Assembly: GCA_002898315.1 (NCBI GenBank)
Contig: BEHV01000001.1
Coordinates: forward strand, 124,001 to 188,000
Origin: a bacterium HR19
GTDB taxonomy: Bacteria > Calescibacteriota > Calescibacteriia > Calescibacteriales > Calescibacteriaceae
DNA: 64,000 bases
Direction: 5' to 3'
The notes below the pieces were generated by a model. It ran no database searches, had not been told where the DNA came from, and worked only from the letters and a program-made list of their open reading frames with translations. This document shows, piece after piece, positions 1-64,000 of the stretch. Within the stretch, counting starts at the first letter, position 1; the number at the start of each line of letters is the position of its first letter. A program made the position numbers and the translations under genes.

Positions 1-1052
1 TTTGAGATAAACTTTATGATTTTGTGTGAGAGGTTTGGGTGAATTGGTAGAGAGATGCCCTTTTCGTATGCGGTCTCCGTATTCTGTAAATTTTGTTCCT
101 TTGCATAAAAAAAATGAAGTGGCTTGAAAATAAGCTTATCAGCATACACTCTTTTTCTCCTCAAATTCAAAATCACACTATCTGATTGCAAATCGTTCAA
201 AATCACAGGGAACCTGAAAAATATGTTGTTTTCTCTCGGAGGAAGCTTTATCTTCCCTCTTCTTTCATCATCTTCAAGAAGCTCAAAGTAAAGCAATGCG
301 ATTTCTTTCCTTCTTTTAAGAATGGTTTTGATTTTCTTCAGCTGAACCCAACCAAGTCCTGCTTGTATATCTGACATTTTAAAGTTGAACCTGAACTCGC
401 CCGGGTTATAATCTTTTTTATCGTAGTCAATAAAGTCCCTGATTTTTTCTATCAGCGATTTTTCGTTTGAGAAGACCGCTCCTCCTTCTGCTGTTGTTAT
501 AACCTTCGTTGCATAAAAAGATGTGAAAGACACCAAACCCTGAGAGCCAACCATCTTTTGAGAAGAAACCTTACCCCCAAAAGCCTGAGCTATACCCTCT
601 ATCACAGGAACTCCCATAGCTAAAAAGTCAGAAATATCTGAGCATATTCCGAAAGAGTGAATGAAGACAACACACAGAGTATCAGGAGATATTTTTCTCC
701 TCACATCTTGCAGACCAAGAGAGAATGTATCAAGGTTTATATCTGCAAAAACGGGCTCGTATCCAGCCATAAAAACAGCATTTGATATTGCTGGACACGT
801 GAAGGAAGGAATCAGCACTTTATTCCTACCTTTCAGTTCCGGAAAAATTTCCGGCAGAAACTTCAGAATAAGATATAGAGCTGATGAACCCGAGGAGGTG
901 CATACTGCGTCTTTGACTCCGAGAAACTTCGCAAGGCTAAACTCAAATTTCCTCACTATTTTGCCAGTTGATAATGTCTTTTGTTTTATGAGTTTTGAAA
1001 GTATGTTTATTTCATCTTTGCTCAAAAACGGCTCGGAGTGCTTTACCACCAT
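1..1052 (-). CDS. DegT/DnrJ/EryC1/StrS-family PLP aminotransferase, C-terminus cut by window edge
   Basis: The minus strand from 1052 to base 1 is one open frame of about 350 codons that runs off the window. It starts MVVKHSEPFLSKDEI, like DegT-family sugar aminotransferases. The PLP site is visible: SSGSSAL near residue 53 binds the phosphate, GIAQAFGG near 153 lies by the pyridine ring (family usually has D-x-AQ, here E152), and the SFYATK segment carries the internal-aldimine lysine K183, followed by TTAEGG. These enzymes transaminate keto-sugars on nucleotide carriers for O-antigen or other glycans. The sugar substrate cannot be read from the sequence. The ATG at 1050-1052 has a purine-rich stretch (AAGAGAAGAAG) upstream and lies 51 bp after the large lipoprotein gene. 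The nucleotidyltransferase two genes upstream on the same strand fits a sugar-nucleotide role. Confidence 0.9.
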   Translation of the reverse strand, partial: MVVKHSEPFLSKDEINILSKLIKQKTLSTGKIVRKFEFSLAKFLGVKDAVCTSSGSSALYLILKFLPEIFPELKGRNKVLIPSFTCPAISNAVFMAGYEPVFADINLDTFSLGLQDVRRKISPDTLCVVFIHSFGICSDISDFLAMGVPVIEGIAQAFGGKVSSQKMVGSQGLVSFTSFYATKVITTAEGGAVFSNEKSLIEKIRDFIDYDKKDYNPGEFRFNFKMSDIQAGLGWVQLKKIKTILKRRKEIALLYFELLEDDERRGKIKLPPRENNIFFRFPVILNDLQSDSVILNLRRKRVYADKLIFKPLHFFYAKEQNLQNTETAYEKGISLPIHPNLSHKIIKFIS

Positions 1053-1103
1053 AAAATTAAATTTCTTCTTCTCTTTACTTTCTTTATTTTTTTGGAAAGA
1101 ATC

Positions 1104-4100
1104 TTACTGACAGATGTCGCCGGTATTTATATACTGATACTGCCCGGTCACGAGACCGACAAGGTTTGCCAGAACAGAAACAACCGGAGAAACAATCCTT
1201 GAAAACAGGTCAGCTGTCACCTTATTTAGTGTATAGTTATCTGGTGTTATCCATCCGGAAGGGTCTCCCTCGCACTTTGGAAGTGGGTCAAGATTTACCT
1301 CTACTGCGCCGAAAAAAGTAGGGTCTCTGAACAAAACATAGTAGTATGACCAATCACCTTTCGGGAACTGACAATCCATCTTTATTCTTGTGCTATACCT
1401 TATACCTTCTGATATTATGTATTCTGGGAAGTGAGGGGAATCGTGGTTGAAAAAGCATCTTGGTATTATGGAAGAGCATCCTAAAACGAGCTTTGACCAC
1501 ATAGGAAATTCAGAAAGAGACAAAAATCTCGGAATATCTTTATCCTTCTCATCGGTCTTTTCGGTGTATAAAGCAGAGAAAAGTTTATATTTTCCCGAAG
1601 TTCTCACAAAAGAGATATTTTCTATCATATATCTTTGAGATGATTGACCGAAAACCAAACCGGCTATCTCTTCAAAGAATTTATCTGAAAAAGCCGATGA
1701 TTTCAAATAAACTTCTGGATTTCCAAAAGGTATTATTTTTCCATCAGAAGAAAATTGGAAAGGCAAAGTTGCAAATACTATTCTTGGGCTAAAAAGACAA
1801 GTATCGGTTGAAAAATTTGTTTCCTTTGATATATTTATTGGGTTATCTAAAGCAAATTTCTCGGTAGCGCCGATATTTTTTATTCTGAGCTCGTGTTTTT
1901 CTTCGGAGCCGTTTCTCATCTGAAAATCTCTGTAGTAGAGTTCAAAAAACCCTTTTGGTTCTCTCGTATCTTTTGAGAACTCAACACATTTATAACTTGA
2001 TGACACAGAACCTTCTTTTGTAAAGCCCTTTACTCTTACGCAGAGTTCAGAATAACCCTGGGGCAGGGCTTCCGAAAATTTCCCCAATCTGACAAGACAA
2101 GTTGAATTTTCACAGCTTCCGGGGGAACAACTACCAAGACCTCCGGGACAGCCCCAAACTCCCACCACGCCCCCAGAAACATAGGTGCTGTTGTCTGAAA
2201 ACAGAAAAGAATCTACCTCACCGGTTTGAGGTAGAAGAATTTCAACGGTGTAGTCCTTTATATCTTGATTATCTGACCAAGCTACATATATTGAGTCGCC
2301 CTCCTCATCCTCTGGTATGTTCTGATATTTTTGCCGGAAATTCTGCAAGAGCGAAGTATCTTGTTCTTTTTTAAGAGTTTGCAAGTTCGCATTTATTTTC
2401 TGCGGAGTTATATAGCTTTTTATAATTTCTCTTTCAAATATATTGTATAGCTCTTCGTTTGAAAAAACTTTTTGAAGGTCGCACTTGAAAAGCCCCTTTC
2501 CAAGATTCAAGCACGCTTCATAAGCTTTGCCAGAAATGAAATAAAAATATGGTTTCAAAGTATTTCCGTCTTGCTCATAGCATAGCATAGTGGAATTCTG
2601 AGGATAATCACCGCATCCAAAAGCTGTAAGAATCAGCTCTTTTTTCTCAAATTGAAGTTCAATTTTTCTCAGATTTATATTTGCTGAGATAGAGACATCA
2701 TAGTTTTGAGTTGTTCTGAGGCGGGGTATAAAATCGCATGTAAAGTCAGATGTCATCTTGCCCCTTGAATAAAGTATAGATACATACTTTCTTCGCTCCT
2801 TTTCTTCTCCTCTCACCTGCAAATATGGGTTGATAAGGAAGCTCTTTTCAAACCTATCTTCTGGTGCGAAGCAGAAAGGTTGAGATGTTTCCCTTGTCTC
2901 CGCTTCTATTAAGAACTCGGGTATTCCATCTCCATTCAGGTCTGCCCACATAGGGAGTATTGCCCTAAAGCCAGAAGGGGATTTTTTCAGTCCGTCAAAA
3001 AAATTCTTCAGATTAATCCTCAGGGTATCTGGAACGGACACAAGAGGTAACAAAGATAAGAGGTATTTGAGGCGTATCCACCTTTCGTTTTCTTTTATAT
3101 CTGGATTTTTGAAGTCAAACGCTTTTGAGATTTGCGAAAACACACCAACATATCTTTCTCTTGTTTCCTTATACAAAAAAGGTCTTATGAGAATGTTTGT
3201 GATGAGCTTATCTATTTTTGCTCTCACATTTCCAACCTTTATGTAAAGACCTTTTTGGAGTGTGCTGTAATCGTATATATTGAGTTCAATAATGTCGTCT
3301 GGTGAAAGCCCATCACCACTCACATCCCTATAAGCTATTATTGAATTTTCATCTGAATATTTGCTGAAATACTCAAAGAATTTGACAAAGAAAGAAAAAG
3401 AGTCAGATATGTTTTGAGCTATCTCATCAAGTGTAGGTTCTGCTCCACTTTTTATTTTGAGAAAGTCAGGGGACTGGTCAATTATGTAAGCCAGAGACCC
3501 AAAGAGAGCAACTGTATCATAAGGGTCAAGAGAGATGAATCTTGAAATAATTTGCGCTTGAAATAAAGATATGTTCTGAAGTTCGCTCTGCGCCTGAGAA
3601 ATGTTAAGACCCCCAGAACCTAAAATATTTTGTAGATCAAATTTTATAACAACATCAAAAAGCTTTTCAATATTTATGTCAAAGTTTATCGCTAAAACGA
3701 ACTTTAAAAGTGAGGTTATAATTCCAGATATAAATCCGCCTAATGCCGCTTCAGCTGGTCCCCACTTTTTTGCTTTTCCCCCTATCCCACCTATATAAAA
3801 CTTAGCCACAGGATTGAAAGATGGTCCTATTTCTATGGGTAGAGCTACCTCAACTGAGCACTTTTTAGCCAGTATCACAGGAATGTTCCGAAATATCTCG
3901 TTTATTGGTTCAAAAATAGGACGAATGATAATTTGAATCGTTTCCGATAGTCCTTTTTCAACTAATCTTGAATTATGAGGAGCCAGCTGAAAACCAAAAA
4001 ATATAGATAAAATAGAGTTTATTGACTCAACAGTTCTTCTCAAAGATAAAAGTGTTATTCCCCACGATGCAGGACAGTTATTCGGGTCCTTACTCTTTAT

Positions 4101-4334
4101 ATTTTTGAGAATTTTCTCGGCTTCCCCAAATTGCTCTTTTTCTATCAGACGAAAAGACCTTTCAATATCAGCAGAAAAGTCAATCTGCTTCTCCTTCTTG
4201 GAGCAAGATAAAATCAAAAGAAAAAAGGCGAAGAAAAAAACAGCAAAACCCTTTAATCTATCAATGCCACCTGAAAATAATTCCCTCACAATAATAATAT
4301 TAGTTTCAAAACAGAGATTTTTTTCTTTTTTCAT
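1104..4334 (-). CDS. Very large predicted lipoprotein of unknown function
   Basis: A 1076-residue protein that I do not recognise. A hydrophobic segment ends in LLILSCSKK, a plausible lipobox with lipidated Cys44, so the mature protein is probably membrane-anchored in the envelope. The 27 residues before the signal are unusually long, so the true start may be further in (a GTG lies at about codon 16). Residues 50-75 look like a single TPR-type helix pair (EKEQFGEAEKIL). Two Asp-rich calcium-loop-like segments, DVSGDGLSPDD (about residue 343) and DLNGDGIPEF (about residue 480), resemble dockerin or FG-GAP loops. A region around 690-800 with WSDNQDIKDYTVEILLP reads like a fibronectin type III fold, followed by a Cys/Gly-rich loop. 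It sits between the aminotransferase and the nucleotidyltransferase on the same strand. Confidence 0.75.
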   Translation of the reverse strand: MKKEKNLCFETNIIIVRELFSGGIDRLKGFAVFFFAFFLLILSCSKKEKQIDFSADIERSFRLIEKEQFGEAEKILKNIKSKDPNNCPASWGITLLSLRRTVESINSILSIFFGFQLAPHNSRLVEKGLSETIQIIIRPIFEPINEIFRNIPVILAKKCSVEVALPIEIGPSFNPVAKFYIGGIGGKAKKWGPAEAALGGFISGIITSLLKFVLAINFDINIEKLFDVVIKFDLQNILGSGGLNISQAQSELQNISLFQAQIISRFISLDPYDTVALFGSLAYIIDQSPDFLKIKSGAEPTLDEIAQNISDSFSFFVKFFEYFSKYSDENSIIAYRDVSGDGLSPDDIIELNIYDYSTLQKGLYIKVGNVRAKIDKLITNILIRPFLYKETRERYVGVFSQISKAFDFKNPDIKENERWIRLKYLLSLLPLVSVPDTLRINLKNFFDGLKKSPSGFRAILPMWADLNGDGIPEFLIEAETRETSQPFCFAPEDRFEKSFLINPYLQVRGEEKERRKYVSILYSRGKMTSDFTCDFIPRLRTTQNYDVSISANINLRKIELQFEKKELILTAFGCGDYPQNSTMLCYEQDGNTLKPYFYFISGKAYEACLNLGKGLFKCDLQKVFSNEELYNIFEREIIKSYITPQKINANLQTLKKEQDTSLLQNFRQKYQNIPEDEEGDSIYVAWSDNQDIKDYTVEILLPQTGEVDSFLFSDNSTYVSGGVVGVWGCPGGLGSCSPGSCENSTCLVRLGKFSEALPQGYSELCVRVKGFTKEGSVSSSYKCVEFSKDTREPKGFFELYYRDFQMRNGSEEKHELRIKNIGATEKFALDNPINISKETNFSTDTCLFSPRIVFATLPFQFSSDGKIIPFGNPEVYLKSSAFSDKFFEEIAGLVFGQSSQRYMIENISFVRTSGKYKLFSALYTEKTDEKDKDIPRFLSLSEFPMWSKLVLGCSSIIPRCFFNHDSPHFPEYIISEGIRYSTRIKMDCQFPKGDWSYYYVLFRDPTFFGAVEVNLDPLPKCEGDPSGWITPDNYTLNKVTADLFSRIVSPVVSVLANLVGLVTGQYQYINTGDICQ

Positions 4335-4361
4335 TCTGTGGAATTTGATTTGCTATGCTAA

Positions 4362-5111
4362 CTATGTAAAATAAAAATCTCTGACCTTCTCAAAAAACTG
4401 CTGTATCTTCTCTGACTTATCTACTGCGGATTCCACATCAGTCAACCTCTCAAAAGTTCCTATATCAAAGAAAAAATCATCGTAAAGTGAAAAAGAAATT
4501 TTTTTCCCGAATTTTTCTATGGCTTTGATGTATCCATCTTTCACTATACAGAGCGGAATCTTATTGTCAAGTATTCCAAGAATATCTGATTTTACTATGT
4601 GGATTCCTGTGAATGTGAATTTTCCTCCTTTACCTTCACCATATATTTTTGCTATTGTTCCCGGATTCTCGTCTATATCTATGCCTCCTAAATTTCCTCG
4701 TGTTATGAGAAGATGAGCGAGAAAATCTCTTTTTCCTTCTTCAAGAAATTTTCCTATATCTGGATAACATATTATATCTGAATTCATCACAAGAATTCTT
4801 CTGAAACCAAATTCTTCAAATACCTTTTTTATTGTTCCTCCTGTGCCGAGAAGGACATCTTCTCTTATGAAAGTGAAACTTATTTTTTTTCTCTTTCCGA
4901 AATCAGAAAGTTCTTTTTCTATAAGGTGAGGTAGATGATGGAGATTGACTATAACTTCATTGAAACCGGATTCATAAATAAGAAATAGCGGAAATGCGAT
5001 AGAAGGGATACCTTTTATCTTTATGAGTGGTTTCGGGATTTTATCTGTTATTGGTTTTAACCTTTCTCCTTTCCCTGCTGCAAGAAGCAAAACACCATCT
5101 ACATCTAACAT
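4362..5111 (-). CDS. Sugar-phosphate nucleotidyltransferase (NTP_transferase family)
   Basis: A 249-residue protein whose N-terminus carries the nucleotidyltransferase signature LLLAAGKGERLKPIT followed by KIPKPLIKIKG, the NTP-binding and catalytic lysine region of RmlA/GalU/MobA-like enzymes. LGTGGTIKKV and VMNSDIICYPD supply the base-binding Gly pair and the metal-binding Asp. Such enzymes join a sugar 1-phosphate to an NTP. The length is typical of short mannose-1-phosphate or N-acetylmuramate-1-phosphate uridylyltransferase (MurU) types. Substrate is not decidable here, but anmK lies 1.4 kb away, so a murein-recycling role is possible. The ATG at 5111 is the only start that keeps the signature near the N-terminus. 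Confidence 0.88.
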   Translation of the reverse strand: MLDVDGVLLLAAGKGERLKPITDKIPKPLIKIKGIPSIAFPLFLIYESGFNEVIVNLHHLPHLIEKELSDFGKRKKISFTFIREDVLLGTGGTIKKVFEEFGFRRILVMNSDIICYPDIGKFLEEGKRDFLAHLLITRGNLGGIDIDENPGTIAKIYGEGKGGKFTFTGIHIVKSDILGILDNKIPLCIVKDGYIKAIEKFGKKISFSLYDDFFFDIGTFERLTDVESAVDKSEKIQQFFEKVRDFYFT

Positions 5112-5153
5112 CTTTTCAAATTAAAATCCATAATACTAAAATTTCTTGTTCCT

Positions 5154-6353
5154 TTACTGATTGTCAAATTTTATCGCAGAGAAATTCTTGCCGATAAATT
5201 TTTCTATATCTTCTATATCAACGATACCTATCTGTTTACCGATGAACTTTCCCTTGTAGAAAAAATACGATTCTGGCAGACCCTCCGGTTCAATCTTTAT
5301 AAAATCCATCTCATTTTTCAAAAATATAGGAAAGTCAATACCTCCTACTTCATACATGAAATTTTCAACTTCATCTTTTGTTTTATCAAGGGATATTCCT
5401 ATGATGAGGAGGTCTTTATATTTTTTCACGGCTAAGTTGAAGTCAGGAATTTCTTTTTTGCAAGGCGGACACCACGATGCCCAGAAATTCACTATCACAA
5501 AATCTTTCTTTTCCAACTTCGCTCCGTTCAAAGGAGCTATACCAGATGAGAAAATTTTTTCAAACACCTTTTCTATATCCTTATTTTCCTTTTTAAAATT
5601 CTCTGAATTTAGATTCAAGTTTATTTTGAGTTTATCGTATATTATCTTTTCAAAATCAGGGAGTTCAACAAACGAAAGAGAATTCACTTTACCAGAAATG
5701 AAAGCCAATCCCAAAAATATAAGCAGAACTCCAACAAACTTCTCAACAAAATGGGTTATCCTTCCAAACTTTTTAAAAACAGGAAGAAGATATGAAATGA
5801 ATAAAGAAGAGATAAGAAAGGGAAGAGCAATTCCCGCAGAGAATATGAAAAGAAGGAAAAATCCTTGATGAACTTTTTCAGATGTAGAAGCAATTGCCAA
5901 AATTCCCGCTAAAATCGGACCTATACACGGAGTCCAACCGAAAGAGAAAAAGAACCCAAGAAGAAAAGATAGCAAAGATAAAGGCATTTTACTTACCGAG
6001 GGGACTATCTTTTTTTCATACTTCAAAAACCGCAGTTTTAAAATCCCGATGAGAGAAAGACCGAAAACAATAAGCAGGACACCGAAGATAAAAGAAAGTT
6101 CTTTTTTGAAAACCTTGAGAAAATTTCCAACAGCAGACGCGGAAAGTCCAAGAAGTGAAAAAGATAGAGAAAAACCTAAAACGAATAAAAATGAGTTGAA
6201 AAAAATTTTCATCTTTACTCTCTTTGATTCAGAAGATTTCAGCTCTTCCAACGACATTCCCGAGAAAAAAAGGATATACGTTGGAATTAGTGGGAAAACA
6301 CAAGGAGAGAAAAATGAAAGGACACCGCCCAAAAAGGCAATGATAAAATTCAT
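5154..6353 (-). CDS. CcdA-type membrane electron carrier fused to a TlpA/ResA-like thioredoxin domain
   Basis: A 399-residue two-part protein. Residues 1-225 form a CcdA/DsbD-beta domain with six predicted membrane spans and both hallmark cysteines: LSFFSPCVFPLIPTY near the start and FGWTPCIGPILAG near residue 140. After a Lys/Asn-rich linker, residues 280-399 are a thioredoxin fold with FWASWCPPCKKEIP, so the redox pair is C295/C298. CcdA carries electrons from cytoplasmic thioredoxin across the membrane, and the fused domain would hand them to periplasmic disulfides such as apocytochrome c or secreted proteins. DsbD has the same logic with an extra N-terminal domain that is missing here. 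It is transcribed away from anmK across a 131-bp gap. The exact substrate is unknown. Confidence 0.9.
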   Translation of the reverse strand: MNFIIAFLGGVLSFFSPCVFPLIPTYILFFSGMSLEELKSSESKRVKMKIFFNSFLFVLGFSLSFSLLGLSASAVGNFLKVFKKELSFIFGVLLIVFGLSLIGILKLRFLKYEKKIVPSVSKMPLSLLSFLLGFFFSFGWTPCIGPILAGILAIASTSEKVHQGFFLLFIFSAGIALPFLISSLFISYLLPVFKKFGRITHFVEKFVGVLLIFLGLAFISGKVNSLSFVELPDFEKIIYDKLKINLNLNSENFKKENKDIEKVFEKIFSSGIAPLNGAKLEKKDFVIVNFWASWCPPCKKEIPDFNLAVKKYKDLLIIGISLDKTKDEVENFMYEVGGIDFPIFLKNEMDFIKIEPEGLPESYFFYKGKFIGKQIGIVDIEDIEKFIGKNFSAIKFDNQ

Positions 6354-6484
6354 ATATAATATATTTTACTGCAAGCTCACAAAACCATTTGCATTCCCAA
6401 CTTATTTTGTAAAACATCAGAATCAGAAAATTTGATAACCTGAACATTTTCAATTTTTCTCTTACGAAACCAATATTTGAAAGT

Positions 6485-7552
6485 ATGAGATGCATAGGGG
6501 TTCTTTCTGGAACATCTATGAACGCAAAGGAATTCATACTGTGCGAGATAAAAGGAGAAGAAAAAATAGAGGTCTTAAAATATAAATCTTACCAGTTTGA
6601 AAATGAACTGAAATCTGAGCTCAAAAATATATCAATAAATGGGATAGGGGCGCTTGAGAAGATAGCGGAAATGCATTACAATTTAGGCGTATCGTTTGCA
6701 GAATCTCTGAAAAAATTCATAAAAGGAGAGGGTAAATTAGATGTTATAGGTTTTCACGGTCAGACTATATTTCACAAAGAGAAAGGTAAAACCATCATAA
6801 CATGGCAAATTGGGGAACCGGTTTTTTTATCAAAGGTAAGCGGACTTCCCGTCATTTACGATTTCAGAAAGTGTGATATAGCGATGGGCGGAAGAGGGGC
6901 TCCACTTTCACCCATAATACACAGAATTCTTTTTGGTAAGGCGGCAAAAAAAATTGCGGTCGTAAATCTCGGCGGAATAACCAATATAACACTTATAAAA
7001 GATGGAGAAGTTATAAGCGCAAGAGATGTTGGACCGGCAAACGCCTTATCTGACTTCATAACTCAAAAAAGATTAGGATTAGAATACGATAAAGACGGCA
7101 AAATCGCAGAAAAAGGTAAAGTGATAGAATACGCTTTCGGAAATGTTGTGAATTTTTTTTCATCAATCAAGAGCGCATCGCTTGGGTATGAAGTTGAAAT
7201 AGCGAAGAAAAATTTTTATGAAATGACAAAGAGAGAGAAAGTAGAAGATTGCCTCCGCACAGCGATAGAAATTTCTGTAGCTCTTCTCACAAGAAGTTTG
7301 AAGGGATTCAAACCAGATTTGGTTATACTCTGCGGTGGTGGAGTGAGAAACAAATTTATGGTCAAAAGAATAAGAGAAGATAACAGGAATGTTTTCATAT
7401 CAGATGAATTTGGAGTGAAAGCCGAGCTCGTTGAGCCAATTCTTTTTGCCTTCCTCGCATACATGAGAATAAAAGGCAAAAAAGTTGATATGAGAAAAAT
7501 AACAGGAGCAAAAAAGCCATACCTTCCCGGGAAAATATGTAAAGTGGTTTAA
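6485..7552 (+). CDS. anmK: Anhydro-N-acetylmuramic acid kinase
   Basis: A 355-residue AnmK-family sugar kinase. It converts 1,6-anhydro-MurNAc released from murein turnover into MurNAc-6-phosphate in the cytoplasm. Visible motifs are GVLSGTSMN at the N-terminus (ATP-binding turn), GFHGQTIFH, DFRKCDIAMGGRGAPL, VNLGGITN and DVGPAN, where the Asp is the family's catalytic base. CGGGVRNKF is the adenosine motif. The usual SGTSMDGID is changed to SGTSMNAKEF here, so the first conserved Asp after the turn is lost; other key segments are intact. The start ATG gives full family length. The stop codon lies within a degenerate CRISPR-type repeat. Confidence 0.92.
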   Translation: MRCIGVLSGTSMNAKEFILCEIKGEEKIEVLKYKSYQFENELKSELKNISINGIGALEKIAEMHYNLGVSFAESLKKFIKGEGKLDVIGFHGQTIFHKEKGKTIITWQIGEPVFLSKVSGLPVIYDFRKCDIAMGGRGAPLSPIIHRILFGKAAKKIAVVNLGGITNITLIKDGEVISARDVGPANALSDFITQKRLGLEYDKDGKIAEKGKVIEYAFGNVVNFFSSIKSASLGYEVEIAKKNFYEMTKREKVEDCLRTAIEISVALLTRSLKGFKPDLVILCGGGVRNKFMVKRIREDNRNVFISDEFGVKAELVEPILFAFLAYMRIKGKKVDMRKITGAKKPYLPGKICKVV

Positions 7553-7586
7553 ATTCCAAAAGTTTTCCACTTTGGTATATTGCAAC
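7550..7586 (+). repeat. Degenerate, interrupted copy of the CRISPR repeat at the array edge
   Basis: The sequence starts GTTTAAATTCC, matching the first 11 bases of the intact repeat at 10 positions, and ends CTTTGGTATATTGCAAC, matching its last 17 at 15 positions. About 11 extra bases sit between the halves. The stop codon of anmK is inside the first half. Only 26 bases separate it from the first perfect repeat, less than a normal spacer. Confidence 0.55.
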
Positions 7587-7612
7587 TTGGTTAAGTTTAA
7601 TTTCAAGGTCCT

Positions 7613-7839
7613 GCTTAAATTCCTCTTTGGTGCATTGCAACAATAGAAAAACTCAAACTTCCGCAAAAAGAAATCAAAAGCTTAAATTCCTCTTTGGTGC
7701 ATTGCAACTCGTAGATGATGATTTCAAACTGAAGGGATTGATAAGCTTAAATTCCTCTTTGGTGCATTGCAACTTTTATTGTTCTTCCTCCTTCCAACTT
7801 CCACTTCATCGCTTAAATTCCTCTTTGGTGCATTGCAAC
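7613..7839 (+). CRISPR. Small CRISPR array: four identical 29-bp repeats, three spacers, no cas genes nearby
   Basis: Repeats lie at 7613-7641, 7680-7708, 7745-7773 and 7811-7839 and are identical over 29 bases, beginning GCTTAAATTCC and ending GGTGCATTGCAAC. The three spacers are 38, 36 and 37 bp and unrelated to each other. Repeat length, spacer length and the terminal ATTGCAAC (close to the ATTGAAAC crRNA tag common in type I and III systems) support a CRISPR array read on the plus strand. However, a decayed repeat lies at the left end, which is usually the leader-distal end, so orientation is not settled. No cas gene is present in the 64 kb, so any Cas proteins would act from elsewhere in the genome. 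Confidence 0.88.
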
Positions 7840-7975
7840 CGCAAAAACTTCCTAATAAAATCAAGGGCTCCAGAGCAATCTTTTCAAAAAATTGCGTCAA
7901 AGTTCCAGTATTGATTTTAATCATTTTTTTCAAAAAAGTCAAGCAAATTGAAAAACTTTGAGATAAATTAAAAAA

Positions 7976-8743
7976 ATGGTCGTCTACGGTAAACAGGTAG
8001 CAAAAGAAATCGCAAAAGCCAGAATAAAACCAAAAAGAATATGGGTGAAAAAAAACCTTTATGAATTCGCCAAAAAACTCTTTCCGAACTCCGAAATCAG
8101 AATCGTCCACCCCAACATAATATCAAAAATATCCAACTCCGAAGAACATCAGGGAATAGCAATACTCGTAGATATAAAACAAAAGACGCTCAAAGATTTC
8201 TTATCAACAAAAAAAGTAAAAAACTTTGTTGTCTTTTTAGACGGAGTTCAAGATGTAGGAAACATCGGAAACATAATAAGAATTTCTGAGTTTTTTGGGG
8301 GAGATGCGGTCATAATGTCATCTGAAAAAAGCCCCGATATAACCCCAGCGATGATAAAATCATCATCAGGGTCGTTCTTCCACATAGACATCATAAAAGA
8401 GAAGAGAAAAGCAGTCCTCGGAGAGCTCAAAGAGATGACAAAAATATACTGCTTTGATGTCAGGGGCAATAAAGACATTTTCAACACAAAATTTGAATTT
8501 CCTGCTACTTTGTGCTTCGGCTCTGAGGACGAAGGTGTATCTTCTGAAACCCTTGAATTTTCAGACGAAGTTGTGAGAATTCCAAAGTTCGGGAAAACAG
8601 AATCACTCAATGTCGCATCTTCGGTCGCTATCGCGGTATCATTAGCTATTTTTTCTCACCATTATAGTCAAGGAAACCTCTCTTTGTCTTCATACCCAAA
8701 AACCCAACCTTCACAAGGTTCCTCAGAGAAACAGGAGGGTTGA
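7976..8743 (+). CDS. rlmB: TrmH/SpoU-family RNA 2'-O-ribose methyltransferase (RlmB-like)
   Basis: A 255-residue SPOUT methyltransferase. The short N-terminal substrate-binding domain (VYGKQVAKEIAKARI, then EEHQGIAI) is followed by the knotted catalytic domain with LDGVQDVGNIGNIIR (motif 1), CFGSEDEGVS (motif 2) and IPKFGKTESLNVASSVAIA (motif 3, SAM-binding knot). RlmB methylates G2251 of 23S rRNA in E. coli; related TrmH proteins modify tRNA, so target assignment is by family resemblance. The conserved fold ends around AIFSHHYS. The last 25 or so residues are read from the antisense strand of the convergent dehydrogenase gene, with which it overlaps by 98 bp, and have no family counterpart. 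Confidence 0.9.
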   Translation: MVVYGKQVAKEIAKARIKPKRIWVKKNLYEFAKKLFPNSEIRIVHPNIISKISNSEEHQGIAILVDIKQKTLKDFLSTKKVKNFVVFLDGVQDVGNIGNIIRISEFFGGDAVIMSSEKSPDITPAMIKSSSGSFFHIDIIKEKRKAVLGELKEMTKIYCFDVRGNKDIFNTKFEFPATLCFGSEDEGVSSETLEFSDEVVRIPKFGKTESLNVASSVAIAVSLAIFSHHYSQGNLSLSSYPKTQPSQGSSEKQEG

Positions 8744-9500
8744 ACTTTTTGTCTTTGAACGCCTCATAAAGTGTTTCTCCCATAGCTGAAACGACATCAA
8801 GCCCTATGAAATCGGCAAGCTCTATCGGTCCCATCGGATGCCCCAAACCCAGCATTGCCACTTTTTTCAGTGTCTCTGCATCTACTCCGCTTTCCAGCAT
8901 CTCTATCGCATGGTTCAAAAAAGGAACAAGCAGGTGATTTACGATAAAGCCCGGATAATCTTTCAGGACTATCGGAACTTTCCCGAGCTTCTGCGAAAGT
9001 TCTACAACCTTTTCAGTAGTATCTTTTGAAGTCCTTACACCCTCTATTACCTCAACGAGTTTCATTATATGAGCCGGATTGAAAAAGTGCATGCCTATTA
9101 CTCTATCTGGATACCTGCAAGCGGAAGATACTTCACTTATGGACTTTGTAGAGGTATTTGTAGCAAGAATTATTGAAGGTCTGCAAATTCTGTCTAATTT
9201 CTCAAAGAACTCTTTTTTGAGTTTAAGGTCTTCTGCAATAGATTCTATAACAATATCGCAATCTGCCATAAGCGTAAGGTCTGTTGTATACTCTATTTTT
9301 TCTCTTATCTTCTGAGCGGTCTCATCTCGGAGCCTTCCTCTTTTCAATCCAGCAGATATTATTTTTTCAACTCTCTCCTTACCCTTCTCAATTGAGTCAT
9401 CTCCTCTTCCCCAGAGAACAACTTCAAATCCAGATGAAGCAGAAAGATAAGCTATTGATGAACCCATCGTCCCGGGTCCCGCTATTCCTATTTTCCTCAT
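8646..9500 (-). CDS. 3-hydroxyacyl-CoA (3-hydroxybutyryl-CoA) dehydrogenase
   Basis: A 284-residue NAD-dependent dehydrogenase of the Hbd/PaaH/FadB2 type, the usual stand-alone length. The Rossmann motif is GIAGPGTMGSSIA at residues 4-16. The catalytic region GMHFFNPAHIMKLVEVI carries the His of the His-Glu pair, NTSTKS supplies the catalytic Ser region, and KDYPGFIVNHLLVPFLNHA and GLGHPMGPIELADFIGLD form the C-terminal dimer and substrate domain. It interconverts 3-hydroxyacyl-CoA and 3-ketoacyl-CoA in beta-oxidation or butyrate-type metabolism. No other beta-oxidation gene is adjacent, though a MaoC-type hydratase lies 20 kb away. It converges on and overlaps rlmB. Confidence 0.92.
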   Translation of the reverse strand: MRKIGIAGPGTMGSSIAYLSASSGFEVVLWGRGDDSIEKGKERVEKIISAGLKRGRLRDETAQKIREKIEYTTDLTLMADCDIVIESIAEDLKLKKEFFEKLDRICRPSIILATNTSTKSISEVSSACRYPDRVIGMHFFNPAHIMKLVEVIEGVRTSKDTTEKVVELSQKLGKVPIVLKDYPGFIVNHLLVPFLNHAIEMLESGVDAETLKKVAMLGLGHPMGPIELADFIGLDVVSAMGETLYEAFKDKKFNPPVSLRNLVKVGFLGMKTKRGFLDYNGEKK

Positions 9501-9592
9501 AAATTCATATATTTTAATAAAAAATTAAAAAAATAAAAAAACAGGTTTGATTTGACTTTGAAAAGATTTTCAGAAAGTCCTCTCGGATTTTT

Positions 9593-10111
9593 TTACTTTC
9601 TTTTTTTTGTTATTATGGCTGAAAGGTTTCTGCCTTCTTTATATGGTGGTTTTTCAAACTCAGCAACATCTCCGAGATGATTCATAACTTTATCTATAAC
9701 CTGCTTCATCACATCTTCGTATAGCGCTTCTCTTCCTTTGGCTTTGACGACTATTTTTACTTTCGCATCTTCTTCAAGCAGCCACTCTTTAATTTTCTTC
9801 ACTTTTATTTCTATGTCATGCTCTTGAATTTTCGGACTGAACCTCATTTCTTTTATCTCCACTGATTTTTGTCCCTTTTTTATCTCTTTTTCTTTTTTCT
9901 TTTGTTCGTAGAGGAATCTTCCGAAGTCAACTATTTTGCAGACAGGCGGGTCAGCATCTGGGACTATTTCAACGAGGTCAAGCCCCTTTTCTTCGGCAAG
10001 GCGTAATGCTTCTTCAATAGGCAAAACGCCTATTTGCTTCCCGTCCTCTCCGATAACTCTTACCTTTTCTGCTTTTATTCTTCTTCCTACTCGCCAGAAT
10101 TTACTTTGCAT
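9593..10111 (-). CDS. infC: Translation initiation factor IF-3
   Basis: A 172-residue IF-3 with both domains. The N-terminal part has RVIGEDGKQIGVLPIEEAL and LDLVEIVPDADPPVCKI. A Lys-rich helix (YEQKKKEKEIKKGQK) links it to the C-terminal domain with EIKEMRFSPKIQEHDIEIK and EGRNLSAIITKK. IF-3 binds the 30S subunit and checks the start codon. The N-terminus WRVGRRIKAEKVRVI shows the start is right. It uses ATG, unlike the AUU of E. coli infC that mediates autoregulation. It overlaps the 3' end of thrS by 25 bp, so the two are translationally linked. The usual downstream rpmI and rplT are absent. Confidence 0.95.
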   Translation of the reverse strand: MQSKFWRVGRRIKAEKVRVIGEDGKQIGVLPIEEALRLAEEKGLDLVEIVPDADPPVCKIVDFGRFLYEQKKKEKEIKKGQKSVEIKEMRFSPKIQEHDIEIKVKKIKEWLLEEDAKVKIVVKAKGREALYEDVMKQVIDKVMNHLGDVAEFEKPPYKEGRNLSAIITKKRK

Positions 10112-12036
10112 CTTTCCAGAATGTAATTTATTCCCTCCTCTATTGAAAATGTTTTTATCAATCCGCCTTTTTCTCTAATTGTAATTTTTTTCTCGTCTCT
10201 TTCTTTTTCTCCTAAAATTATCATAAATGGGACTTTGAGTATTTCCCAATCTCTAACTCTTTTTGAGAGTCGCTCTCCTGTTGATAAATCAAGCTCACAC
10301 CTTAAACTGTATTCTTCAAGAAGCTTTTTCACAAATTCGGCATACGAGTTTGAAGTGTCTTTCACACTTATTATAGCACATTGAGTTGGCGCAAGCCATG
10401 GAGGAAAGTTCCCCGCAGTATGCTCTATGAGTATCCCGAAAAATCTCTCAATTGAACCCAAAATCGCTCTGTGAATTATATAGACATTCTGCTTCTGATT
10501 GTTAGAATCAATGTAGAAAACAGAAAATTTTTTAGGCAGGTTGAAATCAAGCTGTATTGTTGAACACTGCCACACCCTGCCCAGCACATCCTTTATCTTG
10601 ACATCTATCTTCGGACCATAAAAAACACCCTCTCCCGGGTCTATTTCGTATTTCATTTTGCTTCTCTCTATCGCTTTTTTCAGAGCAGATTCGGCAAAAT
10701 CCCACTCATCATCTGTTCCCGCTCTCTCCTCAGGTCTCGTTGATAGAAAAACCATATAATCTTTGAATCCAAAGAGAGAAAGAAAATATTTCATTATATC
10801 AAGTATTTCAGCGACTTCGTCTTCTATCTGATCAAGCTTCAAAAATATATGAGCATCATCTTGAGTAAAACCTCTTACTCTCAAAAGCCCGTGAAGAACT
10901 CCGCTTCTTTCATATCTATAAACCGTCCCGAACTCACACAACCTCAAAGGTAAATCTCTGTAAGACCTCGTCTTTGACTTGAAAATCTGAATGTGAAACG
11001 GACAGTTCATAGGTTTCAACTGATAAGGAACCTTCTCGTAATAACCTATCTCCCTTTCAAAATCTTGACCATCTTTCTTTTTATCTTTGTCCTCGCCTTT
11101 CCATTCCATCTGAGGGAACATAAATTTTCGGTAGTAATCAAGGTGTCCCGAAGTTTTCCATAAATTCACTTTGGCTATGTGAGGGGTATAGACCAACTTA
11201 TAACCTTTCTTCTCGTGAATTTTGAGCCACTCATCTTCTATCAATCTTCTTATTTTTGCTCCTTTTGGAAGCCAGATGACAAGTCCTGGACCTATTTCGT
11301 CTTCATCTATAAGGAAAAGTTCAAGCTCTCTGCCAAGTTTTCTGTGGTCTCTTCTTTTTATCTCCTCTAAATGCTCAAAATATCTTTTCAGGTCTTCTTC
11401 TTTCGGAAAGGCAACTCCGTATATTCTTGTAAGCATAGGATAACTTTCATCACCTTTGAAATGAACAGCAGATATTGAAACGAGTTTGAAGGCACCTATC
11501 ATATCTGTTGATGGGACATGAGGTCCTCTGCAAAGGTCGGAGAACTCTCCCTGCTCGTAAAAAGATACTGTATCTTCTGGAATACCTTTCAGAATCTCAA
11601 CTTTGAAAATCTCTCCTTTTTCTTCATACATTTTTATAGCATCTTCTTTTTTCATCTCAAACCTTCTTATTTTCAGGTTTTCTTGTTTTATTTTTTTCAT
11701 CTCTTCTTCTATTTTTTTGAGGTCTTCTTCTGTGAAGCCGTTTGGTCTGTAAAAGTCGTAGAAAAATCCGTTTTCAGTCGTGGGTCCGACCGAGAGTTTA
11801 GTTTCAGGGAACAATCTCTTGACCGCTTGTGCGAGAGCGTGAGCGCATGAATGTCTCATTATATCAATACCTTCCGGACTATCCAAAGTTATAGGTTTTA
11901 CATTACCAGAAGATATGTCATTTAAAAACTCGGCAGGAATAGGAGTGTGAAGGTCAAAAACCCTCCCTCCGATCTTAACTCCTATAATCCCTTCCTCGCT
12001 CAAACCCAAATTCTCAAGAAAATCTTTTCCTGTCAT
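10087..12036 (-). CDS. thrS: Threonyl-tRNA synthetase
   Basis: A 649-residue class II aminoacyl-tRNA synthetase with the full bacterial domain order. A TGS domain covers residues 1-60. The editing domain has HSCAHA (H62, H66) and SDLCRGPHV, the four-residue zinc-like editing pocket that clears Ser-tRNA. The catalytic core has MNCPFH (zinc Cys), YRYERSGVLHGLLRVRGF (motif 2) and the terminal motif 3 around HRAILGSIERFFGILIE. The anticodon domain ends IREKGGLIKTFSIEEG. It charges tRNA-Thr. The gene precedes and overlaps infC in the classic thrS-infC pairing. Confidence 0.96.
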   Translation of the reverse strand: MTGKDFLENLGLSEEGIIGVKIGGRVFDLHTPIPAEFLNDISSGNVKPITLDSPEGIDIMRHSCAHALAQAVKRLFPETKLSVGPTTENGFFYDFYRPNGFTEEDLKKIEEEMKKIKQENLKIRRFEMKKEDAIKMYEEKGEIFKVEILKGIPEDTVSFYEQGEFSDLCRGPHVPSTDMIGAFKLVSISAVHFKGDESYPMLTRIYGVAFPKEEDLKRYFEHLEEIKRRDHRKLGRELELFLIDEDEIGPGLVIWLPKGAKIRRLIEDEWLKIHEKKGYKLVYTPHIAKVNLWKTSGHLDYYRKFMFPQMEWKGEDKDKKKDGQDFEREIGYYEKVPYQLKPMNCPFHIQIFKSKTRSYRDLPLRLCEFGTVYRYERSGVLHGLLRVRGFTQDDAHIFLKLDQIEDEVAEILDIMKYFLSLFGFKDYMVFLSTRPEERAGTDDEWDFAESALKKAIERSKMKYEIDPGEGVFYGPKIDVKIKDVLGRVWQCSTIQLDFNLPKKFSVFYIDSNNQKQNVYIIHRAILGSIERFFGILIEHTAGNFPPWLAPTQCAIISVKDTSNSYAEFVKKLLEEYSLRCELDLSTGERLSKRVRDWEILKVPFMIILGEKERDEKKITIREKGGLIKTFSIEEGINYILERCKVNSGE

Positions 12037-12129
12037 CGCAGTAAAAACAGAAAAATAAATTTAAGTTTTCCAGAACAAAGTATTAAAAAGTAAGCACTTT
12101 GATTTTTGAAAAAATGAGGCAAAAAAATT

Positions 12130-12566
12130 TCAGAACCTCACAGATAAAAAAGCTCTGATGGAGGGTGGAAGAGCAAAAACAGCTATATCTTTCAGATCGC
12201 CTACTCCCAAGCCCAAAGAACCCTCTAATCCAAATCCGAAATGTTTGAAGGAATTCTTCCTTCTGTGAAAAACCATCTTCTACCAAAAAGAGATAAATTA
12301 TATGAACTTTCCCATACACCTGCTATTGCGCCTAAATCATACTTTTTATTTTTATCAAGGAAAAAATCTGCTTCTGCACCGGCAAAAGGAACTCCAATGC
12401 TACCCGATACAATCACTTTATCTTTATGATATACCGCTAAAGGAGGAGGATTAAGAAGGACAGAAATACTAGGTCCGCAACAGTGAGAAAATAAAACTCG
12501 AGAGAAAATGAATGAAAACAATGCAGAGCTGAAAATCTTTCTCACACAGCTGAAAATTTCTCTCAT
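12130..12566 (-). pseudogene. Frameshifted small outer-membrane beta-barrel protein
   Basis: The first frame (12566 to about 12260) encodes a signal sequence (SSALFSFIFSRVLFSHCC) and beta-strand-like segments such as KVIVSGSIGVPFAGAEADFF and YNLSLFGRRWFFTEG, then hits a stop at 12225. A second frame starting near 12260 reads NSFKHFGFGLEGSLGLGV, then DIAVFALPPSIRAFLSVRF and stops at 12130. The last piece ends in Phe with alternating hydrophobic residues, the classic C-terminal beta-signal of an outer-membrane barrel. Joining the two requires one additional base in the GAAGGAAGAATTCC region at about 12253-12262. The restored protein would be about 145 residues. It could be a true mutation or a sequence error. 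Function unknown. Confidence 0.65.
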
Positions 12567-12616
12567 GCGAATATTTTAAATCAAAAATGCACTTTGCACC
12601 CTAACATTAACACATT

Positions 12617-13528
12617 TCAACAAGATTTTTTCATTCTCTCAACAAGTTTTCTGAGTTCTTCTTTGACTTTGTCTTTTGGGAGTTTGACTCTCCGCCCGTG
12701 GCCCGGCAAAATCCACTCAAAATCAAATTCAACAAGTTTTTCTACCGATTTTATTTGCTCCTCCCAAGAATACCAGCAAACGCTTTTTCCTGCGGAAAGG
12801 CAATTTTCATCTTCACTCCACCAGAGATGATCTCCTGTGAAAAGAAATTTATCTTTGTAGAGCAGAACACAGTGCCCTTTTGTATGTCCCGGTGCCGGGA
12901 TAACCAAAAATTCCCGTTCTATTTGTACCGGTTCTTCTCCTTCAATTATAAAGTCAGCATTTTTGAAGCCGATGAGATCATACTTATGAATTACAGTAGT
13001 TGAATTGAAGTATTTTGCAAACCTTTCAGCATCGGCGACATCATCACGATGAGTAAGGAAAATATATTTTATCCCACCCATTGACTCAAATTTCTTGACA
13101 AGGTGTGAGGTGAATCTCGGAGAATCAACGAGTAAGTTGCCTTTTGGATTTTTTATAAAATAGCTATTTGCTCCGTAAGATTTTTCAGAGTTAAAACCAC
13201 AGTAGAAAACATCATCATCAATCAAAATCGGGAAATCATTTATGACACTTAAAATCAAAGATTTTGAATTATCGCCTACAAAACCGATTGCTCCGACTGG
13301 ACAAGAAATCAGCGCCCGAACTGCTTTTCTTCTTTCATTTTCATTATTCGGTTGTGAGCGGACATAAGAATATCCGCCCGAATCACCAAAAACTTCTGGT
13401 GCGATCTCTCTGCAAACATCACAATCTATGCAAGTTGAATCAACGAAAAACTCTCCTTTCGCATTCGCCTTCAATATTTTTCTTGGGTCAGCCATGCGTT
13501 CTGTGCTCCCAAATAAATTTTTAATCAT
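12617..13528 (-). CDS. Ferredoxin domain fused to a metallo-beta-lactamase fold protein
   Basis: A 303-residue protein with two parts. The N-terminal ferredoxin-like part has STCIDCDVCREIAPEVF and a later SCPVGAI, the Cys set of a single 4Fe-4S cluster. The C-terminal metallo-beta-lactamase part has THRDDVADAE (His-x-x-Asp-Asp, a variant of HxHxDH lacking the second His), APGHTKGH, FTGDHLWW and LPGHGRRV. Homologues are annotated MBL-fold with ferredoxin and are uncharacterised hydrolases or redox proteins. The frame is open to 13651, but the ATG at 13528 is chosen because AAAGAGAG lies just upstream and the extra N-terminus is an Arg-rich translation of the trpS tail. MADPRKIL at 13495 is an alternative start. 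Confidence 0.85.
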   Translation of the reverse strand: MIKNLFGSTERMADPRKILKANAKGEFFVDSTCIDCDVCREIAPEVFGDSGGYSYVRSQPNNENERRKAVRALISCPVGAIGFVGDNSKSLILSVINDFPILIDDDVFYCGFNSEKSYGANSYFIKNPKGNLLVDSPRFTSHLVKKFESMGGIKYIFLTHRDDVADAERFAKYFNSTTVIHKYDLIGFKNADFIIEGEEPVQIEREFLVIPAPGHTKGHCVLLYKDKFLFTGDHLWWSEDENCLSAGKSVCWYSWEEQIKSVEKLVEFDFEWILPGHGRRVKLPKDKVKEELRKLVERMKKSC

Positions 13529-13539
13529 ATTGCTCTCTT

Positions 13540-14420
13540 TTAAATTCCTATCCTGGTATATTGGGAATGCATTAGATATTGTGAGCTTTCTTCTGGCTCC
13601 GAACCTTCTTCTTCTCCTGTGAAAACTTTGTGGAGTGTGTAAAGGGGACATCTTTCCGGCTCTCCCGGGTCTTTGCAGGTTTTCCTTGCTGTGTCTGTCA
13701 TATAAACCTTTACCTTCCTTTCAATCTCTTTTATGTCCTCATTTAGAAAGATTGCGTTGTTGTATGATTTTGACATTTTTCGCCCATCTGAAACAAGAAT
13801 TTTTGGAGCTTCTGAAAGAAGCGGTTCGGGCAAAGGGAATACTTCTCCAAAAACCCTGTTGAATTTTTCTGCAAGGTCTCTTGTTATTTCTATATGGGAT
13901 ACTTGGTCTTTTCCGACGGGGACTTTATGGGCTTTGTAAATGAGTATATCTGCGCTCTGGAGTACAGGGTAGCTGAAAAAACCAAGGTTCATCACCTTTT
14001 CGTCTTTTCCCATCTCTTGAAGCATCTCTTTGTATGTGAGGTTTCTCTCAAGAAGTCCGAGCGGTGTTATCATACCGAGTATTGTGAAAAGTTCTGTGTG
14101 TTCCGGTACTTCTGACTGAAGGAATACTGTTGATTTTTCGGGGGAAATTCACGCTGCAATCCAATCAGCTACCATCTCAACCGGATGCTCCCTTATTTTT
14201 TTGAGTTATCCCACTCTGTTGTAAGTGCGTGAAGGTCTGCAACAAGGTAAAAACACCTTTTCCCTTCGTCTTGTAAATTTTTCCATATTTCAAGGACGCT
14301 TCTGAGGTGTCCTATATGCAAAGAGCCGGTCGGACGCATTCCCGACAGAACTCTCACCTCATTTTCTTTATTCTTTTCTTTTTCTTCTTCTTTCTTTTCT
14401 CCTTTTATCTCCCCGTGCAT
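13540..14420 (-). pseudogene. trpS: Tryptophanyl-tRNA synthetase, broken by frameshift, nonsense codon and truncation
   Basis: Three lesions affect one recognisable trpS. The N-terminal piece (14420 to 14193) has VRVLSGMRPTGSLHIGHLRS with the HIGH motif, then LHALTTEWDNSKK and a stop. A second frame continues with IREHPVEMVADWIAA, a TGA at 14149-14151 where the family has Gly (WIAAG-PEKS), then SPEKSTVFLQSEVPEHTELF and MITPLGLLERNLTYKEM. The frame join needs one more A in a seven-A run (plus-strand T run 14196-14202). The KMSKS loop (SDGRKMSKSYNN) is intact. The C-terminus diverges after LHKVFTGEEE and stops about 35 residues early. A KE-rich stretch (KGEKKEEEKEKNKENE) precedes the fold. A working trpS must exist elsewhere if this one is dead. 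Confidence 0.85.
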
Positions 14421-14625
14421 CAAAAATTTTATTGTTCATATCGCGTAAAGTTTTTCGCTTTTTCTGTTTTCGTATTTGGATTTTCCCGTTAAAAATGTTC
14501 AATTCGGGCTGAGCATTTTTATTTTCGTGCGGAATTTGGGATTCACTCGAAAACTTTTTTGGATTTTTGTGTAAGGGTTCAGGTAATTTAGGAACTTAGC
14601 CAATCTTTTTGATGTTCTCTTTCCT

Positions 14626-17310
14626 GTGTCATACAGGGAAAGAAAAAGGTGCTCCGGAAACTTGACTTTTGAAAAAAGTGATTATATTATTTTTATAGGG
14701 AAAAGATGGGTCGGGTTGGAAGATTACTTTTTTTTATTTACTTGCTTTTTTATTTTTGCGGTAGCTTATCTTTGGGGAGTAAAGCCTGCTAAAATTACGT
14801 GGGACCCTGATAAGGTAGAGATAGAATTAAACGAGGGGGAAAGTATCAGGTTTTCGGTGAAGTTCAAAAGCGATAGTGATATTTCTTCCGCTGAGCTCTG
14901 GATAACCCCTTCATTAAAAGATATAGTTAGAGTGGAACCTTCCGAATTGGAAATAGAAGCTGATAAGAAATATGAAATTATACTCAATATCTCTGGTGGA
15001 AGCCCTGGGCTATTTGAAGGAACATTACATGTAAGAGATGGGAAGAGAACATTAGCAGAACCTCTGAGCATCAAGGTAAAAATCAAATCATCGGGTAGTT
15101 CGCAAAATTCAGCATGGAGTGAGGAGGTAGAAGATAATGTATCGGAAAATTCAGAGTTTGAAGATGATTTGTGTTCTTCTGGGGCGGGAGGGGCTGAGCG
15201 GTCTCAGGACTGGAAAAGATGGAAAGAATGGCCATATGAAAAGCCGTCAATAGAAGATATGAGGGAAGTGGCTTCAGAAAGGGGAGATGCTTTTGTTTTT
15301 GAGTTCAAACCAATTTGGGATGAGATGTTCAAAAATGAACCCAAAGCACCCGATGGATTTCTCATATTTCATGTAGCAGTTTTTCTCACCAGTGCGACAG
15401 AAGCTTCAATAAATCTTAAAGTTCCAGAAGGGTTAAGAGTGTTTGGTGGTACCAGTTTTCAAATAGGGGAAATCCCGGCTATGGAAGTTAGGAGTTTTTA
15501 TGTCCCGATAAAATTGTGCGGAAACTTTGGAACTTTTCCGGTAGTCGCACATTTTGAATACAGCGATGGGAGGGGACTTCATCGCAAATTGGGTCGCGCT
15601 TTGCTGTTTATTATAAGAGAACACAGGCGCAGTATAAAAGCGATGAAGCCTCAAGAATATGTTCAATTTCTTGAAGAGGAGCGGCTCAAAAAGTTCAAAA
15701 AGAGGGAAGGTGCGGAATTTTATCCTCCGATAGCATATGCCTATGAACCAACTCCTCTTGGAGAGTTAAATCTTGTTTCAGAAGTTGACCCGTTTTTACC
15801 TGCGGAACCAAAAGAAGTTTTTAATTTCTACCCATACTTACCTTCAAATGTTGATATTGAATTTGAGGAAACTTCTACTGAAATTGAACCTTGGGAAACA
15901 CAGAACCAGCCGCAGAGCCAGCAAAGCCCGAGATTAAAAGCTGAGGGATTTTATGTTAAAGCATGTTACAATTTTGTTGGTAGGATTATAATAAGATCCC
16001 CTGAGGCAGCTTACACAAATAGTTCAAATGATGAACCACTGGCTGGTGCCTCTGTAATAGCGTATGATGATGATGGGGGAACAAGTGCAGATGATTTTAT
16101 TTGTGCGGCTAGAACAGATAGAGCCGGTCGGTTCATATGTAGTGGGTGTGCTGAAGATCCATTTTATAGCGGTCGGCCAGATCCATACATCATAGTTTAC
16201 GCAAGCAATGGGAAAGTATCTGTTGTAAGTACATCATCAATAACTTATTCTCAGGTTATAGCTAGATACGAAAGTTTGATAGGTGCGTCATACGACCTTG
16301 GTATTGTTAGGGTTGGAGGAGTGGATCCTCTGAGCTTTTTACTGAGAGCATTTTGGGTGTTTAGATTTACAAATGTAGCATTTATGGTGAACTCTGTAGG
16401 GGATATAGGAAATTATACAATAGTATATCCAATAAATGAAACATCAAAATATTCTAGACCTAATATATATATTGGCTCTGAGGATGCAGCAAGTCCATCT
16501 GTTGTTGCGCATGAATTTGGACGTGCTTTGATGGATAGATTATATGGATTCAAGAGTTTTCCCTCGCCCGGTGGTGTCAATCATAGTTTTTGCTATAATG
16601 ATTTGGAAGAGGGAAAACAAAGGGAAAGAGAAGGTTTAGCTCTTGCCGAAGGTTTCGCAAATGCTGTGGCATTGATAACATTTTCAACAAGTCTTTATTG
16701 TGACCCCGGCTTACCTTGGAACACCTCTCTTCCGCATATCTGTATTAATCTTGAGCCATCAACCGTAAGGCGTGAAGATGACAATCCTACAAATAGGTGG
16801 GACCATCACTTCTGTGGAGATTGCGGAAGTGGTAGCCGGTTTTGCTTTCCCGGTCAGCAGAACGAAGGATATGTAACTTCTGCTATATGGGATTTGGTAG
16901 ATGGTATATATTCTCCAGAAGATAGAGATTGTTTTTTCCACGAATCTAATGGAAGAAATGCCTGTGATGCAGCCAATTTTTCGTGGGTATCTTTACTAGG
17001 TATACTACCGTCAAGACCTCAAAATTATTCTGGATTTGTTTCAAGTCTTTTTCTCTCATGTGAAGATAGGAATAAGGAAAGAAAAACCTCAAGATTCAAT
17101 AGCATATTTACAGGGGACCATTTGATATGTCAACCATCAAATCCTCCTGGTGGAGGAGGCGGATTGCCTCCCGGAGGAGGTGGAGGGGGTTGTTCATCCT
17201 CAACTCATTCAGATTTGCAACTTTTACCCTTGGTTTTCCTTTATTATTTCTATTATTATTTAAGATTAAAGAAAAACAGAAAAATTAAAAAATATGCTTT
17301 CCAGAGATAA
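14626..17310 (+). CDS. Large secreted metalloprotease-like protein with mutated HExxH and a Gly-Cys-TM-basic C-terminal tail
   Basis: The frame is open from a GTG at 14626, but a better start is ATG 14706 (promoter and AGGGA before it) in the neighbouring frame. One T fewer in the eight-T run 14728-14735 would give MGRVGRLLFLFTCFFIFAVA, an ideal signal peptide leading into this frame. After the signal come an Ig-like domain (about residues 50-150) and a carboxypeptidase-regulatory-like domain (about 460-545, ASVIAYDDDGG). The protease region has SVVAHEFGRALMDRLYG at 625-641 and GLALAEGFANA with E675. The family motif is HEFGH, so the second zinc His is Arg633 here (CGT). The end is GGGGGLPPGGGGGGCSSS, a hydrophobic span and KKNRKIKK, resembling MYXO-CTERM or Synerg-CTERM sorting tails. 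Probably surface-exposed and proteolytically inactive. Confidence 0.75.
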   Translation: MSYRERKRCSGNLTFEKSDYIIFIGKRWVGLEDYFFLFTCFFIFAVAYLWGVKPAKITWDPDKVEIELNEGESIRFSVKFKSDSDISSAELWITPSLKDIVRVEPSELEIEADKKYEIILNISGGSPGLFEGTLHVRDGKRTLAEPLSIKVKIKSSGSSQNSAWSEEVEDNVSENSEFEDDLCSSGAGGAERSQDWKRWKEWPYEKPSIEDMREVASERGDAFVFEFKPIWDEMFKNEPKAPDGFLIFHVAVFLTSATEASINLKVPEGLRVFGGTSFQIGEIPAMEVRSFYVPIKLCGNFGTFPVVAHFEYSDGRGLHRKLGRALLFIIREHRRSIKAMKPQEYVQFLEEERLKKFKKREGAEFYPPIAYAYEPTPLGELNLVSEVDPFLPAEPKEVFNFYPYLPSNVDIEFEETSTEIEPWETQNQPQSQQSPRLKAEGFYVKACYNFVGRIIIRSPEAAYTNSSNDEPLAGASVIAYDDDGGTSADDFICAARTDRAGRFICSGCAEDPFYSGRPDPYIIVYASNGKVSVVSTSSITYSQVIARYESLIGASYDLGIVRVGGVDPLSFLLRAFWVFRFTNVAFMVNSVGDIGNYTIVYPINETSKYSRPNIYIGSEDAASPSVVAHEFGRALMDRLYGFKSFPSPGGVNHSFCYNDLEEGKQREREGLALAEGFANAVALITFSTSLYCDPGLPWNTSLPHICINLEPSTVRREDDNPTNRWDHHFCGDCGSGSRFCFPGQQNEGYVTSAIWDLVDGIYSPEDRDCFFHESNGRNACDAANFSWVSLLGILPSRPQNYSGFVSSLFLSCEDRNKERKTSRFNSIFTGDHLICQPSNPPGGGGGLPPGGGGGGCSSSTHSDLQLLPLVFLYYFYYYLRLKKNRKIKKYAFQR
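14662..14690 (+). promoter_or_regulatory. Sigma70-type promoter upstream of the protease-like gene
   Basis: TTGACT at 14662-14667 and TATTAT at 14685-14690 are separated by exactly 17 bases, each one mismatch from consensus. The predicted start of transcription is about 14697. An AGGGA just after it precedes the ATG at 14706, which would leave a very short leader. Confidence 0.6.
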
Positions 17311-17326
17311 AAAGGAGAGAAATTGC

Positions 17327-18175
17327 GTGAAACTGCTCATTCTTCTTGCACTTTTTTTAATTTCCTGTAGCGGGGTAAATATAACCGAAAGCAATGGCAT
17401 GAGGGAAGGCAGGGAGAATGGAAATTGCTCGCAGGAAAGACCCATTTGGTATGTAGTAAGCAGGGAAATTTCTAATGCGCCGATTGGAATAAATTTAAGG
17501 GGACCACAATTCAAAATCAAAATAAAGGGGAAGGTAGTTTCGATAGATAGGAAGAAAGAATATCGCGTGCTGGAGGGGGAAAAATACTTCAGCATGAACG
17601 CATTTATAGTTGAGGTCAAAGCGGAGGAAGGGATAGCATTTTCTCTTGCGGGTACATCTATTTCCATAGAAGAAGGAGCAAAATTTTATATTCTTGCGGA
17701 TACGGTTGCGGACCCCGACCCTGTTTCACTTCCCGTAGAGATTGGCAAAACATACACCTTTGAATATATTTATTCTCTTGGACCCGTTATGCTGCGTCCC
17801 GAACCCTCTGACCTGAAAATATTTGAAGGAGATAAGCTTATTTTCTGGGGAAAAACCTCCCACTTTTTCAGGGGAACTAACTTACTACTGGAATACGACC
17901 TTGAAGATGAATTTTTTGAAAAATTTGACATAAAGATAGAGCAGATAGAAAGGGAAATTTGTGAATCCAGAAGTTCTCAGGGAACTCGTAAAGTTTTCTA
18001 TCTTCGCTTTTCGTGCGGTGGTCAGGAGATAAAATTAAAACCCGGTGAGAGTTCTACAATAAACTGCTTTGGAGGAAATTACATCTTCCATCTCCTTACT
18101 TCCCAGAGGATTACTTACGTGAACTGCATTGATTGCAGTGAGCCTGGCATCTCATTTTATCTTACAAGGCGATAA
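17327..18175 (+). CDS. Predicted lipoprotein of unknown function
   Basis: A 282-residue protein starting at GTG 17327, chosen because AAAAGGAGAG lies nine bases upstream; the ATG at 17294 would overlap the previous gene and lengthen the signal peptide. VKLLILLALFLISCSG is a clean lipoprotein signal with lipobox LISC. The mature part is beta-rich, with KIKIKGKVVSI, a segment EGAKFYILADTVADPDPVSLPVEIGKTYTF split by Pro/Asp, and two Cys-rich spots near the end (FSCGGQE, NCIDCSEP). No family recognised. It lies 16 bp after the protease-like gene and probably shares its transcript, so it may partner with it on the cell surface. Confidence 0.8.
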   Translation: MKLLILLALFLISCSGVNITESNGMREGRENGNCSQERPIWYVVSREISNAPIGINLRGPQFKIKIKGKVVSIDRKKEYRVLEGEKYFSMNAFIVEVKAEEGIAFSLAGTSISIEEGAKFYILADTVADPDPVSLPVEIGKTYTFEYIYSLGPVMLRPEPSDLKIFEGDKLIFWGKTSHFFRGTNLLLEYDLEDEFFEKFDIKIEQIEREICESRSSQGTRKVFYLRFSCGGQEIKLKPGESSTINCFGGNYIFHLLTSQRITYVNCIDCSEPGISFYLTRR

Positions 18176-18342
18176 AAATCAGGCAGTAAGAAATTCTGTG
18201 CGGCTTTTCCTCAGAGCAACTTTATTTCAGCAAAATATGGGGCGCATATTGGAGAAGGGAAAAGATAAAAACCACCCAACGCGGACTCCATATCTTTCCT
18301 GTGCTTTGTCGGAAAAAAACAACATAAATCAAACGACATAAA

Positions 18343-18743
18343 TCAGTAAATCAAAGATAGGAATGCTAAAGATGGCTTTATAACTATGTATTTGAAGACG
18401 GTTATTCCTGACCAGCTCATAAGGAGCAATATGAATATACCGAAAAATCCATACATCTCGTATTTCACAGATTTTTCAAGTGTCATATTGGGTATGAATG
18501 CGAAAAGAATCCTTGAGCAGTCAAGGGGGGTATGGGGATCAGGTTGAAGAAAAACAAAGCTGCATTTATGAATGATGTGAGGAAGAAAAATTTGTAGAGA
18601 ATGTCTGTTGGGGGAACCACTGAACTCACAAGTTTGAATATAATTGCGAAGATAACGCTCAGTGCGAGGTTTGAAAGCGGACCCGCTGCGGAAGATAATG
18701 CAAAGTGCAAAAGTGGTTTTCTGAAATTATAAATTTGGTATGG
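18343..18743 (-). pseudogene. Truncated, frameshifted site-2 protease (M50 family)
   Basis: Residues NFRKPLLHFALSSAAGPLSN and FNLIPIPPL match the second half of small M50 membrane proteases. The frame then breaks in a run of six C (plus-strand G run 18525-18530). One more C restores LDCSRILFAFIPN, where the family has the zinc-ligand LDGSRIL, then EKSVKYEMYGFFGIFILLL and a stop at 18343. The N-terminal half with HExxH is missing; the frame begins after a TGA at 18744-18746. It cannot be an active protease. The flanking 18176-18342 and 18744-18909 contain nothing else that I can identify. Confidence 0.7.
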
Positions 18744-18909
18744 TCAGGGGGTGATAGGAGATGTTCGGGCAATATCCTTTGAAATTTTTTGGACAAAGCA
18801 ATTTCTTTTTTACAATTTGTAGAATTGAGAAGCAAAACGCAAAAAAATAAAGAGTTAGAAATACTTGTAGAAAAATTAAGAGAGGTATAAGGTTTATAAA
18901 AAATTAAAT

Positions 18910-20898
18910 GTGTCAGCTGATGAAGGTATAGGTCCATCTCGTCCGACTCCTATGGGGAATAAAAATAAAATAATCTATGATTTTTGTCTGATAACGGAAT
19001 ACGATATTTATCTTTTCAAGGAAGGAACTCATACAAAACTTTATGAAAAACTTGGCTCTCACATAACAGAATTTGACGGAATAAAAGGAGTCCACTTTGC
19101 TGTGTGGGCTCCAAATGCTGACTATGTATCTGTTATCGGCGACTTCAATAACTGGAACAAACACTCCCATCTCCTAAAAAAAATAGACGATGCAGGTATA
19201 TGGTACGGATTCGTTCCGGGAGTTGAAAAAGGTAATCTTTACAAATACCACATAGTAAGAGGGAACTTCTCAATAGATAAAGCAGACCCGTTCGCATTTT
19301 TTTCAGAAAAACCACCAGGAACCGCATCAGTAGTATGGGACATAAGCTATCAATGGAAAGATGAAAAATGGATAAAAGAAAACAGGAAAAAATTTAACTC
19401 CCTCAAATCCCCAATATCAATATACGAAGTCCACATCGGTTCATGGAGAAGAGTTCCCGAAGAAAATTTCAGATTCCTCTCTTATAGAGAACTTGCAGAA
19501 CTTCTTGCAGAATATATAAAAGAAATGGGCTTCACACACGTTGAGTTTCTCCCGGTAATGGAACACCCATTTTACGGCTCATGGGGATACCAGATAACCG
19601 GATACTTCGCTCCAACATCAAGGTATGGCACACCGCAGGACTTAATGCACCTTATAGACATACTACACCAGAACAACATAGGAGTTATTCTGGACTGGGT
19701 TCCATCTCACTTTCCGCAAGATGGACACGGACTTGCTTTCTTTGACGGAACTCATCTTTACGAATATGAAGATTGGAGAAAACGATACCATCCCGACTGG
19801 GGAACTTTCGTATTTGATTACTCAAAAGGAGAGGTCCGTTCTTTCCTTCTCAGCTCCGCGCATTTTTGGATAGAAAAATACCATGCAGATGGTCTGAGAG
19901 TTGATGCAGTCGCATCTATGCTCTACCTTGATTACTCACGAAAAGAATGGAAACCAAATATATACGGCGGAAAAGAAAACCTTGAAGCAATAGATTTTAT
20001 AAAAAAACTCAACGAGTCAATTTACAGAGATTTTCCGGATGTTCAAACCATAGCAGAGGAATCAACAGCGTGGCCTATGGTCTCCCGCCCAACCTACATA
20101 GGAGGGTTAGGGTTCGGAATGAAGTGGAATATGGGATGGATGAACGATACGCTCTTTTACTTCTCAAAAGACCCAATATATAGAAAATACCATCACGATA
20201 AACTAACTTTCAGCATATGGTATGCTTTTTCTGAAAATTTCGTTCTGCCACTCTCTCACGATGAAGTGGTTCATCTCAAAGGTTCTTTAATATCTAAAAT
20301 GCCGGGTGATACATGGCAGAAGTTCGCAAACCTCAGACTGCTTTTCGGATACATGTGGTTTCACCCCGGAAAGAAACTGATTTTTATGGGCGGAGAATTC
20401 GCTCAGTGGAGAGAATGGAATCACGAAGAGTCGCTTGACTGGCATCTCCTTGAAGAAGATAAAAATCAGCTCGCAAAGTTTCATAAGGGAGTACAAAAAT
20501 GGATAAAAGACCTAAACAGAGTATACAGAAACGAACCTGACCTATACGAATACGACTTTGACCCATCGGGATTTGAGTGGATTGATTTTTCAGATGTAAA
20601 TCAGAGCGTAATATGTTTTTTGAGAAAAGGGAAGAAGAAATTTTTCCTTGTTGTCTGCAATTTCACACCGATTCCGAGGTTCAGATACAGAGTTGGAGTT
20701 CCGGAAGGAGGGTTCTGGAAAGAAATACTGAACAGCGATTCCGAATTTTACTGCGGAAGCGGACTTGGAAACTTCGGCGGAGTTTATGCACAAGCCATAC
20801 CATTCCACAACAGACCTTTTTCACTTGAAATAACCCTCCCACCTCTCGCAACAGTTATCTTTGAAAAAGAGATAATTTCAGAAAACAACGCTGTATAG
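18910..20898 (+). CDS. glgB: 1,4-alpha-glucan branching enzyme (GH13)
   Basis: A 662-residue glycogen branching enzyme, normal family length. An N-terminal CBM48 module ([20 protein letters not shown]) leads into the TIM barrel with [19 protein letters not shown], the nucleophile segment [12 protein letters not shown], the acid/base segment TIAEES and [15 protein letters not shown]. It cuts alpha-1,4 chains and transfers them to alpha-1,6 positions in glycogen. The start may be GTG 18910 (AGAGG about 20 bases upstream) or ATG 18952; the family fold begins after that. No other glycogen gene is adjacent. The 3' end overlaps the convergent glycosyltransferase by 21 bp. Confidence 0.94.
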
Positions 20899-21912
20899 CT
20901 TTTCTCCTATGTCAAGTGATGCAAAGAAATCTCCCACCTTCTTAGCCATTTTTCCATAAATTTCTCTCAACTCTTTGCTATTATATAAGGTGAGAATTTT
21001 TTCTGCGAGGTCTTTTGGACTTTTCGGGTCAAAAAATATCGCCGAGTTCCCGAATATCTCTCTAAAAACCTCAATATCAGATACCAAGACCGCTTTCCCA
21101 AAATAACACGCTTCAATTCCCGGAAGTCCTATGCCTTCATCAAAGGAAGGAAAAACAAAAAACAAGCAGTTTTTGTAAAGTGAAGCAAGTTGCCCATCAT
21201 CTAAACCTTTCAGTATCTTCACCCTATCTGTCTCTTGAAAATTCTGGGCTTTTTTCCCTCCGCCACCGCATAGAACCAGATTCAAATCAACGCTATCTTT
21301 TATGAGTTCAAACGCTTTGATAAGAGTTCTGACATTCTTATGTGGATTGAAATTTCCAACATAAAGAATAAAGTTTCCGAAATTTTTTGCAAACCTGTCA
21401 TCAATTTCCTTTTCCCACTCCTTAACATAAGATATATCAGAATATGTCACCTCAATATCTTTTCTTTTCATGATTTGCTCTATCTTCTTTTTTGATGCTT
21501 TTGAAAGAGTCATTACTTTTTTAGGCAACCTCCCAAAGAGTTTTAAAAAGAGTTTATGAGAGAAAGAAAAGTTTATCACATCAGCGACATAAAGAAAAAC
21601 ATCAACACCCAAAAAAGGAAAAATAGCAGGGAACTTGGGGTATATAGAAAAAAACCTCCTTGATTTTCCAAAAACATAGAAAGGTATTATCACCTGATCA
21701 AGATAGGCATTGCTTTTTCTCTTGATGGTAGCAAAATCAACTTTATTTCCCAAAATCTCGCGTAAAACATCTTTATCTGTCATTGTATCACAGATAGCCA
21801 GAACACTGATATTCCTTTTTGAAAGAGCTTTGAGGAAACTGAGAAGAATTCTTCCAAGACCTGTCTTTTTGTTTTTTTCCAACTCCCTGCAATCTACCGC
21901 GATATCAAACAT
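20878..21912 (-). CDS. Glycosyltransferase, GT4 family (GT-B fold)
   Basis: A 344-residue retaining glycosyltransferase. The N-terminal half has [15 protein letters not shown], a glycine-loop acceptor region. The C-terminal half has [21 protein letters not shown], the strand-and-loop that opens the nucleotide-sugar domain, and [17 protein letters not shown] with the EX7E-type donor motif. It should transfer a sugar from a nucleotide donor to a lipid or glycan in the cytoplasm; the acceptor is unknown. Its first codons overlap the end of trpB2 by 8 bp, so they are co-transcribed. Despite lying next to glgB it is on the opposite strand, so a glycogen synthase role is unlikely. Confidence 0.87.
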
Positions 21913-23203
21913 CTTTCATTCTTCCTGAAAGAAACTCATCATAAGCAGAAAGGTCAAAGTATCCGTGTCCCGAGAAGTTGAAAAGGATAACTTTTTGTTC
22001 TTTATTGTTTTTGCATTCAAGGGCTATGTCAATAACTTTTTTTATTGCGTGAGCGGTTTCGGGAGCGGGCAAAAGCCCCTCAACTCTGGCAAAAAGCACA
22101 GCAGCAGAAAAAACCTCTGTTTGTTTGTATGCACACGCTTTTATAAAACCTTCATCATAAAGAAGGCAAACAGAAGGAGCATCTCCGTGATACCTCAAAC
22201 CTCCGGCATGAATCGGTGGGGGAACAAAATCGTGACCCAAAGTGTACATTTTCAAAAGAGGAGTAAGCCCAGCGGTATCTCCGTAGTCATATTTATACTC
22301 TCCTTTTGTCAGGGTAGGACAAGCAGATGGCTCAACAGCCCAAACCTCTAAATCCTTTCTCTCCCCCACTATCTTATCTCTTATAAAAGGAAAAGATATT
22401 CCAGCAAAATTGCTCCCACCTCCGATAGAACCTACAACAACATCAGGATAAATTCCAAGCTTCTCAAACTGCTTTTTGGCTTCAAGTCCAATTATGGTCT
22501 GGTGCAGAAGAACATGGTTCAGAACACTACCCAAGGAGTATTTTATCTCATCAGATGAAAGAGCGTTTTCTATTGCTTCGGAAATAGCTATTCCCAAACT
22601 CCCGGGATGATCAGGATTTTGCGAAAGGAATTTTTTTCCGGAACTTGTTCTATCGCTCGGAGAGGGTATTACCTCTGCTCCCCATGTCTGCATAAGTATT
22701 CTTCTTGATGGCTTTTGGTTGTAGCTTACTCTGACCATATATACCCTGCATTTTATACCGAAGAACATAGTAGCAAATGCGAGGGCGCTTCCCCACTGTC
22801 CTGCTCCGGTTTCAGTAGTAAGAACCCGTGTTCCTGAAATCTTATTGTAGTAAGCTTGTGCAACAGCGGTATTGGGCTTATGGCTTCCTGGCGGTGAAAC
22901 GCTCTCGTTCTTGAAAAATATCTTGGCAGGAGTATCGAGAAACTTTTCTAACCTTTCTGCTCTCTGCAACGGAGTTGGACGCCATATTGAATAGATTCTC
23001 AAAACCTCCTCCGGAATATCTATCCATTCTTTGTCTGAAACTTCCTGTTCTATGAGTGGTTCCGGAAATATGGCGAGGAGTTTTTCCGGTGAAACGGGCT
23101 GACCTGTTCCCGGGTCTAACGGTGGGTCAAGAGGTCTCGGAAGATACGGTAAAATGTTGAACCATTTTTTTGGCATCTCGTCATAAGTAAGATATATTCT
23201 CAT
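21905..23203 (-). CDS. trpB2: Tryptophan synthase beta-like enzyme, TrpB2 type
   Basis: A 432-residue PLP enzyme. It has the long N-terminus diagnostic of TrpB2 ([20 protein letters not shown], about 80 residues before the core), the lysine motif [18 protein letters not shown] and the phosphate-binding [11 protein letters not shown]. The serine pocket is followed by [13 protein letters not shown] and the C-terminal [11 protein letters not shown]. TrpB2 condenses indole and serine to tryptophan without needing TrpA and is frequent in archaea and thermophiles. No trpA lies alongside. It could act in indole salvage or as the main tryptophan synthase. Confidence 0.93.
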
Positions 23204-23284
23204 GCCTTTTATTTTAAACCATAAGAAACAACTCTCATTTTTTCATAAAAAATATCCCGTGGTAAATTTTAAAATTACTGATAT

Positions 23285-23554
23285 ATGGAGTTCATCTCAT
23301 TGTCTGACATAGTCAAAAGAGCTTTTGAAATCACTATTATAATATCTTTACCTTTTTTAGCATCAAGCTTGATAATCGGACTTATTATATCTTTTCTCCA
23401 AACCCTCACAAATATTCAGGAAACCACAATAACCTTTGTCCCTAAAATAATTGCGGTATTTATTATAGCTTTTGCCTTTGGAGCTTTTATAACATCAGAA
23501 TTCACAGATTTCCTAAGAGAAATCATCAACGCTATCCCATCAATAGTAAAATAG
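23285..23554 (+). CDS. fliQ: Flagellar export apparatus protein FliQ
   Basis: An 89-residue protein with two membrane spans and the FliQ pattern: SLPFLASSLIIGLIISFLQTLTNIQETTITFVPK then IIAVFIIAFAFGAF (written in parts: TLTNIQETTITFVPK is the conserved cytoplasmic loop). FliQ forms part of the FliPQR export gate in the inner membrane. It normally sits in a flagellar operon, but its neighbours are trpB2 and leuB, so in this genome flagellar genes appear scattered. A type III secretion SpaQ/SctS is possible from sequence alone, but motA/motB in the same window favour a flagellum. Confidence 0.87.
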   Translation: MEFISLSDIVKRAFEITIIISLPFLASSLIIGLIISFLQTLTNIQETTITFVPKIIAVFIIAFAFGAFITSEFTDFLREIINAIPSIVK

Positions 23555-23575
23555 ATTCCAAGAAAATGTTTGAAT

Positions 23576-24676
23576 TTACTTGTTCATCAATCTTTGTAGT
23601 TTTTTCAAAACACAATTTCCAAACTCCTCAGTTCCTACAACCCTTATTTTCTTTTTCGGTTTTTTCTCGGCTATGTCTGGGGTTCTTATACCATCTTCAA
23701 GCACTTTCTCAACCGCCTTTTCTATAAGTTTTGCCTCCTCAGCCATGCCGAATGAGTAGTTAAGCATAAGAGAAGCAGAAAGAATTGTAGCTATCGGATT
23801 CGCAATACCTTTGCCTGCTATATCGGGAGCTGAACCATGAACCGGCTCATAAAGACCGAATATCTTGCCCTTATCTAATTCATCTCCCAAGCTTGCAGAA
23901 GGACACAACCCCAAAGAGCCGATTATCCCTCCGGCTTCATCAGAAAGTATATCCCCAAAAAGGTTAGGACACAGAACAACATCAAACCTTTTCGGATTCA
24001 AAATAAGATAGTAGCTCATCGCATCTACATAAATGTGTGTGAGTTCAACTTCTGGATAATTCCTTGAAACCTCAGAAACAACCTTTCTCCAAAAAGCCGA
24101 CACTTCAAGTACATTTGACTTGTCTACTGAAACAAGCTTTTTCTTGCGAGAAAGAGCGATTTTAAAACCAAGATGAGCGATTCTCTCAACTTCTTCCTTA
24201 TAATATATCATTGTATTTTTGGCATGGTCTCCGAATTCTCCTCTCGGCTCACCGAAATAAACATCTGATGTAAGCTCTCTCAAAATAACCATATCAACTC
24301 CATCTATAACATCTTTTTTCAAGGGGGAGATATGGTGAAGGGATTTGAAAACCTTTATGGGTCTTATATTTGCCCAGAGTTTGAGCTCTCTTCTTATTTT
24401 CAGCAAACCGGCTTCAGGTCTTTTATCTACGGGAAGGTTATCCCATTTCGGTCCGCCTACTGCACCAAGAAACACAGCAGACGAACCCTTCGCTTTCTCA
24501 ACCACCTCATCTCTCAAAGGAACACCATACTTATCAATTGAACATCCGCCTATAAGCTCTTCGTGAAAATCAACAATTACACCTTTTCTATCAAAAACAA
24601 ATTCAAGAATTTTTACAGCTTCTTTTACGACCTCTGGACCTATCCCATCTCCGGGAAGCAGAAGAATGTTGAACAT
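23576..24676 (-). CDS. leuB: 3-isopropylmalate dehydrogenase
   Basis: A 366-residue decarboxylating dehydrogenase. The N-terminus LLLPGDGIGPEVV starts right at the ATG, followed by GAVGGPKWDNLP, the LeuB-specific signature loop PEAGLLKIRRELKLWANIRP, LTSDVYFGEPRG, and FGDILSDEAGGIIGSLGLCPSA (metal Asp residues). EPVHGSAPDIAGKGIANP is the NAD-binding segment. It converts 3-isopropylmalate into 2-oxoisocaproate in leucine synthesis. The ELK-LWANIRP loop separates it from isocitrate and homoisocitrate dehydrogenases. leuA/leuC/leuD are not nearby. Confidence 0.94.
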   Translation of the reverse strand: MFNILLLPGDGIGPEVVKEAVKILEFVFDRKGVIVDFHEELIGGCSIDKYGVPLRDEVVEKAKGSSAVFLGAVGGPKWDNLPVDKRPEAGLLKIRRELKLWANIRPIKVFKSLHHISPLKKDVIDGVDMVILRELTSDVYFGEPRGEFGDHAKNTMIYYKEEVERIAHLGFKIALSRKKKLVSVDKSNVLEVSAFWRKVVSEVSRNYPEVELTHIYVDAMSYYLILNPKRFDVVLCPNLFGDILSDEAGGIIGSLGLCPSASLGDELDKGKIFGLYEPVHGSAPDIAGKGIANPIATILSASLMLNYSFGMAEEAKLIEKAVEKVLEDGIRTPDIAEKKPKKKIRVVGTEEFGNCVLKKLQRLMNK

Positions 24677-24811
24677 AGATTATTTATTTTCATAGTTTCA
24701 TCGCTTTTTCGCAAATTTCGCTTTTTTTCTCCCCTCATGATTCAAGAAATATCGGCTAAAAAACTGAAAAAAATAAAAAATCAAGGTCAGGTTTTATCTG
24801 TTTTTGACAAT

Positions 24812-25264
24812 ATGGAAAGCTTAAAAAAACTCTCTCTACTCTTTGGCATTCTTTTCAGCTCTATCATTCCTTCGCAGAAAGTAAAATCTGATATAGGGTT
24901 AGGAATAATGCTCGGAGATCCAACAGGTATAAGTGGAAAGTTATGGATAAAAGAAAAGGATGCGGTAAGTTTAGGTGCATCGTGGTCTGTAATAAGAGAA
25001 CGGCTCACACTCCTCGGTTCATACAACAGAGAAATAGAAATAAAAACAGAAATAAAAGAAGGAAAACTTTTCTTCTATCCCGGAGTTGGAGTTTTTGTGG
25101 GTATTCCTTCTTCTTTTGGCGTATATATACCTCTTGGCTTGGACTTCAACTTCAATAAAGCACCTATTAACATATTTTTTGAAATTGATCCGGGAACAAA
25201 AATTCTTCCTGAAACCTCTTTTTCTATTTTCGGATACATAGGGGCAAGATACATTTTCAAATAA
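24812..25264 (+). CDS. Small predicted outer-membrane beta-barrel protein
   Basis: About 150 residues from the ATG at 24812, which opens a signal-like segment (LKKLSLLFGILFSSIIPSQ). The frame is open further upstream to 24563, but that part overlaps leuB on the other strand and looks like an AT-rich shadow. The mature protein has short beta-strands of alternating hydrophobic residues: GLGIMLGDPTGISGKLWI, LFFYPGVGVFVGIPSSFGV, PLGLDFNF and the terminal FSIFGYIGARYIFK, near-typical of a small barrel. The GDPTGISGK pattern recurs in uncharacterised envelope proteins of several gram-negative groups. Function unknown. Confidence 0.65.
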   Translation: MESLKKLSLLFGILFSSIIPSQKVKSDIGLGIMLGDPTGISGKLWIKEKDAVSLGASWSVIRERLTLLGSYNREIEIKTEIKEGKLFFYPGVGVFVGIPSSFGVYIPLGLDFNFNKAPINIFFEIDPGTKILPETSFSIFGYIGARYIFK

Positions 25265-25359
25265 GGAAGAAAAAACAGGAAAAAATCGCTCAACAACGAA
25301 AAATAAAACAGAATTTTTGATTATTAAATACGAACTTCAAAAACTTTATACTTACAAAA

Positions 25360-26838
25360 ATGAAAAAATGCTTGTATAATTTATTTTCCTGCTCCATAGC
25401 TCTGATTTTACCTTTCTTAATTTCAAGATGCTCATCTTTGGGAGAAAGAGACAGGGGAATAAGGTTTGCAAGCCAAGGTAAGTGGGATGACGCAATCTCA
25501 CTCCTTGAAAAATATGTGAAAGATAAAATTCAGAAAGAACCAATAAAATCAAAAATACCTTTATCTGCAACCTACAAAGTTCCCGAGTTCTACGAGCTTA
25601 CAGAAAAAGAAAAAGATGAAATGATTGACTTTCTTTATGGGCTTTATTATCTGCTTGCTTCTTATCTTGGCAAGGCGGGATTTGACGAAAGAGAACTTAT
25701 AGAGCAAATCATCAAACTGAAAGATGTTGATGTCTCGAATAAAGATGAAAAAGAAGCAAATAAGGAAATGAGCCAGATAGCAAAAGATATGCTCAAAAAT
25801 CACGATAAGGAAAAACTGAAAGAGTTTCTTTTCTTATGCTTCAAAGCTCAACGGTTATACGAAGAGGTATTCTACGGGAACACAAGAAATTTAGATAACC
25901 CGAACCCAAACCTCAAACTTGAAAATTTGGGAGAACTTGACCCACAAAACGACCAAAAACTCAAAGAGATAAACAGATTAATCAACTCAATAGAGTTCCT
26001 CGGTGGCAAAATCTTAACCCGGAAATTCGTAGTTGAGTCGGTAATCCTCAACCACCCAGATTATTATCTCGGAGAAAAAAAAGATAAACTACCTTCAATG
26101 TGCTGTATCCTGAAAAACGAGTATCCATACAGAACAACCCAACACTCATTAGAAAATATGATGGTAAATGTCATCTACGGAATAGACCTGATACTGTATG
26201 GTGGAGTAAAAGAAGAGACATTCCAGAAGGCATCATCAAACTACTCCGAACTTGTGAGCGACTTAAAAGATAAGTTTGTAAAAAGAGTTATGAGCGAATG
26301 CCAAAGAGCTTCCAAAAAATTCGCTGACTTCCTCACAAATCAAGTAGATATTCCAGAAAAACAAAAAACAAATTTCGTTATGGAAATCAATCAAAATGGA
26401 ATATGGCTATGCCCGAGAGAAGAAAATTTTGTTGATGAATTTTTAGACGAATTCTCATGCAGAACAACAAATTTTATACCACAAATACAAAAAGAGCTTA
26501 AAGGTAGAGTGAGACCACTCCTTCATATTGACGTAGCTGTGAGGCGCCAGAACGAAACAAAATATAAAAACTGTGATGGTCAAGAAATAGGAGAAACAGA
26601 CCTGAAAACTCTCACTTTAAAATACATATTAGACCAAGATGCGGATATAAATGCTGTGCTTTCAGAACTATGCCAGAAAATAGAGTTCGCAAAACCGCTG
26701 ACCAAAACAATATCTGAAATAGAAAAAGAAAATCAAAACAGTATATTTAAAAAAGCAATAGAAAACTATAACTCCGCTATAAGTTCTATTTTTAATTTGA
26801 GAGACGAACCAGAGGAATGCTCAGCAGAGAAAAAATAA
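25360..26838 (+). CDS. Exported protein of unknown function, possibly a lipoprotein
   Basis: A 492-residue protein with a signal-like start (SIALILPFLISRCSSLG). The Cys is preceded by Arg, so lipidation is doubtful even though a Ser-rich sequence follows. Residues 35-50 (RGIRFASQGKWDDAISLLEKYV) look like one TPR helix pair, comparable to that in the 1076-residue lipoprotein. The rest is helical and charged, with many Lys and Glu. No family recognised. It is followed 18 bp later by a beta-barrel gene, so the two are likely co-expressed and may form a periplasm/outer-membrane pair. Confidence 0.75.
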   Translation: MKKCLYNLFSCSIALILPFLISRCSSLGERDRGIRFASQGKWDDAISLLEKYVKDKIQKEPIKSKIPLSATYKVPEFYELTEKEKDEMIDFLYGLYYLLASYLGKAGFDERELIEQIIKLKDVDVSNKDEKEANKEMSQIAKDMLKNHDKEKLKEFLFLCFKAQRLYEEVFYGNTRNLDNPNPNLKLENLGELDPQNDQKLKEINRLINSIEFLGGKILTRKFVVESVILNHPDYYLGEKKDKLPSMCCILKNEYPYRTTQHSLENMMVNVIYGIDLILYGGVKEETFQKASSNYSELVSDLKDKFVKRVMSECQRASKKFADFLTNQVDIPEKQKTNFVMEINQNGIWLCPREENFVDEFLDEFSCRTTNFIPQIQKELKGRVRPLLHIDVAVRRQNETKYKNCDGQEIGETDLKTLTLKYILDQDADINAVLSELCQKIEFAKPLTKTISEIEKENQNSIFKKAIENYNSAISSIFNLRDEPEECSAEKK

Positions 26839-26856
26839 ACAAAGGGTGAAAAAAAG

Positions 26857-27951
26857 ATGATTTTAGAAAGCACAATCTTATATTTAATGGTTGAACTCCT
26901 CTGGGAATACAAAAGCCCGAGGTCTTACTCTATGGGAGGATTGGCGGTATCTCTGCAAGACGCTCAAACATCTTTCTTCTTCAATCCAGCCGGTATGTTC
27001 GGGACAAAAAGCCTTGACATCATAACAACAGAAATCTTTATCTCTTACGATACCATCTCATCTATAAAGGGCTTTGCTGACTCTCTTTCTGACCTGAAAA
27101 ACCAAGAAAAAACCATTTCACAGGCAAAAAAAATTTATGGTAAAAATTACTCAGCAGGCGTATTCACTTTTCCAAACTTCACCCTCACAGTTCAGAATGT
27201 ATCTTTTGGATTAGGAGTGCTTGGGGGAGCTGAAACCGGACTTTCAATTTCTGTGCCATCAAATATAACTGTGAGGAACACCTTCTTCTCAACACAAGGA
27301 CAAGTCCTTCTCGGCGGAGCGGTTGCATTCCTTGATAACTCCCTCATAACAGGAATATCTGTATCTGCATTCAAAATATCACAAAAAGCCGAAGTGGAGA
27401 TAAGAGAAAACGAAGTCGGAGAGAGAATAACCGATGTATTCCCAGTAATAAATAAAAAACCTCCCGAAATCCTCAGTGATATATTATCTGGAAACTGTCA
27501 ATACCCACTAAAATGTGCCATAGGTTTCGGTGGAATAAACCTAGGAGTAATCTGGAAACCGCTAAAAAAAGGAATAAATATCGGACTTGATGTGAGAAAC
27601 ATGCTTGATCCATCTGAAAAATTCACGGGAGATATAGGAATATCTTATTCAGATAAATTGAGATTTTTCAATTATACATTAGGCATTGACTTTCAAGATA
27701 TGTTTTTTGCCCTATCAGAAGACAAAAGCTTTTTCAAAAGAGTTTTCATGGGCGGAGAAGTATCAGTAGATATACCATCTATAAAGAGATTCTTCTCTGT
27801 TATGTTCGGATTAGGTCAGCTCTACTCTTCGCTCGGAATAGAACTCAATCTGAAAATCATAAGCATATTAGTAGGAACTTACGGGAGAGAATTAGGCAAA
27901 GAAGCTCCCGCAGATCAGATGAGGTATTATTTTTTCAAACTCTCAATTTGA
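26857..27951 (+). CDS. Predicted outer-membrane protein, PorV/UPF0164-like
   Basis: A 364-residue beta-barrel candidate. It opens with YSMGGLAVSLQDAQTSFFFNPAGMFG, a pattern (GGA..alaDd..a..yNPAgl) found at the N-terminus of FadL/PorV/UPF0164-type barrels. Repeated amphipathic strands follow, for example FGLGVLGGAETGLSISV, VLLGGAVAFLDNSLITGISVSAF and FGGINLGVIWKPLKKGINIGLDV. The first residues are hydrophobic, but a standard signal peptidase site is not obvious. Its end overlaps the convergent hydrolase gene by 25 bp. Probably in the outer membrane; transport role undefined. Confidence 0.72.
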   Translation: MILESTILYLMVELLWEYKSPRSYSMGGLAVSLQDAQTSFFFNPAGMFGTKSLDIITTEIFISYDTISSIKGFADSLSDLKNQEKTISQAKKIYGKNYSAGVFTFPNFTLTVQNVSFGLGVLGGAETGLSISVPSNITVRNTFFSTQGQVLLGGAVAFLDNSLITGISVSAFKISQKAEVEIRENEVGERITDVFPVINKKPPEILSDILSGNCQYPLKCAIGFGGINLGVIWKPLKKGINIGLDVRNMLDPSEKFTGDIGISYSDKLRFFNYTLGIDFQDMFFALSEDKSFFKRVFMGGEVSVDIPSIKRFFSVMFGLGQLYSSLGIELNLKIISILVGTYGRELGKEAPADQMRYYFFKLSI

Positions 27952-29831
27952 CGAACAATATAAGGTATAACATATTTTTCCGCTTTCTTTCCATATATCA
28001 GCTCTGTATGAGATAGCTCATCTGAAAAGTTAGCACGAGACAAAATAATGTAGTGGTAGTCCAATCCCAAATCACTAACCATATTCAGAAAATCCCTTAC
28101 ATTCCACCACCAAACAGCTCTATCACCTGTGCTTACCACATAAAAAATCTTCTTCAAACTTGAAACATCAAAACCATAATATGTTTCTGAAAAATCAAAT
28201 TCAAAATAATCGGTATCTGCGATACCCAGAACCTTCTCTTTCATCTCCGAAGATATTTTTCCTCTATTTTGGAGATAGAACGAATAGAAAGTTGAGATCT
28301 CAGAAAAAGGGACAGCAATAAGGAAGACAGCATCAAAACATTTTTTCTCAGATGAGAAAAATCCTGTACCCGAAACTCCGTGAAATACTCCAACATTCAG
28401 GTCAGATGTAAAAGAATTACAGAAGTGTTCTATAAGCTTATGTACAGAAATAACAGAACTCAAAGTTTTTGGAAAAACATAAGTTATCTCTTTTGAGTCA
28501 AACCTTTGTGTAAATGATTTCCAGACATCTCCACGAAAACCCAAATCTTGAACCAAAAGAAAAGAAACCTTTGATTTACGAAATATTTTGGCTGAAATTT
28601 CCGGGAATCCATTTTGGTTTGATTGAGATATTTGAGCTCTCGTCTTTTGTGCGGTTCTGATTATTCTTGAAAATGCGTTTTCTTCCTGCAAGTTTTCTGC
28701 TATTTTATCTCCCTCACTTTCCTGTGATGGTTTGTAATAAACCTTTGATTTTTCTCCTGAACCGTCCCACTTTTCCAGGTGGTTCAATACAAGGGGAAAG
28801 ATCTCTTCAACTGCAAAATCGCTTGCGGTAATATCAACATGGCCATAATCTGCCCTAAAACCCTCACCAATACCAGCCAAAACAAAACTTTTATTCTTTG
28901 AGCCAGTTTTTAAGAAAGCTAATTTCACTGTTGGCGGAGTAGCAAGGTAATCTTTTACTCCCACAATAAAAAGAGAAGGAACATCAAAATCATCAAGGTT
29001 AAAACCGAAGTCCTCATATCCTACCCCCACCTTCAAAAATTTTTCAAGGACACGAGTTGAAACGTCGGCAGTAGCTTTCATCGCCTCCTTTCTATAATCT
29101 CTATCAACATTATCTATGTTCCATACAAGATACTCAAGGTCGGCAAAAGGTAAAAACAACTTTGAAAAATCAAAAACAGGAAGGAAAAATGATATAAGAG
29201 ATGAGAAAAAAGAAAAATGAACCCTATCTACTCTTTTGAGAAAGTAAGATAATTCGTCAAAATTCGCTCTGGTCAGTTTGAAAATTTCAAAAGGAGTCCA
29301 TATAGTATATGGAGAAGATATAGCCGTAAAGCTTGCCAAACTTTGGGATATTTCTGGCTTACGAGAGACCGCAAGGTAGATAACCATACCACCCATAGAA
29401 TGACCAATCCAGTGAACTTTTTCAGAACCTTCAAGCGTCTTGACTTTTTTTATTATTGCCAGAACATCGTAAAGGTAATCCTCAAAACCGAAATCAAAAG
29501 AACCCTTTGATTTTCCGACACCCCGAAGGTCTGGAACATAAACGTCAAATCCCTCTTCGGCAAACTTACGAGCCCAATTTATCTTTTCTTCAAAATACCA
29601 GTACTTTCCCTGAGTTCCCAGACCGTGGCAAAGTATTACTGGAAAGTTCCTCTTTTCTCCCGATTCTGCTCTGACGAAAAATATGTGAATTCTTCTCCCA
29701 TCATCTGTTTCTGCCCATAAACTTTCAGAATAAGCTGACCTGAACAAGAAAAAGATGAAAGATGGTAGAAAAAGAAAGAGAACAGATGTAAAGCGATATG
29801 CTGTTTTATAAAACCATTTTTCTCTCAACAT
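27927..29831 (-). CDS. Exported or membrane-tethered alpha/beta hydrolase with two hydrolase-like domains
   Basis: A 634-residue protein with an N-terminal hydrophobic anchor (VLFLFLPSFIFFLF). Domain 1, residues 40-350, is a full alpha/beta hydrolase: HGLGTQGKYW oxyanion region, VPDLRGVGKSKG, nucleophile GHSMGG (S145), then D294 (GVKDYLA) and H331 (DYGHVD). After an acidic linker (360-415), residues 420-634 look like a second, diverged copy: VQDLGFRGDVWKSF, a nucleophile-like HGVSGTG (S487), STGDRAVW (D570) and SHTELIYG (H608). Substrates of domain 1 are likely esters or lipids; sequence does not tell. It lies 11 bp from the MaoC gene and probably shares its operon. Confidence 0.8.
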   Translation of the reverse strand: MLREKWFYKTAYRFTSVLFLFLPSFIFFLFRSAYSESLWAETDDGRRIHIFFVRAESGEKRNFPVILCHGLGTQGKYWYFEEKINWARKFAEEGFDVYVPDLRGVGKSKGSFDFGFEDYLYDVLAIIKKVKTLEGSEKVHWIGHSMGGMVIYLAVSRKPEISQSLASFTAISSPYTIWTPFEIFKLTRANFDELSYFLKRVDRVHFSFFSSLISFFLPVFDFSKLFLPFADLEYLVWNIDNVDRDYRKEAMKATADVSTRVLEKFLKVGVGYEDFGFNLDDFDVPSLFIVGVKDYLATPPTVKLAFLKTGSKNKSFVLAGIGEGFRADYGHVDITASDFAVEEIFPLVLNHLEKWDGSGEKSKVYYKPSQESEGDKIAENLQEENAFSRIIRTAQKTRAQISQSNQNGFPEISAKIFRKSKVSFLLVQDLGFRGDVWKSFTQRFDSKEITYVFPKTLSSVISVHKLIEHFCNSFTSDLNVGVFHGVSGTGFFSSEKKCFDAVFLIAVPFSEISTFYSFYLQNRGKISSEMKEKVLGIADTDYFEFDFSETYYGFDVSSLKKIFYVVSTGDRAVWWWNVRDFLNMVSDLGLDYHYIILSRANFSDELSHTELIYGKKAEKYVIPYIVRQIESLKK

Positions 29832-29842
29832 TTTTTGTTTTA

Positions 29843-30346
29843 TTATTTGGGATTTCTTCTCCTCAAAAGAACCTCTCTTTCAATCTCAACAACTGTCTCA
29901 CCTTTTTGATTTATTCCAATTATTTTGAACTTGACTATCCCGGCATCTGGTCTATCTGAATCTCTTTTCTCTATGACTTCTGACCTTGCGTAAAGCGTAT
30001 CACCGTGAAAGACCGGATTGATATGCCTTGCGTTATAATAACCAATATCACATATAGCATTTTCACTTATGTCTTCTGATGTTAGCCCAACAACTATTGA
30101 AGTGACAAGCCCCCCATACACCACCCTTTCCGGAAATAAACCCTTCCCTTTTTTCATCATATCTTCGTTAAAATGGATTGACGCGGTGTTCATAGTAAGA
30201 AGAGTAAACATAACATTATCCATCTCTGTCACAGTTCTTCCTCGTGAGTGCTCTATAACGTCTCCAACCTCAAAATCCTCAAAGAAATTAGATTTTCCTG
30301 TTATGTTTGAGTAAATCTTTTCAAGCTCATCTTTTGACAGCTTCAT
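29843..30346 (-). CDS. MaoC-like (R)-hydratase / hot-dog fold dehydratase
   Basis: A 167-residue single hot-dog protein. It has FFEDFEVGDVIEHSRGRTVTEMDN, typical of MaoC/mesaconyl-CoA hydratase-like enzymes, and the core helix NTASIHFNEDMM, where the Asn/His pair is the usual dehydratase dyad region. VVYGGLVTSIVVGL and NPVFHGDTLYA also match. It probably hydrates an enoyl-CoA, but a hydratase for another CoA ester is equally possible. Its genomic partner is the tandem hydrolase downstream. Confidence 0.85.
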   Translation of the reverse strand: MKLSKDELEKIYSNITGKSNFFEDFEVGDVIEHSRGRTVTEMDNVMFTLLTMNTASIHFNEDMMKKGKGLFPERVVYGGLVTSIVVGLTSEDISENAICDIGYYNARHINPVFHGDTLYARSEVIEKRDSDRPDAGIVKFKIIGINQKGETVVEIEREVLLRRRNPK

Positions 30347-30446
30347 AACTATGAAGTTTTTTGCAAACTCAAAAATTTACATAATTTCAAAAATTTTGCA
30401 AGATTTCTCACAAGAAAAATTGAGAAAACTCAAAAGAATCAAAAAA

Positions 30447-31406
30447 TCAAAAGTATATGAAGGTATCTCCATAGTATACTGACTCAAAACTTCCGTCTTC
30501 TTTCTGGACTATCATTGAGCCATCTTCTGCAATACCGTAGCAGATACCAGAGAAACTTTTTCTTCCAGTATCTACCTTCACTCTTCCTCTCCACAGGTTA
30601 TTTTCTATATCAGTTTTGAGTTCAAGCCATTTTCCATCACAGAAACTACCAAAAACCTCCATAAAATATCTGATAAGTTTTTTTGTGAATTCAACGAGTG
30701 AAACATAAGAAGGATTATTTACAATATCTTTGAGAGATATTGATATATTTAGTGGAGCTATTTTGACATTGACACCTATTCCTACGACAACGAAGTCAAT
30801 TTTTTCAGCTTCTCCGAAAGCTTCAGCTATCGTTCCGGAAATCTTTTTAGGTTCCCTTCCTATGATGAAGACATCATTTGGCCACTTTATTTTTACATCA
30901 TAAATAGGAGAGAAAGATTGTATTGCCTTGAAAACCGCAAGACCTCCGAGAAGCGATATTTTTATGACCTCTTTTATAGGTATATCAGGTCTTATAACGC
31001 ACGAGCCGTAAAAATTTCCTTCGGGAGATTCCCATCTTCTTCCTAATCTCCCCTTCCCGCTGGTTTGCTTCAAAGCTATAACCCAGAAATTCTCTTGAAG
31101 CTTTCTCTTTATAAAAAGCTCTCTTGCAATATTTTGAGTAGAATCTACTTCATGAAAGAAGATAACTTTCTTCCCCATATCCCCAAGCTCCCACGGGAAG
31201 GGAATATCGGGAGATTTGATGAGTTTATATCTTTTTTTTATTTCAAATGAGTATCCGAGGTTTTTGAGATATTTTGCGAACTTTGAAACCGCCGCCCTGC
31301 TTATCGCAAGATTCCTCGCTATGTTCTCACCTGTCTCATATTCCTTCTCCCTCAAAATCTCAAGAAATCTCCTTATTTTGTAGTTGTAGTTTATCCCTCT
31401 TGCCAT
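30447..31406 (-). CDS. birA: Biotin-protein ligase / biotin repressor
   Basis: A 319-residue bifunctional BirA. Residues 8-60 form a winged helix (GENIARNLAISRAAVSKF). The ligase core has FHEVDSTQNIARE, TSGKGRLGRRWESPEGNFY (the GRGRxGR biotinyl-AMP loop), IKWPNDVFI and VVGIGVNV. The C-terminal SH3-like tail ends EDGSFESVYYGDTFIYF. It attaches biotin to a target lysine, for which the single-domain biotinyl protein at 61980 is one candidate, and may repress biotin genes. It lies 8 bp downstream of yajC. Confidence 0.94.
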   Translation of the reverse strand: MARGINYNYKIRRFLEILREKEYETGENIARNLAISRAAVSKFAKYLKNLGYSFEIKKRYKLIKSPDIPFPWELGDMGKKVIFFHEVDSTQNIARELFIKRKLQENFWVIALKQTSGKGRLGRRWESPEGNFYGSCVIRPDIPIKEVIKISLLGGLAVFKAIQSFSPIYDVKIKWPNDVFIIGREPKKISGTIAEAFGEAEKIDFVVVGIGVNVKIAPLNISISLKDIVNNPSYVSLVEFTKKLIRYFMEVFGSFCDGKWLELKTDIENNLWRGRVKVDTGRKSFSGICYGIAEDGSMIVQKEDGSFESVYYGDTFIYF

Positions 31407-31414
31407 ATTTGGAG

Positions 31415-31714
31415 TTATTCTTTCTTTTCTGCTTGCTTTTCCTGAGGTTCGTCTTTCTCTGAAAACGGTCCTTGAATAAAATCTTTCAGAACTCTTATTT
31501 TGACATCTTTTGAAACCTCAAGAGATACTGTCTTTTGATATATTTCTGAAACTTTCCCAACTATTCCGCTTGATAGAAAAACTATATCACCCTTTTTGAG
31601 ATTTTTTATAAATTCTTTCCTTTTAGCTTCCACGCGAGTTTGAGGTCTTATAACGATAAAGTAAAACAAAATAAAAATAACTATCAGCGGGAACAGAGAT
31701 AGGAAAAAATCCAT
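31415..31714 (-). CDS. yajC: Preprotein translocase auxiliary subunit YajC
   Basis: A 99-residue protein: one N-terminal membrane span (LFPLIVIFILFYFIVIRPQT), then the YajC domain with RKEFIKNLKKGDIVFLSSGIVGKV and an acidic tail ending EKQAEKKE. YajC sits with SecDF near the SecYEG channel. secD and secF are not adjacent. It precedes birA by 8 bp. Confidence 0.9.
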   Translation of the reverse strand: MDFFLSLFPLIVIFILFYFIVIRPQTRVEAKRKEFIKNLKKGDIVFLSSGIVGKVSEIYQKTVSLEVSKDVKIRVLKDFIQGPFSEKDEPQEKQAEKKE

Positions 31715-31856
31715 AATAGTTTAAACTTTTCTGACCAACAAAAATTTTTACTTTTTTTCTGCTTTTTTTGAATTGACGCATCAAGTCCATATCAAAAATG
31801 AAAAAGGGGAAACATCAAAAAAACATAATTAAAATAAAATTCAGGCGCAAAACATA

Positions 31857-33563
31857 ATGGAAGCAAAAAACATAAAAGAAGAGTTAAAGTTTCTGAGGTA
31901 TTTTTTCTCTTATCTCCTAACTCAAAAGAACCTTGTTATACTCTCGGTAATATTTCTTGTAGGGGGAATATTATCAGAAATATCAATTCCGCTCCTCATA
32001 AGGAAGGGAGCAGACAAAGTGATTGACACAAAAAGATTTGAACTTCTTTTAATTTACTCCGGAGCCGTTTTACTTGCAATAATCATCTCAAGCATAAATC
32101 ACTATTTCCTCATATATTTCACAAATAAAGTTGGACAGAACATAATCTACGACATAAGAAAACAGCTTTTTTCTCACATAATAAGGTTGCCAATGAGTTT
32201 TTTTGACAAGACACAGAGCGGAAAATTAGTTATAAGATTGACAAACGATGTTGAAAATCTGAGCGAGCTATTTGTCTCGGGTCTCATAACCTTCACAGCA
32301 GATATACTCATAATAGCAGGAATAATCACAGTACTTTTTATACTGAACTTAAAGTTAGCACTTGTATCAATAGCTGTCTTCCCCATAATGATAATTGTTG
32401 TAATCCTTTTCAGAAAAAAAGCTTCACGAATTTATCTTGAAATAAGAAGGAGAATTTCTGAGCTGAACTCGTTCATAAGTGAGAGCATACTCGGAATAAA
32501 AACAATAAAGATACTTCCAGCATACTCTTTTGCTATAAGAAATTTTGAGACACTCAACAGAAAGTACTCAGAAGAAGTTGAAAAATCAATAATACTCTTT
32601 GCACTTTTCTTCTCATCTATAATATTTATCTCCTCTATATCTCTTGGTTCTGTAATGTGGTTCGGGGGATTAAAAATTTTAGAAAGAGAAATAGGTTTTG
32701 GAACATTTCTTGCTTTCTGGTATGCGGTAAATAAACTCTTTGACCCTATATGGGATTTCAGCGAGAAATACAACATAGTTCAATCAGCGATAGCCGCTGC
32801 AAAAAGAATAAGAGAGATATTCAGCACTCCAAAAGAATACGAAGACCGAAAAACTCAAAAACCAAAACCCAAAATAGAAAAAGGAGAAATAGAGTTCAAA
32901 GATGTGTGGTTTTCGTATGACGGCAAAAAAACGGTAATATCTAATGTATCGTTCAAGATAAATTCTGGTGAAAAGGTCGCAATCGTCGGACTAACAGGAG
33001 CAGGAAAAACAACAATAGCAAACCTTCTCACAAGAGTTTATAAACCCCAAAAAGGAAAAATACTGATAGACGGAAAAGATATTGATGAGTACGAACTTTC
33101 AGAACTGAGAAAAAGCATATCTCTTATACATCAAGATGTCTTCATATTCTCACGAAAAGTAAAAGAAAACATAACACTCGGAGAAGACGATGACGAAAAA
33201 ATGAAAAAGATAATGAAAATACTTGAACAGATAGGAATAGAACTTGACATTGAAAAAGAGATTGGAGAAGATGGAGCGGGATTATCATCAGGCGAAAAGC
33301 AAATAATAGCAACTTTGAGAGCACTATACTTTGACCCGAAAATAATAATATTTGATGAAGCAACCGCATTCGTAGACCCAAACACAGAAAAGAAAATCAA
33401 CAAGCTTATAGATGAGTTATTCCAAGGAAAAACAATTATAAAAATAGCACATAGACCAGAAACAATAAAAACAACCCAGAGAATAATCCTTATAAAAAAA
33501 GGAAAGGTTCAGGAACTTTCACCAAAAGAAATAAAAAACATAGAACTTATATATCAGATTTAA
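31857..33563 (+). CDS. ABC exporter, fused membrane and ATPase domains (MsbA/MdlB type)
   Basis: A 568-residue half-transporter. Residues 20-310 hold six membrane spans with the type IV exporter pattern (RLPMSFFDKTQSGKLVIRLTNDVENLSELF). The ATPase has Walker A GLTGAGKTTIA, Q-loop LIHQDVFIFS, signature LSSGEKQ, Walker B IIIFDEATAFVDP and H-loop IKIAHRPET. The signature's first residues are LSSG instead of the common LSGG. It exports lipids, peptides or drugs; homodimer expected. The stop is followed at once by the Lgt-like gene, so translation is coupled. A lipid-flipping role matches that neighbour. Confidence 0.9.
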   Translation: MEAKNIKEELKFLRYFFSYLLTQKNLVILSVIFLVGGILSEISIPLLIRKGADKVIDTKRFELLLIYSGAVLLAIIISSINHYFLIYFTNKVGQNIIYDIRKQLFSHIIRLPMSFFDKTQSGKLVIRLTNDVENLSELFVSGLITFTADILIIAGIITVLFILNLKLALVSIAVFPIMIIVVILFRKKASRIYLEIRRRISELNSFISESILGIKTIKILPAYSFAIRNFETLNRKYSEEVEKSIILFALFFSSIIFISSISLGSVMWFGGLKILEREIGFGTFLAFWYAVNKLFDPIWDFSEKYNIVQSAIAAAKRIREIFSTPKEYEDRKTQKPKPKIEKGEIEFKDVWFSYDGKKTVISNVSFKINSGEKVAIVGLTGAGKTTIANLLTRVYKPQKGKILIDGKDIDEYELSELRKSISLIHQDVFIFSRKVKENITLGEDDDEKMKKIMKILEQIGIELDIEKEIGEDGAGLSSGEKQIIATLRALYFDPKIIIFDEATAFVDPNTEKKINKLIDELFQGKTIIKIAHRPETIKTTQRIILIKKGKVQELSPKEIKNIELIYQI

Positions 33564-35177
33564 ATGCTACCCTATATAATAATAGGGGACCTGAAAATTC
33601 CAGTATTTTCGTTTGGACTATCAATTGTATTTTTGGTCTTTCTGTTTCTATGCATAAAGTCAGCAGAAGAAAAAGGTTTAGGAGAAAACACAGGAATAGA
33701 AATATCACTTCTTATCGCTTTTTCAACAATAACATTCTCAAAAATCCCTCTTGGAGTAATATATGGATGGAAAATAAGTTCTATTTTGAAGTTCTGGGAA
33801 ACGGGGCACTCCCTCTTTTCAGCTCTGATTATAGGAACAACAATAATCTTCATATACTCAAAAATAAAAAGAGTAGATTTTTATGAGCTTTTATCAGTCC
33901 TGACATACCCAACATTTTTTTCGCTTTCGCTTTACAGAATTTTTGTCTGTCTTCCGACAGGTTGCTGTTATGGATTCCCTTCAAGATTCGGAATAACATT
34001 CTCTCAAGAATCTTATGCTTCCCGCGACCTCGGAGTTGCGGCGGCAAAACTCTTTCCCTCACAAATAATAGAAGCAATACTGTTTTTCATCTGCGGAACA
34101 ATATCGTATTTCAAGAGAAAAGATAAAGCAGAAAATAATATCCAGCTTTTCCTACTTCTCCTCACTCTTGAAAGAATAATAGCCGAATTCATAAGAAGAG
34201 ATATAAAAGAAAAAATAATAAAAGCAGGCGATTACGGAATAAGTGTATGGCTTGTTCTATCTATAATACTCTTTTCAGCAACATCAATTTACTTTAATCT
34301 CCTCAAACCCTACATAAAATCGTTCAGAGAAAAAATGAAGGGAAACGGAACAAAAATTTTCAAAATTGGTGCGATAGCTTTTCTTCTTTTCTCACAGCTT
34401 GTGATGTGTAGCGATAAAAAATCAAATGTTGACTTCTCCGCAGTTGAGAACTCTCTCAGGTCAGCTTTCTCACTATCATACACAGCTATGTTCGTATCAT
34501 ACATTTTCCTGAAAATAAAAGGTTTTTTGGGAAGCTGTATATATAGAGATGGAGAAAACAAAATAGTAGTAGATTGCGAATTTGATGTGAGAATTTTATC
34601 AGCAGAAAAGATAAAAACAAGAGGAACTTGCGATTTCTCGTCTTTCCAGAACTCAATAACCTTCTCAAACTGCAAGCTTCAGATGAACGGAACCAACTTC
34701 TACGGCGAAATAACGGGAAATACAACACTGAAAGAACAATCAGAGGTCTATATTGATAATGTGACAGTATCTGTTATAAAGAGTTTATACTCAAACTTCA
34801 CAGCAGAAATAACAGAAACGAGGTCCTCACTTGTGAGTATTCAAGGAGAAAGCACGCGGATTTTTAAAATCAGCGGAAAAATAAAAATAGAAAAAACCGA
34901 AATATCAGCGGAGAAAATTTTTCTACTTGATGAAGGTGTAGAAAGAATAGGCGTTATGATAGATGGTTCAGTAAGCATAAAAGGATGTAAAAATTCCAAC
35001 CTTGATGTGAAAACAGAAAATTTTGTGTATTTTGACGAGCAAGGATGTCCATCTGGCTCAGCAGAAATAAACGGAGAAAAAATCTATTTTTCTTCAAAAG
35101 AATTATATACACAAAACAAAAAACTCTCATCTCCTTGCAGAGGAGAAAAATCAGAATGCTATCTTTTATATTTTTGA
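33564..35177 (+). CDS. Lgt-like prolipoprotein diacylglyceryl transferase fused to a lipoprotein-like domain
   Basis: A 537-residue protein. Residues 1-250 form an Lgt-like membrane domain with about seven spans: GHSLFSALIIG, LYRIFVCLPTGCCYGFPSRF (R125 aligned with the Lgt GRxGNF arginine) and LERIIAEFIRRD, the distal Arg motif. Lgt adds diacylglycerol to lipobox cysteines. Residues 262-282 (TKIFKIGAIAFLLFSQLVMC) look like a second signal, ending in Cys282-SDKKSN, with Met at -1 instead of Gly/Ala/Ser. Residues 283-537 are a beta-rich extracellular-type domain rich in Ser, Thr and Cys. An internal ATG at codon 258 could also produce the second part alone. Genes on both sides touch this one without gaps. 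Confidence 0.78.
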   Translation: MLPYIIIGDLKIPVFSFGLSIVFLVFLFLCIKSAEEKGLGENTGIEISLLIAFSTITFSKIPLGVIYGWKISSILKFWETGHSLFSALIIGTTIIFIYSKIKRVDFYELLSVLTYPTFFSLSLYRIFVCLPTGCCYGFPSRFGITFSQESYASRDLGVAAAKLFPSQIIEAILFFICGTISYFKRKDKAENNIQLFLLLLTLERIIAEFIRRDIKEKIIKAGDYGISVWLVLSIILFSATSIYFNLLKPYIKSFREKMKGNGTKIFKIGAIAFLLFSQLVMCSDKKSNVDFSAVENSLRSAFSLSYTAMFVSYIFLKIKGFLGSCIYRDGENKIVVDCEFDVRILSAEKIKTRGTCDFSSFQNSITFSNCKLQMNGTNFYGEITGNTTLKEQSEVYIDNVTVSVIKSLYSNFTAEITETRSSLVSIQGESTRIFKISGKIKIEKTEISAEKIFLLDEGVERIGVMIDGSVSIKGCKNSNLDVKTENFVYFDEQGCPSGSAEINGEKIYFSSKELYTQNKKLSSPCRGEKSECYLLYF

Positions 35178-35894
35178 ATGATGAAAAATATATTTTACAT
35201 TTTCAAAGAAACATTTCTTGAAATTTTTCTTCCTCCAATTTGTGTTATATGCGAATCAAAAGAAGGCAAAATGCTCTGTGAAGCATGTTTCAGGAAAATA
35301 AAGTTTGTAGATGAATTCCAGAAATGTCCGAGATGTTCTCTTGTGTTCTACGATAGTGTTCCTGAAAAATGCCCAAATTGTGAGAGATTATCTCCTAAAT
35401 TCTCAAAGCTTGTTTCTATCTTCGTATATGAGGAATACGGAGAAAAACTGATAAGAAAAATAAAATTTGAAAACAAGTTGAAGGTAGTGGAGGAATTTTC
35501 AGACATGATAAAGTCAAAACTTGAAGAAATAGATTTTGACATAGTAGTTCCGATACCATCTTATACAAGAAAGTGGATAAAAAAAGGATATATTCCATCT
35601 GTGAAGATAGCGAAGGTGATTTCTGAAAATCTCAGAAAGCCAATCGTTCCTCTTATAAGAAAATCAAAGGAGATTCCATCTCAGCTTGAGCTGAGTTCAG
35701 AAGAGAGATTGAAAAATCCTAAAGACGCCTTTGAAGTTATAGGAAGCAAGATAAATTACAGAAGAATTCTTCTCGTTGATGATGTAGCGACAACAACTGC
35801 AACACTATGCGAATGCACAAGAATACTTCTTGAAAAAGGAGCCGATGAGGTTTTCTGCTTCTCACTCGCAAGAACCCCACTCAAAACACTGTAA
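35178..35894 (+). CDS. comFC: ComF-family phosphoribosyltransferase-like protein
   Basis: A 238-residue ComFC. The N-terminal zinc-ribbon has CVICESKEGKMLCEACF and CPRCSLVFYD with CPNCERL. The C-terminal phosphoribosyltransferase fold has VPIPSYTRKWIKKGYIPS and the PRPP loop ILLVDDVATTTATL. ComF proteins are needed for DNA uptake in competent bacteria; the ComEA-like gene at 60549 points to the same process. It follows the Lgt-like gene with no intervening base. Confidence 0.9.
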   Translation: MMKNIFYIFKETFLEIFLPPICVICESKEGKMLCEACFRKIKFVDEFQKCPRCSLVFYDSVPEKCPNCERLSPKFSKLVSIFVYEEYGEKLIRKIKFENKLKVVEEFSDMIKSKLEEIDFDIVVPIPSYTRKWIKKGYIPSVKIAKVISENLRKPIVPLIRKSKEIPSQLELSSEERLKNPKDAFEVIGSKINYRRILLVDDVATTTATLCECTRILLEKGADEVFCFSLARTPLKTL

Positions 35895-35959
35895 AAAACT
35901 GATAATTTTATTCAAGTATAAACATCTCAAAAATTTATAATGTAAGGAGGGTAAAAAGT

Positions 35960-37375
35960 ATGAACTGGCGGATTGAAAAAGACACTATGGGAGAGGTAAA
36001 GGTTCCAGCAGATAAGTATTACGGTGCACAAACACAAAGAGCTGTTGAAAATTTCCCCATAAGCGGATGGAAAATGCCAGATGAAATAATAAAATCTCTC
36101 GCAGTCATAAAATGGGCTTCTGCAAATGCGAACTTTGAACTCGGTCTGATAACAAAAGAAATAAAAGATGCAATATGCAAAGCAGCAGAAGAAATCTACG
36201 AGGGAAAACTAAATGATAACTTCCCTGTTGATGTCTTCCAGACGGGATCAGGAACATCAACAAATATGAATATAAACGAAGTTATAGCAAACAGAGCAAA
36301 CGAAATTTTAGGATACGAAAAAGGTAGCAAATTTCCAGTCCATCCAAACGACCATGTGAATAAATGCCAATCATCAAACGATGTGATACCATCTGCAATA
36401 AGCATATCTGCCACGCTCGGAGTAAAGGAAAAACTCATACCATCTCTGAAAACACTTGAAAAAACCCTTGAAGAAAAATCAGAAGAGTTCAGAGAAATAA
36501 TAAAAATAGGAAGGACTCATCTTATGGATGCAACCCCCATAACTCTTGGTCAGGAGTTCTCAGGATACAAAGAGCAGATTTCTCACTGCATAGAGCTTCT
36601 GCAGATGTATATTCCGAGGACATCTGAGTTAGCCCTTGGCGGAACAGCGGTAGGTACAGGAATAAATGCGCATCCCGAATTTCCCAAAAAAGCAATATCG
36701 TATATATCAAAGTTTCTCAAACACGAATTTAAGGAGACGAGAAACCACTTTTTTTCACAGGCAACTCAGGATACCATGGTTGCACTTTCCGGAATCTTAA
36801 AACTTTGCGCTGTCGCTCTTTTCAAGATCGCAAACGATATAAGGTGGCTCGGGAGCGGACCAAGATGTGGAATAGGAGAGATAAACCTTCCATCTCTGCA
36901 ACCCGGCTCATCTATAATGCCCGGAAAAGTCAATCCCGTAATTCCAGAATCTGTAATGATGGTTTGCGCACATGTGATAGGTTCTGATGTGTCAATAACG
37001 ATAGGTGGAATGAGCGGAAACTTTGAACTCAACACATTTTTGCCACTTATAGGATACCATGTTGTCACTTCAATAAATTTGCTTTCATCTTCTGCTATAA
37101 ACCTCGCCGAAAAATGCATAAAAAGCATAAAACCAAATACCGAGAGAATGAGAGAGCTCGTAGAAAGGTCGTTAGCCCTCGTGACCCCGCTTGCACTAAA
37201 AATCGGATACGACAAAGCTGCTGAAATAGCAAAAAAAGCAGTAGCAAAAGGCAAAACAATAAAGGAAATTCTAAAAGAAGAAAAGATCCTCAACGACGAC
37301 GAAATAGAAAAAATTCTTGACCCATACAAAATGATAAAACCTAACGCAGATATAATAGGATCTGCAGGAGGATAA
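35960..37375 (+). CDS. fumC: Fumarate hydratase, class II
   Basis: A 471-residue class II fumarase. It has WRIEKDTMGEVKVPADKYYGAQTQRA, QTGSGTSTNMNINEVIANRA, HPNDHVNKCQSSND and the family signature GSSIMPGKVNPVIPE. These set it apart from aspartase, which lacks the HPNDHVN form. It interconverts fumarate and malate. The ATG follows AAGGAGG by seven bases, one of the strongest ribosome sites in the window, matching high expression of a central enzyme. Confidence 0.95.
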   Translation: MNWRIEKDTMGEVKVPADKYYGAQTQRAVENFPISGWKMPDEIIKSLAVIKWASANANFELGLITKEIKDAICKAAEEIYEGKLNDNFPVDVFQTGSGTSTNMNINEVIANRANEILGYEKGSKFPVHPNDHVNKCQSSNDVIPSAISISATLGVKEKLIPSLKTLEKTLEEKSEEFREIIKIGRTHLMDATPITLGQEFSGYKEQISHCIELLQMYIPRTSELALGGTAVGTGINAHPEFPKKAISYISKFLKHEFKETRNHFFSQATQDTMVALSGILKLCAVALFKIANDIRWLGSGPRCGIGEINLPSLQPGSSIMPGKVNPVIPESVMMVCAHVIGSDVSITIGGMSGNFELNTFLPLIGYHVVTSINLLSSSAINLAEKCIKSIKPNTERMRELVERSLALVTPLALKIGYDKAAEIAKKAVAKGKTIKEILKEEKILNDDEIEKILDPYKMIKPNADIIGSAGG

Positions 37376-37425
37376 CTTTACAAAAAATAAATGACAGCTC
37401 CCCTCTTCTATTAATATATGAAACT

Positions 37426-38136
37426 ATGAAAAAATCAGAGCGAAAAAGAAAACAGGAAAAAGAGAAAAAAATCATTATAACCGTTGATGGTCCTGCAGGA
37501 TCAGGGAAAACCACAATAGCAAAAATGCTTTCAGAAAAATTAAAGCTATACCACCTCAGCTCGGGGAAAATTTACAGAGCTATCGCATACCTTGAAATGA
37601 ATTACGGACTTGAAAAAGCACTGGAACTCGCAGAAAAACTAAAAATAAGAAAAAACAAAATATTTTTTGAAGGAGAAAATCTTGACGAATACCTATCAAA
37701 AGAAGAAGTCGGAAAAAGAGCTTCAGATATGTCAGAAATAAAAGAAGTGAGAGAAAAGGTGAACAAAATCCAGAAAGAAATAGCAGAAAGAGTGAAAAAA
37801 GGAATTGTAGTTGATGGAAGAGATGAGGGAACCGAGGTTTTTCCCTCTGCCAACATCAAAATATTTATAGATGCATCGCTTGAAGAAAGAGCAAGAAGAA
37901 AATATCTTGAATCTGCTCAAAAAGGAGAGAACAAAACCTTTGAGTTCTTCCTTGAAACGATAAGAAAAAGAGATGCACAAGACAGTCAAAGAGCAATATC
38001 TCCTCTCCGCATTCCACACGATTCTCTCTATATTGACTCAACATCAAAGACCCCGGAAGAAGTCCTTGAAGAGATACTGAATTTTATAAAAATTCAAAAG
38101 CCCGAAATTTTGCGCTCCTTGAACGTGGATTTATAA
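37426..38136 (+). CDS. cmk: Cytidylate kinase
   Basis: A 236-residue CMP kinase. ITVDGPAGSGKTTIAK is the P-loop, LSSGKIYRAIA the CMP site, and VVDGRDEGTEVFPSANIKIF the GRD motif (usually GRDIGT, here GRDEGT). DAQDSQRAISPLRIPHDSLYIDST is the lid and acceptor end. It phosphorylates CMP and dCMP. A basic N-terminal tail (SERKRKQEKEKK) precedes the fold. Its last 53 bp overlap the convergent rsmH gene. Confidence 0.93.
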   Translation: MKKSERKRKQEKEKKIIITVDGPAGSGKTTIAKMLSEKLKLYHLSSGKIYRAIAYLEMNYGLEKALELAEKLKIRKNKIFFEGENLDEYLSKEEVGKRASDMSEIKEVREKVNKIQKEIAERVKKGIVVDGRDEGTEVFPSANIKIFIDASLEERARRKYLESAQKGENKTFEFFLETIRKRDAQDSQRAISPLRIPHDSLYIDSTSKTPEEVLEEILNFIKIQKPEILRSLNVDL

Positions 38137-38986
38137 CCATCTCCTCCTCAGAAGGAACTATCGGCTTTTTCGTTACCCTCCGTCCCAACCCATCTTTCTC
38201 CCAACTCAAAAATGTTCTCTTGACAATTCTATCTTCAAGGGAGTGAAAAGATATTATGCCTATTTTTGTCCCACTCTTTACAAATTTAGCGACCTTTTGA
38301 AGAAAATCCGATAGGTTATCAAGCTCTCTGTTTACAAAAATTCTGAGTGCCTGAAATGTTTTTGTAGCAGGATGAATCTTCGTATTGTAAATTCCTGTTT
38401 TTTTATAAACCGACTCAACTATTTCAGCAAGTTCCGTTGTAGTATTTATATCTCTTTCTTTTCTTCTTCTCACTATTTCCTTTGCTATTTTTTTTGCAAG
38501 GCGCTCCTCGCCGTATCTATATATTATATCTGCAAGCTGTCTTTCTGAAAAATTCATAACAACTTCCCTCGCCGTAAGTTTTATACTCTTTGAAATGCGC
38601 ATATCAAGAGGTCCTTCTAATCTGAAAGAAAAACCCCTCAAACTCTCCTCTAAATGAAAAGAAGATATACCAAGGTCTGCAAAAAATATATCTGGCTTCC
38701 TGTCTATCTGAATTTCAGAAAATATCTCATCTATATCTGCAAAGTTTGCTGTTATAAAAAAAATTTCCGGTCTATCTTTTTCATCAATCATCTCGCTGAT
38801 TTTTTCCTCGGCTTTTTCTATCATCTCCTCATCCCAATCAATAAGGACCAAAATCCCTTCTTTACCCAATCTTTTTGCAAACTCAACAGAATGTCCCCCT
38901 CCACCCGCCGTAAGGTCAACAACGAAGTCCCCTCTCTTCGGAGATAAAACTCTTATGACCTCTTCTTTCAGAACGGGAATATGCAT
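38084..38986 (-). CDS. rsmH: 16S rRNA m4C1402 methyltransferase
   Basis: A 300-residue RsmH (MraW). It begins MHIPVLKEEVIRVL, the family N-terminus, so the ATG at 38986 with GAGGG upstream is preferred over the TTG at 39007. SAM binding is by DLTAGGGGHSVEFAKRLG; the catalytic/structural part has ADLGISSFHLEESLRGFSFRLEG. KTFQALRIFVNRELDNL and GIISFHSLEDRIVKRTF are diagnostic. It methylates N4 of C1402 in the ribosome P site. Normally it opens the dcw cluster with ftsL and ftsI; here it is followed only by the convergent cmk. Confidence 0.95.
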   Translation of the reverse strand: MHIPVLKEEVIRVLSPKRGDFVVDLTAGGGGHSVEFAKRLGKEGILVLIDWDEEMIEKAEEKISEMIDEKDRPEIFFITANFADIDEIFSEIQIDRKPDIFFADLGISSFHLEESLRGFSFRLEGPLDMRISKSIKLTAREVVMNFSERQLADIIYRYGEERLAKKIAKEIVRRRKERDINTTTELAEIVESVYKKTGIYNTKIHPATKTFQALRIFVNRELDNLSDFLQKVAKFVKSGTKIGIISFHSLEDRIVKRTFLSWEKDGLGRRVTKKPIVPSEEEMVINPRSRSAKFRAFEFL

Positions 38987-39011
38987 AGAAAAAACAGCCC
39001 TCAACAAAATT

Positions 39012-40031
39012 TCAATAAAACACTTTCTTTGACGCTTTTTTGAGCCGGTTCATTATACCCAAACCTATACCCCTTTCCTCAACCCCTTCAAAAATAATCA
39101 CATCGTATTTTTCACCTGCAACAATAAGAAGATTGAAAAGGTTCTTCGCAAAATCTTCAAGAGTTCTTCCAGAAACTACAATATCAAATCCCATAAGCTT
39201 TATTTTCTCCCCTTCTTCCCCCACATATTTGAAAAGAGCAACAAGAACTTTTTTATCAGAAAAATTACTTCTTTCAGATTCAAGAAACCTCAGAATATCT
39301 TTTCTGTTCATGAAAAGGTAGACATCTGAATCAGGAGCGTAGTGTTTATATTTTACGCCGGGACTTTTTGCAACCTTCACATCACTATGGGCAAGAACAT
39401 CAACTCCTCCTACCTCTTTTTCTATCATCTCCTTTGATATACCTCCGGGACGCAATATAATCGGCGGAGAAACGGTCAAATCAATCACTGTTGATTCAAT
39501 CCCTATTTTGACTTCTCCTTCTATTATGAAAACCTTATCTCCGAAGTATTTTTTCACATGCTCTGGTTTTGTTGCCGATGGTTTTCCAGATATATTGGCA
39601 CTTGGAGCAGAAATGGGGACACCAGATAATTCTATGAGTTTCAGCGCAATTTTGTGGTTCGGCATCCTTACCGCAACGGTATCAAGGTTAGCTGTGACAA
39701 TATCAGGTACAGAAGGATTTTTAGGCAGTACAAGTGTAAGAGGTCCCGGCCAGAACTTTTCTATCAGAATTTCTGCGTTTTTTGGGACTTCTCTTGCGAC
39801 GAGAAAAACATCTTCTTTCTTTGCTATGTGTATTATAAGGGGGTTATCTTGCGGACGTCCTTTCAGCTCAAAAATTTTTTTCACCGCATTCTCATCAAAA
39901 GCGTTGGCGCCAAGTCCATATACGGTTTCTGTTGGAAAAGCAACAACACCGCCGTTACGTATTATCTCCGCCCCCTTCTTTATCTGCTCTTCTTCCTTCG
40001 GAGAAATATATGGATTCTCATAAAACCTCAT
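39012..40031 (-). CDS. L-threonylcarbamoyladenylate synthase, Sua5 type
   Basis: A 339-residue protein. The YrdC/Sua5 domain (to about 205) has GGVVAFPTETVYGLGANA, FELKGRPQDNPLIIHI, FWPGPLTLVL and GVPISAPSANISGKPSAT. A C-terminal Sua5 domain begins around SPGVKYKHYAPDSDVYLF. It makes the threonylcarbamoyl-AMP intermediate for tRNA t6A37. The long Sua5 form is typical of archaea, yeast and many thermophiles. Its start overlaps the lpxC end by 14 bp. Confidence 0.94.
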   Translation of the reverse strand: MRFYENPYISPKEEEQIKKGAEIIRNGGVVAFPTETVYGLGANAFDENAVKKIFELKGRPQDNPLIIHIAKKEDVFLVAREVPKNAEILIEKFWPGPLTLVLPKNPSVPDIVTANLDTVAVRMPNHKIALKLIELSGVPISAPSANISGKPSATKPEHVKKYFGDKVFIIEGEVKIGIESTVIDLTVSPPIILRPGGISKEMIEKEVGGVDVLAHSDVKVAKSPGVKYKHYAPDSDVYLFMNRKDILRFLESERSNFSDKKVLVALFKYVGEEGEKIKLMGFDIVVSGRTLEDFAKNLFNLLIVAGEKYDVIIFEGVEERGIGLGIMNRLKKASKKVFY

Positions 40032-40857
40032 ATTTTAAGCTTTTGAGGAATTCTCTGACAAGCTTATGCGACTGATTAACTATGTAGAACTTACCTAAAA
40101 TCCTTATCCCGAAAGAGTATATATCCCCTAAAAAATCAAGAATTTTGTGTCTTACTCGCTCGTTCTGAAATCTAAGTTCTGTATTCAAGGGAGTATCGCT
40201 CTCATCTGAAAATACTATGGCAGAATCAACATCCCCTCCCCTGAAAAGCCCAACAGAGATCGCATTTTTAAGATCGCTTTCGTATATGAAGGTTCTTGCA
40301 GGAGCTATCTCATCAGGATAAAATGTCTTTTCTGTGAAAACAAATTCCTCTCGCGTGGCTTTCCTCTGGTATACCGCATGAACGAAAAACTCATGATATG
40401 GTTCTACTTTTATGTATCCGCTCCCATCTGACATTTCAAGCGGTTCAACTACAATAGCATATTTGCGAAGAGAATTCTGCGGTCTGAGACCAACTTGTAG
40501 CATCCTCTCGGAAAAAATCAGAGAAGAACCGTCAAAAAAAGGAATCTCCCTACCTTCAATCTCAACCAGAGCATTATCTACCCCAAATGCAAAAAAAACA
40601 GAGAGAAGATGCTCTATGTATATAACATCATAGGTTGGACCTCTTAATGTCAAATTATGAAATCCGGGATAAGTTGTGCTCTGCGAGAGCTTGACTTCTT
40701 CACCATCAACAACAAATATTATTCCTGAATCTTCCGGAAGCGGTTTTACTCTTACAGAACATATCTCGCCCGTCATAAGGCCGGGACCAAAAAGTTCGAA
40801 CTCCTGCGCTAACGTATGTTGAACTCCAAAAAACAAATTCTTCTCAAGATCAATCAT
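40018..40857 (-). CDS. lpxC: UDP-3-O-acyl-GlcNAc deacetylase
   Basis: A 279-residue LpxC from ATG 40857 (a GTG at 40869 is the alternative; AAGGG lies upstream of both). Zinc and catalytic residues are in place: YIEHLLSVFFAFGVDN (Glu-His), EIPFFDGSS, ARTFIYESD, FQNERVRHKILDFLGDIY (His and Asp ligands) and NQSHKLVREF (general acid His). LpxC commits UDP-acyl-GlcNAc to lipid A. The normally strict GVGLHTG near the N-terminus reads GPGLMTGE here, so that His is Met. Its presence shows an LPS-type outer membrane. Confidence 0.9.
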   Translation of the reverse strand: MIDLEKNLFFGVQHTLAQEFELFGPGLMTGEICSVRVKPLPEDSGIIFVVDGEEVKLSQSTTYPGFHNLTLRGPTYDVIYIEHLLSVFFAFGVDNALVEIEGREIPFFDGSSLIFSERMLQVGLRPQNSLRKYAIVVEPLEMSDGSGYIKVEPYHEFFVHAVYQRKATREEFVFTEKTFYPDEIAPARTFIYESDLKNAISVGLFRGGDVDSAIVFSDESDTPLNTELRFQNERVRHKILDFLGDIYSFGIRILGKFYIVNQSHKLVREFLKSLKYEVL

Positions 40858-41039
40858 ACAATATAGCACCCTTTTAAAACATAATTTTACTCCTGGAAAT
40901 CAAGAGAAAACCTTTTTCAAATTAAAAATCAACTCCAACTTAACTACTACCACTTTAATGATGAGCGTGAATCAACGGTCAAGGCAAAAATTCCCGTATA
41001 AAATAACATCAATAAACCGAAGCAGTAAAATTAAATTAA

Positions 41040-41064
41040 GCTGAGACCCTTCAGAAGGGCTCAG
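41040..41064 (+). other. Stem-loop just upstream of panB
   Basis: CTGAG and CTCAG pair, followed by CCCTT with AAGGG, a bulged A between them and a CAG loop. It ends 12 bases before the panB start and would shape the 5' leader of the panBCD transcript. No known riboswitch matches. The remaining part of the 206-bp lpxC-panB gap holds only a weak TATAAA-like box around 41000. Confidence 0.4.
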
Positions 41065-41075
41065 ACTAACAATTT

Positions 41076-41825
41076 ATGAGAACTGCTCAGGAAATAGTAA
41101 ATCTCAAAGGCAAAAAGAAAATAATATGCCTTACCTCATATTCCTATCTTTTCGCAAAGATTGTAGATGAAACAGGACTTGTTGATGTAATACTTGTTGG
41201 GGATTCAATGAACGAGGTTTGGTTCGGGGAAAGGAACACGACAACAATTCCTCTTGATGTTATGATATGGTGCGCAAGAAGTGTAAGAAAGGCGGTAAAA
41301 AACGCCATGGTCGTATTTGACATGCCATTTGGTACGTTCTGGTCAAAAGAAGTCGCTCTCAAAAATGTTGTGAAAATAGTAAAAGAGGCAGACCCGGACG
41401 CAGTGAAAATTGAAGGTGGAAAAGATGTATCAGAAATAATAAGAGAAATAGTTAAAATCGGTGTACCAGTTATGGGGCATATCGGACTTCTTCCTCAACG
41501 AGCGAGAATAACAGGGTATAAAAAACAGGGAAAAGAAGAAGAAAGCGCAAAAAGAATTTTTGAAGATGCTCTGTCAGTAGAAGAAAGCGGTGCGTTCTCG
41601 GTAGTCCTTGAATCAGTTGAAACAGAACTCGCAAAAAAAATAACACAATCCCTGAAAATACCAACAATAGGAATAGCTTCCGGACCATACTGCGATGGTA
41701 AAATAGCAGTCCTTGAAGATATAGTCGGACTCACCCAACCACCTCCAAAACATGTAAAACCATACGATAATCTCGCCGAAAAAATATATAATGCAGTCGT
41801 AAAGTACGCAGAAAACCAAGAATAA
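41076..41825 (+). CDS. panB: 3-methyl-2-oxobutanoate hydroxymethyltransferase
   Basis: A 249-residue PanB. It shows CLTSYSYLFAKIVDE, VILVGDSM, FDMPFGTF, AVKIEGG, GVPVMGHIGLLPQ and IGIASGPYCDGKIAVLEDIVG. It transfers a hydroxymethyl from methylene-tetrahydrofolate to 2-oxoisovalerate, the first step to pantothenate. The segment after GDSM (NEVWFGERNTTT) departs from the usual LGMVxLGxxxT but keeps the metal Asp. It heads a tight panB-panC-panD operon (7 and 4 bp gaps). Confidence 0.94.
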   Translation: MRTAQEIVNLKGKKKIICLTSYSYLFAKIVDETGLVDVILVGDSMNEVWFGERNTTTIPLDVMIWCARSVRKAVKNAMVVFDMPFGTFWSKEVALKNVVKIVKEADPDAVKIEGGKDVSEIIREIVKIGVPVMGHIGLLPQRARITGYKKQGKEEESAKRIFEDALSVEESGAFSVVLESVETELAKKITQSLKIPTIGIASGPYCDGKIAVLEDIVGLTQPPPKHVKPYDNLAEKIYNAVVKYAENQE

Positions 41826-41832
41826 GACAAAA

Positions 41833-42723
41833 ATGAAGGTGATAAGAAAAATAAAAATGATGCAGAGAGAGATGGAGAAAATGAGAAAAAAAGGAAAAAA
41901 AATAGGGTTTGTACCAACCATGGGATACCTTCATCAAGGACATATAAAACTTATAAGAGAAGCAAGAAAGAAATCAGACATCGTTGTTGTAAGCATATTT
42001 GTAAACCCAACCCAGTTCTCTCGTGGAGAGGATTACGAGATTTATCCGAGAGATGAGAAAAGAGACCTCAAAATATGCAGAAATGAAAAAGTAGATTATG
42101 TGTTTTTACCGGAAGTCAAAGAGATGTATCCTGATGGATACGAGACATTTGTACAAGTAGAGGAACTTCAAAAACCGCTCTGCGGAATGTTCCGTCCCGG
42201 ACATTTTAGAGGAGTCGCAACTGTTGTATCAAAACTCTTCAATATAGTAAAACCTCACCTTGCATTTTTTGGACTCAAAGATTATCAGCAAGCACTCATA
42301 ATAAAAAAACTTGTAAGAGACCTTTCGTTTGATGTAAAAATAGAACCGATTGAAACGGTGAGAGATTCAGATGGTCTTGCCCTATCTTCACGCAACGAAT
42401 ACCTATCAGAAGAAGAAAGAAAATTGGCTTCTTTTATACCCCAAGCTCTTATAATGGCAAAAGAAATGATAGATAATGGTGAGCAAAACCCACAAAAGAT
42501 AAAATCAGAATGCACAAAATTCCTTGAAGAGAAAGGAATAAAAGTTCAGTATTTTGAAATAGCAGACCCCGATAACCTTCAAAGCCAAACCACAAAGATA
42601 GATAAGAAAAACTATCTTATAGCTCTTGCGGTGTTCGTAGGGAAAACTCGGCTCATAGATAACTTTTTTGTAAAAAACGGAAAGATTTTTAACTTTCCGA
42701 AAAAACAGAAAAAGGAGGGATAA
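41833..42723 (+). CDS. panC: Pantothenate synthetase
   Basis: A 296-residue PanC. It has [19 protein letters not shown] (HIGH-like ATP motif), [50 protein letters not shown] and [14 protein letters not shown] (KMSKS-like loop). It joins pantoate and beta-alanine with ATP. A basic N-terminal helix ([20 protein letters not shown]) is the usual family start. Gene order follows the pathway. Confidence 0.95.
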
Positions 42724-42727
42724 AATT

Positions 42728-43090
42728 ATGGCGATGAGGATTCTTCTGAAGTCAAAAATACATAACGCAATTGTCAAAGACGCTAACCCCGAATACGAAG
42801 GTTCTATAACAATACCGAAAAAGCTCATGGAAGAAGCAGATATAATAGAAGGAGAGCAAGTCCATATATATAACATCACAAATGGCAACAGATTGATAAC
42901 ATACGCTATTGAAGGTCAAGATGACACCACAATAGCAATAAACGGAGCAGCAGCTAAACTCTGTTTCCCGTCAGACAGAATCATAATAGTAGCATATGGA
43001 ATCTACTCCGAAGAAGAAGCAAAAACACATAAACCCAAAATAATTGTAGTAGATAATAATAACAGAATCATAAGAAAAATAGGTAAATAA
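42728..43090 (+). CDS. panD: Aspartate 1-decarboxylase precursor
   Basis: A 120-residue pyruvoyl enzyme. The self-cleavage site is Gly25-Ser26 in [10 protein letters not shown], giving a beta chain and a pyruvoyl-bearing alpha chain. [18 protein letters not shown] and [21 protein letters not shown] complete the fold. It supplies beta-alanine to PanC. AAAGGAGGGATAAAATT precedes the ATG, a strong ribosome site inside the panC end. Confidence 0.95.
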
Positions 43091-43173
43091 AAACACAGAG
43101 AACAAAAAATCTGAAAACCAGCAAAACCGCTCACCTACCCAATTAAATTAAGAAAAATAAGCTACACAGAAAA

Positions 43174-44250
43174 ATGCTTGTTGTCCTGAAAATAGGTTCA
43201 TCTGTTCTTGAAAAAGATGGAGAACCAGATGAGAAAATCTTTGATGGAATATCAAATGTCATAAGCGAATGTCTAGAAGGAGGTAAAGCGAAGTTTGTAA
43301 TCGTATCATCGGGAGCTATGCTTTTTGGGATAATGGAGGCAGGTTTGAAAAAAGCCGGGAACCTGATAAGGAAGCAAGCTCTTTGTGCAATAGGACAACC
43401 AAAACTGATGAACATGTGGGAAAAATCTCTCTCAAAATATGGTCTAAAACCCGCTCAAATCCTTCTCGTTCACGATGACTTCGCATCAAAAGAAAGAAGC
43501 CAAAATGTTAAAAACACAATAGAAGAAATAATAAAAATGAATTTTATACCAATAGTGAATGAAAACGACCCCGTATCAACAGAAGAAATAAAGCTCGGAG
43601 ATAACGATTTCCTTTCAGTCTATCTTTCCGCACTCATTAGCGCAGAAAAATTAATCATAGCTTCTGATATAGATGGAGTCATTGACGAATCTGGGAAAGT
43701 AATTGAGGAAATAAACTTTGAAGATAAAGAAATCTGGCAGAAAATCAAAACAATAAAAAGAAAAAAGAGGGTTTCATCAGGGGGGATAACATCAAAACTA
43801 TCTGCCACAAAACTCGCCTCCGAATTCGGAATAGAATCATTTATAGTCAACGGGAAAAACCCAGAAAACATAAAAATGGCAGTTGAAGGAAAAAAAGTCG
43901 GAACGAGAATAATCCCAGGGAAAAAATATCCGAAAAAAATCTTGTGGATAGGAAATGTTCTGAGATGTAAGGGGAAATTAGAGGTAGATGAGGGAGCTTT
44001 CAACGCCATAGTTAGTGGAAAGAGTTTGCTCCCATCGGGAATAATAAAAGTCTCAGGCAACTTCTCGCGCGGAGATATGATAGAGCTTGAGTTCAACAGA
44101 AAAACATTCGCAAAAGGAATTTCAAATTACTCATCAGCAGAAATAAACCTTATAAAAGGTAAAAAAACATCTGATATAGAAAAAATTCTCGGATACAAAA
44201 GAGAAGACGAAATCATACACAGAGATAACATGATGATTCTTTTAGGATAA
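43174..44250 (+). CDS. proB: Glutamate 5-kinase
   Basis: A 358-residue protein: an amino-acid kinase domain (to about 255) with LKIGSSVLE, VSSGAMLFG, NENDPVSTEEIKLGDND, ASDIDGVID and the SSGGITSKLSATKLASEFG loop, followed by a C-terminal PUA domain (from about 270). It phosphorylates glutamate for proline synthesis and is usually feedback-inhibited by proline through the PUA-containing form. proA is not adjacent. Confidence 0.94.
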   Translation: MLVVLKIGSSVLEKDGEPDEKIFDGISNVISECLEGGKAKFVIVSSGAMLFGIMEAGLKKAGNLIRKQALCAIGQPKLMNMWEKSLSKYGLKPAQILLVHDDFASKERSQNVKNTIEEIIKMNFIPIVNENDPVSTEEIKLGDNDFLSVYLSALISAEKLIIASDIDGVIDESGKVIEEINFEDKEIWQKIKTIKRKKRVSSGGITSKLSATKLASEFGIESFIVNGKNPENIKMAVEGKKVGTRIIPGKKYPKKILWIGNVLRCKGKLEVDEGAFNAIVSGKSLLPSGIIKVSGNFSRGDMIELEFNRKTFAKGISNYSSAEINLIKGKKTSDIEKILGYKREDEIIHRDNMMILLG

Positions 44251-44255
44251 ATTTT

Positions 44256-44313
44256 GCGTCTAATCCTCTCATTTTCAAAGGAGAGATACAGACGCATGGT
44301 GCATAAGCACCAT
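44256..44313 (+). repeat. Two adjacent hairpins downstream of proB, before the TnpB remnant
   Basis: The first hairpin pairs GCGTCT (44256-44261) with AGACGC (44290-44295) and inside it CTCTC with GAGAG. The second pairs ATGGTGC (44296-44302) with GCACCAT (44307-44313) around an ATAA loop. Insertion sequences of the IS200/IS605 group use subterminal hairpins as transposase sites, so these could be an element end; the first may also stop proB transcription. Confidence 0.5.
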
Positions 44314-44530
44314 TAACCATACCTATGTACCTAAACATATCAGGAATATAGAGATGTAAATGCAGTTTTAAACCTTTTGAAAGAAGGTCTCACCCGCCTT
44401 AAAATGGTGGTAGTGTTAAACTGCCCTGAACTTATGCCCATCAGAGGGAGAGAAAGTTCCATCCTGAAGCGGGAAGCCCCTCTATTCATTGATGGTAAGA
44501 AGTCACATTAAGCACAAATTAACCACACCT
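44302..44530 (+). repeat. Imperfect direct repeat flanking the TnpB remnant
   Basis: CATAAGCACCATTAACCATA at 44302-44321 (continuing CCT) and CATTAAGCACAAATTAACCA at 44506-44525 (continuing CACCT) match at 21 positions with two mismatches and two single-base gaps. They bracket the transposon-derived reading frame with about 180 bp between them. Confidence 0.5.
44335..44511 (+). pseudogene. C-terminal remnant of TnpB (IS200/IS605 family)
   Basis: The plus frame reads TYQEYRDVNAVLNLLKEGL, then TRLK, then NCPELMPIRGRESSILKREAP and LFIDGKKSH before a TAA. RDxNAxxNLLxxGL followed by PExxPxxxxESSxxKxEAP is the characteristic end of TnpB/IS1341-type proteins, just after their zinc finger and last RuvC motif. 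Everything upstream, including the RuvC and zinc-finger parts, is missing, and a stop lies directly before the fragment. The TnpB guide RNA normally spans this end of the gene and the element's right end. No intact tnpA or tnpB lies in the window. The 352-bp gap between proB and bamA holds nothing else I can identify. Confidence 0.75.
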
Positions 44531-44602
44531 TCTAAGAAGCAGAGAATTTATCTCAAAGAATAAATAAAATAAGAATAATAAAAAGAAAGCATTTTTTATG
44601 GT

Positions 44603-47416
44603 ATGCGAAGGAAAAAAACAGAACCCAAAAATCCTCCAACAAAAACAATCATTTTTATAGCATTTATATCTTTTTTAATCGTCAATCCTATAAGAACTTA
44701 CGGAACTGAAAACTGCTCAATCAGATTAATTATAAATGAAAAATACTCGTTTGAATGTCCTCAAAATTCAAAAGATCAAAAAAATGAAAAAAAAGATGAT
44801 TATATAGAAAACTTAAATTTCGCAAGAAAAATCTGCTCATTACTTGAAGATTGTCCATCTATATACGAAACTCAGAACATATTCAAAGCGCTCTTGAAAT
44901 CAGGAGTTATCTACGACTTCAAAATATCCCCTGACGAGAACAATATTCAAATAAAATTAGAAAAAAGAGAATTCATAAAAAAAGTAGCAATCAAAAACGA
45001 AATACAAGATAAGAAATTAGCAGAGGAGATAAATACGGAACTCAAACGAAATTTTGAAAACAGATTTTTTCAGGAAAACTTACCGCAAATTTGCGAAAAT
45101 ATCTTGAGAAAATACGGAATAAAAAATCCAACATGTGAGACAAAAATAAAAAAAGAAATACTCTATCTCAAAATCAAAGGCGAAATTGAAAAAATAAAAG
45201 ATGTAATACTGAATATACAAGATGAAAAAATAAAAGAAGAAATAGAAAAGTTGGCAGAGGACATCGTAGGAGAAGTCGCTTCTGAATACAAGATAAACGA
45301 AACAGAAAAAAAATTAAAGCTAAAACTCAACCGGCTCGGATTCTTCAAAGCTCAAATAAAACTCACATATAATAAAGAACAAAAATTAGAAATATCAATC
45401 TCTCCCGGAAAAATTCATGTCATATTCCTCTGGATAGAAAAAGCAGAGAAAATCGGAATTGATACAGGAGAGATAAAAAAGAAAATCCTTCAAATCCCAA
45501 ACATATCAGAAGTAAGCGTAAAAAATCTGATATACGATGAACTCAAAAAAGAAGGTATCCCAGTAAAAAAAATAAAATATGAAGAAACCGAACTTGAAGA
45601 CCTTGCTATAGTAAGCATAAACGTTGAGTTAGAAAAACTTTACTATCTTTCTGAATTCAGCATAGTCGGACTTAAAAAACTGAACGAAAACGAGATAAAA
45701 AGAAAAATAGGAGTTGATACAACAGGAATAATAAACCTTTTCTATCCAAGATATGCTCTCTACTCAGAAGATAAAATAGAAAGTTTCATAAAGTCAATAA
45801 TTGAATACGCCAGGTCAAAAGGTTTTGAAAACTTCAAAATAGAGAAAATAGAAAACAGGATAGAAAAAGACAAAATGTATGTCAAGGTATTTGTTGATGA
45901 GGGAGAAAGAACAGTTATAACTTCTTTTGAAACTATAAACTTTCCAGAAAATGTAAGTCATCTCATTCCAAAAACACCTATCTTCTACGACTACAATCTC
46001 ATAAGGGAAGTAAAAGAAAAATTAGAAAATTACATATCAGAAAAAGGATATATGAAATTCACAATAGCGGTATCTGAAATAAGAGAGAATCCGAGGTTGA
46101 AAAAAATTGTTTTCACATATGTTGGAGATGAAACAAAAAGCAAACTATCAAAAATATTCATAGAGTCAAAAACATCTGATGAATACATTAGAAAAATTTC
46201 AGCTATAAAAGAAGGAGAAATCTTATCATCAAAAAAAATAAAGGACGCAGAAGATGAAATAAACAAAACCCAATACTTCTCAAAAGCAAATATAGTTTTT
46301 TCAAAATTCGGAGAGGAAAACGAAAACAGTTCTATTAAAAACGAAAGCAAAGATGAAAAGAATTTCTCGGAAAAATTCAGCCATTCCGCAAATAATAAAT
46401 ACATAGGCGTCCTTTACTTGAAAGAAGGAGAGCTAAACGAACTTAACATCTCAGGTGGAATATCTTCAACAGAAGGAGTAAGGTCAGAACTTCAATTCGT
46501 AAGAAAAAATATGTTCTCAGGCGGAGTAGACTTGAGAGCAGGAGCCAAAGTTGCATACTGGATTTTTCCAGTAGGAAGAGAATACGGATTAACATTCTTG
46601 GGAGCAAGGTCAGAGGTAACAAGGAGAAAATTGATTTACAACACCGATTTTTCATTCCTTATATCTCCATACTACATAAGCACTTTTCTTTACACAGTGC
46701 AAAAACCTCTGAGCACATCTGTTATATTTTCATACTCAGAAGGAAACATAAAAATATACTCACCTTTCTCTTTTGAGCTGAGGAGTTTAAAATCGTGGGT
46801 TTTTGACTTAAAACCAGAAACCCTGAACTTGAACAATATCTTCTTGTTATCTCCGTCTTTTCATTTCGTAAAATCTTTCAGCCCAAATCACAGAACACTT
46901 TTCAGTATAAAGACAGATACTATAAAACCTGTTTCCGAAAGCTTATCTGAAAGAATTGAAGGAATATTTGAGTACTACAATATAAAAAAGTTCTGGGGAA
47001 TAGGACTCATCTCATCAGCAGGTCTTCTGCTTTATAGCAGCATATTCACTGTTCCAATAGAAAAAAGATTCTTTTTAGGAGGTATAGCAGGTCCAAGAGG
47101 TTATCAGGAAATCTCAATATATCCAAAGTATATTTACACAATTGAAGGGATTGAAGATTCCAGAAAATCTGAGAAAAAATTCATCATAATGACAGAGCTA
47201 TATCTTCCTCAAATTCTCATAGCAAGACCATACTTTTTCTTTGATATGGGAGATGTATTCCATGATTTTTCAAAAGTAAAGCTGTACAAGGGAATCGGAC
47301 CCGGAATATTAGCAGAAACTCTGTTTGGAACTTTCAGGTTAGAACTCGGCTATGGGATAGAAAGGAGAACTTTCTTAATTCACTTTTCTGTGGGCTTTTT
47401 CAGAAACATAATGTGA
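44603..47416 (+). CDS. bamA: Outer-membrane assembly factor BamA / Omp85 family
   Basis: A 937-residue protein with a signal segment (IIFIAFISFLIVNPIRTYG), a periplasmic region to about residue 600 with several POTRA-like units (FSIVGLKKLNENEIKRKIG is the clearest), and a C-terminal 16-strand barrel. The barrel carries the Omp85 lid motif region KRFFLGGIAGPRGYQE (VRGY-type, here PRGY). The usual terminal aromatic is replaced by an end in SVGFFRNIM. BamA folds and inserts outer-membrane proteins. The protein is longer than E. coli BamA (810) and very rich in Lys and Glu in the POTRA part. A TamA-like role cannot be excluded. Confidence 0.88.
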   Translation: MRRKKTEPKNPPTKTIIFIAFISFLIVNPIRTYGTENCSIRLIINEKYSFECPQNSKDQKNEKKDDYIENLNFARKICSLLEDCPSIYETQNIFKALLKSGVIYDFKISPDENNIQIKLEKREFIKKVAIKNEIQDKKLAEEINTELKRNFENRFFQENLPQICENILRKYGIKNPTCETKIKKEILYLKIKGEIEKIKDVILNIQDEKIKEEIEKLAEDIVGEVASEYKINETEKKLKLKLNRLGFFKAQIKLTYNKEQKLEISISPGKIHVIFLWIEKAEKIGIDTGEIKKKILQIPNISEVSVKNLIYDELKKEGIPVKKIKYEETELEDLAIVSINVELEKLYYLSEFSIVGLKKLNENEIKRKIGVDTTGIINLFYPRYALYSEDKIESFIKSIIEYARSKGFENFKIEKIENRIEKDKMYVKVFVDEGERTVITSFETINFPENVSHLIPKTPIFYDYNLIREVKEKLENYISEKGYMKFTIAVSEIRENPRLKKIVFTYVGDETKSKLSKIFIESKTSDEYIRKISAIKEGEILSSKKIKDAEDEINKTQYFSKANIVFSKFGEENENSSIKNESKDEKNFSEKFSHSANNKYIGVLYLKEGELNELNISGGISSTEGVRSELQFVRKNMFSGGVDLRAGAKVAYWIFPVGREYGLTFLGARSEVTRRKLIYNTDFSFLISPYYISTFLYTVQKPLSTSVIFSYSEGNIKIYSPFSFELRSLKSWVFDLKPETLNLNNIFLLSPSFHFVKSFSPNHRTLFSIKTDTIKPVSESLSERIEGIFEYYNIKKFWGIGLISSAGLLLYSSIFTVPIEKRFFLGGIAGPRGYQEISIYPKYIYTIEGIEDSRKSEKKFIIMTELYLPQILIARPYFFFDMGDVFHDFSKVKLYKGIGPGILAETLFGTFRLELGYGIERRTFLIHFSVGFFRNIM

Positions 47417-47516
47417 AAATTAGCAAAATCTGAAACAGAGAAATTCAGAATTCTTGATCATAAAAAACAAAAAAAGTATTTCATATTTTAAAATTTAAAT
47501 TGGAGGTATAAACGAC

Positions 47517-47810
47517 ATGGCAAAGTATGTTATACTGACAAAAATAACATCTGAGGGACTTGAGACATTAAAAGAAAATCCAAGCAGAATAAAAGAGGTG
47601 AATGAAGAGATAGCTAAAAAATACGGAGTGAGAGTGATTCATCAGTTTATAGTTATGGGACCTTACGACTTTGTCAATATAGTTGAGGCGCCGAGCAACG
47701 AGGCGGTCGTAAAAATGGCTATTGACCTCGGCTCGCGTGGAACAATTCAAACCCTTACCATGCCAGCAATAGAAATAGAAAAACTCATAGAAGAACTGAA
47801 AAAAAAGTGA
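47517..47810 (+). CDS. GYD-domain protein
   Basis: A 97-residue alpha/beta sandwich: YVILTKITSEGLETLKENPSR, HQFIVMGPYDFVNIVEAPSNE and SRGTIQTLTMPAIEIEKL match the GYD domain, named for the G-x-Y-D seen here as GPYD. Members are small dimeric-barrel-like proteins without a known reaction. It has a strong ribosome site (TTGGAGG) ten bases before the ATG and stands alone, facing cobQ. Confidence 0.85.
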   Translation: MAKYVILTKITSEGLETLKENPSRIKEVNEEIAKKYGVRVIHQFIVMGPYDFVNIVEAPSNEAVVKMAIDLGSRGTIQTLTMPAIEIEKLIEELKKK

Positions 47811-47837
47811 AAGCAAAAGAACAAAAAACAAATAGCT

Positions 47838-49265
47838 TCAATCAAAAAACGTCTGTATCTCCGAAACATCAACATTATTTTTCACCCACTCCGTCCATCT
47901 TGAAATCTCTCTTTCAAAAAGCTCCGAGAATTTTTCTTCTGTGCTTATACCGAAAAACCTAAATATAGAGTTTCTAAAATCATCTTGCCAGAATATACCA
48001 TGAAGTGATGTTCCCAAAATAAGTCCTTCTGAAAAGAATTGAAAAGGTAAAACTCCGTGTCTCATATTGAATCCGCGAACGGGTCCGGAAAACCACACTG
48101 TCTGAAAGTTAATTGTCTCCCACCCAAGAGTTTTTTCGGGAGAAAAACAAACCTTGCCTTTTATTATCCCCAATCCCTTCACTTCACCATTACCCTCAAT
48201 TGAAAAGTTATCTTCTATCTCATCAAACATCATCTCGTATCCCCCACATATTCCTATGAGAATTGATTTTCTCCTCCCGGATTTTATCTCTTCTGCAAGT
48301 TTGCAGATCTTTTCTGCGAAACCTGATTTCCTCAAAAATTCAAGGTCGTAAAATACATTCCTTGAACCGGGAAGAATAACAACATCTGCATTATCCAAAT
48401 CATAAGGAGAAAAAGCCCAAGAAAAATCAACAGAACAAGATAAAGCAAAAGGATAGAAATCAAAAAAATTAGAAATGTATGGAGTTTTCACCACCCTTAT
48501 TTTCAACTTTTTTTCTCCTTTCACTTCATGAGAATTGAGATGTGAAAATTTCGGTCTTGAAAAACCCATTGAGTCCTCTTCGGGGAGCTTGAGGTCCTCA
48601 AAATAAGGAATTACCCCGATAACTTTTCTGCCTGTTTTTTTCTCTATAAAATCTATTCCTTCTTTCAGAAGCGATTTATCTCCGTACATTTTGTTTATGA
48701 TGAAGCCAACGAGAAGCTCTCTTTCTTTTTTTTCAAGAAGCTCATATGTTCCCACAATTTTTGCAAATACTCCTCCGCGCTCTATATCTGAAACCACAAA
48801 AAAAGGAATATCAAACCTTTTGCACAAATTCAGGTTAGAAAAATCAAATTTCTTCATATTTATTTCAGAACAGCTCCCCGCGCCTTCAACTATAATTCTC
48901 TTCTCCTTCTTTACAATATCCTGAAAAATGTCAAAAACACTATATTGAATTGATTTTTTTATGGTGCAGAAGTATTCGGAAGATGGCTTAACCCCGAGCG
49001 ACCTTCCGTTAAATATAACATCTACTCTGTTTTTATCAACTGGCTTTAAAAGAACAGGATTCATCTCACGAGCGGGATTTCTACCAGATACCAAAGATTG
49101 ATATGCCTGAGCGAAAGCTATTTCACCAGAATCCCCTGTCAAGAATGCATTAAGAGACATGTTTTGTCCCTTGAACGGAAAAGTGGATTGAAAAATCTTG
49201 CACAAAGCAGAAACAAGATGTGTCTTCCCGGCATCAGATTCAGTAGCTAAAATCGCAATAGCCAT
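47838..49265 (-). CDS. cobQ: Cobyric acid synthase
   Basis: From ATG 49265 (475 residues; 49289 would add eight) the protein starts MAIAILATESDAGKTHLVSAL, a CobQ/BioD-type P-loop. NPVLLKPVDKNRVDVIFNGR and EGAGSCSEIN continue the synthetase domain, VVSDIERGGVFAKIVGT is its second ATP segment. The glutaminase half has LPGSRNVFYDL, the Cys nucleophile in GICGGYEMM and the His in TSLHGIF. It amidates four side chains of the corrin ring. It is the only cobalamin gene here and sits at the end of an SDR-hypothetical-cobQ run. Confidence 0.88.
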   Translation of the reverse strand: MAIAILATESDAGKTHLVSALCKIFQSTFPFKGQNMSLNAFLTGDSGEIAFAQAYQSLVSGRNPAREMNPVLLKPVDKNRVDVIFNGRSLGVKPSSEYFCTIKKSIQYSVFDIFQDIVKKEKRIIVEGAGSCSEINMKKFDFSNLNLCKRFDIPFFVVSDIERGGVFAKIVGTYELLEKKERELLVGFIINKMYGDKSLLKEGIDFIEKKTGRKVIGVIPYFEDLKLPEEDSMGFSRPKFSHLNSHEVKGEKKLKIRVVKTPYISNFFDFYPFALSCSVDFSWAFSPYDLDNADVVILPGSRNVFYDLEFLRKSGFAEKICKLAEEIKSGRRKSILIGICGGYEMMFDEIEDNFSIEGNGEVKGLGIIKGKVCFSPEKTLGWETINFQTVWFSGPVRGFNMRHGVLPFQFFSEGLILGTSLHGIFWQDDFRNSIFRFFGISTEEKFSELFEREISRWTEWVKNNVDVSEIQTFFD

Positions 49266-49297
49266 AATTTTTCCAAACCAATTCAACAAAGGTCTAG

Positions 49298-49834
49298 TCA
49301 GAGAGAAAAATTTGATTTATTGTATCTCTCAATAACGAAGTATCCAACAAATATTTCTCTCCCCAAGATGTATGCATAAGCTTTTCCAAGATAGAGGTCG
49401 TTATTATCTTCAAAGGGTTGGACGAGATAATCTCTGAGAACTTTTGATGGGTCATAAATAGGATTACCGCCTTTTCCATAGTCAAGCAAAAGCGCATGAG
49501 GGTAAAGGCGGTGGTGCGGAGAAAACTCCGCCGGATAAACCTTGAAAAAACCATACCTTTTCGGAGAAGTATCATCAGGCAGAGCAATCCATGGTTCAGT
49601 TTGAGAGTTCTGAGCAACAAGAACATTATAACCTATTATCTCATCTCCGAATTTCACAAAGCCCTTTTTAAATTTGAGAATTCTGCCGAGCTTTGGCAAA
49701 AGCCCTATGTTATGCCCCCTGAATTCCCAACCTATAAGATTTGCAGGGTCTGGTCTTTTACCAACAAGCATTATCGCTTCAAGAACAAACGGAGGAACCT
49801 TCAGGAAACTATAAAAGTTCATTTCAGCAGGCAT
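49298..49834 (-). CDS. Uncharacterised protein, 178 residues
   Basis: I do not recognise a family. No signal peptide or membrane span is visible. The protein looks like a beta-rich single domain with WEFRGHNIGLLPKLGRI in the first third, ALPDDTSPKRYGFFKVYPAE in the middle and HALLLDYGKGGNPIYDPSKV plus LRDYLVQPFEDNNDLYLGKA near the end. The ribosome site AAAGGAGGGATAAAAG lies just before the ATG. It lies 28 bp after the SDR with a KE-rich tail and 32 bp before cobQ, all one strand, so it is likely a real co-transcribed gene. The Asp-Asn-Asp/Gly-Lys segment could be a substrate lid, but this is a guess. Confidence 0.8.
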   Translation of the reverse strand: MPAEMNFYSFLKVPPFVLEAIMLVGKRPDPANLIGWEFRGHNIGLLPKLGRILKFKKGFVKFGDEIIGYNVLVAQNSQTEPWIALPDDTSPKRYGFFKVYPAEFSPHHRLYPHALLLDYGKGGNPIYDPSKVLRDYLVQPFEDNNDLYLGKAYAYILGREIFVGYFVIERYNKSNFSL

Positions 49835-49862
49835 CTTTTATCCCTCCTTTAAAATTTAATCT

Positions 49863-51137
49863 TCAAAGAAGTCCCATTTGCTCATACCATTTTACCGTCT
49901 CTCTCATTTCTTCATCAAACTTCGGATACCTGAACTCAAAACCTGTTGATTTGAGCTTCCGAGTTGAATACTTCATATCATATCCGAACATAAACGAGAA
50001 CTCAAATTCTAATCCGCTTCTGACTTTCAGAATTTTTTCAAGCAGAAAAGATAAACCTATTATTCCTCCTCTTACAAGCTCAACAGGCATCGGTGGAAGA
50101 AGATAAAATGGTTTATCAAATAACTCGGCTGCAAATCTCATAACATCTATTGCAGTCATATTGCTGTCATCGTTTATTATGTAGTCCTCTCCTTCTGCTT
50201 GCGGGAGCTGAGCGAGGTGTAAAGCAGCGCGACAGACATCTACTGCATGAACTGTAGGAAATGAAAAATTGAAGTTAGAAGGAATCGCCAGAAATTTCAA
50301 TCTCTTGAAATTTCTCAAAGAACTTAGGAACATATAGCTCTCTCTTGGACCATAAACAGCAGTCGGTCTTATTATAGTGACAGGGATTTTAAATTTTTTG
50401 TAGTATTGCATAGCTGTTTTTTCTTCAAGGAACTTGCTCAGGGCGTATTTTGTAGGGGGAGCAACGAGCGATTCTTCGCTTATCACTCCATCGTCCTCTG
50501 GCAGAGCGTAAATTCCGTTTGTGCTCCAGACAACAACTCTTTTCAAAGAAGAGTTTTCGCTTCTCAAAATCTCTTCAAATATATTTTTTGTTCCTTCAAC
50601 ATTCACTTTGTAGAGGGTTTCCCAAGGGATATCATACTTTAATATAGCAGCTATATGTAGTATGTAATCAGCATCAGAAAATACCCCGCGCAAAGTTTCA
50701 GGTTGAGTCAAATCGCATTCAGCAATTTCGTCAGCTGTCTTTTTTACAATTTCGGGGAACCTTGATTTACCGAACTCATCTTTACCTTTGAAAGCAGATG
50801 GCAGGTCGCACGCTCTTACCCTAAAACCCATGCTCTTTGCTATCTCAACAGCCCATGAACCTATAAAACCACATGCACCCGTTATAACCACCAATTTCTG
50901 CTTCTTCTCAACTTTTCTGCGCTCTTCTTCTTTGCTTGAAGGAAGTTCAAATATAGATGGCTCTTTTTTCTCTTTCTCTTGCCTTAACTCTTCTGATTTC
51001 ACAGATTCTTGTCTGACAGGTTCGTCTTTTGGTTCTTCAACCTTTAACTCTTTACCAATTTCTTTTTCTTCTTTGGTAACGGTTTTTTTCTCCTTGACTG
51101 TTCTTTTCTTCCTGCCTTTCTTTTCCTGTTCTTCCAT
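49863..51137 (-). CDS. Extended SDR (NAD-dependent epimerase/dehydratase) with a charged N-terminal extension
   Basis: A 424-residue protein. Residues 1-82 are a low-complexity Lys/Glu stretch (KKGRKKRTVKEKKTVTKEEK at its start). From residue 83 an extended short-chain dehydrogenase begins, with VVITGACGFIGSWAVEIA (NAD motif), DYILHIAAIL, the catalytic YALSK pair and IIRPTAVYGPRESY. Many such enzymes act on nucleotide sugars, sterols or dihydroflavonols; the reaction cannot be read here. The tail after residue 320 (LPPMPVELVRGGIIGLSFLL) looks like the membrane-adjacent helix of 3-beta-hydroxysteroid-like members. The charged extension is unusual for the family. Confidence 0.83.
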   Translation of the reverse strand: MEEQEKKGRKKRTVKEKKTVTKEEKEIGKELKVEEPKDEPVRQESVKSEELRQEKEKKEPSIFELPSSKEEERRKVEKKQKLVVITGACGFIGSWAVEIAKSMGFRVRACDLPSAFKGKDEFGKSRFPEIVKKTADEIAECDLTQPETLRGVFSDADYILHIAAILKYDIPWETLYKVNVEGTKNIFEEILRSENSSLKRVVVWSTNGIYALPEDDGVISEESLVAPPTKYALSKFLEEKTAMQYYKKFKIPVTIIRPTAVYGPRESYMFLSSLRNFKRLKFLAIPSNFNFSFPTVHAVDVCRAALHLAQLPQAEGEDYIINDDSNMTAIDVMRFAAELFDKPFYLLPPMPVELVRGGIIGLSFLLEKILKVRSGLEFEFSFMFGYDMKYSTRKLKSTGFEFRYPKFDEEMRETVKWYEQMGLL

Positions 51138-51232
51138 AATAAAAAATCTCCCTTACCTATACTTGAATTCAAAAAGTTAAAAACAGCCGAAAAAATCACA
51201 AAAAAAACACAAAAATTTTAAAAATTTCTTTT

Positions 51233-51520
51233 ATGGTTGAATTTGATTTTGAAAACATACTAAAACTCAGCATGATAGATATCCCAAAGGAGAAGAAAAA
51301 ATTTTTCAGGGAACAGATAGAGCAAATAATAGATTTTTTCAACATAATCAACGAACTAAAACTTGAAGAAGTTGAGCCAACACAGTGGAAATTTGAAGAA
51401 AGCCAGAGGTTAAGAGAAGATATTCCAGAGAGTTTTGGGAATGCAAAAGAAATAATAGAAGGTTTTCCGAAAAAAAGAGATAGATTTGCGGTAGTTCCAC
51501 AGGTTATAGAATCAAGTTAA
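51233..51520 (+). CDS. gatC: Aspartyl/glutamyl-tRNA amidotransferase subunit C
   Basis: A 95-residue GatC. ILKLSMIDIPKEKKKFFREQ, IIDFFNIINELKLEEVEPT, LREDIPESFG and the terminal RFAVVPQVIE follow the family pattern that ends in FxVPxVxE. GatC wraps around GatA in the GatCAB complex that turns misacylated Glu-tRNA-Gln or Asp-tRNA-Asn into the amide form. gatA and gatB are elsewhere. Its 3' end overlaps the convergent SDR gene by 9 bp. Confidence 0.88.
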   Translation: MVEFDFENILKLSMIDIPKEKKKFFREQIEQIIDFFNIINELKLEEVEPTQWKFEESQRLREDIPESFGNAKEIIEGFPKKRDRFAVVPQVIESS

Positions 51521-52507
51521 AAACCTTTTTTCACGATACCACATAATAGAACTTCTCAATCCTTCGTATGCGGTGAAGTCGGGCTGGAACCCGAGCTCTC
51601 TTTCTGCTTTTTCGTATGTGCAATACCAATTTTTCTGTGCTAACCTCAAAAGAGTATCATAAGATATAATCTCAAAAGGCAATGACTCTTTAAAAGAAGA
51701 AGGAATCATCTTTAAGAAATTTGCAACCGCAATCATAAATTCACGCGGTATTATAATCTTCCTTATCTTTTTTGAGAACATCTGAAAAGATATGGAGTTC
51801 AAAAGTTCAAAAATCTCCTCAAAATTATACCTTCTTCCATCGGAAAGATGATATGCTTGACCTGACTTAACATCTTTCTCTGCCGAGAGAATATGTGCCT
51901 TTACAACATCTGAAACATGAACAAGAGAAAAAACAACTTTCGGAATAAGGGGAAAAGCAACCCTGAAAGCGAGCTGAAAAAGAGGCATAAAACCTAAATC
52001 AAGAGGTCCATAAATAGCTGTCGGTCGCAATATAACCACATTCAAAATGTTCCTGTATGTAAAAAGTAAATCCTCAGCTTTCCTCTTACTCCTGCCATAA
52101 TCATCAACAGGATGAGGAATATCATCTTCTTTTATTGGCTCTGAATCCGTTCCCGGACCAACCGAGGCAAGAGTAGATGTGTAAATAAATTTCAACTTCC
52201 TACCAGATTCTAAAATAGCTCTGACAAGATTTTTCGTCCCCTCAAAATTTACCTTATAGTAACGAGAAATGTCATGAGATGAGATAAGTCCAGCTACATG
52301 AAAAACTACATCAACTCCCTTGAACATATCGGGATTTAAACTTTTAGGGTCTGTAATATCTCCGTAAAACACTTCTACATCTTCTGGTAAAGAACTTGCT
52401 TTTTTCTTATCTCTTACAAGACATCTCACAGAATAACCTTTTTTCAGAATGGATAGGAGAAGGTTCTTGCCTAAAAAACCGGTAGGACCTGTCAGAAAAG
52501 CGACCAT
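51512..52507 (-). CDS. Extended SDR (NAD-dependent epimerase/dehydratase)
   Basis: A 331-residue protein, second SDR in 3 kb. AFLTGPTGFLGKNLLLSIL is the NAD motif, DVVFHVAGLIS and NFEGTKNLVRAIL follow, the catalytic pair is YGRSK, and ILRPTAIYGPLDLGFMP is the substrate loop. It lacks the charged tail of the other copy. VVKAHILSAEKDVKSGQAYHL resembles 3-beta-hydroxysteroid/dihydroflavonol-type members. These proteins are often linked to lipids or cell-wall sugars. Bacterial ceramide reductase (CerR) is also an SDR of this group, and an alpha-oxoamine synthase sits 4 kb away. Confidence 0.85.
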   Translation of the reverse strand: MVAFLTGPTGFLGKNLLLSILKKGYSVRCLVRDKKKASSLPEDVEVFYGDITDPKSLNPDMFKGVDVVFHVAGLISSHDISRYYKVNFEGTKNLVRAILESGRKLKFIYTSTLASVGPGTDSEPIKEDDIPHPVDDYGRSKRKAEDLLFTYRNILNVVILRPTAIYGPLDLGFMPLFQLAFRVAFPLIPKVVFSLVHVSDVVKAHILSAEKDVKSGQAYHLSDGRRYNFEEIFELLNSISFQMFSKKIRKIIIPREFMIAVANFLKMIPSSFKESLPFEIISYDTLLRLAQKNWYCTYEKAERELGFQPDFTAYEGLRSSIMWYREKRFLT

Positions 52508-52585
52508 AGAAAATAAATTTTGCTAAAACAGAAGAGATGAGATAAAAAACAAAACCAGTTCATAAAAGAGGTTCTATCTGAAAAA

Positions 52586-53929
52586 TCAGAACTCATACGC
52601 TACAAGGCCAACTACACCAAAAACATTTGATTTTTTTGTAAACTGTTCTCCCGGTCTTTCAAGTTCTTTTAACCTCTCTCCCACAAAAAGGTAACCTAAA
52701 CGCAAAGATAGAAACAAATTATGCTGGGCATCCTTACCCCTCTCTTTCAGCAGGTAATTTCTTATTTCAAAGTCAGGTTCAAATCCTAAAAATTTCCACT
52801 TCTGACTATCCAAAGCGAGGAGCAAAGAAGGAATGACGAAAACTCTTTCTGTTTTCACGGTAAAAGATAGTTTTGAGTAGAAAGCGTTCCAGACCCTGCG
52901 TGATTCAAGAACATCAGTATAACCCTTCTGAGATGGTTGGGGGAATTTTTTTCCTCCAACAAACTGAAAGAGCAAAAGAGCTGGTCTATAATTAGGGTCA
53001 AAAGTGAAAGCATTTATCTTTGTTCCTCTTCTATTTGTATCAAGGTCAAACTCGTTATCGGCTGACGGTGGCGAAGCGTATCCCAATTCTAAAATCGGGA
53101 AAAACCTTGAGAAATTGTATCCTACCCTCCCGACAGCTCCGAGAGAATTTATACTTATTGTTTGGTCTTTGTATGGGGTAAAAGAGCCGAAAAGCCCGGC
53201 GATTTCTGTCCCGAAATAAAATTTCCGTGGAGTGAGTTCAGAGTAAAGAGAAATGAAAAACGCGCGAGAGTTTGTAGCCCATTGACTTCGCATAGTTGAA
53301 TAAGCACCACCCTTATATGCTTCATCATCGTAAAGAACAGCAAATCCTATGTCGTCTGTATCAGCATCAAGAAGGTCTCCTGCACCCTGCTGAAGAACTG
53401 TTCCCTCAACCGCCTTATCAAAAAACAGAGCAGTTATAATTTTTGAGTCCTCCCCAAAAGGTTTTGTAGCAAAGAGAAATCTGGCAAATGTATCTCCGAA
53501 ATCATCGTACACTCCGTCTCCAGAATTAACAGACATACCAAGCCCCCAATGAGAAGGAACAAAACCGAGCATAAAAAGACCAATTGGAGTTCTCGCTTCT
53601 AAATAAAGTCTTTTTACCTTCAAGGGTGGAATATCTTTCCCGACAATATCGTTCACAGATACAGTTTCAGCAAGAGCAGAATCAGCTGCTCCCTTGGCAT
53701 TAAACCCCCAAACCACATTATCTAAAAGATCTATCCTTCCTTTCAGTTTCAGGTTATCTGTACCAAGAGAAAAATTAGTCATAGACCGTGAGTCAATATA
53801 TCCTATAAGGGTATCAACACCCTGCATCTCAACAACCGTTAAGTTGCTGAAAAGCTTTGGACGAGTTCTGAAATAACCCTTCAGTTCAAGTTCAAAACCC
53901 AAAACAAAAAGAGATGATAAAAGTAGCAT
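52586..53929 (-). CDS. Predicted outer-membrane beta-barrel protein (porin-like)
   Basis: A 447-residue protein with a short hydrophobic start (MLLLSSLFVLGFELELKGYF), suggesting the start may be slightly upstream. Alternating strands follow: NLKLKGRIDLLDNVVWGFNA, GLFMLGFVPSHWGLGMSVNS and FFPILELGYASPPSADNEF among others, and the C-terminus is FGVVGLVAYEF, ending in Phe as expected for BamA-dependent barrels. The GLGMSVNSGDGVYDDFGD segment is shared by uncharacterised outer-membrane proteins of delta-proteobacteria-like lineages. Substrate unknown. It is the only barrel here between the SDR and pst genes. Confidence 0.75.
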   Translation of the reverse strand: MLLLSSLFVLGFELELKGYFRTRPKLFSNLTVVEMQGVDTLIGYIDSRSMTNFSLGTDNLKLKGRIDLLDNVVWGFNAKGAADSALAETVSVNDIVGKDIPPLKVKRLYLEARTPIGLFMLGFVPSHWGLGMSVNSGDGVYDDFGDTFARFLFATKPFGEDSKIITALFFDKAVEGTVLQQGAGDLLDADTDDIGFAVLYDDEAYKGGAYSTMRSQWATNSRAFFISLYSELTPRKFYFGTEIAGLFGSFTPYKDQTISINSLGAVGRVGYNFSRFFPILELGYASPPSADNEFDLDTNRRGTKINAFTFDPNYRPALLLFQFVGGKKFPQPSQKGYTDVLESRRVWNAFYSKLSFTVKTERVFVIPSLLLALDSQKWKFLGFEPDFEIRNYLLKERGKDAQHNLFLSLRLGYLFVGERLKELERPGEQFTKKSNVFGVVGLVAYEF

Positions 53930-54009
53930 AAAAAAAAGTTTAAAAAAAATTTCTTTTAATTTTCCGGTTTCTTTGAAAATTTTCCGATATTCATTGATCT
54001 ATCAGATAA

Positions 54010-54058
54010 AAATACGGGGCGAGGGAAATCAAACGGAAATTTTTAACCCCCACCCCGC
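54010..54058 (-). terminator. Possible transcription terminator after pstS
   Basis: Read on the minus strand, GCGGGGTGGGGG pairs in part with CCCTCGCCCCG (a five-pair and a three-pair stem around a small internal loop), followed by TATTTTTATC. It lies just past the pstS stop. The 23-base loop is long, so efficiency is uncertain. Confidence 0.45.
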
Positions 54059-54072
54059 AATACTACCCTCCT

Positions 54073-55140
54073 TTACCTTGAACCCTTTTCCTCAAGCTTC
54101 ATAAGGTCTTCAATCTTTATATATCTGCTCTCACCACCAAAAAGAGTTCCCTTAATTCTTCTCTTGAACCTTTCATAAGCAACATCGTATACTTTCTGAG
54201 GTAGAGGTATATAGCCAACTTCTTTTGAGAGCTTCGCAGCATTCTTGATATAGAACTCAACAAAATCAACAACAAACTTTTTATCTAAACTCTTCACATT
54301 CACATATATAAAAAGAGGTCTTGATAGCGGAACATATTCACCCTTATAAACAGTTTCCTCAGAAGGAACGACTGGCTTTTTAGTAATTGGATTAACTATT
54401 GGGACAGCTTTCAGAATATCTTTATTTTCAAAGTAGTATGCGACACCGAAGTATCCTAATGCGTATTTTTCCTTCGCAACACCCTGAACAAGAACATTAT
54501 CATCTTCACTTGCAACATAGTCCCCTCTACTTGCACCAGATTTTCCCACTATCGCCTCTGTGAAGTAGTCATAGGTTCCTGAATCTGTTCCCGGTCCGAA
54601 AAGTCGCAGTGGAGCATCTGGCCAGTTAGGTCGTATATCAGACCATTTCATCACTTTACCCTGAGCAGATGGTTCCCACATCTTCTTCAGCTCTTCAACA
54701 GTAAGATAATCAACCCAGTTGTTCTGTGGATTGACAACAACAGCCATAGCATCATAAGCAACAGGTAGCTCAATATACTCTATTTTATTTTGCTCGCAGA
54801 GTTCAATTTCAGATTTTTTTATTGGACGGGACGCATCTGATATATCTATTTCACCACGGCAGAATTTTTTGAACCCTCCACCTGTTCCAGATATACCAAC
54901 TGTAACCTTTATATCTCTGAACTTCTTCTGGAACTCTTCAGCAACAGCTTCGGTTATAAGATAGACCGTGCTTGAACCATCTATTTTTATTACTTTCTCC
55001 TGAGCATATAGTAAGTGATGAGTAAGAGTTAAAACAGCTACTGCGGTTATAACTGTTAATATAAGAGGTGCCGAAATGGAGAGCAGTACGCTCCCCATCT
55101 TTCTATTTTTTTGTTCCCTGTTTCTACTTTCTACTTCCAT
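54073..55140 (-). CDS. pstS: Phosphate ABC transporter substrate-binding protein
   Basis: A 355-residue PstS. ATG 55140 is chosen because the upstream ATG at 55164 lies on top of AAAGGAGG, the ribosome site itself. A signal/anchor span ([20 protein letters not shown]) comes first, then [40 protein letters not shown] and [13 protein letters not shown]. These Ser/Gly/Asp loops bind phosphate. It delivers phosphate to PstCAB, which are not in the window. oprP directly upstream suggests a phosphate-starvation operon. Confidence 0.92.
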
Positions 55141-55193
55141 AGCTTCCTTTACCTCCTTTCTCAATATTTTTCAGAGACATCTGCTTTTATATT

Positions 55194-56234
55194 TTACTTT
55201 ACTATAAATTGGAGCTGAACTCTGATAAGATTCCGCTTAAAATCCTGTTCAGAAATATAAGAGTAATCAGCTTGAACTTTCAAGTTATGACCATGAAAGT
55301 AATATGAAGGACCAGCGGTTATTTCCCAGATATTTTTTTCACCTTTCGGAGATATGAGCGAGTATCTCACAGCAAAACCGAAGTTTTGAAAAACAACAGA
55401 TGGCTGAGCCCTTAGCCCAAAAGCTTCTCCGTAATCTTTAAACTTAGCATAAAGACCCTCTAACTCAAGTCCAATAAAATCCCACCATATTTTCAGGTCT
55501 GATTCTCCTTGAAGAAGAGTTCCATTACTTCTCACATTTTTCTCTTGAATAATATGCATTTTTATAAACTCAGATAGGTCGGCTCTGCTTGTCATCTTTG
55601 GAGCTTCAGCGGTAGATATAGGAAAGAGAGCAAGAGAACCTCCGATATTTACAGCTTTCTCACCTTTGAGGTTCGGCTGATCATAGACGAACTTTCCAAG
55701 AGGAGATAGTTCTAACCTTGCGGTATAAAGAAGGTTTTTAGATGGTTTTGTAGTAGGGTCTACTCTTGTTATATTTCTTCCGGCACCTGTAAAAGCACCA
55801 AGACGAAGTTTATATTTTTCTGGTCCAAAAGAAACATCAACACCTATATCTCTTCCTAAAAAGAAGTATTCATTAGCTACACTCCTATCTACGAGTTCAA
55901 GTTTTGATGAAGATGTGAGTTCTTCTCTGTTGAATGGGACTTTGAACTGTCCTAATGTTATTCCGAAGATTTCAGCAGGCTTGAGAGTGAGATAGAGGTC
56001 TCGTAAGCTCAGAGAGCCGCCTTCAACTGTAATTTGCTCGTAGTATTTTATCTTTTTTGAGAAGAGGAAGCCGTCTAATATTATTCTCGCTCTTCGCATA
56101 GAGAAGCCGAAGGAGTTATTACTATCTTTTGTGATGTAGGAGCCAAGGATTTGACCTCTGAGTTCAAGGTCTGCTGATGCGGTTTCCCCGCTATATATAC
56201 TAAGACCTATAACTAATAATGCTAATCCAACCAT
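55194..56234 (-). CDS. Phosphate-selective porin, OprP/OprO family
   Basis: A 346-residue barrel with a signal (GLALLVIGLSIYSGETASA), SMRRARIILDGFLFSKKIKY, ITLGQFKVPFNREELTSSSK, FLGRDIGVDVSF and final strand RNLIRVQLQFIVK. The region matches OprP-type porins with the conserved GQFKxPFxxE loop. It likely lets phosphate or other anions through the outer membrane; in OprP an Arg/Lys ladder does this. AAAAAAAGGAGG before the ATG gives strong translation. It shares a strand with pstS 53 bp downstream. Confidence 0.88.
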   Translation of the reverse strand: MVGLALLVIGLSIYSGETASADLELRGQILGSYITKDSNNSFGFSMRRARIILDGFLFSKKIKYYEQITVEGGSLSLRDLYLTLKPAEIFGITLGQFKVPFNREELTSSSKLELVDRSVANEYFFLGRDIGVDVSFGPEKYKLRLGAFTGAGRNITRVDPTTKPSKNLLYTARLELSPLGKFVYDQPNLKGEKAVNIGGSLALFPISTAEAPKMTSRADLSEFIKMHIIQEKNVRSNGTLLQGESDLKIWWDFIGLELEGLYAKFKDYGEAFGLRAQPSVVFQNFGFAVRYSLISPKGEKNIWEITAGPSYYFHGHNLKVQADYSYISEQDFKRNLIRVQLQFIVK

Positions 56235-56380
56235 AGGCTATACCTCCTTTTTTTGTTTTTTTGACATTTTGAAATTTCCTCGGGAGAGAGAAAAAAGAAA
56301 TTGATTGAAAAAATTGAATTTTTTCCTTGAGAGTTGTTAATATAATATACTGGGAATAAGGCAATATTACCTCCCATCAT
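56222..56380 (-). CDS. Candidate 52-codon leader ORF overlapping the oprP start
   Basis: Minus-strand ATG ATG at 56380, with GGAGGGAATAAAG just upstream, opens MMGGNIALFPVYYINNSQGK and continues to SLWLD at 56222. It covers the oprP ribosome site and overlaps its first 13 bases. Such an arrangement would couple translation of the two. There is no protein family match, so it may be chance. Confidence 0.3.
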   Translation of the reverse strand: MMGGNIALFPVYYINNSQGKNSIFSINFFFLSPEEISKCQKNKKRRYSLWLD

Positions 56381-56405
56381 CTTTATTCCCTCCGTGAATT
56401 AAAAT

Positions 56406-56437
56406 GCCTTCTGGGTTCACCCCCTTGCCCAGAGGGC
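56406..56437 (-). promoter_or_regulatory. Hairpin in the oprP 5' region
   Basis: GCCCTCTGGG and CCCAGAAGGC (minus strand) form a ten-pair stem with one G-U pair around a 12-base loop, CAAGGGGGTGAA. It sits 13 bases before the GGAGGG of the leader ORF. No known riboswitch class fits. It may be a regulatory leader stem or an intrinsic stop signal with a weak T tail. Confidence 0.45.
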
Positions 56438-56740
56438 TCTTATAAACTATAACCCCTTAAATAAACACTCTTATTTCTTTCATTCCATAAATTTCACTTT
56501 TATTTCCCAAATTTCGCATAAAATATGCTACGGCTTTTAGAAACAGTTTTTTACAAAATCTTCCGAGATGAAACTCGCCAAAATTTTGATTAACCTCTCT
56601 GACTCTTTCTCTCTGAAAGAATATGTTATATCGTAGTTGCAATTTTCCAGTTTAAAAACAAAATTTCTTGTGATGAAATTTTCAAAAACTTTTCTTTTCA
56701 AAAAAACGAAAAAAACAAAAAAAGAACTAAAAAGGAAATT
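56438..56740. other. Intergenic region between oprP leader and the alpha-oxoamine synthase gene
   Basis: Three hundred AT-rich bases with no recognisable gene or RNA. Two short overlapping minus-strand frames exist but look like chance (biased to Phe, Ser and Lys). A purine-rich AAAAAGGAAATT just before 56741 is the ribosome site for the next gene. Confidence 0.6.
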
Positions 56741-58021
56741 ATGAACGGAGGGGAAAATTCTCAGGAAATAAAACAAGACATTCTCTCATATCTTTCAAAT
56801 GAGATAAAAGGAAGATTTGGGGTATTCAGGATAAAATCAAAAGATATATTTGAAAAGTGCAGGAGATTCAAAATAGCAGAAGAAGCGAAAAAACTCGGGT
56901 TCTATCCATACTTCCTTGAGTTTGAAAAAAACGAAGGTCCAGTAGCATATGTGAACGGAGAAAAGAAGATAATGCTTGGTTCAAATAACTACCTTGGACT
57001 CACACATCACCCGAAAGTAAAAGAAGAAGTGATAAAAGTCGTAAGAGAATATGGAACAAGCGCTACCGGCTCAAGATTTCTCAACGGAACTCTGAAAATG
57101 CATAGAGAGCTTGAAGAAGAACTTGCAGATTTCGTCGGGAAAGAAAAAGCCCTTGTTTTCTCAACGGGCTATCAGACAAATCTTGGAATACTTTCAGCAC
57201 TGTCAGGTCCCAACGACTTTATAATATGCGACTCAAAATGCCATGCGTCAATATTAGACGGAACACAACTTGGAGCAGGGAAAAAAATAAACTTCAAACA
57301 CAACGATATAAACTCTCTCAAAGAAGTTCTTTCTTCATTGCCCGAAAATTCTGGAAAATTGATAGTGGTTGACGGAGTGTATTCTATGGATGGTGATATT
57401 GCAGAACTTGATAAAATAGTTGAACTGTCTGAAAAATTTAACGCAAGAGTTTTTGTAGATGACGCTCACGGACTCGGAGTCCTTGGATACGGAGGAAGAG
57501 GAACAGCTAATCACTTCGAATTAGACCAAAAAGTAGATATAATAATGGGGACCTTCTCAAAGTCCTTCGCTTCAATAGGCGGATTCGTCGCGGGTGAAAA
57601 GTATGTTATAGATTTCATTCAGCATTTTGGTAGGTCTATGATCTTTTCCGCCGCTTTACCTCCCCCATGTGTTGCAGCAGTAAAAGCATCTTTGAAAATA
57701 ATGAAAGAAAGTCCCCAAATGGTAGAAGAACTGAGAAAAAAAGGAGAAAAATACAGAGAAGAACTCAAAAGAGCAGGATTCAACACAGGAAAATCTCAGA
57801 CCCCAATAGTCCCCATAATAATAGGAGATGAGGTGATAACTATTTTGTTCTGGAAAAGGTTGTTTGAAGAGGGTGTCTATACAAATTGCGTTATACCCCC
57901 AGCTGTACCACAAGGAGAGTCACTACTCAGAACATCAATTATGCTCACTCATACCGACGAACACATAGAATTTGCCCTTGAAAAAATATATAGCGTCGGC
58001 AAAGAACTCGGAATAATATAA
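56741..58021 (+). CDS. Alpha-oxoamine synthase (serine palmitoyltransferase / KBL / BioF family)
   Basis: A 426-residue PLP enzyme. The core has MLGSNNYLGLTHHPKVKEEV, GTSATGSRFLNGTLKMHREL, DDAHGLGVLG, and the lysine motif MGTFSKSFASIGGFVAG. The GTFSKS form is typical of serine palmitoyltransferase and KBL; BioF mostly has GTLGKA. About 40 extra residues precede the core. The enzyme condenses an amino acid with an acyl-CoA. Serine palmitoyltransferase would start sphingolipid synthesis; a 7-keto-8-aminopelargonate or glycine acetyltransferase role cannot be ruled out. Confidence 0.85.
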   Translation: MNGGENSQEIKQDILSYLSNEIKGRFGVFRIKSKDIFEKCRRFKIAEEAKKLGFYPYFLEFEKNEGPVAYVNGEKKIMLGSNNYLGLTHHPKVKEEVIKVVREYGTSATGSRFLNGTLKMHRELEEELADFVGKEKALVFSTGYQTNLGILSALSGPNDFIICDSKCHASILDGTQLGAGKKINFKHNDINSLKEVLSSLPENSGKLIVVDGVYSMDGDIAELDKIVELSEKFNARVFVDDAHGLGVLGYGGRGTANHFELDQKVDIIMGTFSKSFASIGGFVAGEKYVIDFIQHFGRSMIFSAALPPPCVAAVKASLKIMKESPQMVEELRKKGEKYREELKRAGFNTGKSQTPIVPIIIGDEVITILFWKRLFEEGVYTNCVIPPAVPQGESLLRTSIMLTHTDEHIEFALEKIYSVGKELGII

Positions 58022-58073
58022 ACTTTGCTCAAAAAGTAATGTCAACAAAAAGTAATACTTTGCTCTCTCCTTC

Positions 58074-58784
58074 TCACAGAGCTATAACCTCAGTTTTCAG
58101 GAGAAGGATTCTATCGTTGTGCGTGACTGTTCTTCTCGGTTTACTTATGTCTATTTCTATACCTCCAAAGTACACAACCGATATTTTGTGTTTTTCAACG
58201 AGCTTTTTAAGTTCTGAAACGAGGTGTTCAGAGGATTTCTGAAAAAGTTTTAAAGTCAGCTGAAAGATATCTTTTTCTTTTTCGCCTTCAAGGAATTTTT
58301 TGAGAAGTTTGAGGTCATTATCAGCTGGCTCATATCCCACAGAAAGAGAAACTATGGCACCACACGCGGGAGTAGGAGATGTTTTACCGTACCTTATAAA
58401 ATAGCCAAAACCCTTTTCTTTGTCATATCCTATATGTGAGAGATTTATAACTACAAGTCCTTTTCTATCACCTTTGGTATCTGGTATCTGCGAGACCGCC
58501 GGTTCCAAGCCCTCGTATGAGAAATCGGGTAGAAAAATGCCCCCGAAAACTCTTCTTTCATAAATAAGGTCATATCTTACTTTTTTGGGAATGAGTTTGA
58601 CCTTCTCCTTTTTTCCAACCTCTTCACTTATTTTGAGAACCACTGTTGTAGATTGGCTATCTGGACATATAACCGCGACGATGATTGAATTATATCCTAT
58701 ATCAAGTCCTACCTTGGTAGATTCAGAAACAACACGCCAGCTAAAATCTTTTATAGATAAAGCCCTGTCAATACTCTCCATCAT
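58074..58784 (-). CDS. Uncharacterised protein, 236 residues
   Basis: I do not recognise a family. No signal peptide or membrane span is seen. The fold looks alpha/beta with GLDIGYNSIIVAVICPDSQS in the first quarter and YFIRYGKTSPTPACGAIVSL at the centre, where PACGA could be an active or binding site. A helix-rich stretch LKLLKKFLEGEKEKDIFQLT precedes a terminal beta part. It lies 99 bp after motB on the same strand, so it may be transcribed with the motor genes, though no link in function can be shown. The 3' end is 52 bp from the oxoamine synthase gene, facing it. Confidence 0.75.
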   Translation of the reverse strand: MMESIDRALSIKDFSWRVVSESTKVGLDIGYNSIIVAVICPDSQSTTVVLKISEEVGKKEKVKLIPKKVRYDLIYERRVFGGIFLPDFSYEGLEPAVSQIPDTKGDRKGLVVINLSHIGYDKEKGFGYFIRYGKTSPTPACGAIVSLSVGYEPADNDLKLLKKFLEGEKEKDIFQLTLKLFQKSSEHLVSELKKLVEKHKISVVYFGGIEIDISKPRRTVTHNDRILLLKTEVIAL

Positions 58785-58883
58785 AACTTCTGATTTTTAT
58801 GATTTAAAAAGGAGTAATAAAAGTTTCAAAAGTTTTAATCTTCAAGAGCAAAAAAGAGAAACTTTATTCCTACAAAGAGAAAT

Positions 58884-59618
58884 TCACCTTGGAATTTCTT
58901 TGAGTTTTATCTCAACTCTTCTGTTTCTCATTCTGTTTTCTGGCGAGATATTCGGAACAACCGGTTTTGTATCAGCATAACCGACAACAGAAATTCTCTC
59001 GTGCGGGACGCCATATTTTTCAAGAAGTCGCGCAACAGCAGCAGCTCTTGCAGCAGAAAGCTCCCAGTTAGATGGAAACGCCGGAGAAGTTATTGGTATA
59101 TCATCAGTATGTCCTTCAACAACTATGTTTGCCTGAACAGCAGAAATATACTTTGCGAGAATTGATATTATCTTCTCTCCCTTTTGAGATACTTCCGCAC
59201 TTCCTGGCTCAAACAGAAAATCAGTTGGCAGAGAGACAACAGGACCTTCCTCAGTTCCATATACCCTGAAAAGCAATCCTCTCTGCTCCGCTCCGGTTTC
59301 AACTTCCTTCTTTATCTCCTCAATAGCACTCATAAGAAAACCCGTTGGTTTTCCGGGAATCGGTCCAATACCCGGTGTGGAAAGCATTGATTCTATTTTT
59401 TTTTCTGGATATGGTTCGCCGGAAAGAATACCAAGTGTCTCTCGCAATGACATAACAACAGAGATTATTTTCATTCTTTTAGGTTCGCTATAAGCAAAGA
59501 GGGCTATAAAAAGCGCAAGGAGCGAGTTCATCATATCAAGCCATATTATAGCCCATCTTGGTGCGTGCTCTCCACCTCCACCACCACCCTCAGGTTTTTT
59601 GAAAGCCATAGCTTTCAA
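58884..59618 (-). CDS. motB: Flagellar motor stator protein MotB
   Basis: A 244-residue MotB. A Gly-rich start (KKPEGGGGGGEHAP) leads to the single membrane span RWAIIWLDMMNSLLALFIAL with the proton-carrying Asp28. Residues 120-244 are an OmpA-like peptidoglycan-binding domain with EGHTDDIPI, NWELSAARAAAVARLL and NRMRNRRVEI. MotB anchors the stator to murein. Its ATG overlaps the motA stop by 4 bp, the usual translational coupling. Confidence 0.9.
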   Translation of the reverse strand: MKAMAFKKPEGGGGGGEHAPRWAIIWLDMMNSLLALFIALFAYSEPKRMKIISVVMSLRETLGILSGEPYPEKKIESMLSTPGIGPIPGKPTGFLMSAIEEIKKEVETGAEQRGLLFRVYGTEEGPVVSLPTDFLFEPGSAEVSQKGEKIISILAKYISAVQANIVVEGHTDDIPITSPAFPSNWELSAARAAAVARLLEKYGVPHERISVVGYADTKPVVPNISPENRMRNRRVEIKLKEIPR

Positions 59619-60427
59619 GCTGCTCCTCTTTGTTCAACTACTTCTCTCTCTTTTCCTGTAACATAACCCTTCAACTTCTCCTCTATGACTATATGAGGGT
59701 CGCCCTTTGAAAGAGCCAAAACTCCTTCCCTTATCAGCATAAGTGTTATCATCTCTTCTGAGTGCTTCATCTCAAGCTTACCTTTGATAGGAGTAAAAAT
59801 ACCATACGCAAGGAGTATTCCATAAAAAGTAGAAACAAATGCAAGAGCTACACCGGGACCGACTTTGGAAGGGTCTTCAAGGTTTATCAGAGTTCTTATA
59901 AGCCCTGAGACAGCTCCTATAAGCCCGAATGAAGGAGCACACATAGCGGCAAAATCAAATATTTTTTGTCCAATTGTATGTCTTTCCTGTAAGACATCTA
60001 GCTCTGCATCTAGTATTCTTTCTACCGCCTCAGTATCAAGCCCATCTGCAATTGCTCTCAACCCCCTCCTCATATATGGATGTTCAACCTCATCTAAAAC
60101 CTGTTCTATCGCTTTGACTCCCTCTCTCCTCAATCTCCTTCCGTACTCAACAAATTTCTCTATGATTTCAACATTGTTATATTTTTTCGTTGTAAAGAAG
60201 CTTCTCATTATTTTCAGGACTGCCGAAATTTGCCCCCAGGTGAATGCTGTAAATGTAGCCATAATTGTTCCACCTATAACGACAAACCAAGCTGCCCAAA
60301 CACCCTTACCCCAGAAGAAAACAAGAAGGTCAGAGATACTGTGTGCCTCTATTGAAATTCCCAAAAAAACCGCCCCTACCGTTGCTATAATACCTATCAA
60401 GCTTGTCATATCGGGACCGCTTCTCAT
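59615..60427 (-). CDS. motA: Flagellar motor stator protein MotA
   Basis: A 270-residue MotA with four membrane spans. SLIGIIATVGAVFLGISIE, AAWFVVIGGTIMATFTAF, the cytoplasmic loop with RRLRREGVKAIEQVLDEV, and FAAMCAPSFGLIGAVSGLI (conserved Pro of the channel) followed by GVALAFVSTFYGILLAYGIF. With MotB it forms the ion-driven stator. AAGGAGG lies 11 bases before the ATG; the Met at codon 7 is an alternative start. Confidence 0.92.
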   Translation of the reverse strand: MRSGPDMTSLIGIIATVGAVFLGISIEAHSISDLLVFFWGKGVWAAWFVVIGGTIMATFTAFTWGQISAVLKIMRSFFTTKKYNNVEIIEKFVEYGRRLRREGVKAIEQVLDEVEHPYMRRGLRAIADGLDTEAVERILDAELDVLQERHTIGQKIFDFAAMCAPSFGLIGAVSGLIRTLINLEDPSKVGPGVALAFVSTFYGILLAYGIFTPIKGKLEMKHSEEMITLMLIREGVLALSKGDPHIVIEEKLKGYVTGKEREVVEQRGAA

Positions 60428-60548
60428 GCTTCATAAAACCTCCTTTTCCTTGGCATAAATTACTCTACACTAAATAAATTAATCTTCGGAATACAAAAAT
60501 GAATTTTTTATTTCTAATTGCTTTATGATTTATACAAATGGATAAAAT

Positions 60549-60905
60549 ATGAAGGGAGCGTTGCCAAAGTTTTTTGTAATTTTTCTCCTCGCACTTCTTC
60601 CGATAGCAGAATTTTTCCCTTTCCAGAAGATAAAATGCCCTTTTATGATAAATTCTGAAATTTTGAAACCAGCATGCAGAGAAAGAATAAACATCAACTG
60701 CATAAAACAAGAAGAAGGAAAAGATTTTATCTTGTTCCTCTCCTCATATGTGAAAAAAGAACAGGCAAAAGAAATTTATAATTATGCTACTGAAAATCAA
60801 GTAAAAGATTTAAAAGAGCTTGAAAAGATAAGTGGTATAGGGTCAAAAACCGTTCAGAAAATTTACTCTATTCTTTCAACATCTGGAAACTGTGTGAGGG
60901 ATTAA
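60549..60905 (+). CDS. ComEA-like helix-hairpin-helix protein
   Basis: A 118-residue protein with an N-terminal membrane anchor (FFVIFLLALLPIAEFFPF), a Cys-containing middle (KCPFMIN, CRERININCI) and a C-terminal helix-hairpin-helix, LKELEKISGIGSKTVQKIYS, which binds DNA backbone without sequence specificity. In competent bacteria ComEA receives incoming DNA in the periplasm. comFC at 35178 supports competence. Only one HhH unit is clear, while ComEA usually shows a (HhH)2-like pair. Confidence 0.8.
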   Translation: MKGALPKFFVIFLLALLPIAEFFPFQKIKCPFMINSEILKPACRERININCIKQEEGKDFILFLSSYVKKEQAKEIYNYATENQVKDLKELEKISGIGSKTVQKIYSILSTSGNCVRD

Positions 60906-60928
60906 GTTTCTGCTTTTGAGTATTTGAA

Positions 60929-61207
60929 CTAACCCGTGGCTTCTTTTTTCTTCTTGTAATACTGTGCGTTTTTCTCTATGAAGCTTTTCCATTTTTCTGG
61001 CAGTGAAGATTCTGGGAATATTGCGTTGACAGGGCAAACCGGCTCACACGCACCGCAGTCAATACATTCCGCAGGGTCTATATAAAGTTGCTCTTCAACT
61101 TCAAAATCCGCTTCATCTTTCTTAGGGTGTATGCAGTCAACAGGACAGACCTCAGTGCAAGCTGTATCTTTAACTCCTATACAAGGTTCTGCTATAATAT
61201 AAGCCAT
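60929..61207 (-). CDS. Ferredoxin, bacterial FdxA-like
   Basis: A 92-residue ferredoxin. The first cluster has CIGVKDTACTEVCPVDCI, the pattern C-x7-C-x3-C-P of 7Fe/3Fe-4S ferredoxins, and the second has CIDCGACEPVCPVNAI, a standard 4Fe-4S set. The C-terminal helix with EKWKSFIEKNAQYYK is typical of FdxA. It carries electrons in the cytoplasm. A strong ribosome site (GGAGGGA) precedes the ATG. Confidence 0.93.
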   Translation of the reverse strand: MAYIIAEPCIGVKDTACTEVCPVDCIHPKKDEADFEVEEQLYIDPAECIDCGACEPVCPVNAIFPESSLPEKWKSFIEKNAQYYKKKKEATG

Positions 61208-61315
61208 CTTCTCATTCCCTCCTTCTACTTAATTTTTAGAATATCTTACAAAATTTCAACTTTTCAAAAAATCTTTTACTTTTTTCAGCAAATCAAGAAT
61301 ATTAAATTCGTTGAT

Positions 61316-61858
61316 ATGGTAAAACATAGGGGAATAACAATATGGCTCACGGGACTTCCATGCGCTGGAAAAACCACAATTGCAAATGAACTCTCAAAAA
61401 TCCTCAGAGAAAAAGGATATAAGGTAGAGGTGCTTGATGGTGATGTCATAAGAGAGTATATATCAAAAGGGCTCGGATTTTCAAGAGAAGACAGATTTGA
61501 AAACATAAAGAGAGTGAGTTTTGTTGCAAAACTTCTCACAAGAAACGATGTAATAACAATAGTCGCGGTAATATCTCCTTACAGAGAAATGAGAGAGATG
61601 GCAAAAAAAATGATAGGAGAAGAAAATTTTCTTGAGGTTTTTGTAAACGCCCCTCTTGAAGTGTGCAGAAAAAGAGACGTGAAAGGAATGTATAAAAAAG
61701 CAGAACAAGGTCTCATCAAAAATTTCACAGGAATTGATGACCCTTACGAACCTCCTGAAAATCCTGATGTACAGTGCGATACCCATATTGAAACCATAGA
61801 AGAAAGCGTATCAAAAATACTATCAGCACTCAAAAGAAAAAACATAATAGAAATATGA
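61316..61858 (+). CDS. cysC: Adenylylsulfate (APS) kinase
   Basis: A 180-residue CysC from ATG 61316; the frame is open to 61088, but that part is an antisense reading of the ferredoxin gene. ITIWLTGLPCAGKTTIANEL is the P-loop, VLDGDVIREYISKGLGFSRE the APS site, AVISPYREMREMA the phosphoenzyme-type Ser region and FTGIDDPYEPPENPDV the lid. It makes PAPS from APS and ATP. No other sulfur gene is nearby, so it may supply PAPS for sulfation or assimilation. Confidence 0.93.
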   Translation: MVKHRGITIWLTGLPCAGKTTIANELSKILREKGYKVEVLDGDVIREYISKGLGFSREDRFENIKRVSFVAKLLTRNDVITIVAVISPYREMREMAKKMIGEENFLEVFVNAPLEVCRKRDVKGMYKKAEQGLIKNFTGIDDPYEPPENPDVQCDTHIETIEESVSKILSALKRKNIIEI

Positions 61859-61979
61859 AAAAGTTTCTGACGAAAACTTTTTGAATTTTCGTTCAAAAAT
61901 TCCTCACAGTTAATCTTTTATAAGAACTTACACCATTTTTGTTTTTATACCAAATCTCCCGAAAGCGGAGGTATAAAAT

Positions 61980-62204
61980 ATGGGGAACGAAAAGAAGATA
62001 ATAACAGCACCAATAACAGCAAATGTGTGGAAGGTGCTTGTAAAGGAAGGATCAGAGGTATCACAAGGAGATACAATCGCAATCCTTGAATCAATGAAAA
62101 TGGAAATACCCGTTGAATCACCATACTCAGGGAAAATTTCAAAGCTTTACATCCAAGAAGGGGGTTCTGTGGTAGAAGGGGAGCCAATAGCTGAGCTGGA
62201 GTAG
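61980..62204 (+). CDS. Single-domain biotinyl/lipoyl attachment protein
   Basis: A 74-residue protein that is one biotinyl domain: ITAPITANVWKVLVKEGSEV, ESMKMEIPVESP with the acceptor lysine in the canonical MKM, and GKISKLYIQEGGSVVEGEPI. Stand-alone carriers of this size serve decarboxylase or carboxylase complexes. birA in the window could biotinylate it. No carboxylase gene is adjacent. It has GGAGG seven bases before the start. Its 3' end overlaps folD by 58 bp on the opposite strand. Confidence 0.92.
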   Translation: MGNEKKIITAPITANVWKVLVKEGSEVSQGDTIAILESMKMEIPVESPYSGKISKLYIQEGGSVVEGEPIAELE

Positions 62205-63034
62205 AAAAAGGCTTTCAGAGTATTCCTCATAAGTTCGGCGACTGTAATTATACCTACTCCGCCGGGGACAGGTGTTATAATGCTTGCTCTTTTTTTTGCT
62301 TCATCGTATTCAACATCTCCGAAAACCTTCCCATCAACAACCCGCGTTCCTATATCAATAACAACTGCCCCGCGCTTTATCCATTCTCCCTTTATAAGTC
62401 CCGGAATTCCAACTGCGGAGATAACTATATCTGCATCTTTGATGTATTCAGATAAATCTTTGGTTGCTCTGTGGCATATCGTAACCGTTGCTCCCATATT
62501 CACGAGGACCGAGGCGCACGGTTTCCCCACAAGGTCAGAAGCACCAACAACAACCGCTTTTTTACCTTCAACGGCAACCTTATATTCTTCAAATATATCA
62601 ATCATCGCTTGTGAAGCGCATGGTAAAAACCTTGCACTCCTGTAATCTTTCAGAACCTTGCCCAAATTCTCCGATGTCAGACAATCAACATCTTTCAACG
62701 GGTAAATTATATCTAAAACATCTTTTCTGATATGTGATGGCAACGGAAGTTGAACGATAAAACCTGAGCAGTCAGACGAATTCAACTCATATATCTTCTG
62801 CACCAGGTCGCCTTCGCTCACATCAGCAGGAAAATAAAAAACCTCAATCTCTATGCCACAGTAATCAGCATATTTTCTTTTATTCCTTATGTAAAGCTCC
62901 ATCTCGCTATCATTTCCTATTGCTATTATTGAGAGCCTAACATTATACGAATCTCTTTTCAGAGCTAAAACTTTATTTCTCACCTCATCAAAAATTCTTT
63001 GAGCAATCGCCTTCCCATTTACTTCAACAGACAT
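62147..63034 (-). CDS. folD: Methylene-THF dehydrogenase / cyclohydrolase
   Basis: A 295-residue FolD from ATG 63034, which starts the conserved SVEVNGKAIAQRIFDEV. Catalytic YIRNK (Tyr and Lys), IVQLPLP and DVDCLTSENLGKVL with its Asp are in place. The nucleotide part has VVGASDLVGKPCASVLVN, where the usual Arg of GRSxxVGxP is Ala, and PVPGGVGIIT where PMT is normal. It interconverts methylene-, methenyl- and formyl-tetrahydrofolate, supplying the donor for panB. The last 18 residues (from about YSSSAIG) are antisense to the biotinyl gene. Confidence 0.9.
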   Translation of the reverse strand: MSVEVNGKAIAQRIFDEVRNKVLALKRDSYNVRLSIIAIGNDSEMELYIRNKRKYADYCGIEIEVFYFPADVSEGDLVQKIYELNSSDCSGFIVQLPLPSHIRKDVLDIIYPLKDVDCLTSENLGKVLKDYRSARFLPCASQAMIDIFEEYKVAVEGKKAVVVGASDLVGKPCASVLVNMGATVTICHRATKDLSEYIKDADIVISAVGIPGLIKGEWIKRGAVVIDIGTRVVDGKVFGDVEYDEAKKRASIITPVPGGVGIITVAELMRNTLKAFFYSSSAIGSPSTTEPPSWM

Positions 63035-63105
63035 AATAATTTGAAGATTATAAGAGTTTGAAATACTTCTCAATTTCTGCGAGAAAATTAGCAAAAACCA
63101 AAAAA

Positions 63106-63990
63106 TTATAGAATCAAACCTCTTTCTTTGAGGTAGGACTTCAAAGCATCTTCAACGCTCATCATATCGTTTTTGCCAAGCTTCTCAAGAACTGAGTTTT
63201 TTAGAACAGAGTAATTTGGTCTTTGAGCGGGCGCCCGAAGTTCCGCAAGAGTAATAGGTTCTATAAACCTGTCATCAAGATGTAAAAGATCTGCGATAAG
63301 ACGAGAAAAATCATACCAAGAAATCTCACCAATCTGCATTATATGAACTATACCAGTAAAACCTTCTTTTGCAAGTTCAACTATTTTTCTCGCAAGGTCA
63401 AAAGTATAAGTCGGAGCAGAAAAAACATCATAAACTATTCTCATTTTCTTCTGCGAGCTTATGTTCTCAATCACTCTTTCAACAAAGTTTCGGTAAGTCC
63501 TTCCGGCAATATAAGAACCATTAACTCCATAAAGCCCGCCAGACCTCACTATAATGAACTTGCTGTATCCAGATTTTTTAATGAGAAGTTCTCCAAGGAG
63601 TTTTGATAAAGCGTAGACAGAAAGCGGATTCGGTTCGTCTTGCTCCTCATAAGGCAACCTCTTCTTCCCATCAAAAACATAATCTGTTGATACATTTATA
63701 AAAGTTGCTGAAATCTCTTTGCATAAAAGAAGGAGAAAATAAGGAGCAAAAGAATTCACCGAAAACACTCTTTCGGCATTCTCAACCTTCTCCGCACCAT
63801 CAACATTATTCCACCCAGTAGCGTTGAAGACAAAATCTGGTCTTATTTCAAAAATTATCTTCTTGACTTTCTCAAGGTCGGTTATATCCACCTCTTCCCT
63901 TGAAAATGAGAACACCTCAGAGCTCTTTGAAAGCCATCTTATAAGGTCAAAACCAAGCTGACCCCTTGAACCAAAAACAACAGCTTTCAT
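63106..63990 (-). CDS. rfbD: dTDP-4-dehydrorhamnose reductase
   Basis: A 294-residue RfbD/RmlD from ATG 63990; a TTG at 63999 would add three residues. KAVVFGSRGQLGFDLIRWLS is the NADPH motif, FVFNATGWNNVDGAEK and INVSTDYVFDGKKRLPYEE the substrate strand, with catalytic YALSKLLGE, and RPNYSVLKNSVLEKLG closes the domain. The enzyme makes dTDP-L-rhamnose for LPS or other glycans. The upstream side is cut by the window, so rfbA, rfbB and rfbC may be just beyond. Confidence 0.92.
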   Translation of the reverse strand: MKAVVFGSRGQLGFDLIRWLSKSSEVFSFSREEVDITDLEKVKKIIFEIRPDFVFNATGWNNVDGAEKVENAERVFSVNSFAPYFLLLLCKEISATFINVSTDYVFDGKKRLPYEEQDEPNPLSVYALSKLLGELLIKKSGYSKFIIVRSGGLYGVNGSYIAGRTYRNFVERVIENISSQKKMRIVYDVFSAPTYTFDLARKIVELAKEGFTGIVHIMQIGEISWYDFSRLIADLLHLDDRFIEPITLAELRAPAQRPNYSVLKNSVLEKLGKNDMMSVEDALKSYLKERGLIL

Positions 63991-64000
63991 AAAAATCAAA

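Follow-up and report, generated by a model that had tools for sequence, protein, structure and literature searches.

The window, that is, the whole 64,000-nucleotide stretch of DNA analyzed here, belongs to the 1.88 Mb genome (22 contigs) of bacterium HR19, a member of Calescibacteriota, which is a candidate phylum known from hot springs and judged to be diderm (PMC4791363). A scan of named genomes identified Candidatus Calescibacterium nevadense and two assemblies of uncultured bacteria as the closest relatives of this genome, and comparisons within the phylum cover five Calescibacteriota genomes, designated G000 (that of the window), G001, G002, G003, and G004. The locus under study encodes a single protein that combines a domain of the diacylglyceryl transferase (Lgt) family, a basic linker, a hydrophobic helix, and a secreted β domain (Table 1). 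Its hydropathy profile consists of seven spans, a basic loop, and an eighth hydrophobic segment (about residues 265–281) that ends at Cys282. The preliminary description had read the gene as a seven-span Lgt-like domain followed by a signal-like helix leading to Cys282 and a secreted β domain, an architecture that is borne out by the open reading frame, the Pfam matches, the hydropathy, and the structural model.

Table 1. Features of the fusion gene and the adjoining genes (positions in the window)
Feature	Position	Strand	Basis or remark
ABC exporter (membrane + ATPase)	31857..33563	+	PF00664 + PF00005; stop directly adjoins the fusion start
Whole Lgt2–lipoprotein fusion gene, 537 aa	33564..35177	+	Single uninterrupted ORF; full-length orthologues in three other genomes
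Lgt-family domain (Lgt2), residues 1–244, seven hydrophobic spans	33564..34295	+	PF01790 and hydropathy
Arg125, equivalent of E. coli Lgt Arg143	33936..33938	+	53/53 comparison Lgts, 5/5 in the clade
GCCYG signature of the CC-type Lgt family, residues 133–137	33960..33974	+	Alignment
Arg204, Glu208, Arg211, equivalents of E. coli Arg239, Glu243, Arg246	34173..34196	+	Alignment
Basic linker (residues 245–264) joining span 7 to the signal-like helix	34296..34355	+	6 K/R, 1 D/E
Possible internal start ATG (Met258)	34335..34337	+	25 residues from Met to Cys, the same spacing as in the G004 lipoprotein
Signal-like hydrophobic helix, residues 265–281	34356..34406	+	Hydropathy and alignment
Cys282 (codon TGT), candidate lipidated cysteine	34407..34409	+	Invariant in 5/5 Calescibacteriota genomes; odd ninth Cys
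Secreted domain: N-terminal helix and antiparallel β meander, eight conserved Cys	34410..35174	+	AlphaFold2 pLDDT 83
comF-like gene	35178..35894	+	DZR_2 + Pribosyltran; start directly adjoins the fusion stop

An orthologue of the ABC exporter gene is located directly 5′ of the fusion in all four genomes that contain it. G003 and G001 have two such exporter genes in tandem, preceded in G003 by a gene for an LptB-like ATPase. This neighborhood suggests, by association only, that the lipoprotein has a role in the envelope or in lipid export. The comF gene directly follows the fusion in the window and in G002. In G003 and G004, the Lgt2–lipoprotein genes are followed by a gene for a polytopic membrane protein (L036 9651–10460; L103 8570–9409) of 269–279 amino acids, with 36–37% identity between the two and no Pfam match. 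The order of an Lgt gene and then comF recurs in other phyla (L089, L093, and L096), with a rodA-like gene ahead of the pair in the latter two (L093 and L096); the matching order of the fusion and comF (33564–35894) suggests an old synteny for the second Lgt.

Residues 7–240 of the fusion protein match the Pfam LGT model (PF01790) over profile positions 6–234 of 240 with 63.8 bits (cut-off 24.9), which places the domain in the family, and its score of 68.6 bits with the NCBIfam Lgt equivalog model falls far below the cut-off of 334 for that model. A typical Lgt is encoded elsewhere in the same genome (contig C8, 159.7 bits), and the window gene is therefore a second, divergent copy, termed Lgt2. 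A phmmer search of the PDB with the Lgt part gave no match. The region from Arg204 to Arg211 lies in the motif ERIIAEFIR, whose counterpart we take to be FRIIVEFFR of E. coli Lgt. No tested substitution is tolerated at Arg143, Arg239, Glu243, or Arg246 of E. coli Lgt, and these residues are essential (PMC4728403); their equivalents Arg125, Arg204, Glu208, and Arg211 are invariant in all five Calescibacteriota genomes. Lgt2 thus shares with E. coli Lgt (PF01790; PMC4728403) the seven spans and the four catalytic equivalents, and its GCCYG-type signature is common to the sampled CC-type Lgts, which come from many phyla. The CCYG motif was considered as the mark of a special subfamily and rejected, as it also occurs in the canonical Lgts of the phylum and in those of many other phyla; the 53 comparison Lgts are all of the CC type, CCYG having been the search motif for that set.

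Lgt2 differs from the other CC-type Lgts in being a divergent second copy, in the loss of conserved positions, and in carrying a 255-residue secreted domain at its C terminus. An Asp that precedes the signature in 53 of the 53 other CC-type Lgts is replaced in the Lgt2 clade by Ser, Val, or Ala (window residue 111), the signature Gly has become Val128, and Phe85 or Val occupies E. coli position 103 in place of Tyr or His; Tyr26 corresponds to Phe, at a site where the alignment register is uncertain. Residue 103 is known to differ naturally among phyla, being His, Tyr, or Trp (PMC13251419), and as aligned here Phe or Val at this site is a further step beyond that variation. The branch leading to the Lgt2 clade in the tree is long (2.06 changes per site). 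Enzymatic activity of Lgt2 is plausible given its catalytic residues, and the loss of near-invariant positions means that it could also be inactive or use another substrate.

LspA and a separate canonical Lgt are encoded in all five Calescibacteriota genomes. The host machinery for a lipoprotein is thus present throughout, and processing of Cys282 would be possible even if Lgt2 had no activity. The canonical Lgt of the phylum has about 332 amino acids (L102 6908–7906; L054–L056); its match to the Pfam model is split in two, which indicates that several dozen residues are inserted ahead of the last spans.

Full-length orthologues of the fusion protein occur in three further assemblies, with identities to the window protein of 87% (G002), 47% (G001), and 42% (G003), so that the architecture, which the preliminary description had proposed seeking in related genomes, recurs there. 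The dN/dS ratios of the closest pair, the window and G002, are 0.10 (Lgt part), 0.06 (linker and helix, with few synonymous counts in the linker), and 0.21 (β part), values that indicate purifying selection on both halves and across the junction. In G004, the two halves are separate genes: a 265-amino-acid Lgt2 ends in TGA, and the ATG of the next gene overlaps it (ATGA) in another frame. The separation in G004 is what one might expect if two genes had been joined elsewhere by an error of assembly or sequencing, and the preliminary description had named separate genes split by a stop exactly at the junction as a sign of such an error. The parts are indeed separate in this genome, but the second half of that expectation fails: the G004 frames differ, an in-frame stop lies shortly 5′ of the second gene's own start codon, and four independent assemblies, with 42 to 87% identity, carry the fused frame. 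Together with purifying selection across the junction, this excludes a sequencing or assembly error, the chance of which we regard as negligible. Judged from these sequences, the Lgt–lipoprotein gene fusion is a genuine and conserved architecture. It is also apparently undescribed: the preliminary description knew of no fusion of this kind, and a search of the open-access literature likewise found no published Lgt–lipoprotein fusion.

The product of the second G004 gene begins with MRTKKKTTNKKIAILMILLTLTQNC, a lipoprotein-type (type-II-like) signal peptide at the N terminus, and continues with the same secreted domain; its Cys aligns in register with Cys282. The earlier suggestion that the second half of the window protein is lipoprotein-like is thereby strengthened, since this half is homologous to a stand-alone gene product whose signal ends at the same Cys. 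G004 groups with the fused G003 in each of three trees, those of the Lgt2 domain (supports of 87/83), the secreted domain (84/86), and the canonical Lgt (100/99). This grouping implies either a single early fusion followed by a split in G004 or two fusion events, and under either history the halves work both joined and apart. In the window protein and that of G002, Met258 is as far from the Cys as the first residue of the G004 lipoprotein, perhaps a relic of a separate start.

The second half has the features of a lipoprotein, namely a basic n-region, a hydrophobic h-region, a Cys, and a polar secreted domain, with these at the N terminus of a protein only in G004. Eight Cys residues of the secreted domain are invariant in all five genomes, and the Cys282 equivalent is a ninth. 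The eight would be expected to pair, which leaves the Cys at the junction as the odd one out. Most of the sequences depart from the canonical lipobox, in which Gly, Ala, or Ser precedes the Cys: they are LVMC, LVRC, IINC, and TQNC, and only FSSC fits at position −1. Lipoprotein candidates of the phylum include ISRC, TIQC, LNKC, and LSKC, besides several with Ser, and in a small sample of about 200 kb of Calescibacteriota DNA (window 25360–26838 being among the places), taken with a rough filter, about half of the candidates have Arg, Lys, Gln, Asn, Leu, or Phe before the Cys. As bulky residues at this position are common among the candidates, LVMC, LVRC, and IINC are within the range of the phylum. 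By the same rough filter, the Calescibacteriota lipobox seems unusually loose, as in Leptospira.

The secreted domain is restricted to the phylum (5 of 386 genomes). AlphaFold2 models the remaining 255 residues as a helix and a long antiparallel β meander (pLDDT 83, pTM 0.83); the model of the full-length fusion is poor (pLDDT 65, pTM 0.42), and its placement of the helix against the Lgt domain is unusable. Foldseek with the β domain model returned no match at E < 0.001. Identification of the domain by its fold was abandoned, as the VIA-align matches (apolipoprotein B, outer-membrane barrels, OspA, and LptC) are at background level, with Z of about 8 or less; the LptC chain 6mit_C, at Z 5.0, stands among equally weak matches. 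The sole LptD_N/LptA-type match in each genome is situated elsewhere, outside the fused domain. G002 also encodes a stand-alone lipoprotein-like protein, with a signal and Cys of its own, that matches the last ~64 alignment columns of the secreted domain (hhalign probability 89, E 2.3e-6). Neighboring open reading frames of G002 (L044 907–2043 and 2443–3240) share a Cys-rich β-type module related to this end of the domain, and the former has a lipoprotein-like signal. A proposed likeness between the β domain and the L046-type lipoprotein was dropped after profile comparison gave a probability of only 4%.

The preliminary description had also raised internal translation at codon 258 as a means of releasing the second half. 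Translation from this codon would yield a separate lipoprotein beside or instead of the fusion, and the window and G002 do have an ATG here (34335 in the window) at a distance of 25 residues from the Cys, a spacing identical to that in the stand-alone gene of G004, with GGAG five bases 5′ of the ATG in G002. The site in the window offers GAG only, and Shine-Dalgarno-like matches that short are common at internal ATGs and often missing at true starts in these genomes. G001 and G003 lack the ATG, alternative start codons there are unpromising, and synonymous change near codon 258 is not reduced. Internal initiation is thus possible in two genomes but is no conserved mechanism, and we regard it as very unlikely.

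We propose a model, to which we give an even chance, in which Lgt2 and a Calescibacteriota-specific lipoprotein form a dedicated enzyme–substrate pair that is made as a polyprotein, with lipidation of Cys282 and probable cleavage by LspA before it. The seven-span Lgt2 domain would end in the cytoplasm, and the basic linker and hydrophobic helix would act as an internal lipoprotein signal and carry the Cys-rich β domain across the membrane. Either Lgt2, in cis or in trans, or the housekeeping Lgt would then diacylglycerate Cys282, before which LspA would probably cut, freeing the lipoprotein from the enzyme. In the periplasm, the β domain perhaps partners the ABC exporter of the preceding gene. 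Lipidation of Cys282 by Lgt2 itself is an attractive though somewhat doubtful part of this scheme. The strict form, a self-lipidating polyprotein in which the Lgt paralogue diacylglycerates the Cys of its own attached lipoprotein and LspA frees that lipoprotein, so that the two are always made one to one, is conceivable but on the unlikely side. Bradyrhizobium fbcH encodes a cytochrome b-c1 polyprotein in which a membrane protein is fused to a secreted protein and which is cut at an internal signal sequence; this is done by signal peptidase I and not by the lipoprotein pathway. We know of no polytopic protein whose internal signal sequence is a substrate of Lgt or LspA.

Several other readings compete with the polyprotein model. 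The fusion might be permanent, the helix being an uncleaved eighth span and the β domain a tethered accessory that recruits substrates or handles lipid, with Cys282 lipidated or not. Retention of the fusion in four genomes under selection across the junction is consistent with this, as are the non-canonical residue before the Cys (Met, Arg, or Asn) and a weak resemblance of the β meander to single-layer or groove-like sheets such as those of LptC, OspA, and apolipoprotein B. Such structure matches, at Z of about 8 or less, prove nothing, and the occurrence of the same domain as a free lipoprotein-type protein in G004, together with an invariant Cys282 that is odd in number, makes permanent tethering unlikely. 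Alternatively, Lgt2 could be a pseudoenzyme or have changed its substrate, serving as a membrane scaffold or in another lipid transfer while the canonical Lgt modifies Cys282. The lost near-invariant positions, the long branch, and the presence of a canonical Lgt in every genome point in this direction; retention of all four catalytic-network residues that are intolerant of substitution in E. coli, and the low dN/dS of the Lgt part (0.10), point away from it, and we consider it quite improbable.

Lgt2 could also be a second Lgt of general use, suited to lipoboxes with a bulky residue before the Cys, as proposed for the Leptospira enzyme, with the fused lipoprotein as one substrate among several. 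One report describes flexible lipoboxes, with bulky residues before the Cys, and a divergent Lgt in Leptospira, and two Lgts in its relative Leptonema (PMC4758666); the frequency of bulky residues before the Cys in the 200-kb sample fits such a role. That sample is small and was roughly filtered, and a general role would leave unexplained both the fusion and the ATGA coupling with one particular lipoprotein, so that this reading is again a decidedly doubtful one. Calescibacteriota thus resemble Leptospira and Leptonema in having a divergent Lgt, a second copy (in Leptonema), and loose lipoboxes, and differ in that the accessible part of that report describes no fusion or coupled lipoprotein gene (PMC4758666).

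Other known systems resemble the arrangement in part. M. tuberculosis Lgt also has a long C-terminal addition (PMC13251419), which is described as lacking homology to known proteins; the addition in the fusion instead comprises a signal-like helix and a conserved Cys, and it has a stand-alone lipoprotein homologue. A rhombosortase with one GlyGly-CTERM target (PMC3237569) is likewise a processing enzyme beside a single target; it differs in its chemistry and in being encoded by a gene separate from that of its target. Among the Lgts sampled outside the phylum, none has a C-terminal domain of this kind: 98–205 residues follow the signature motif in the comparison Lgts, as against 407–417 in the fused proteins. 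Open reading frames of 404–695 amino acids around Lgts elsewhere, which gave the appearance of other fusions, were rejected as spurious upstream extensions. Only a few of 57 loci have a lipoprotein gene following lgt, with no evidence of enrichment. At one locus of another phylum (G039 L029, Lgt stop at 2223, minus strand), the Lgt gene has an ATGA overlap with a small gene whose product starts with MKRTIALVLLILMVGGCS, a classical lipoprotein signal, and this pair is possibly a second, unrelated Lgt–lipoprotein coupling. A further locus (G182 L081, from 2267 on) has an Lgt-like gene without the CC motif directly after, and overlapping, an Lgt gene, the two being tandem paralogues.

Lgt is regarded as a general enzyme that serves every lipoprotein in the cell. 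A divergent second copy that is fused or coupled to one lipoprotein would constitute a one-enzyme-one-substrate version of the lipoprotein pathway, and the fusion would place an internal lipoprotein signal inside a polytopic protein. It would also supply a natural covalent enzyme–substrate complex, which would be useful because the published E. coli Lgt structure is without an acceptor peptide (PMC4728403).
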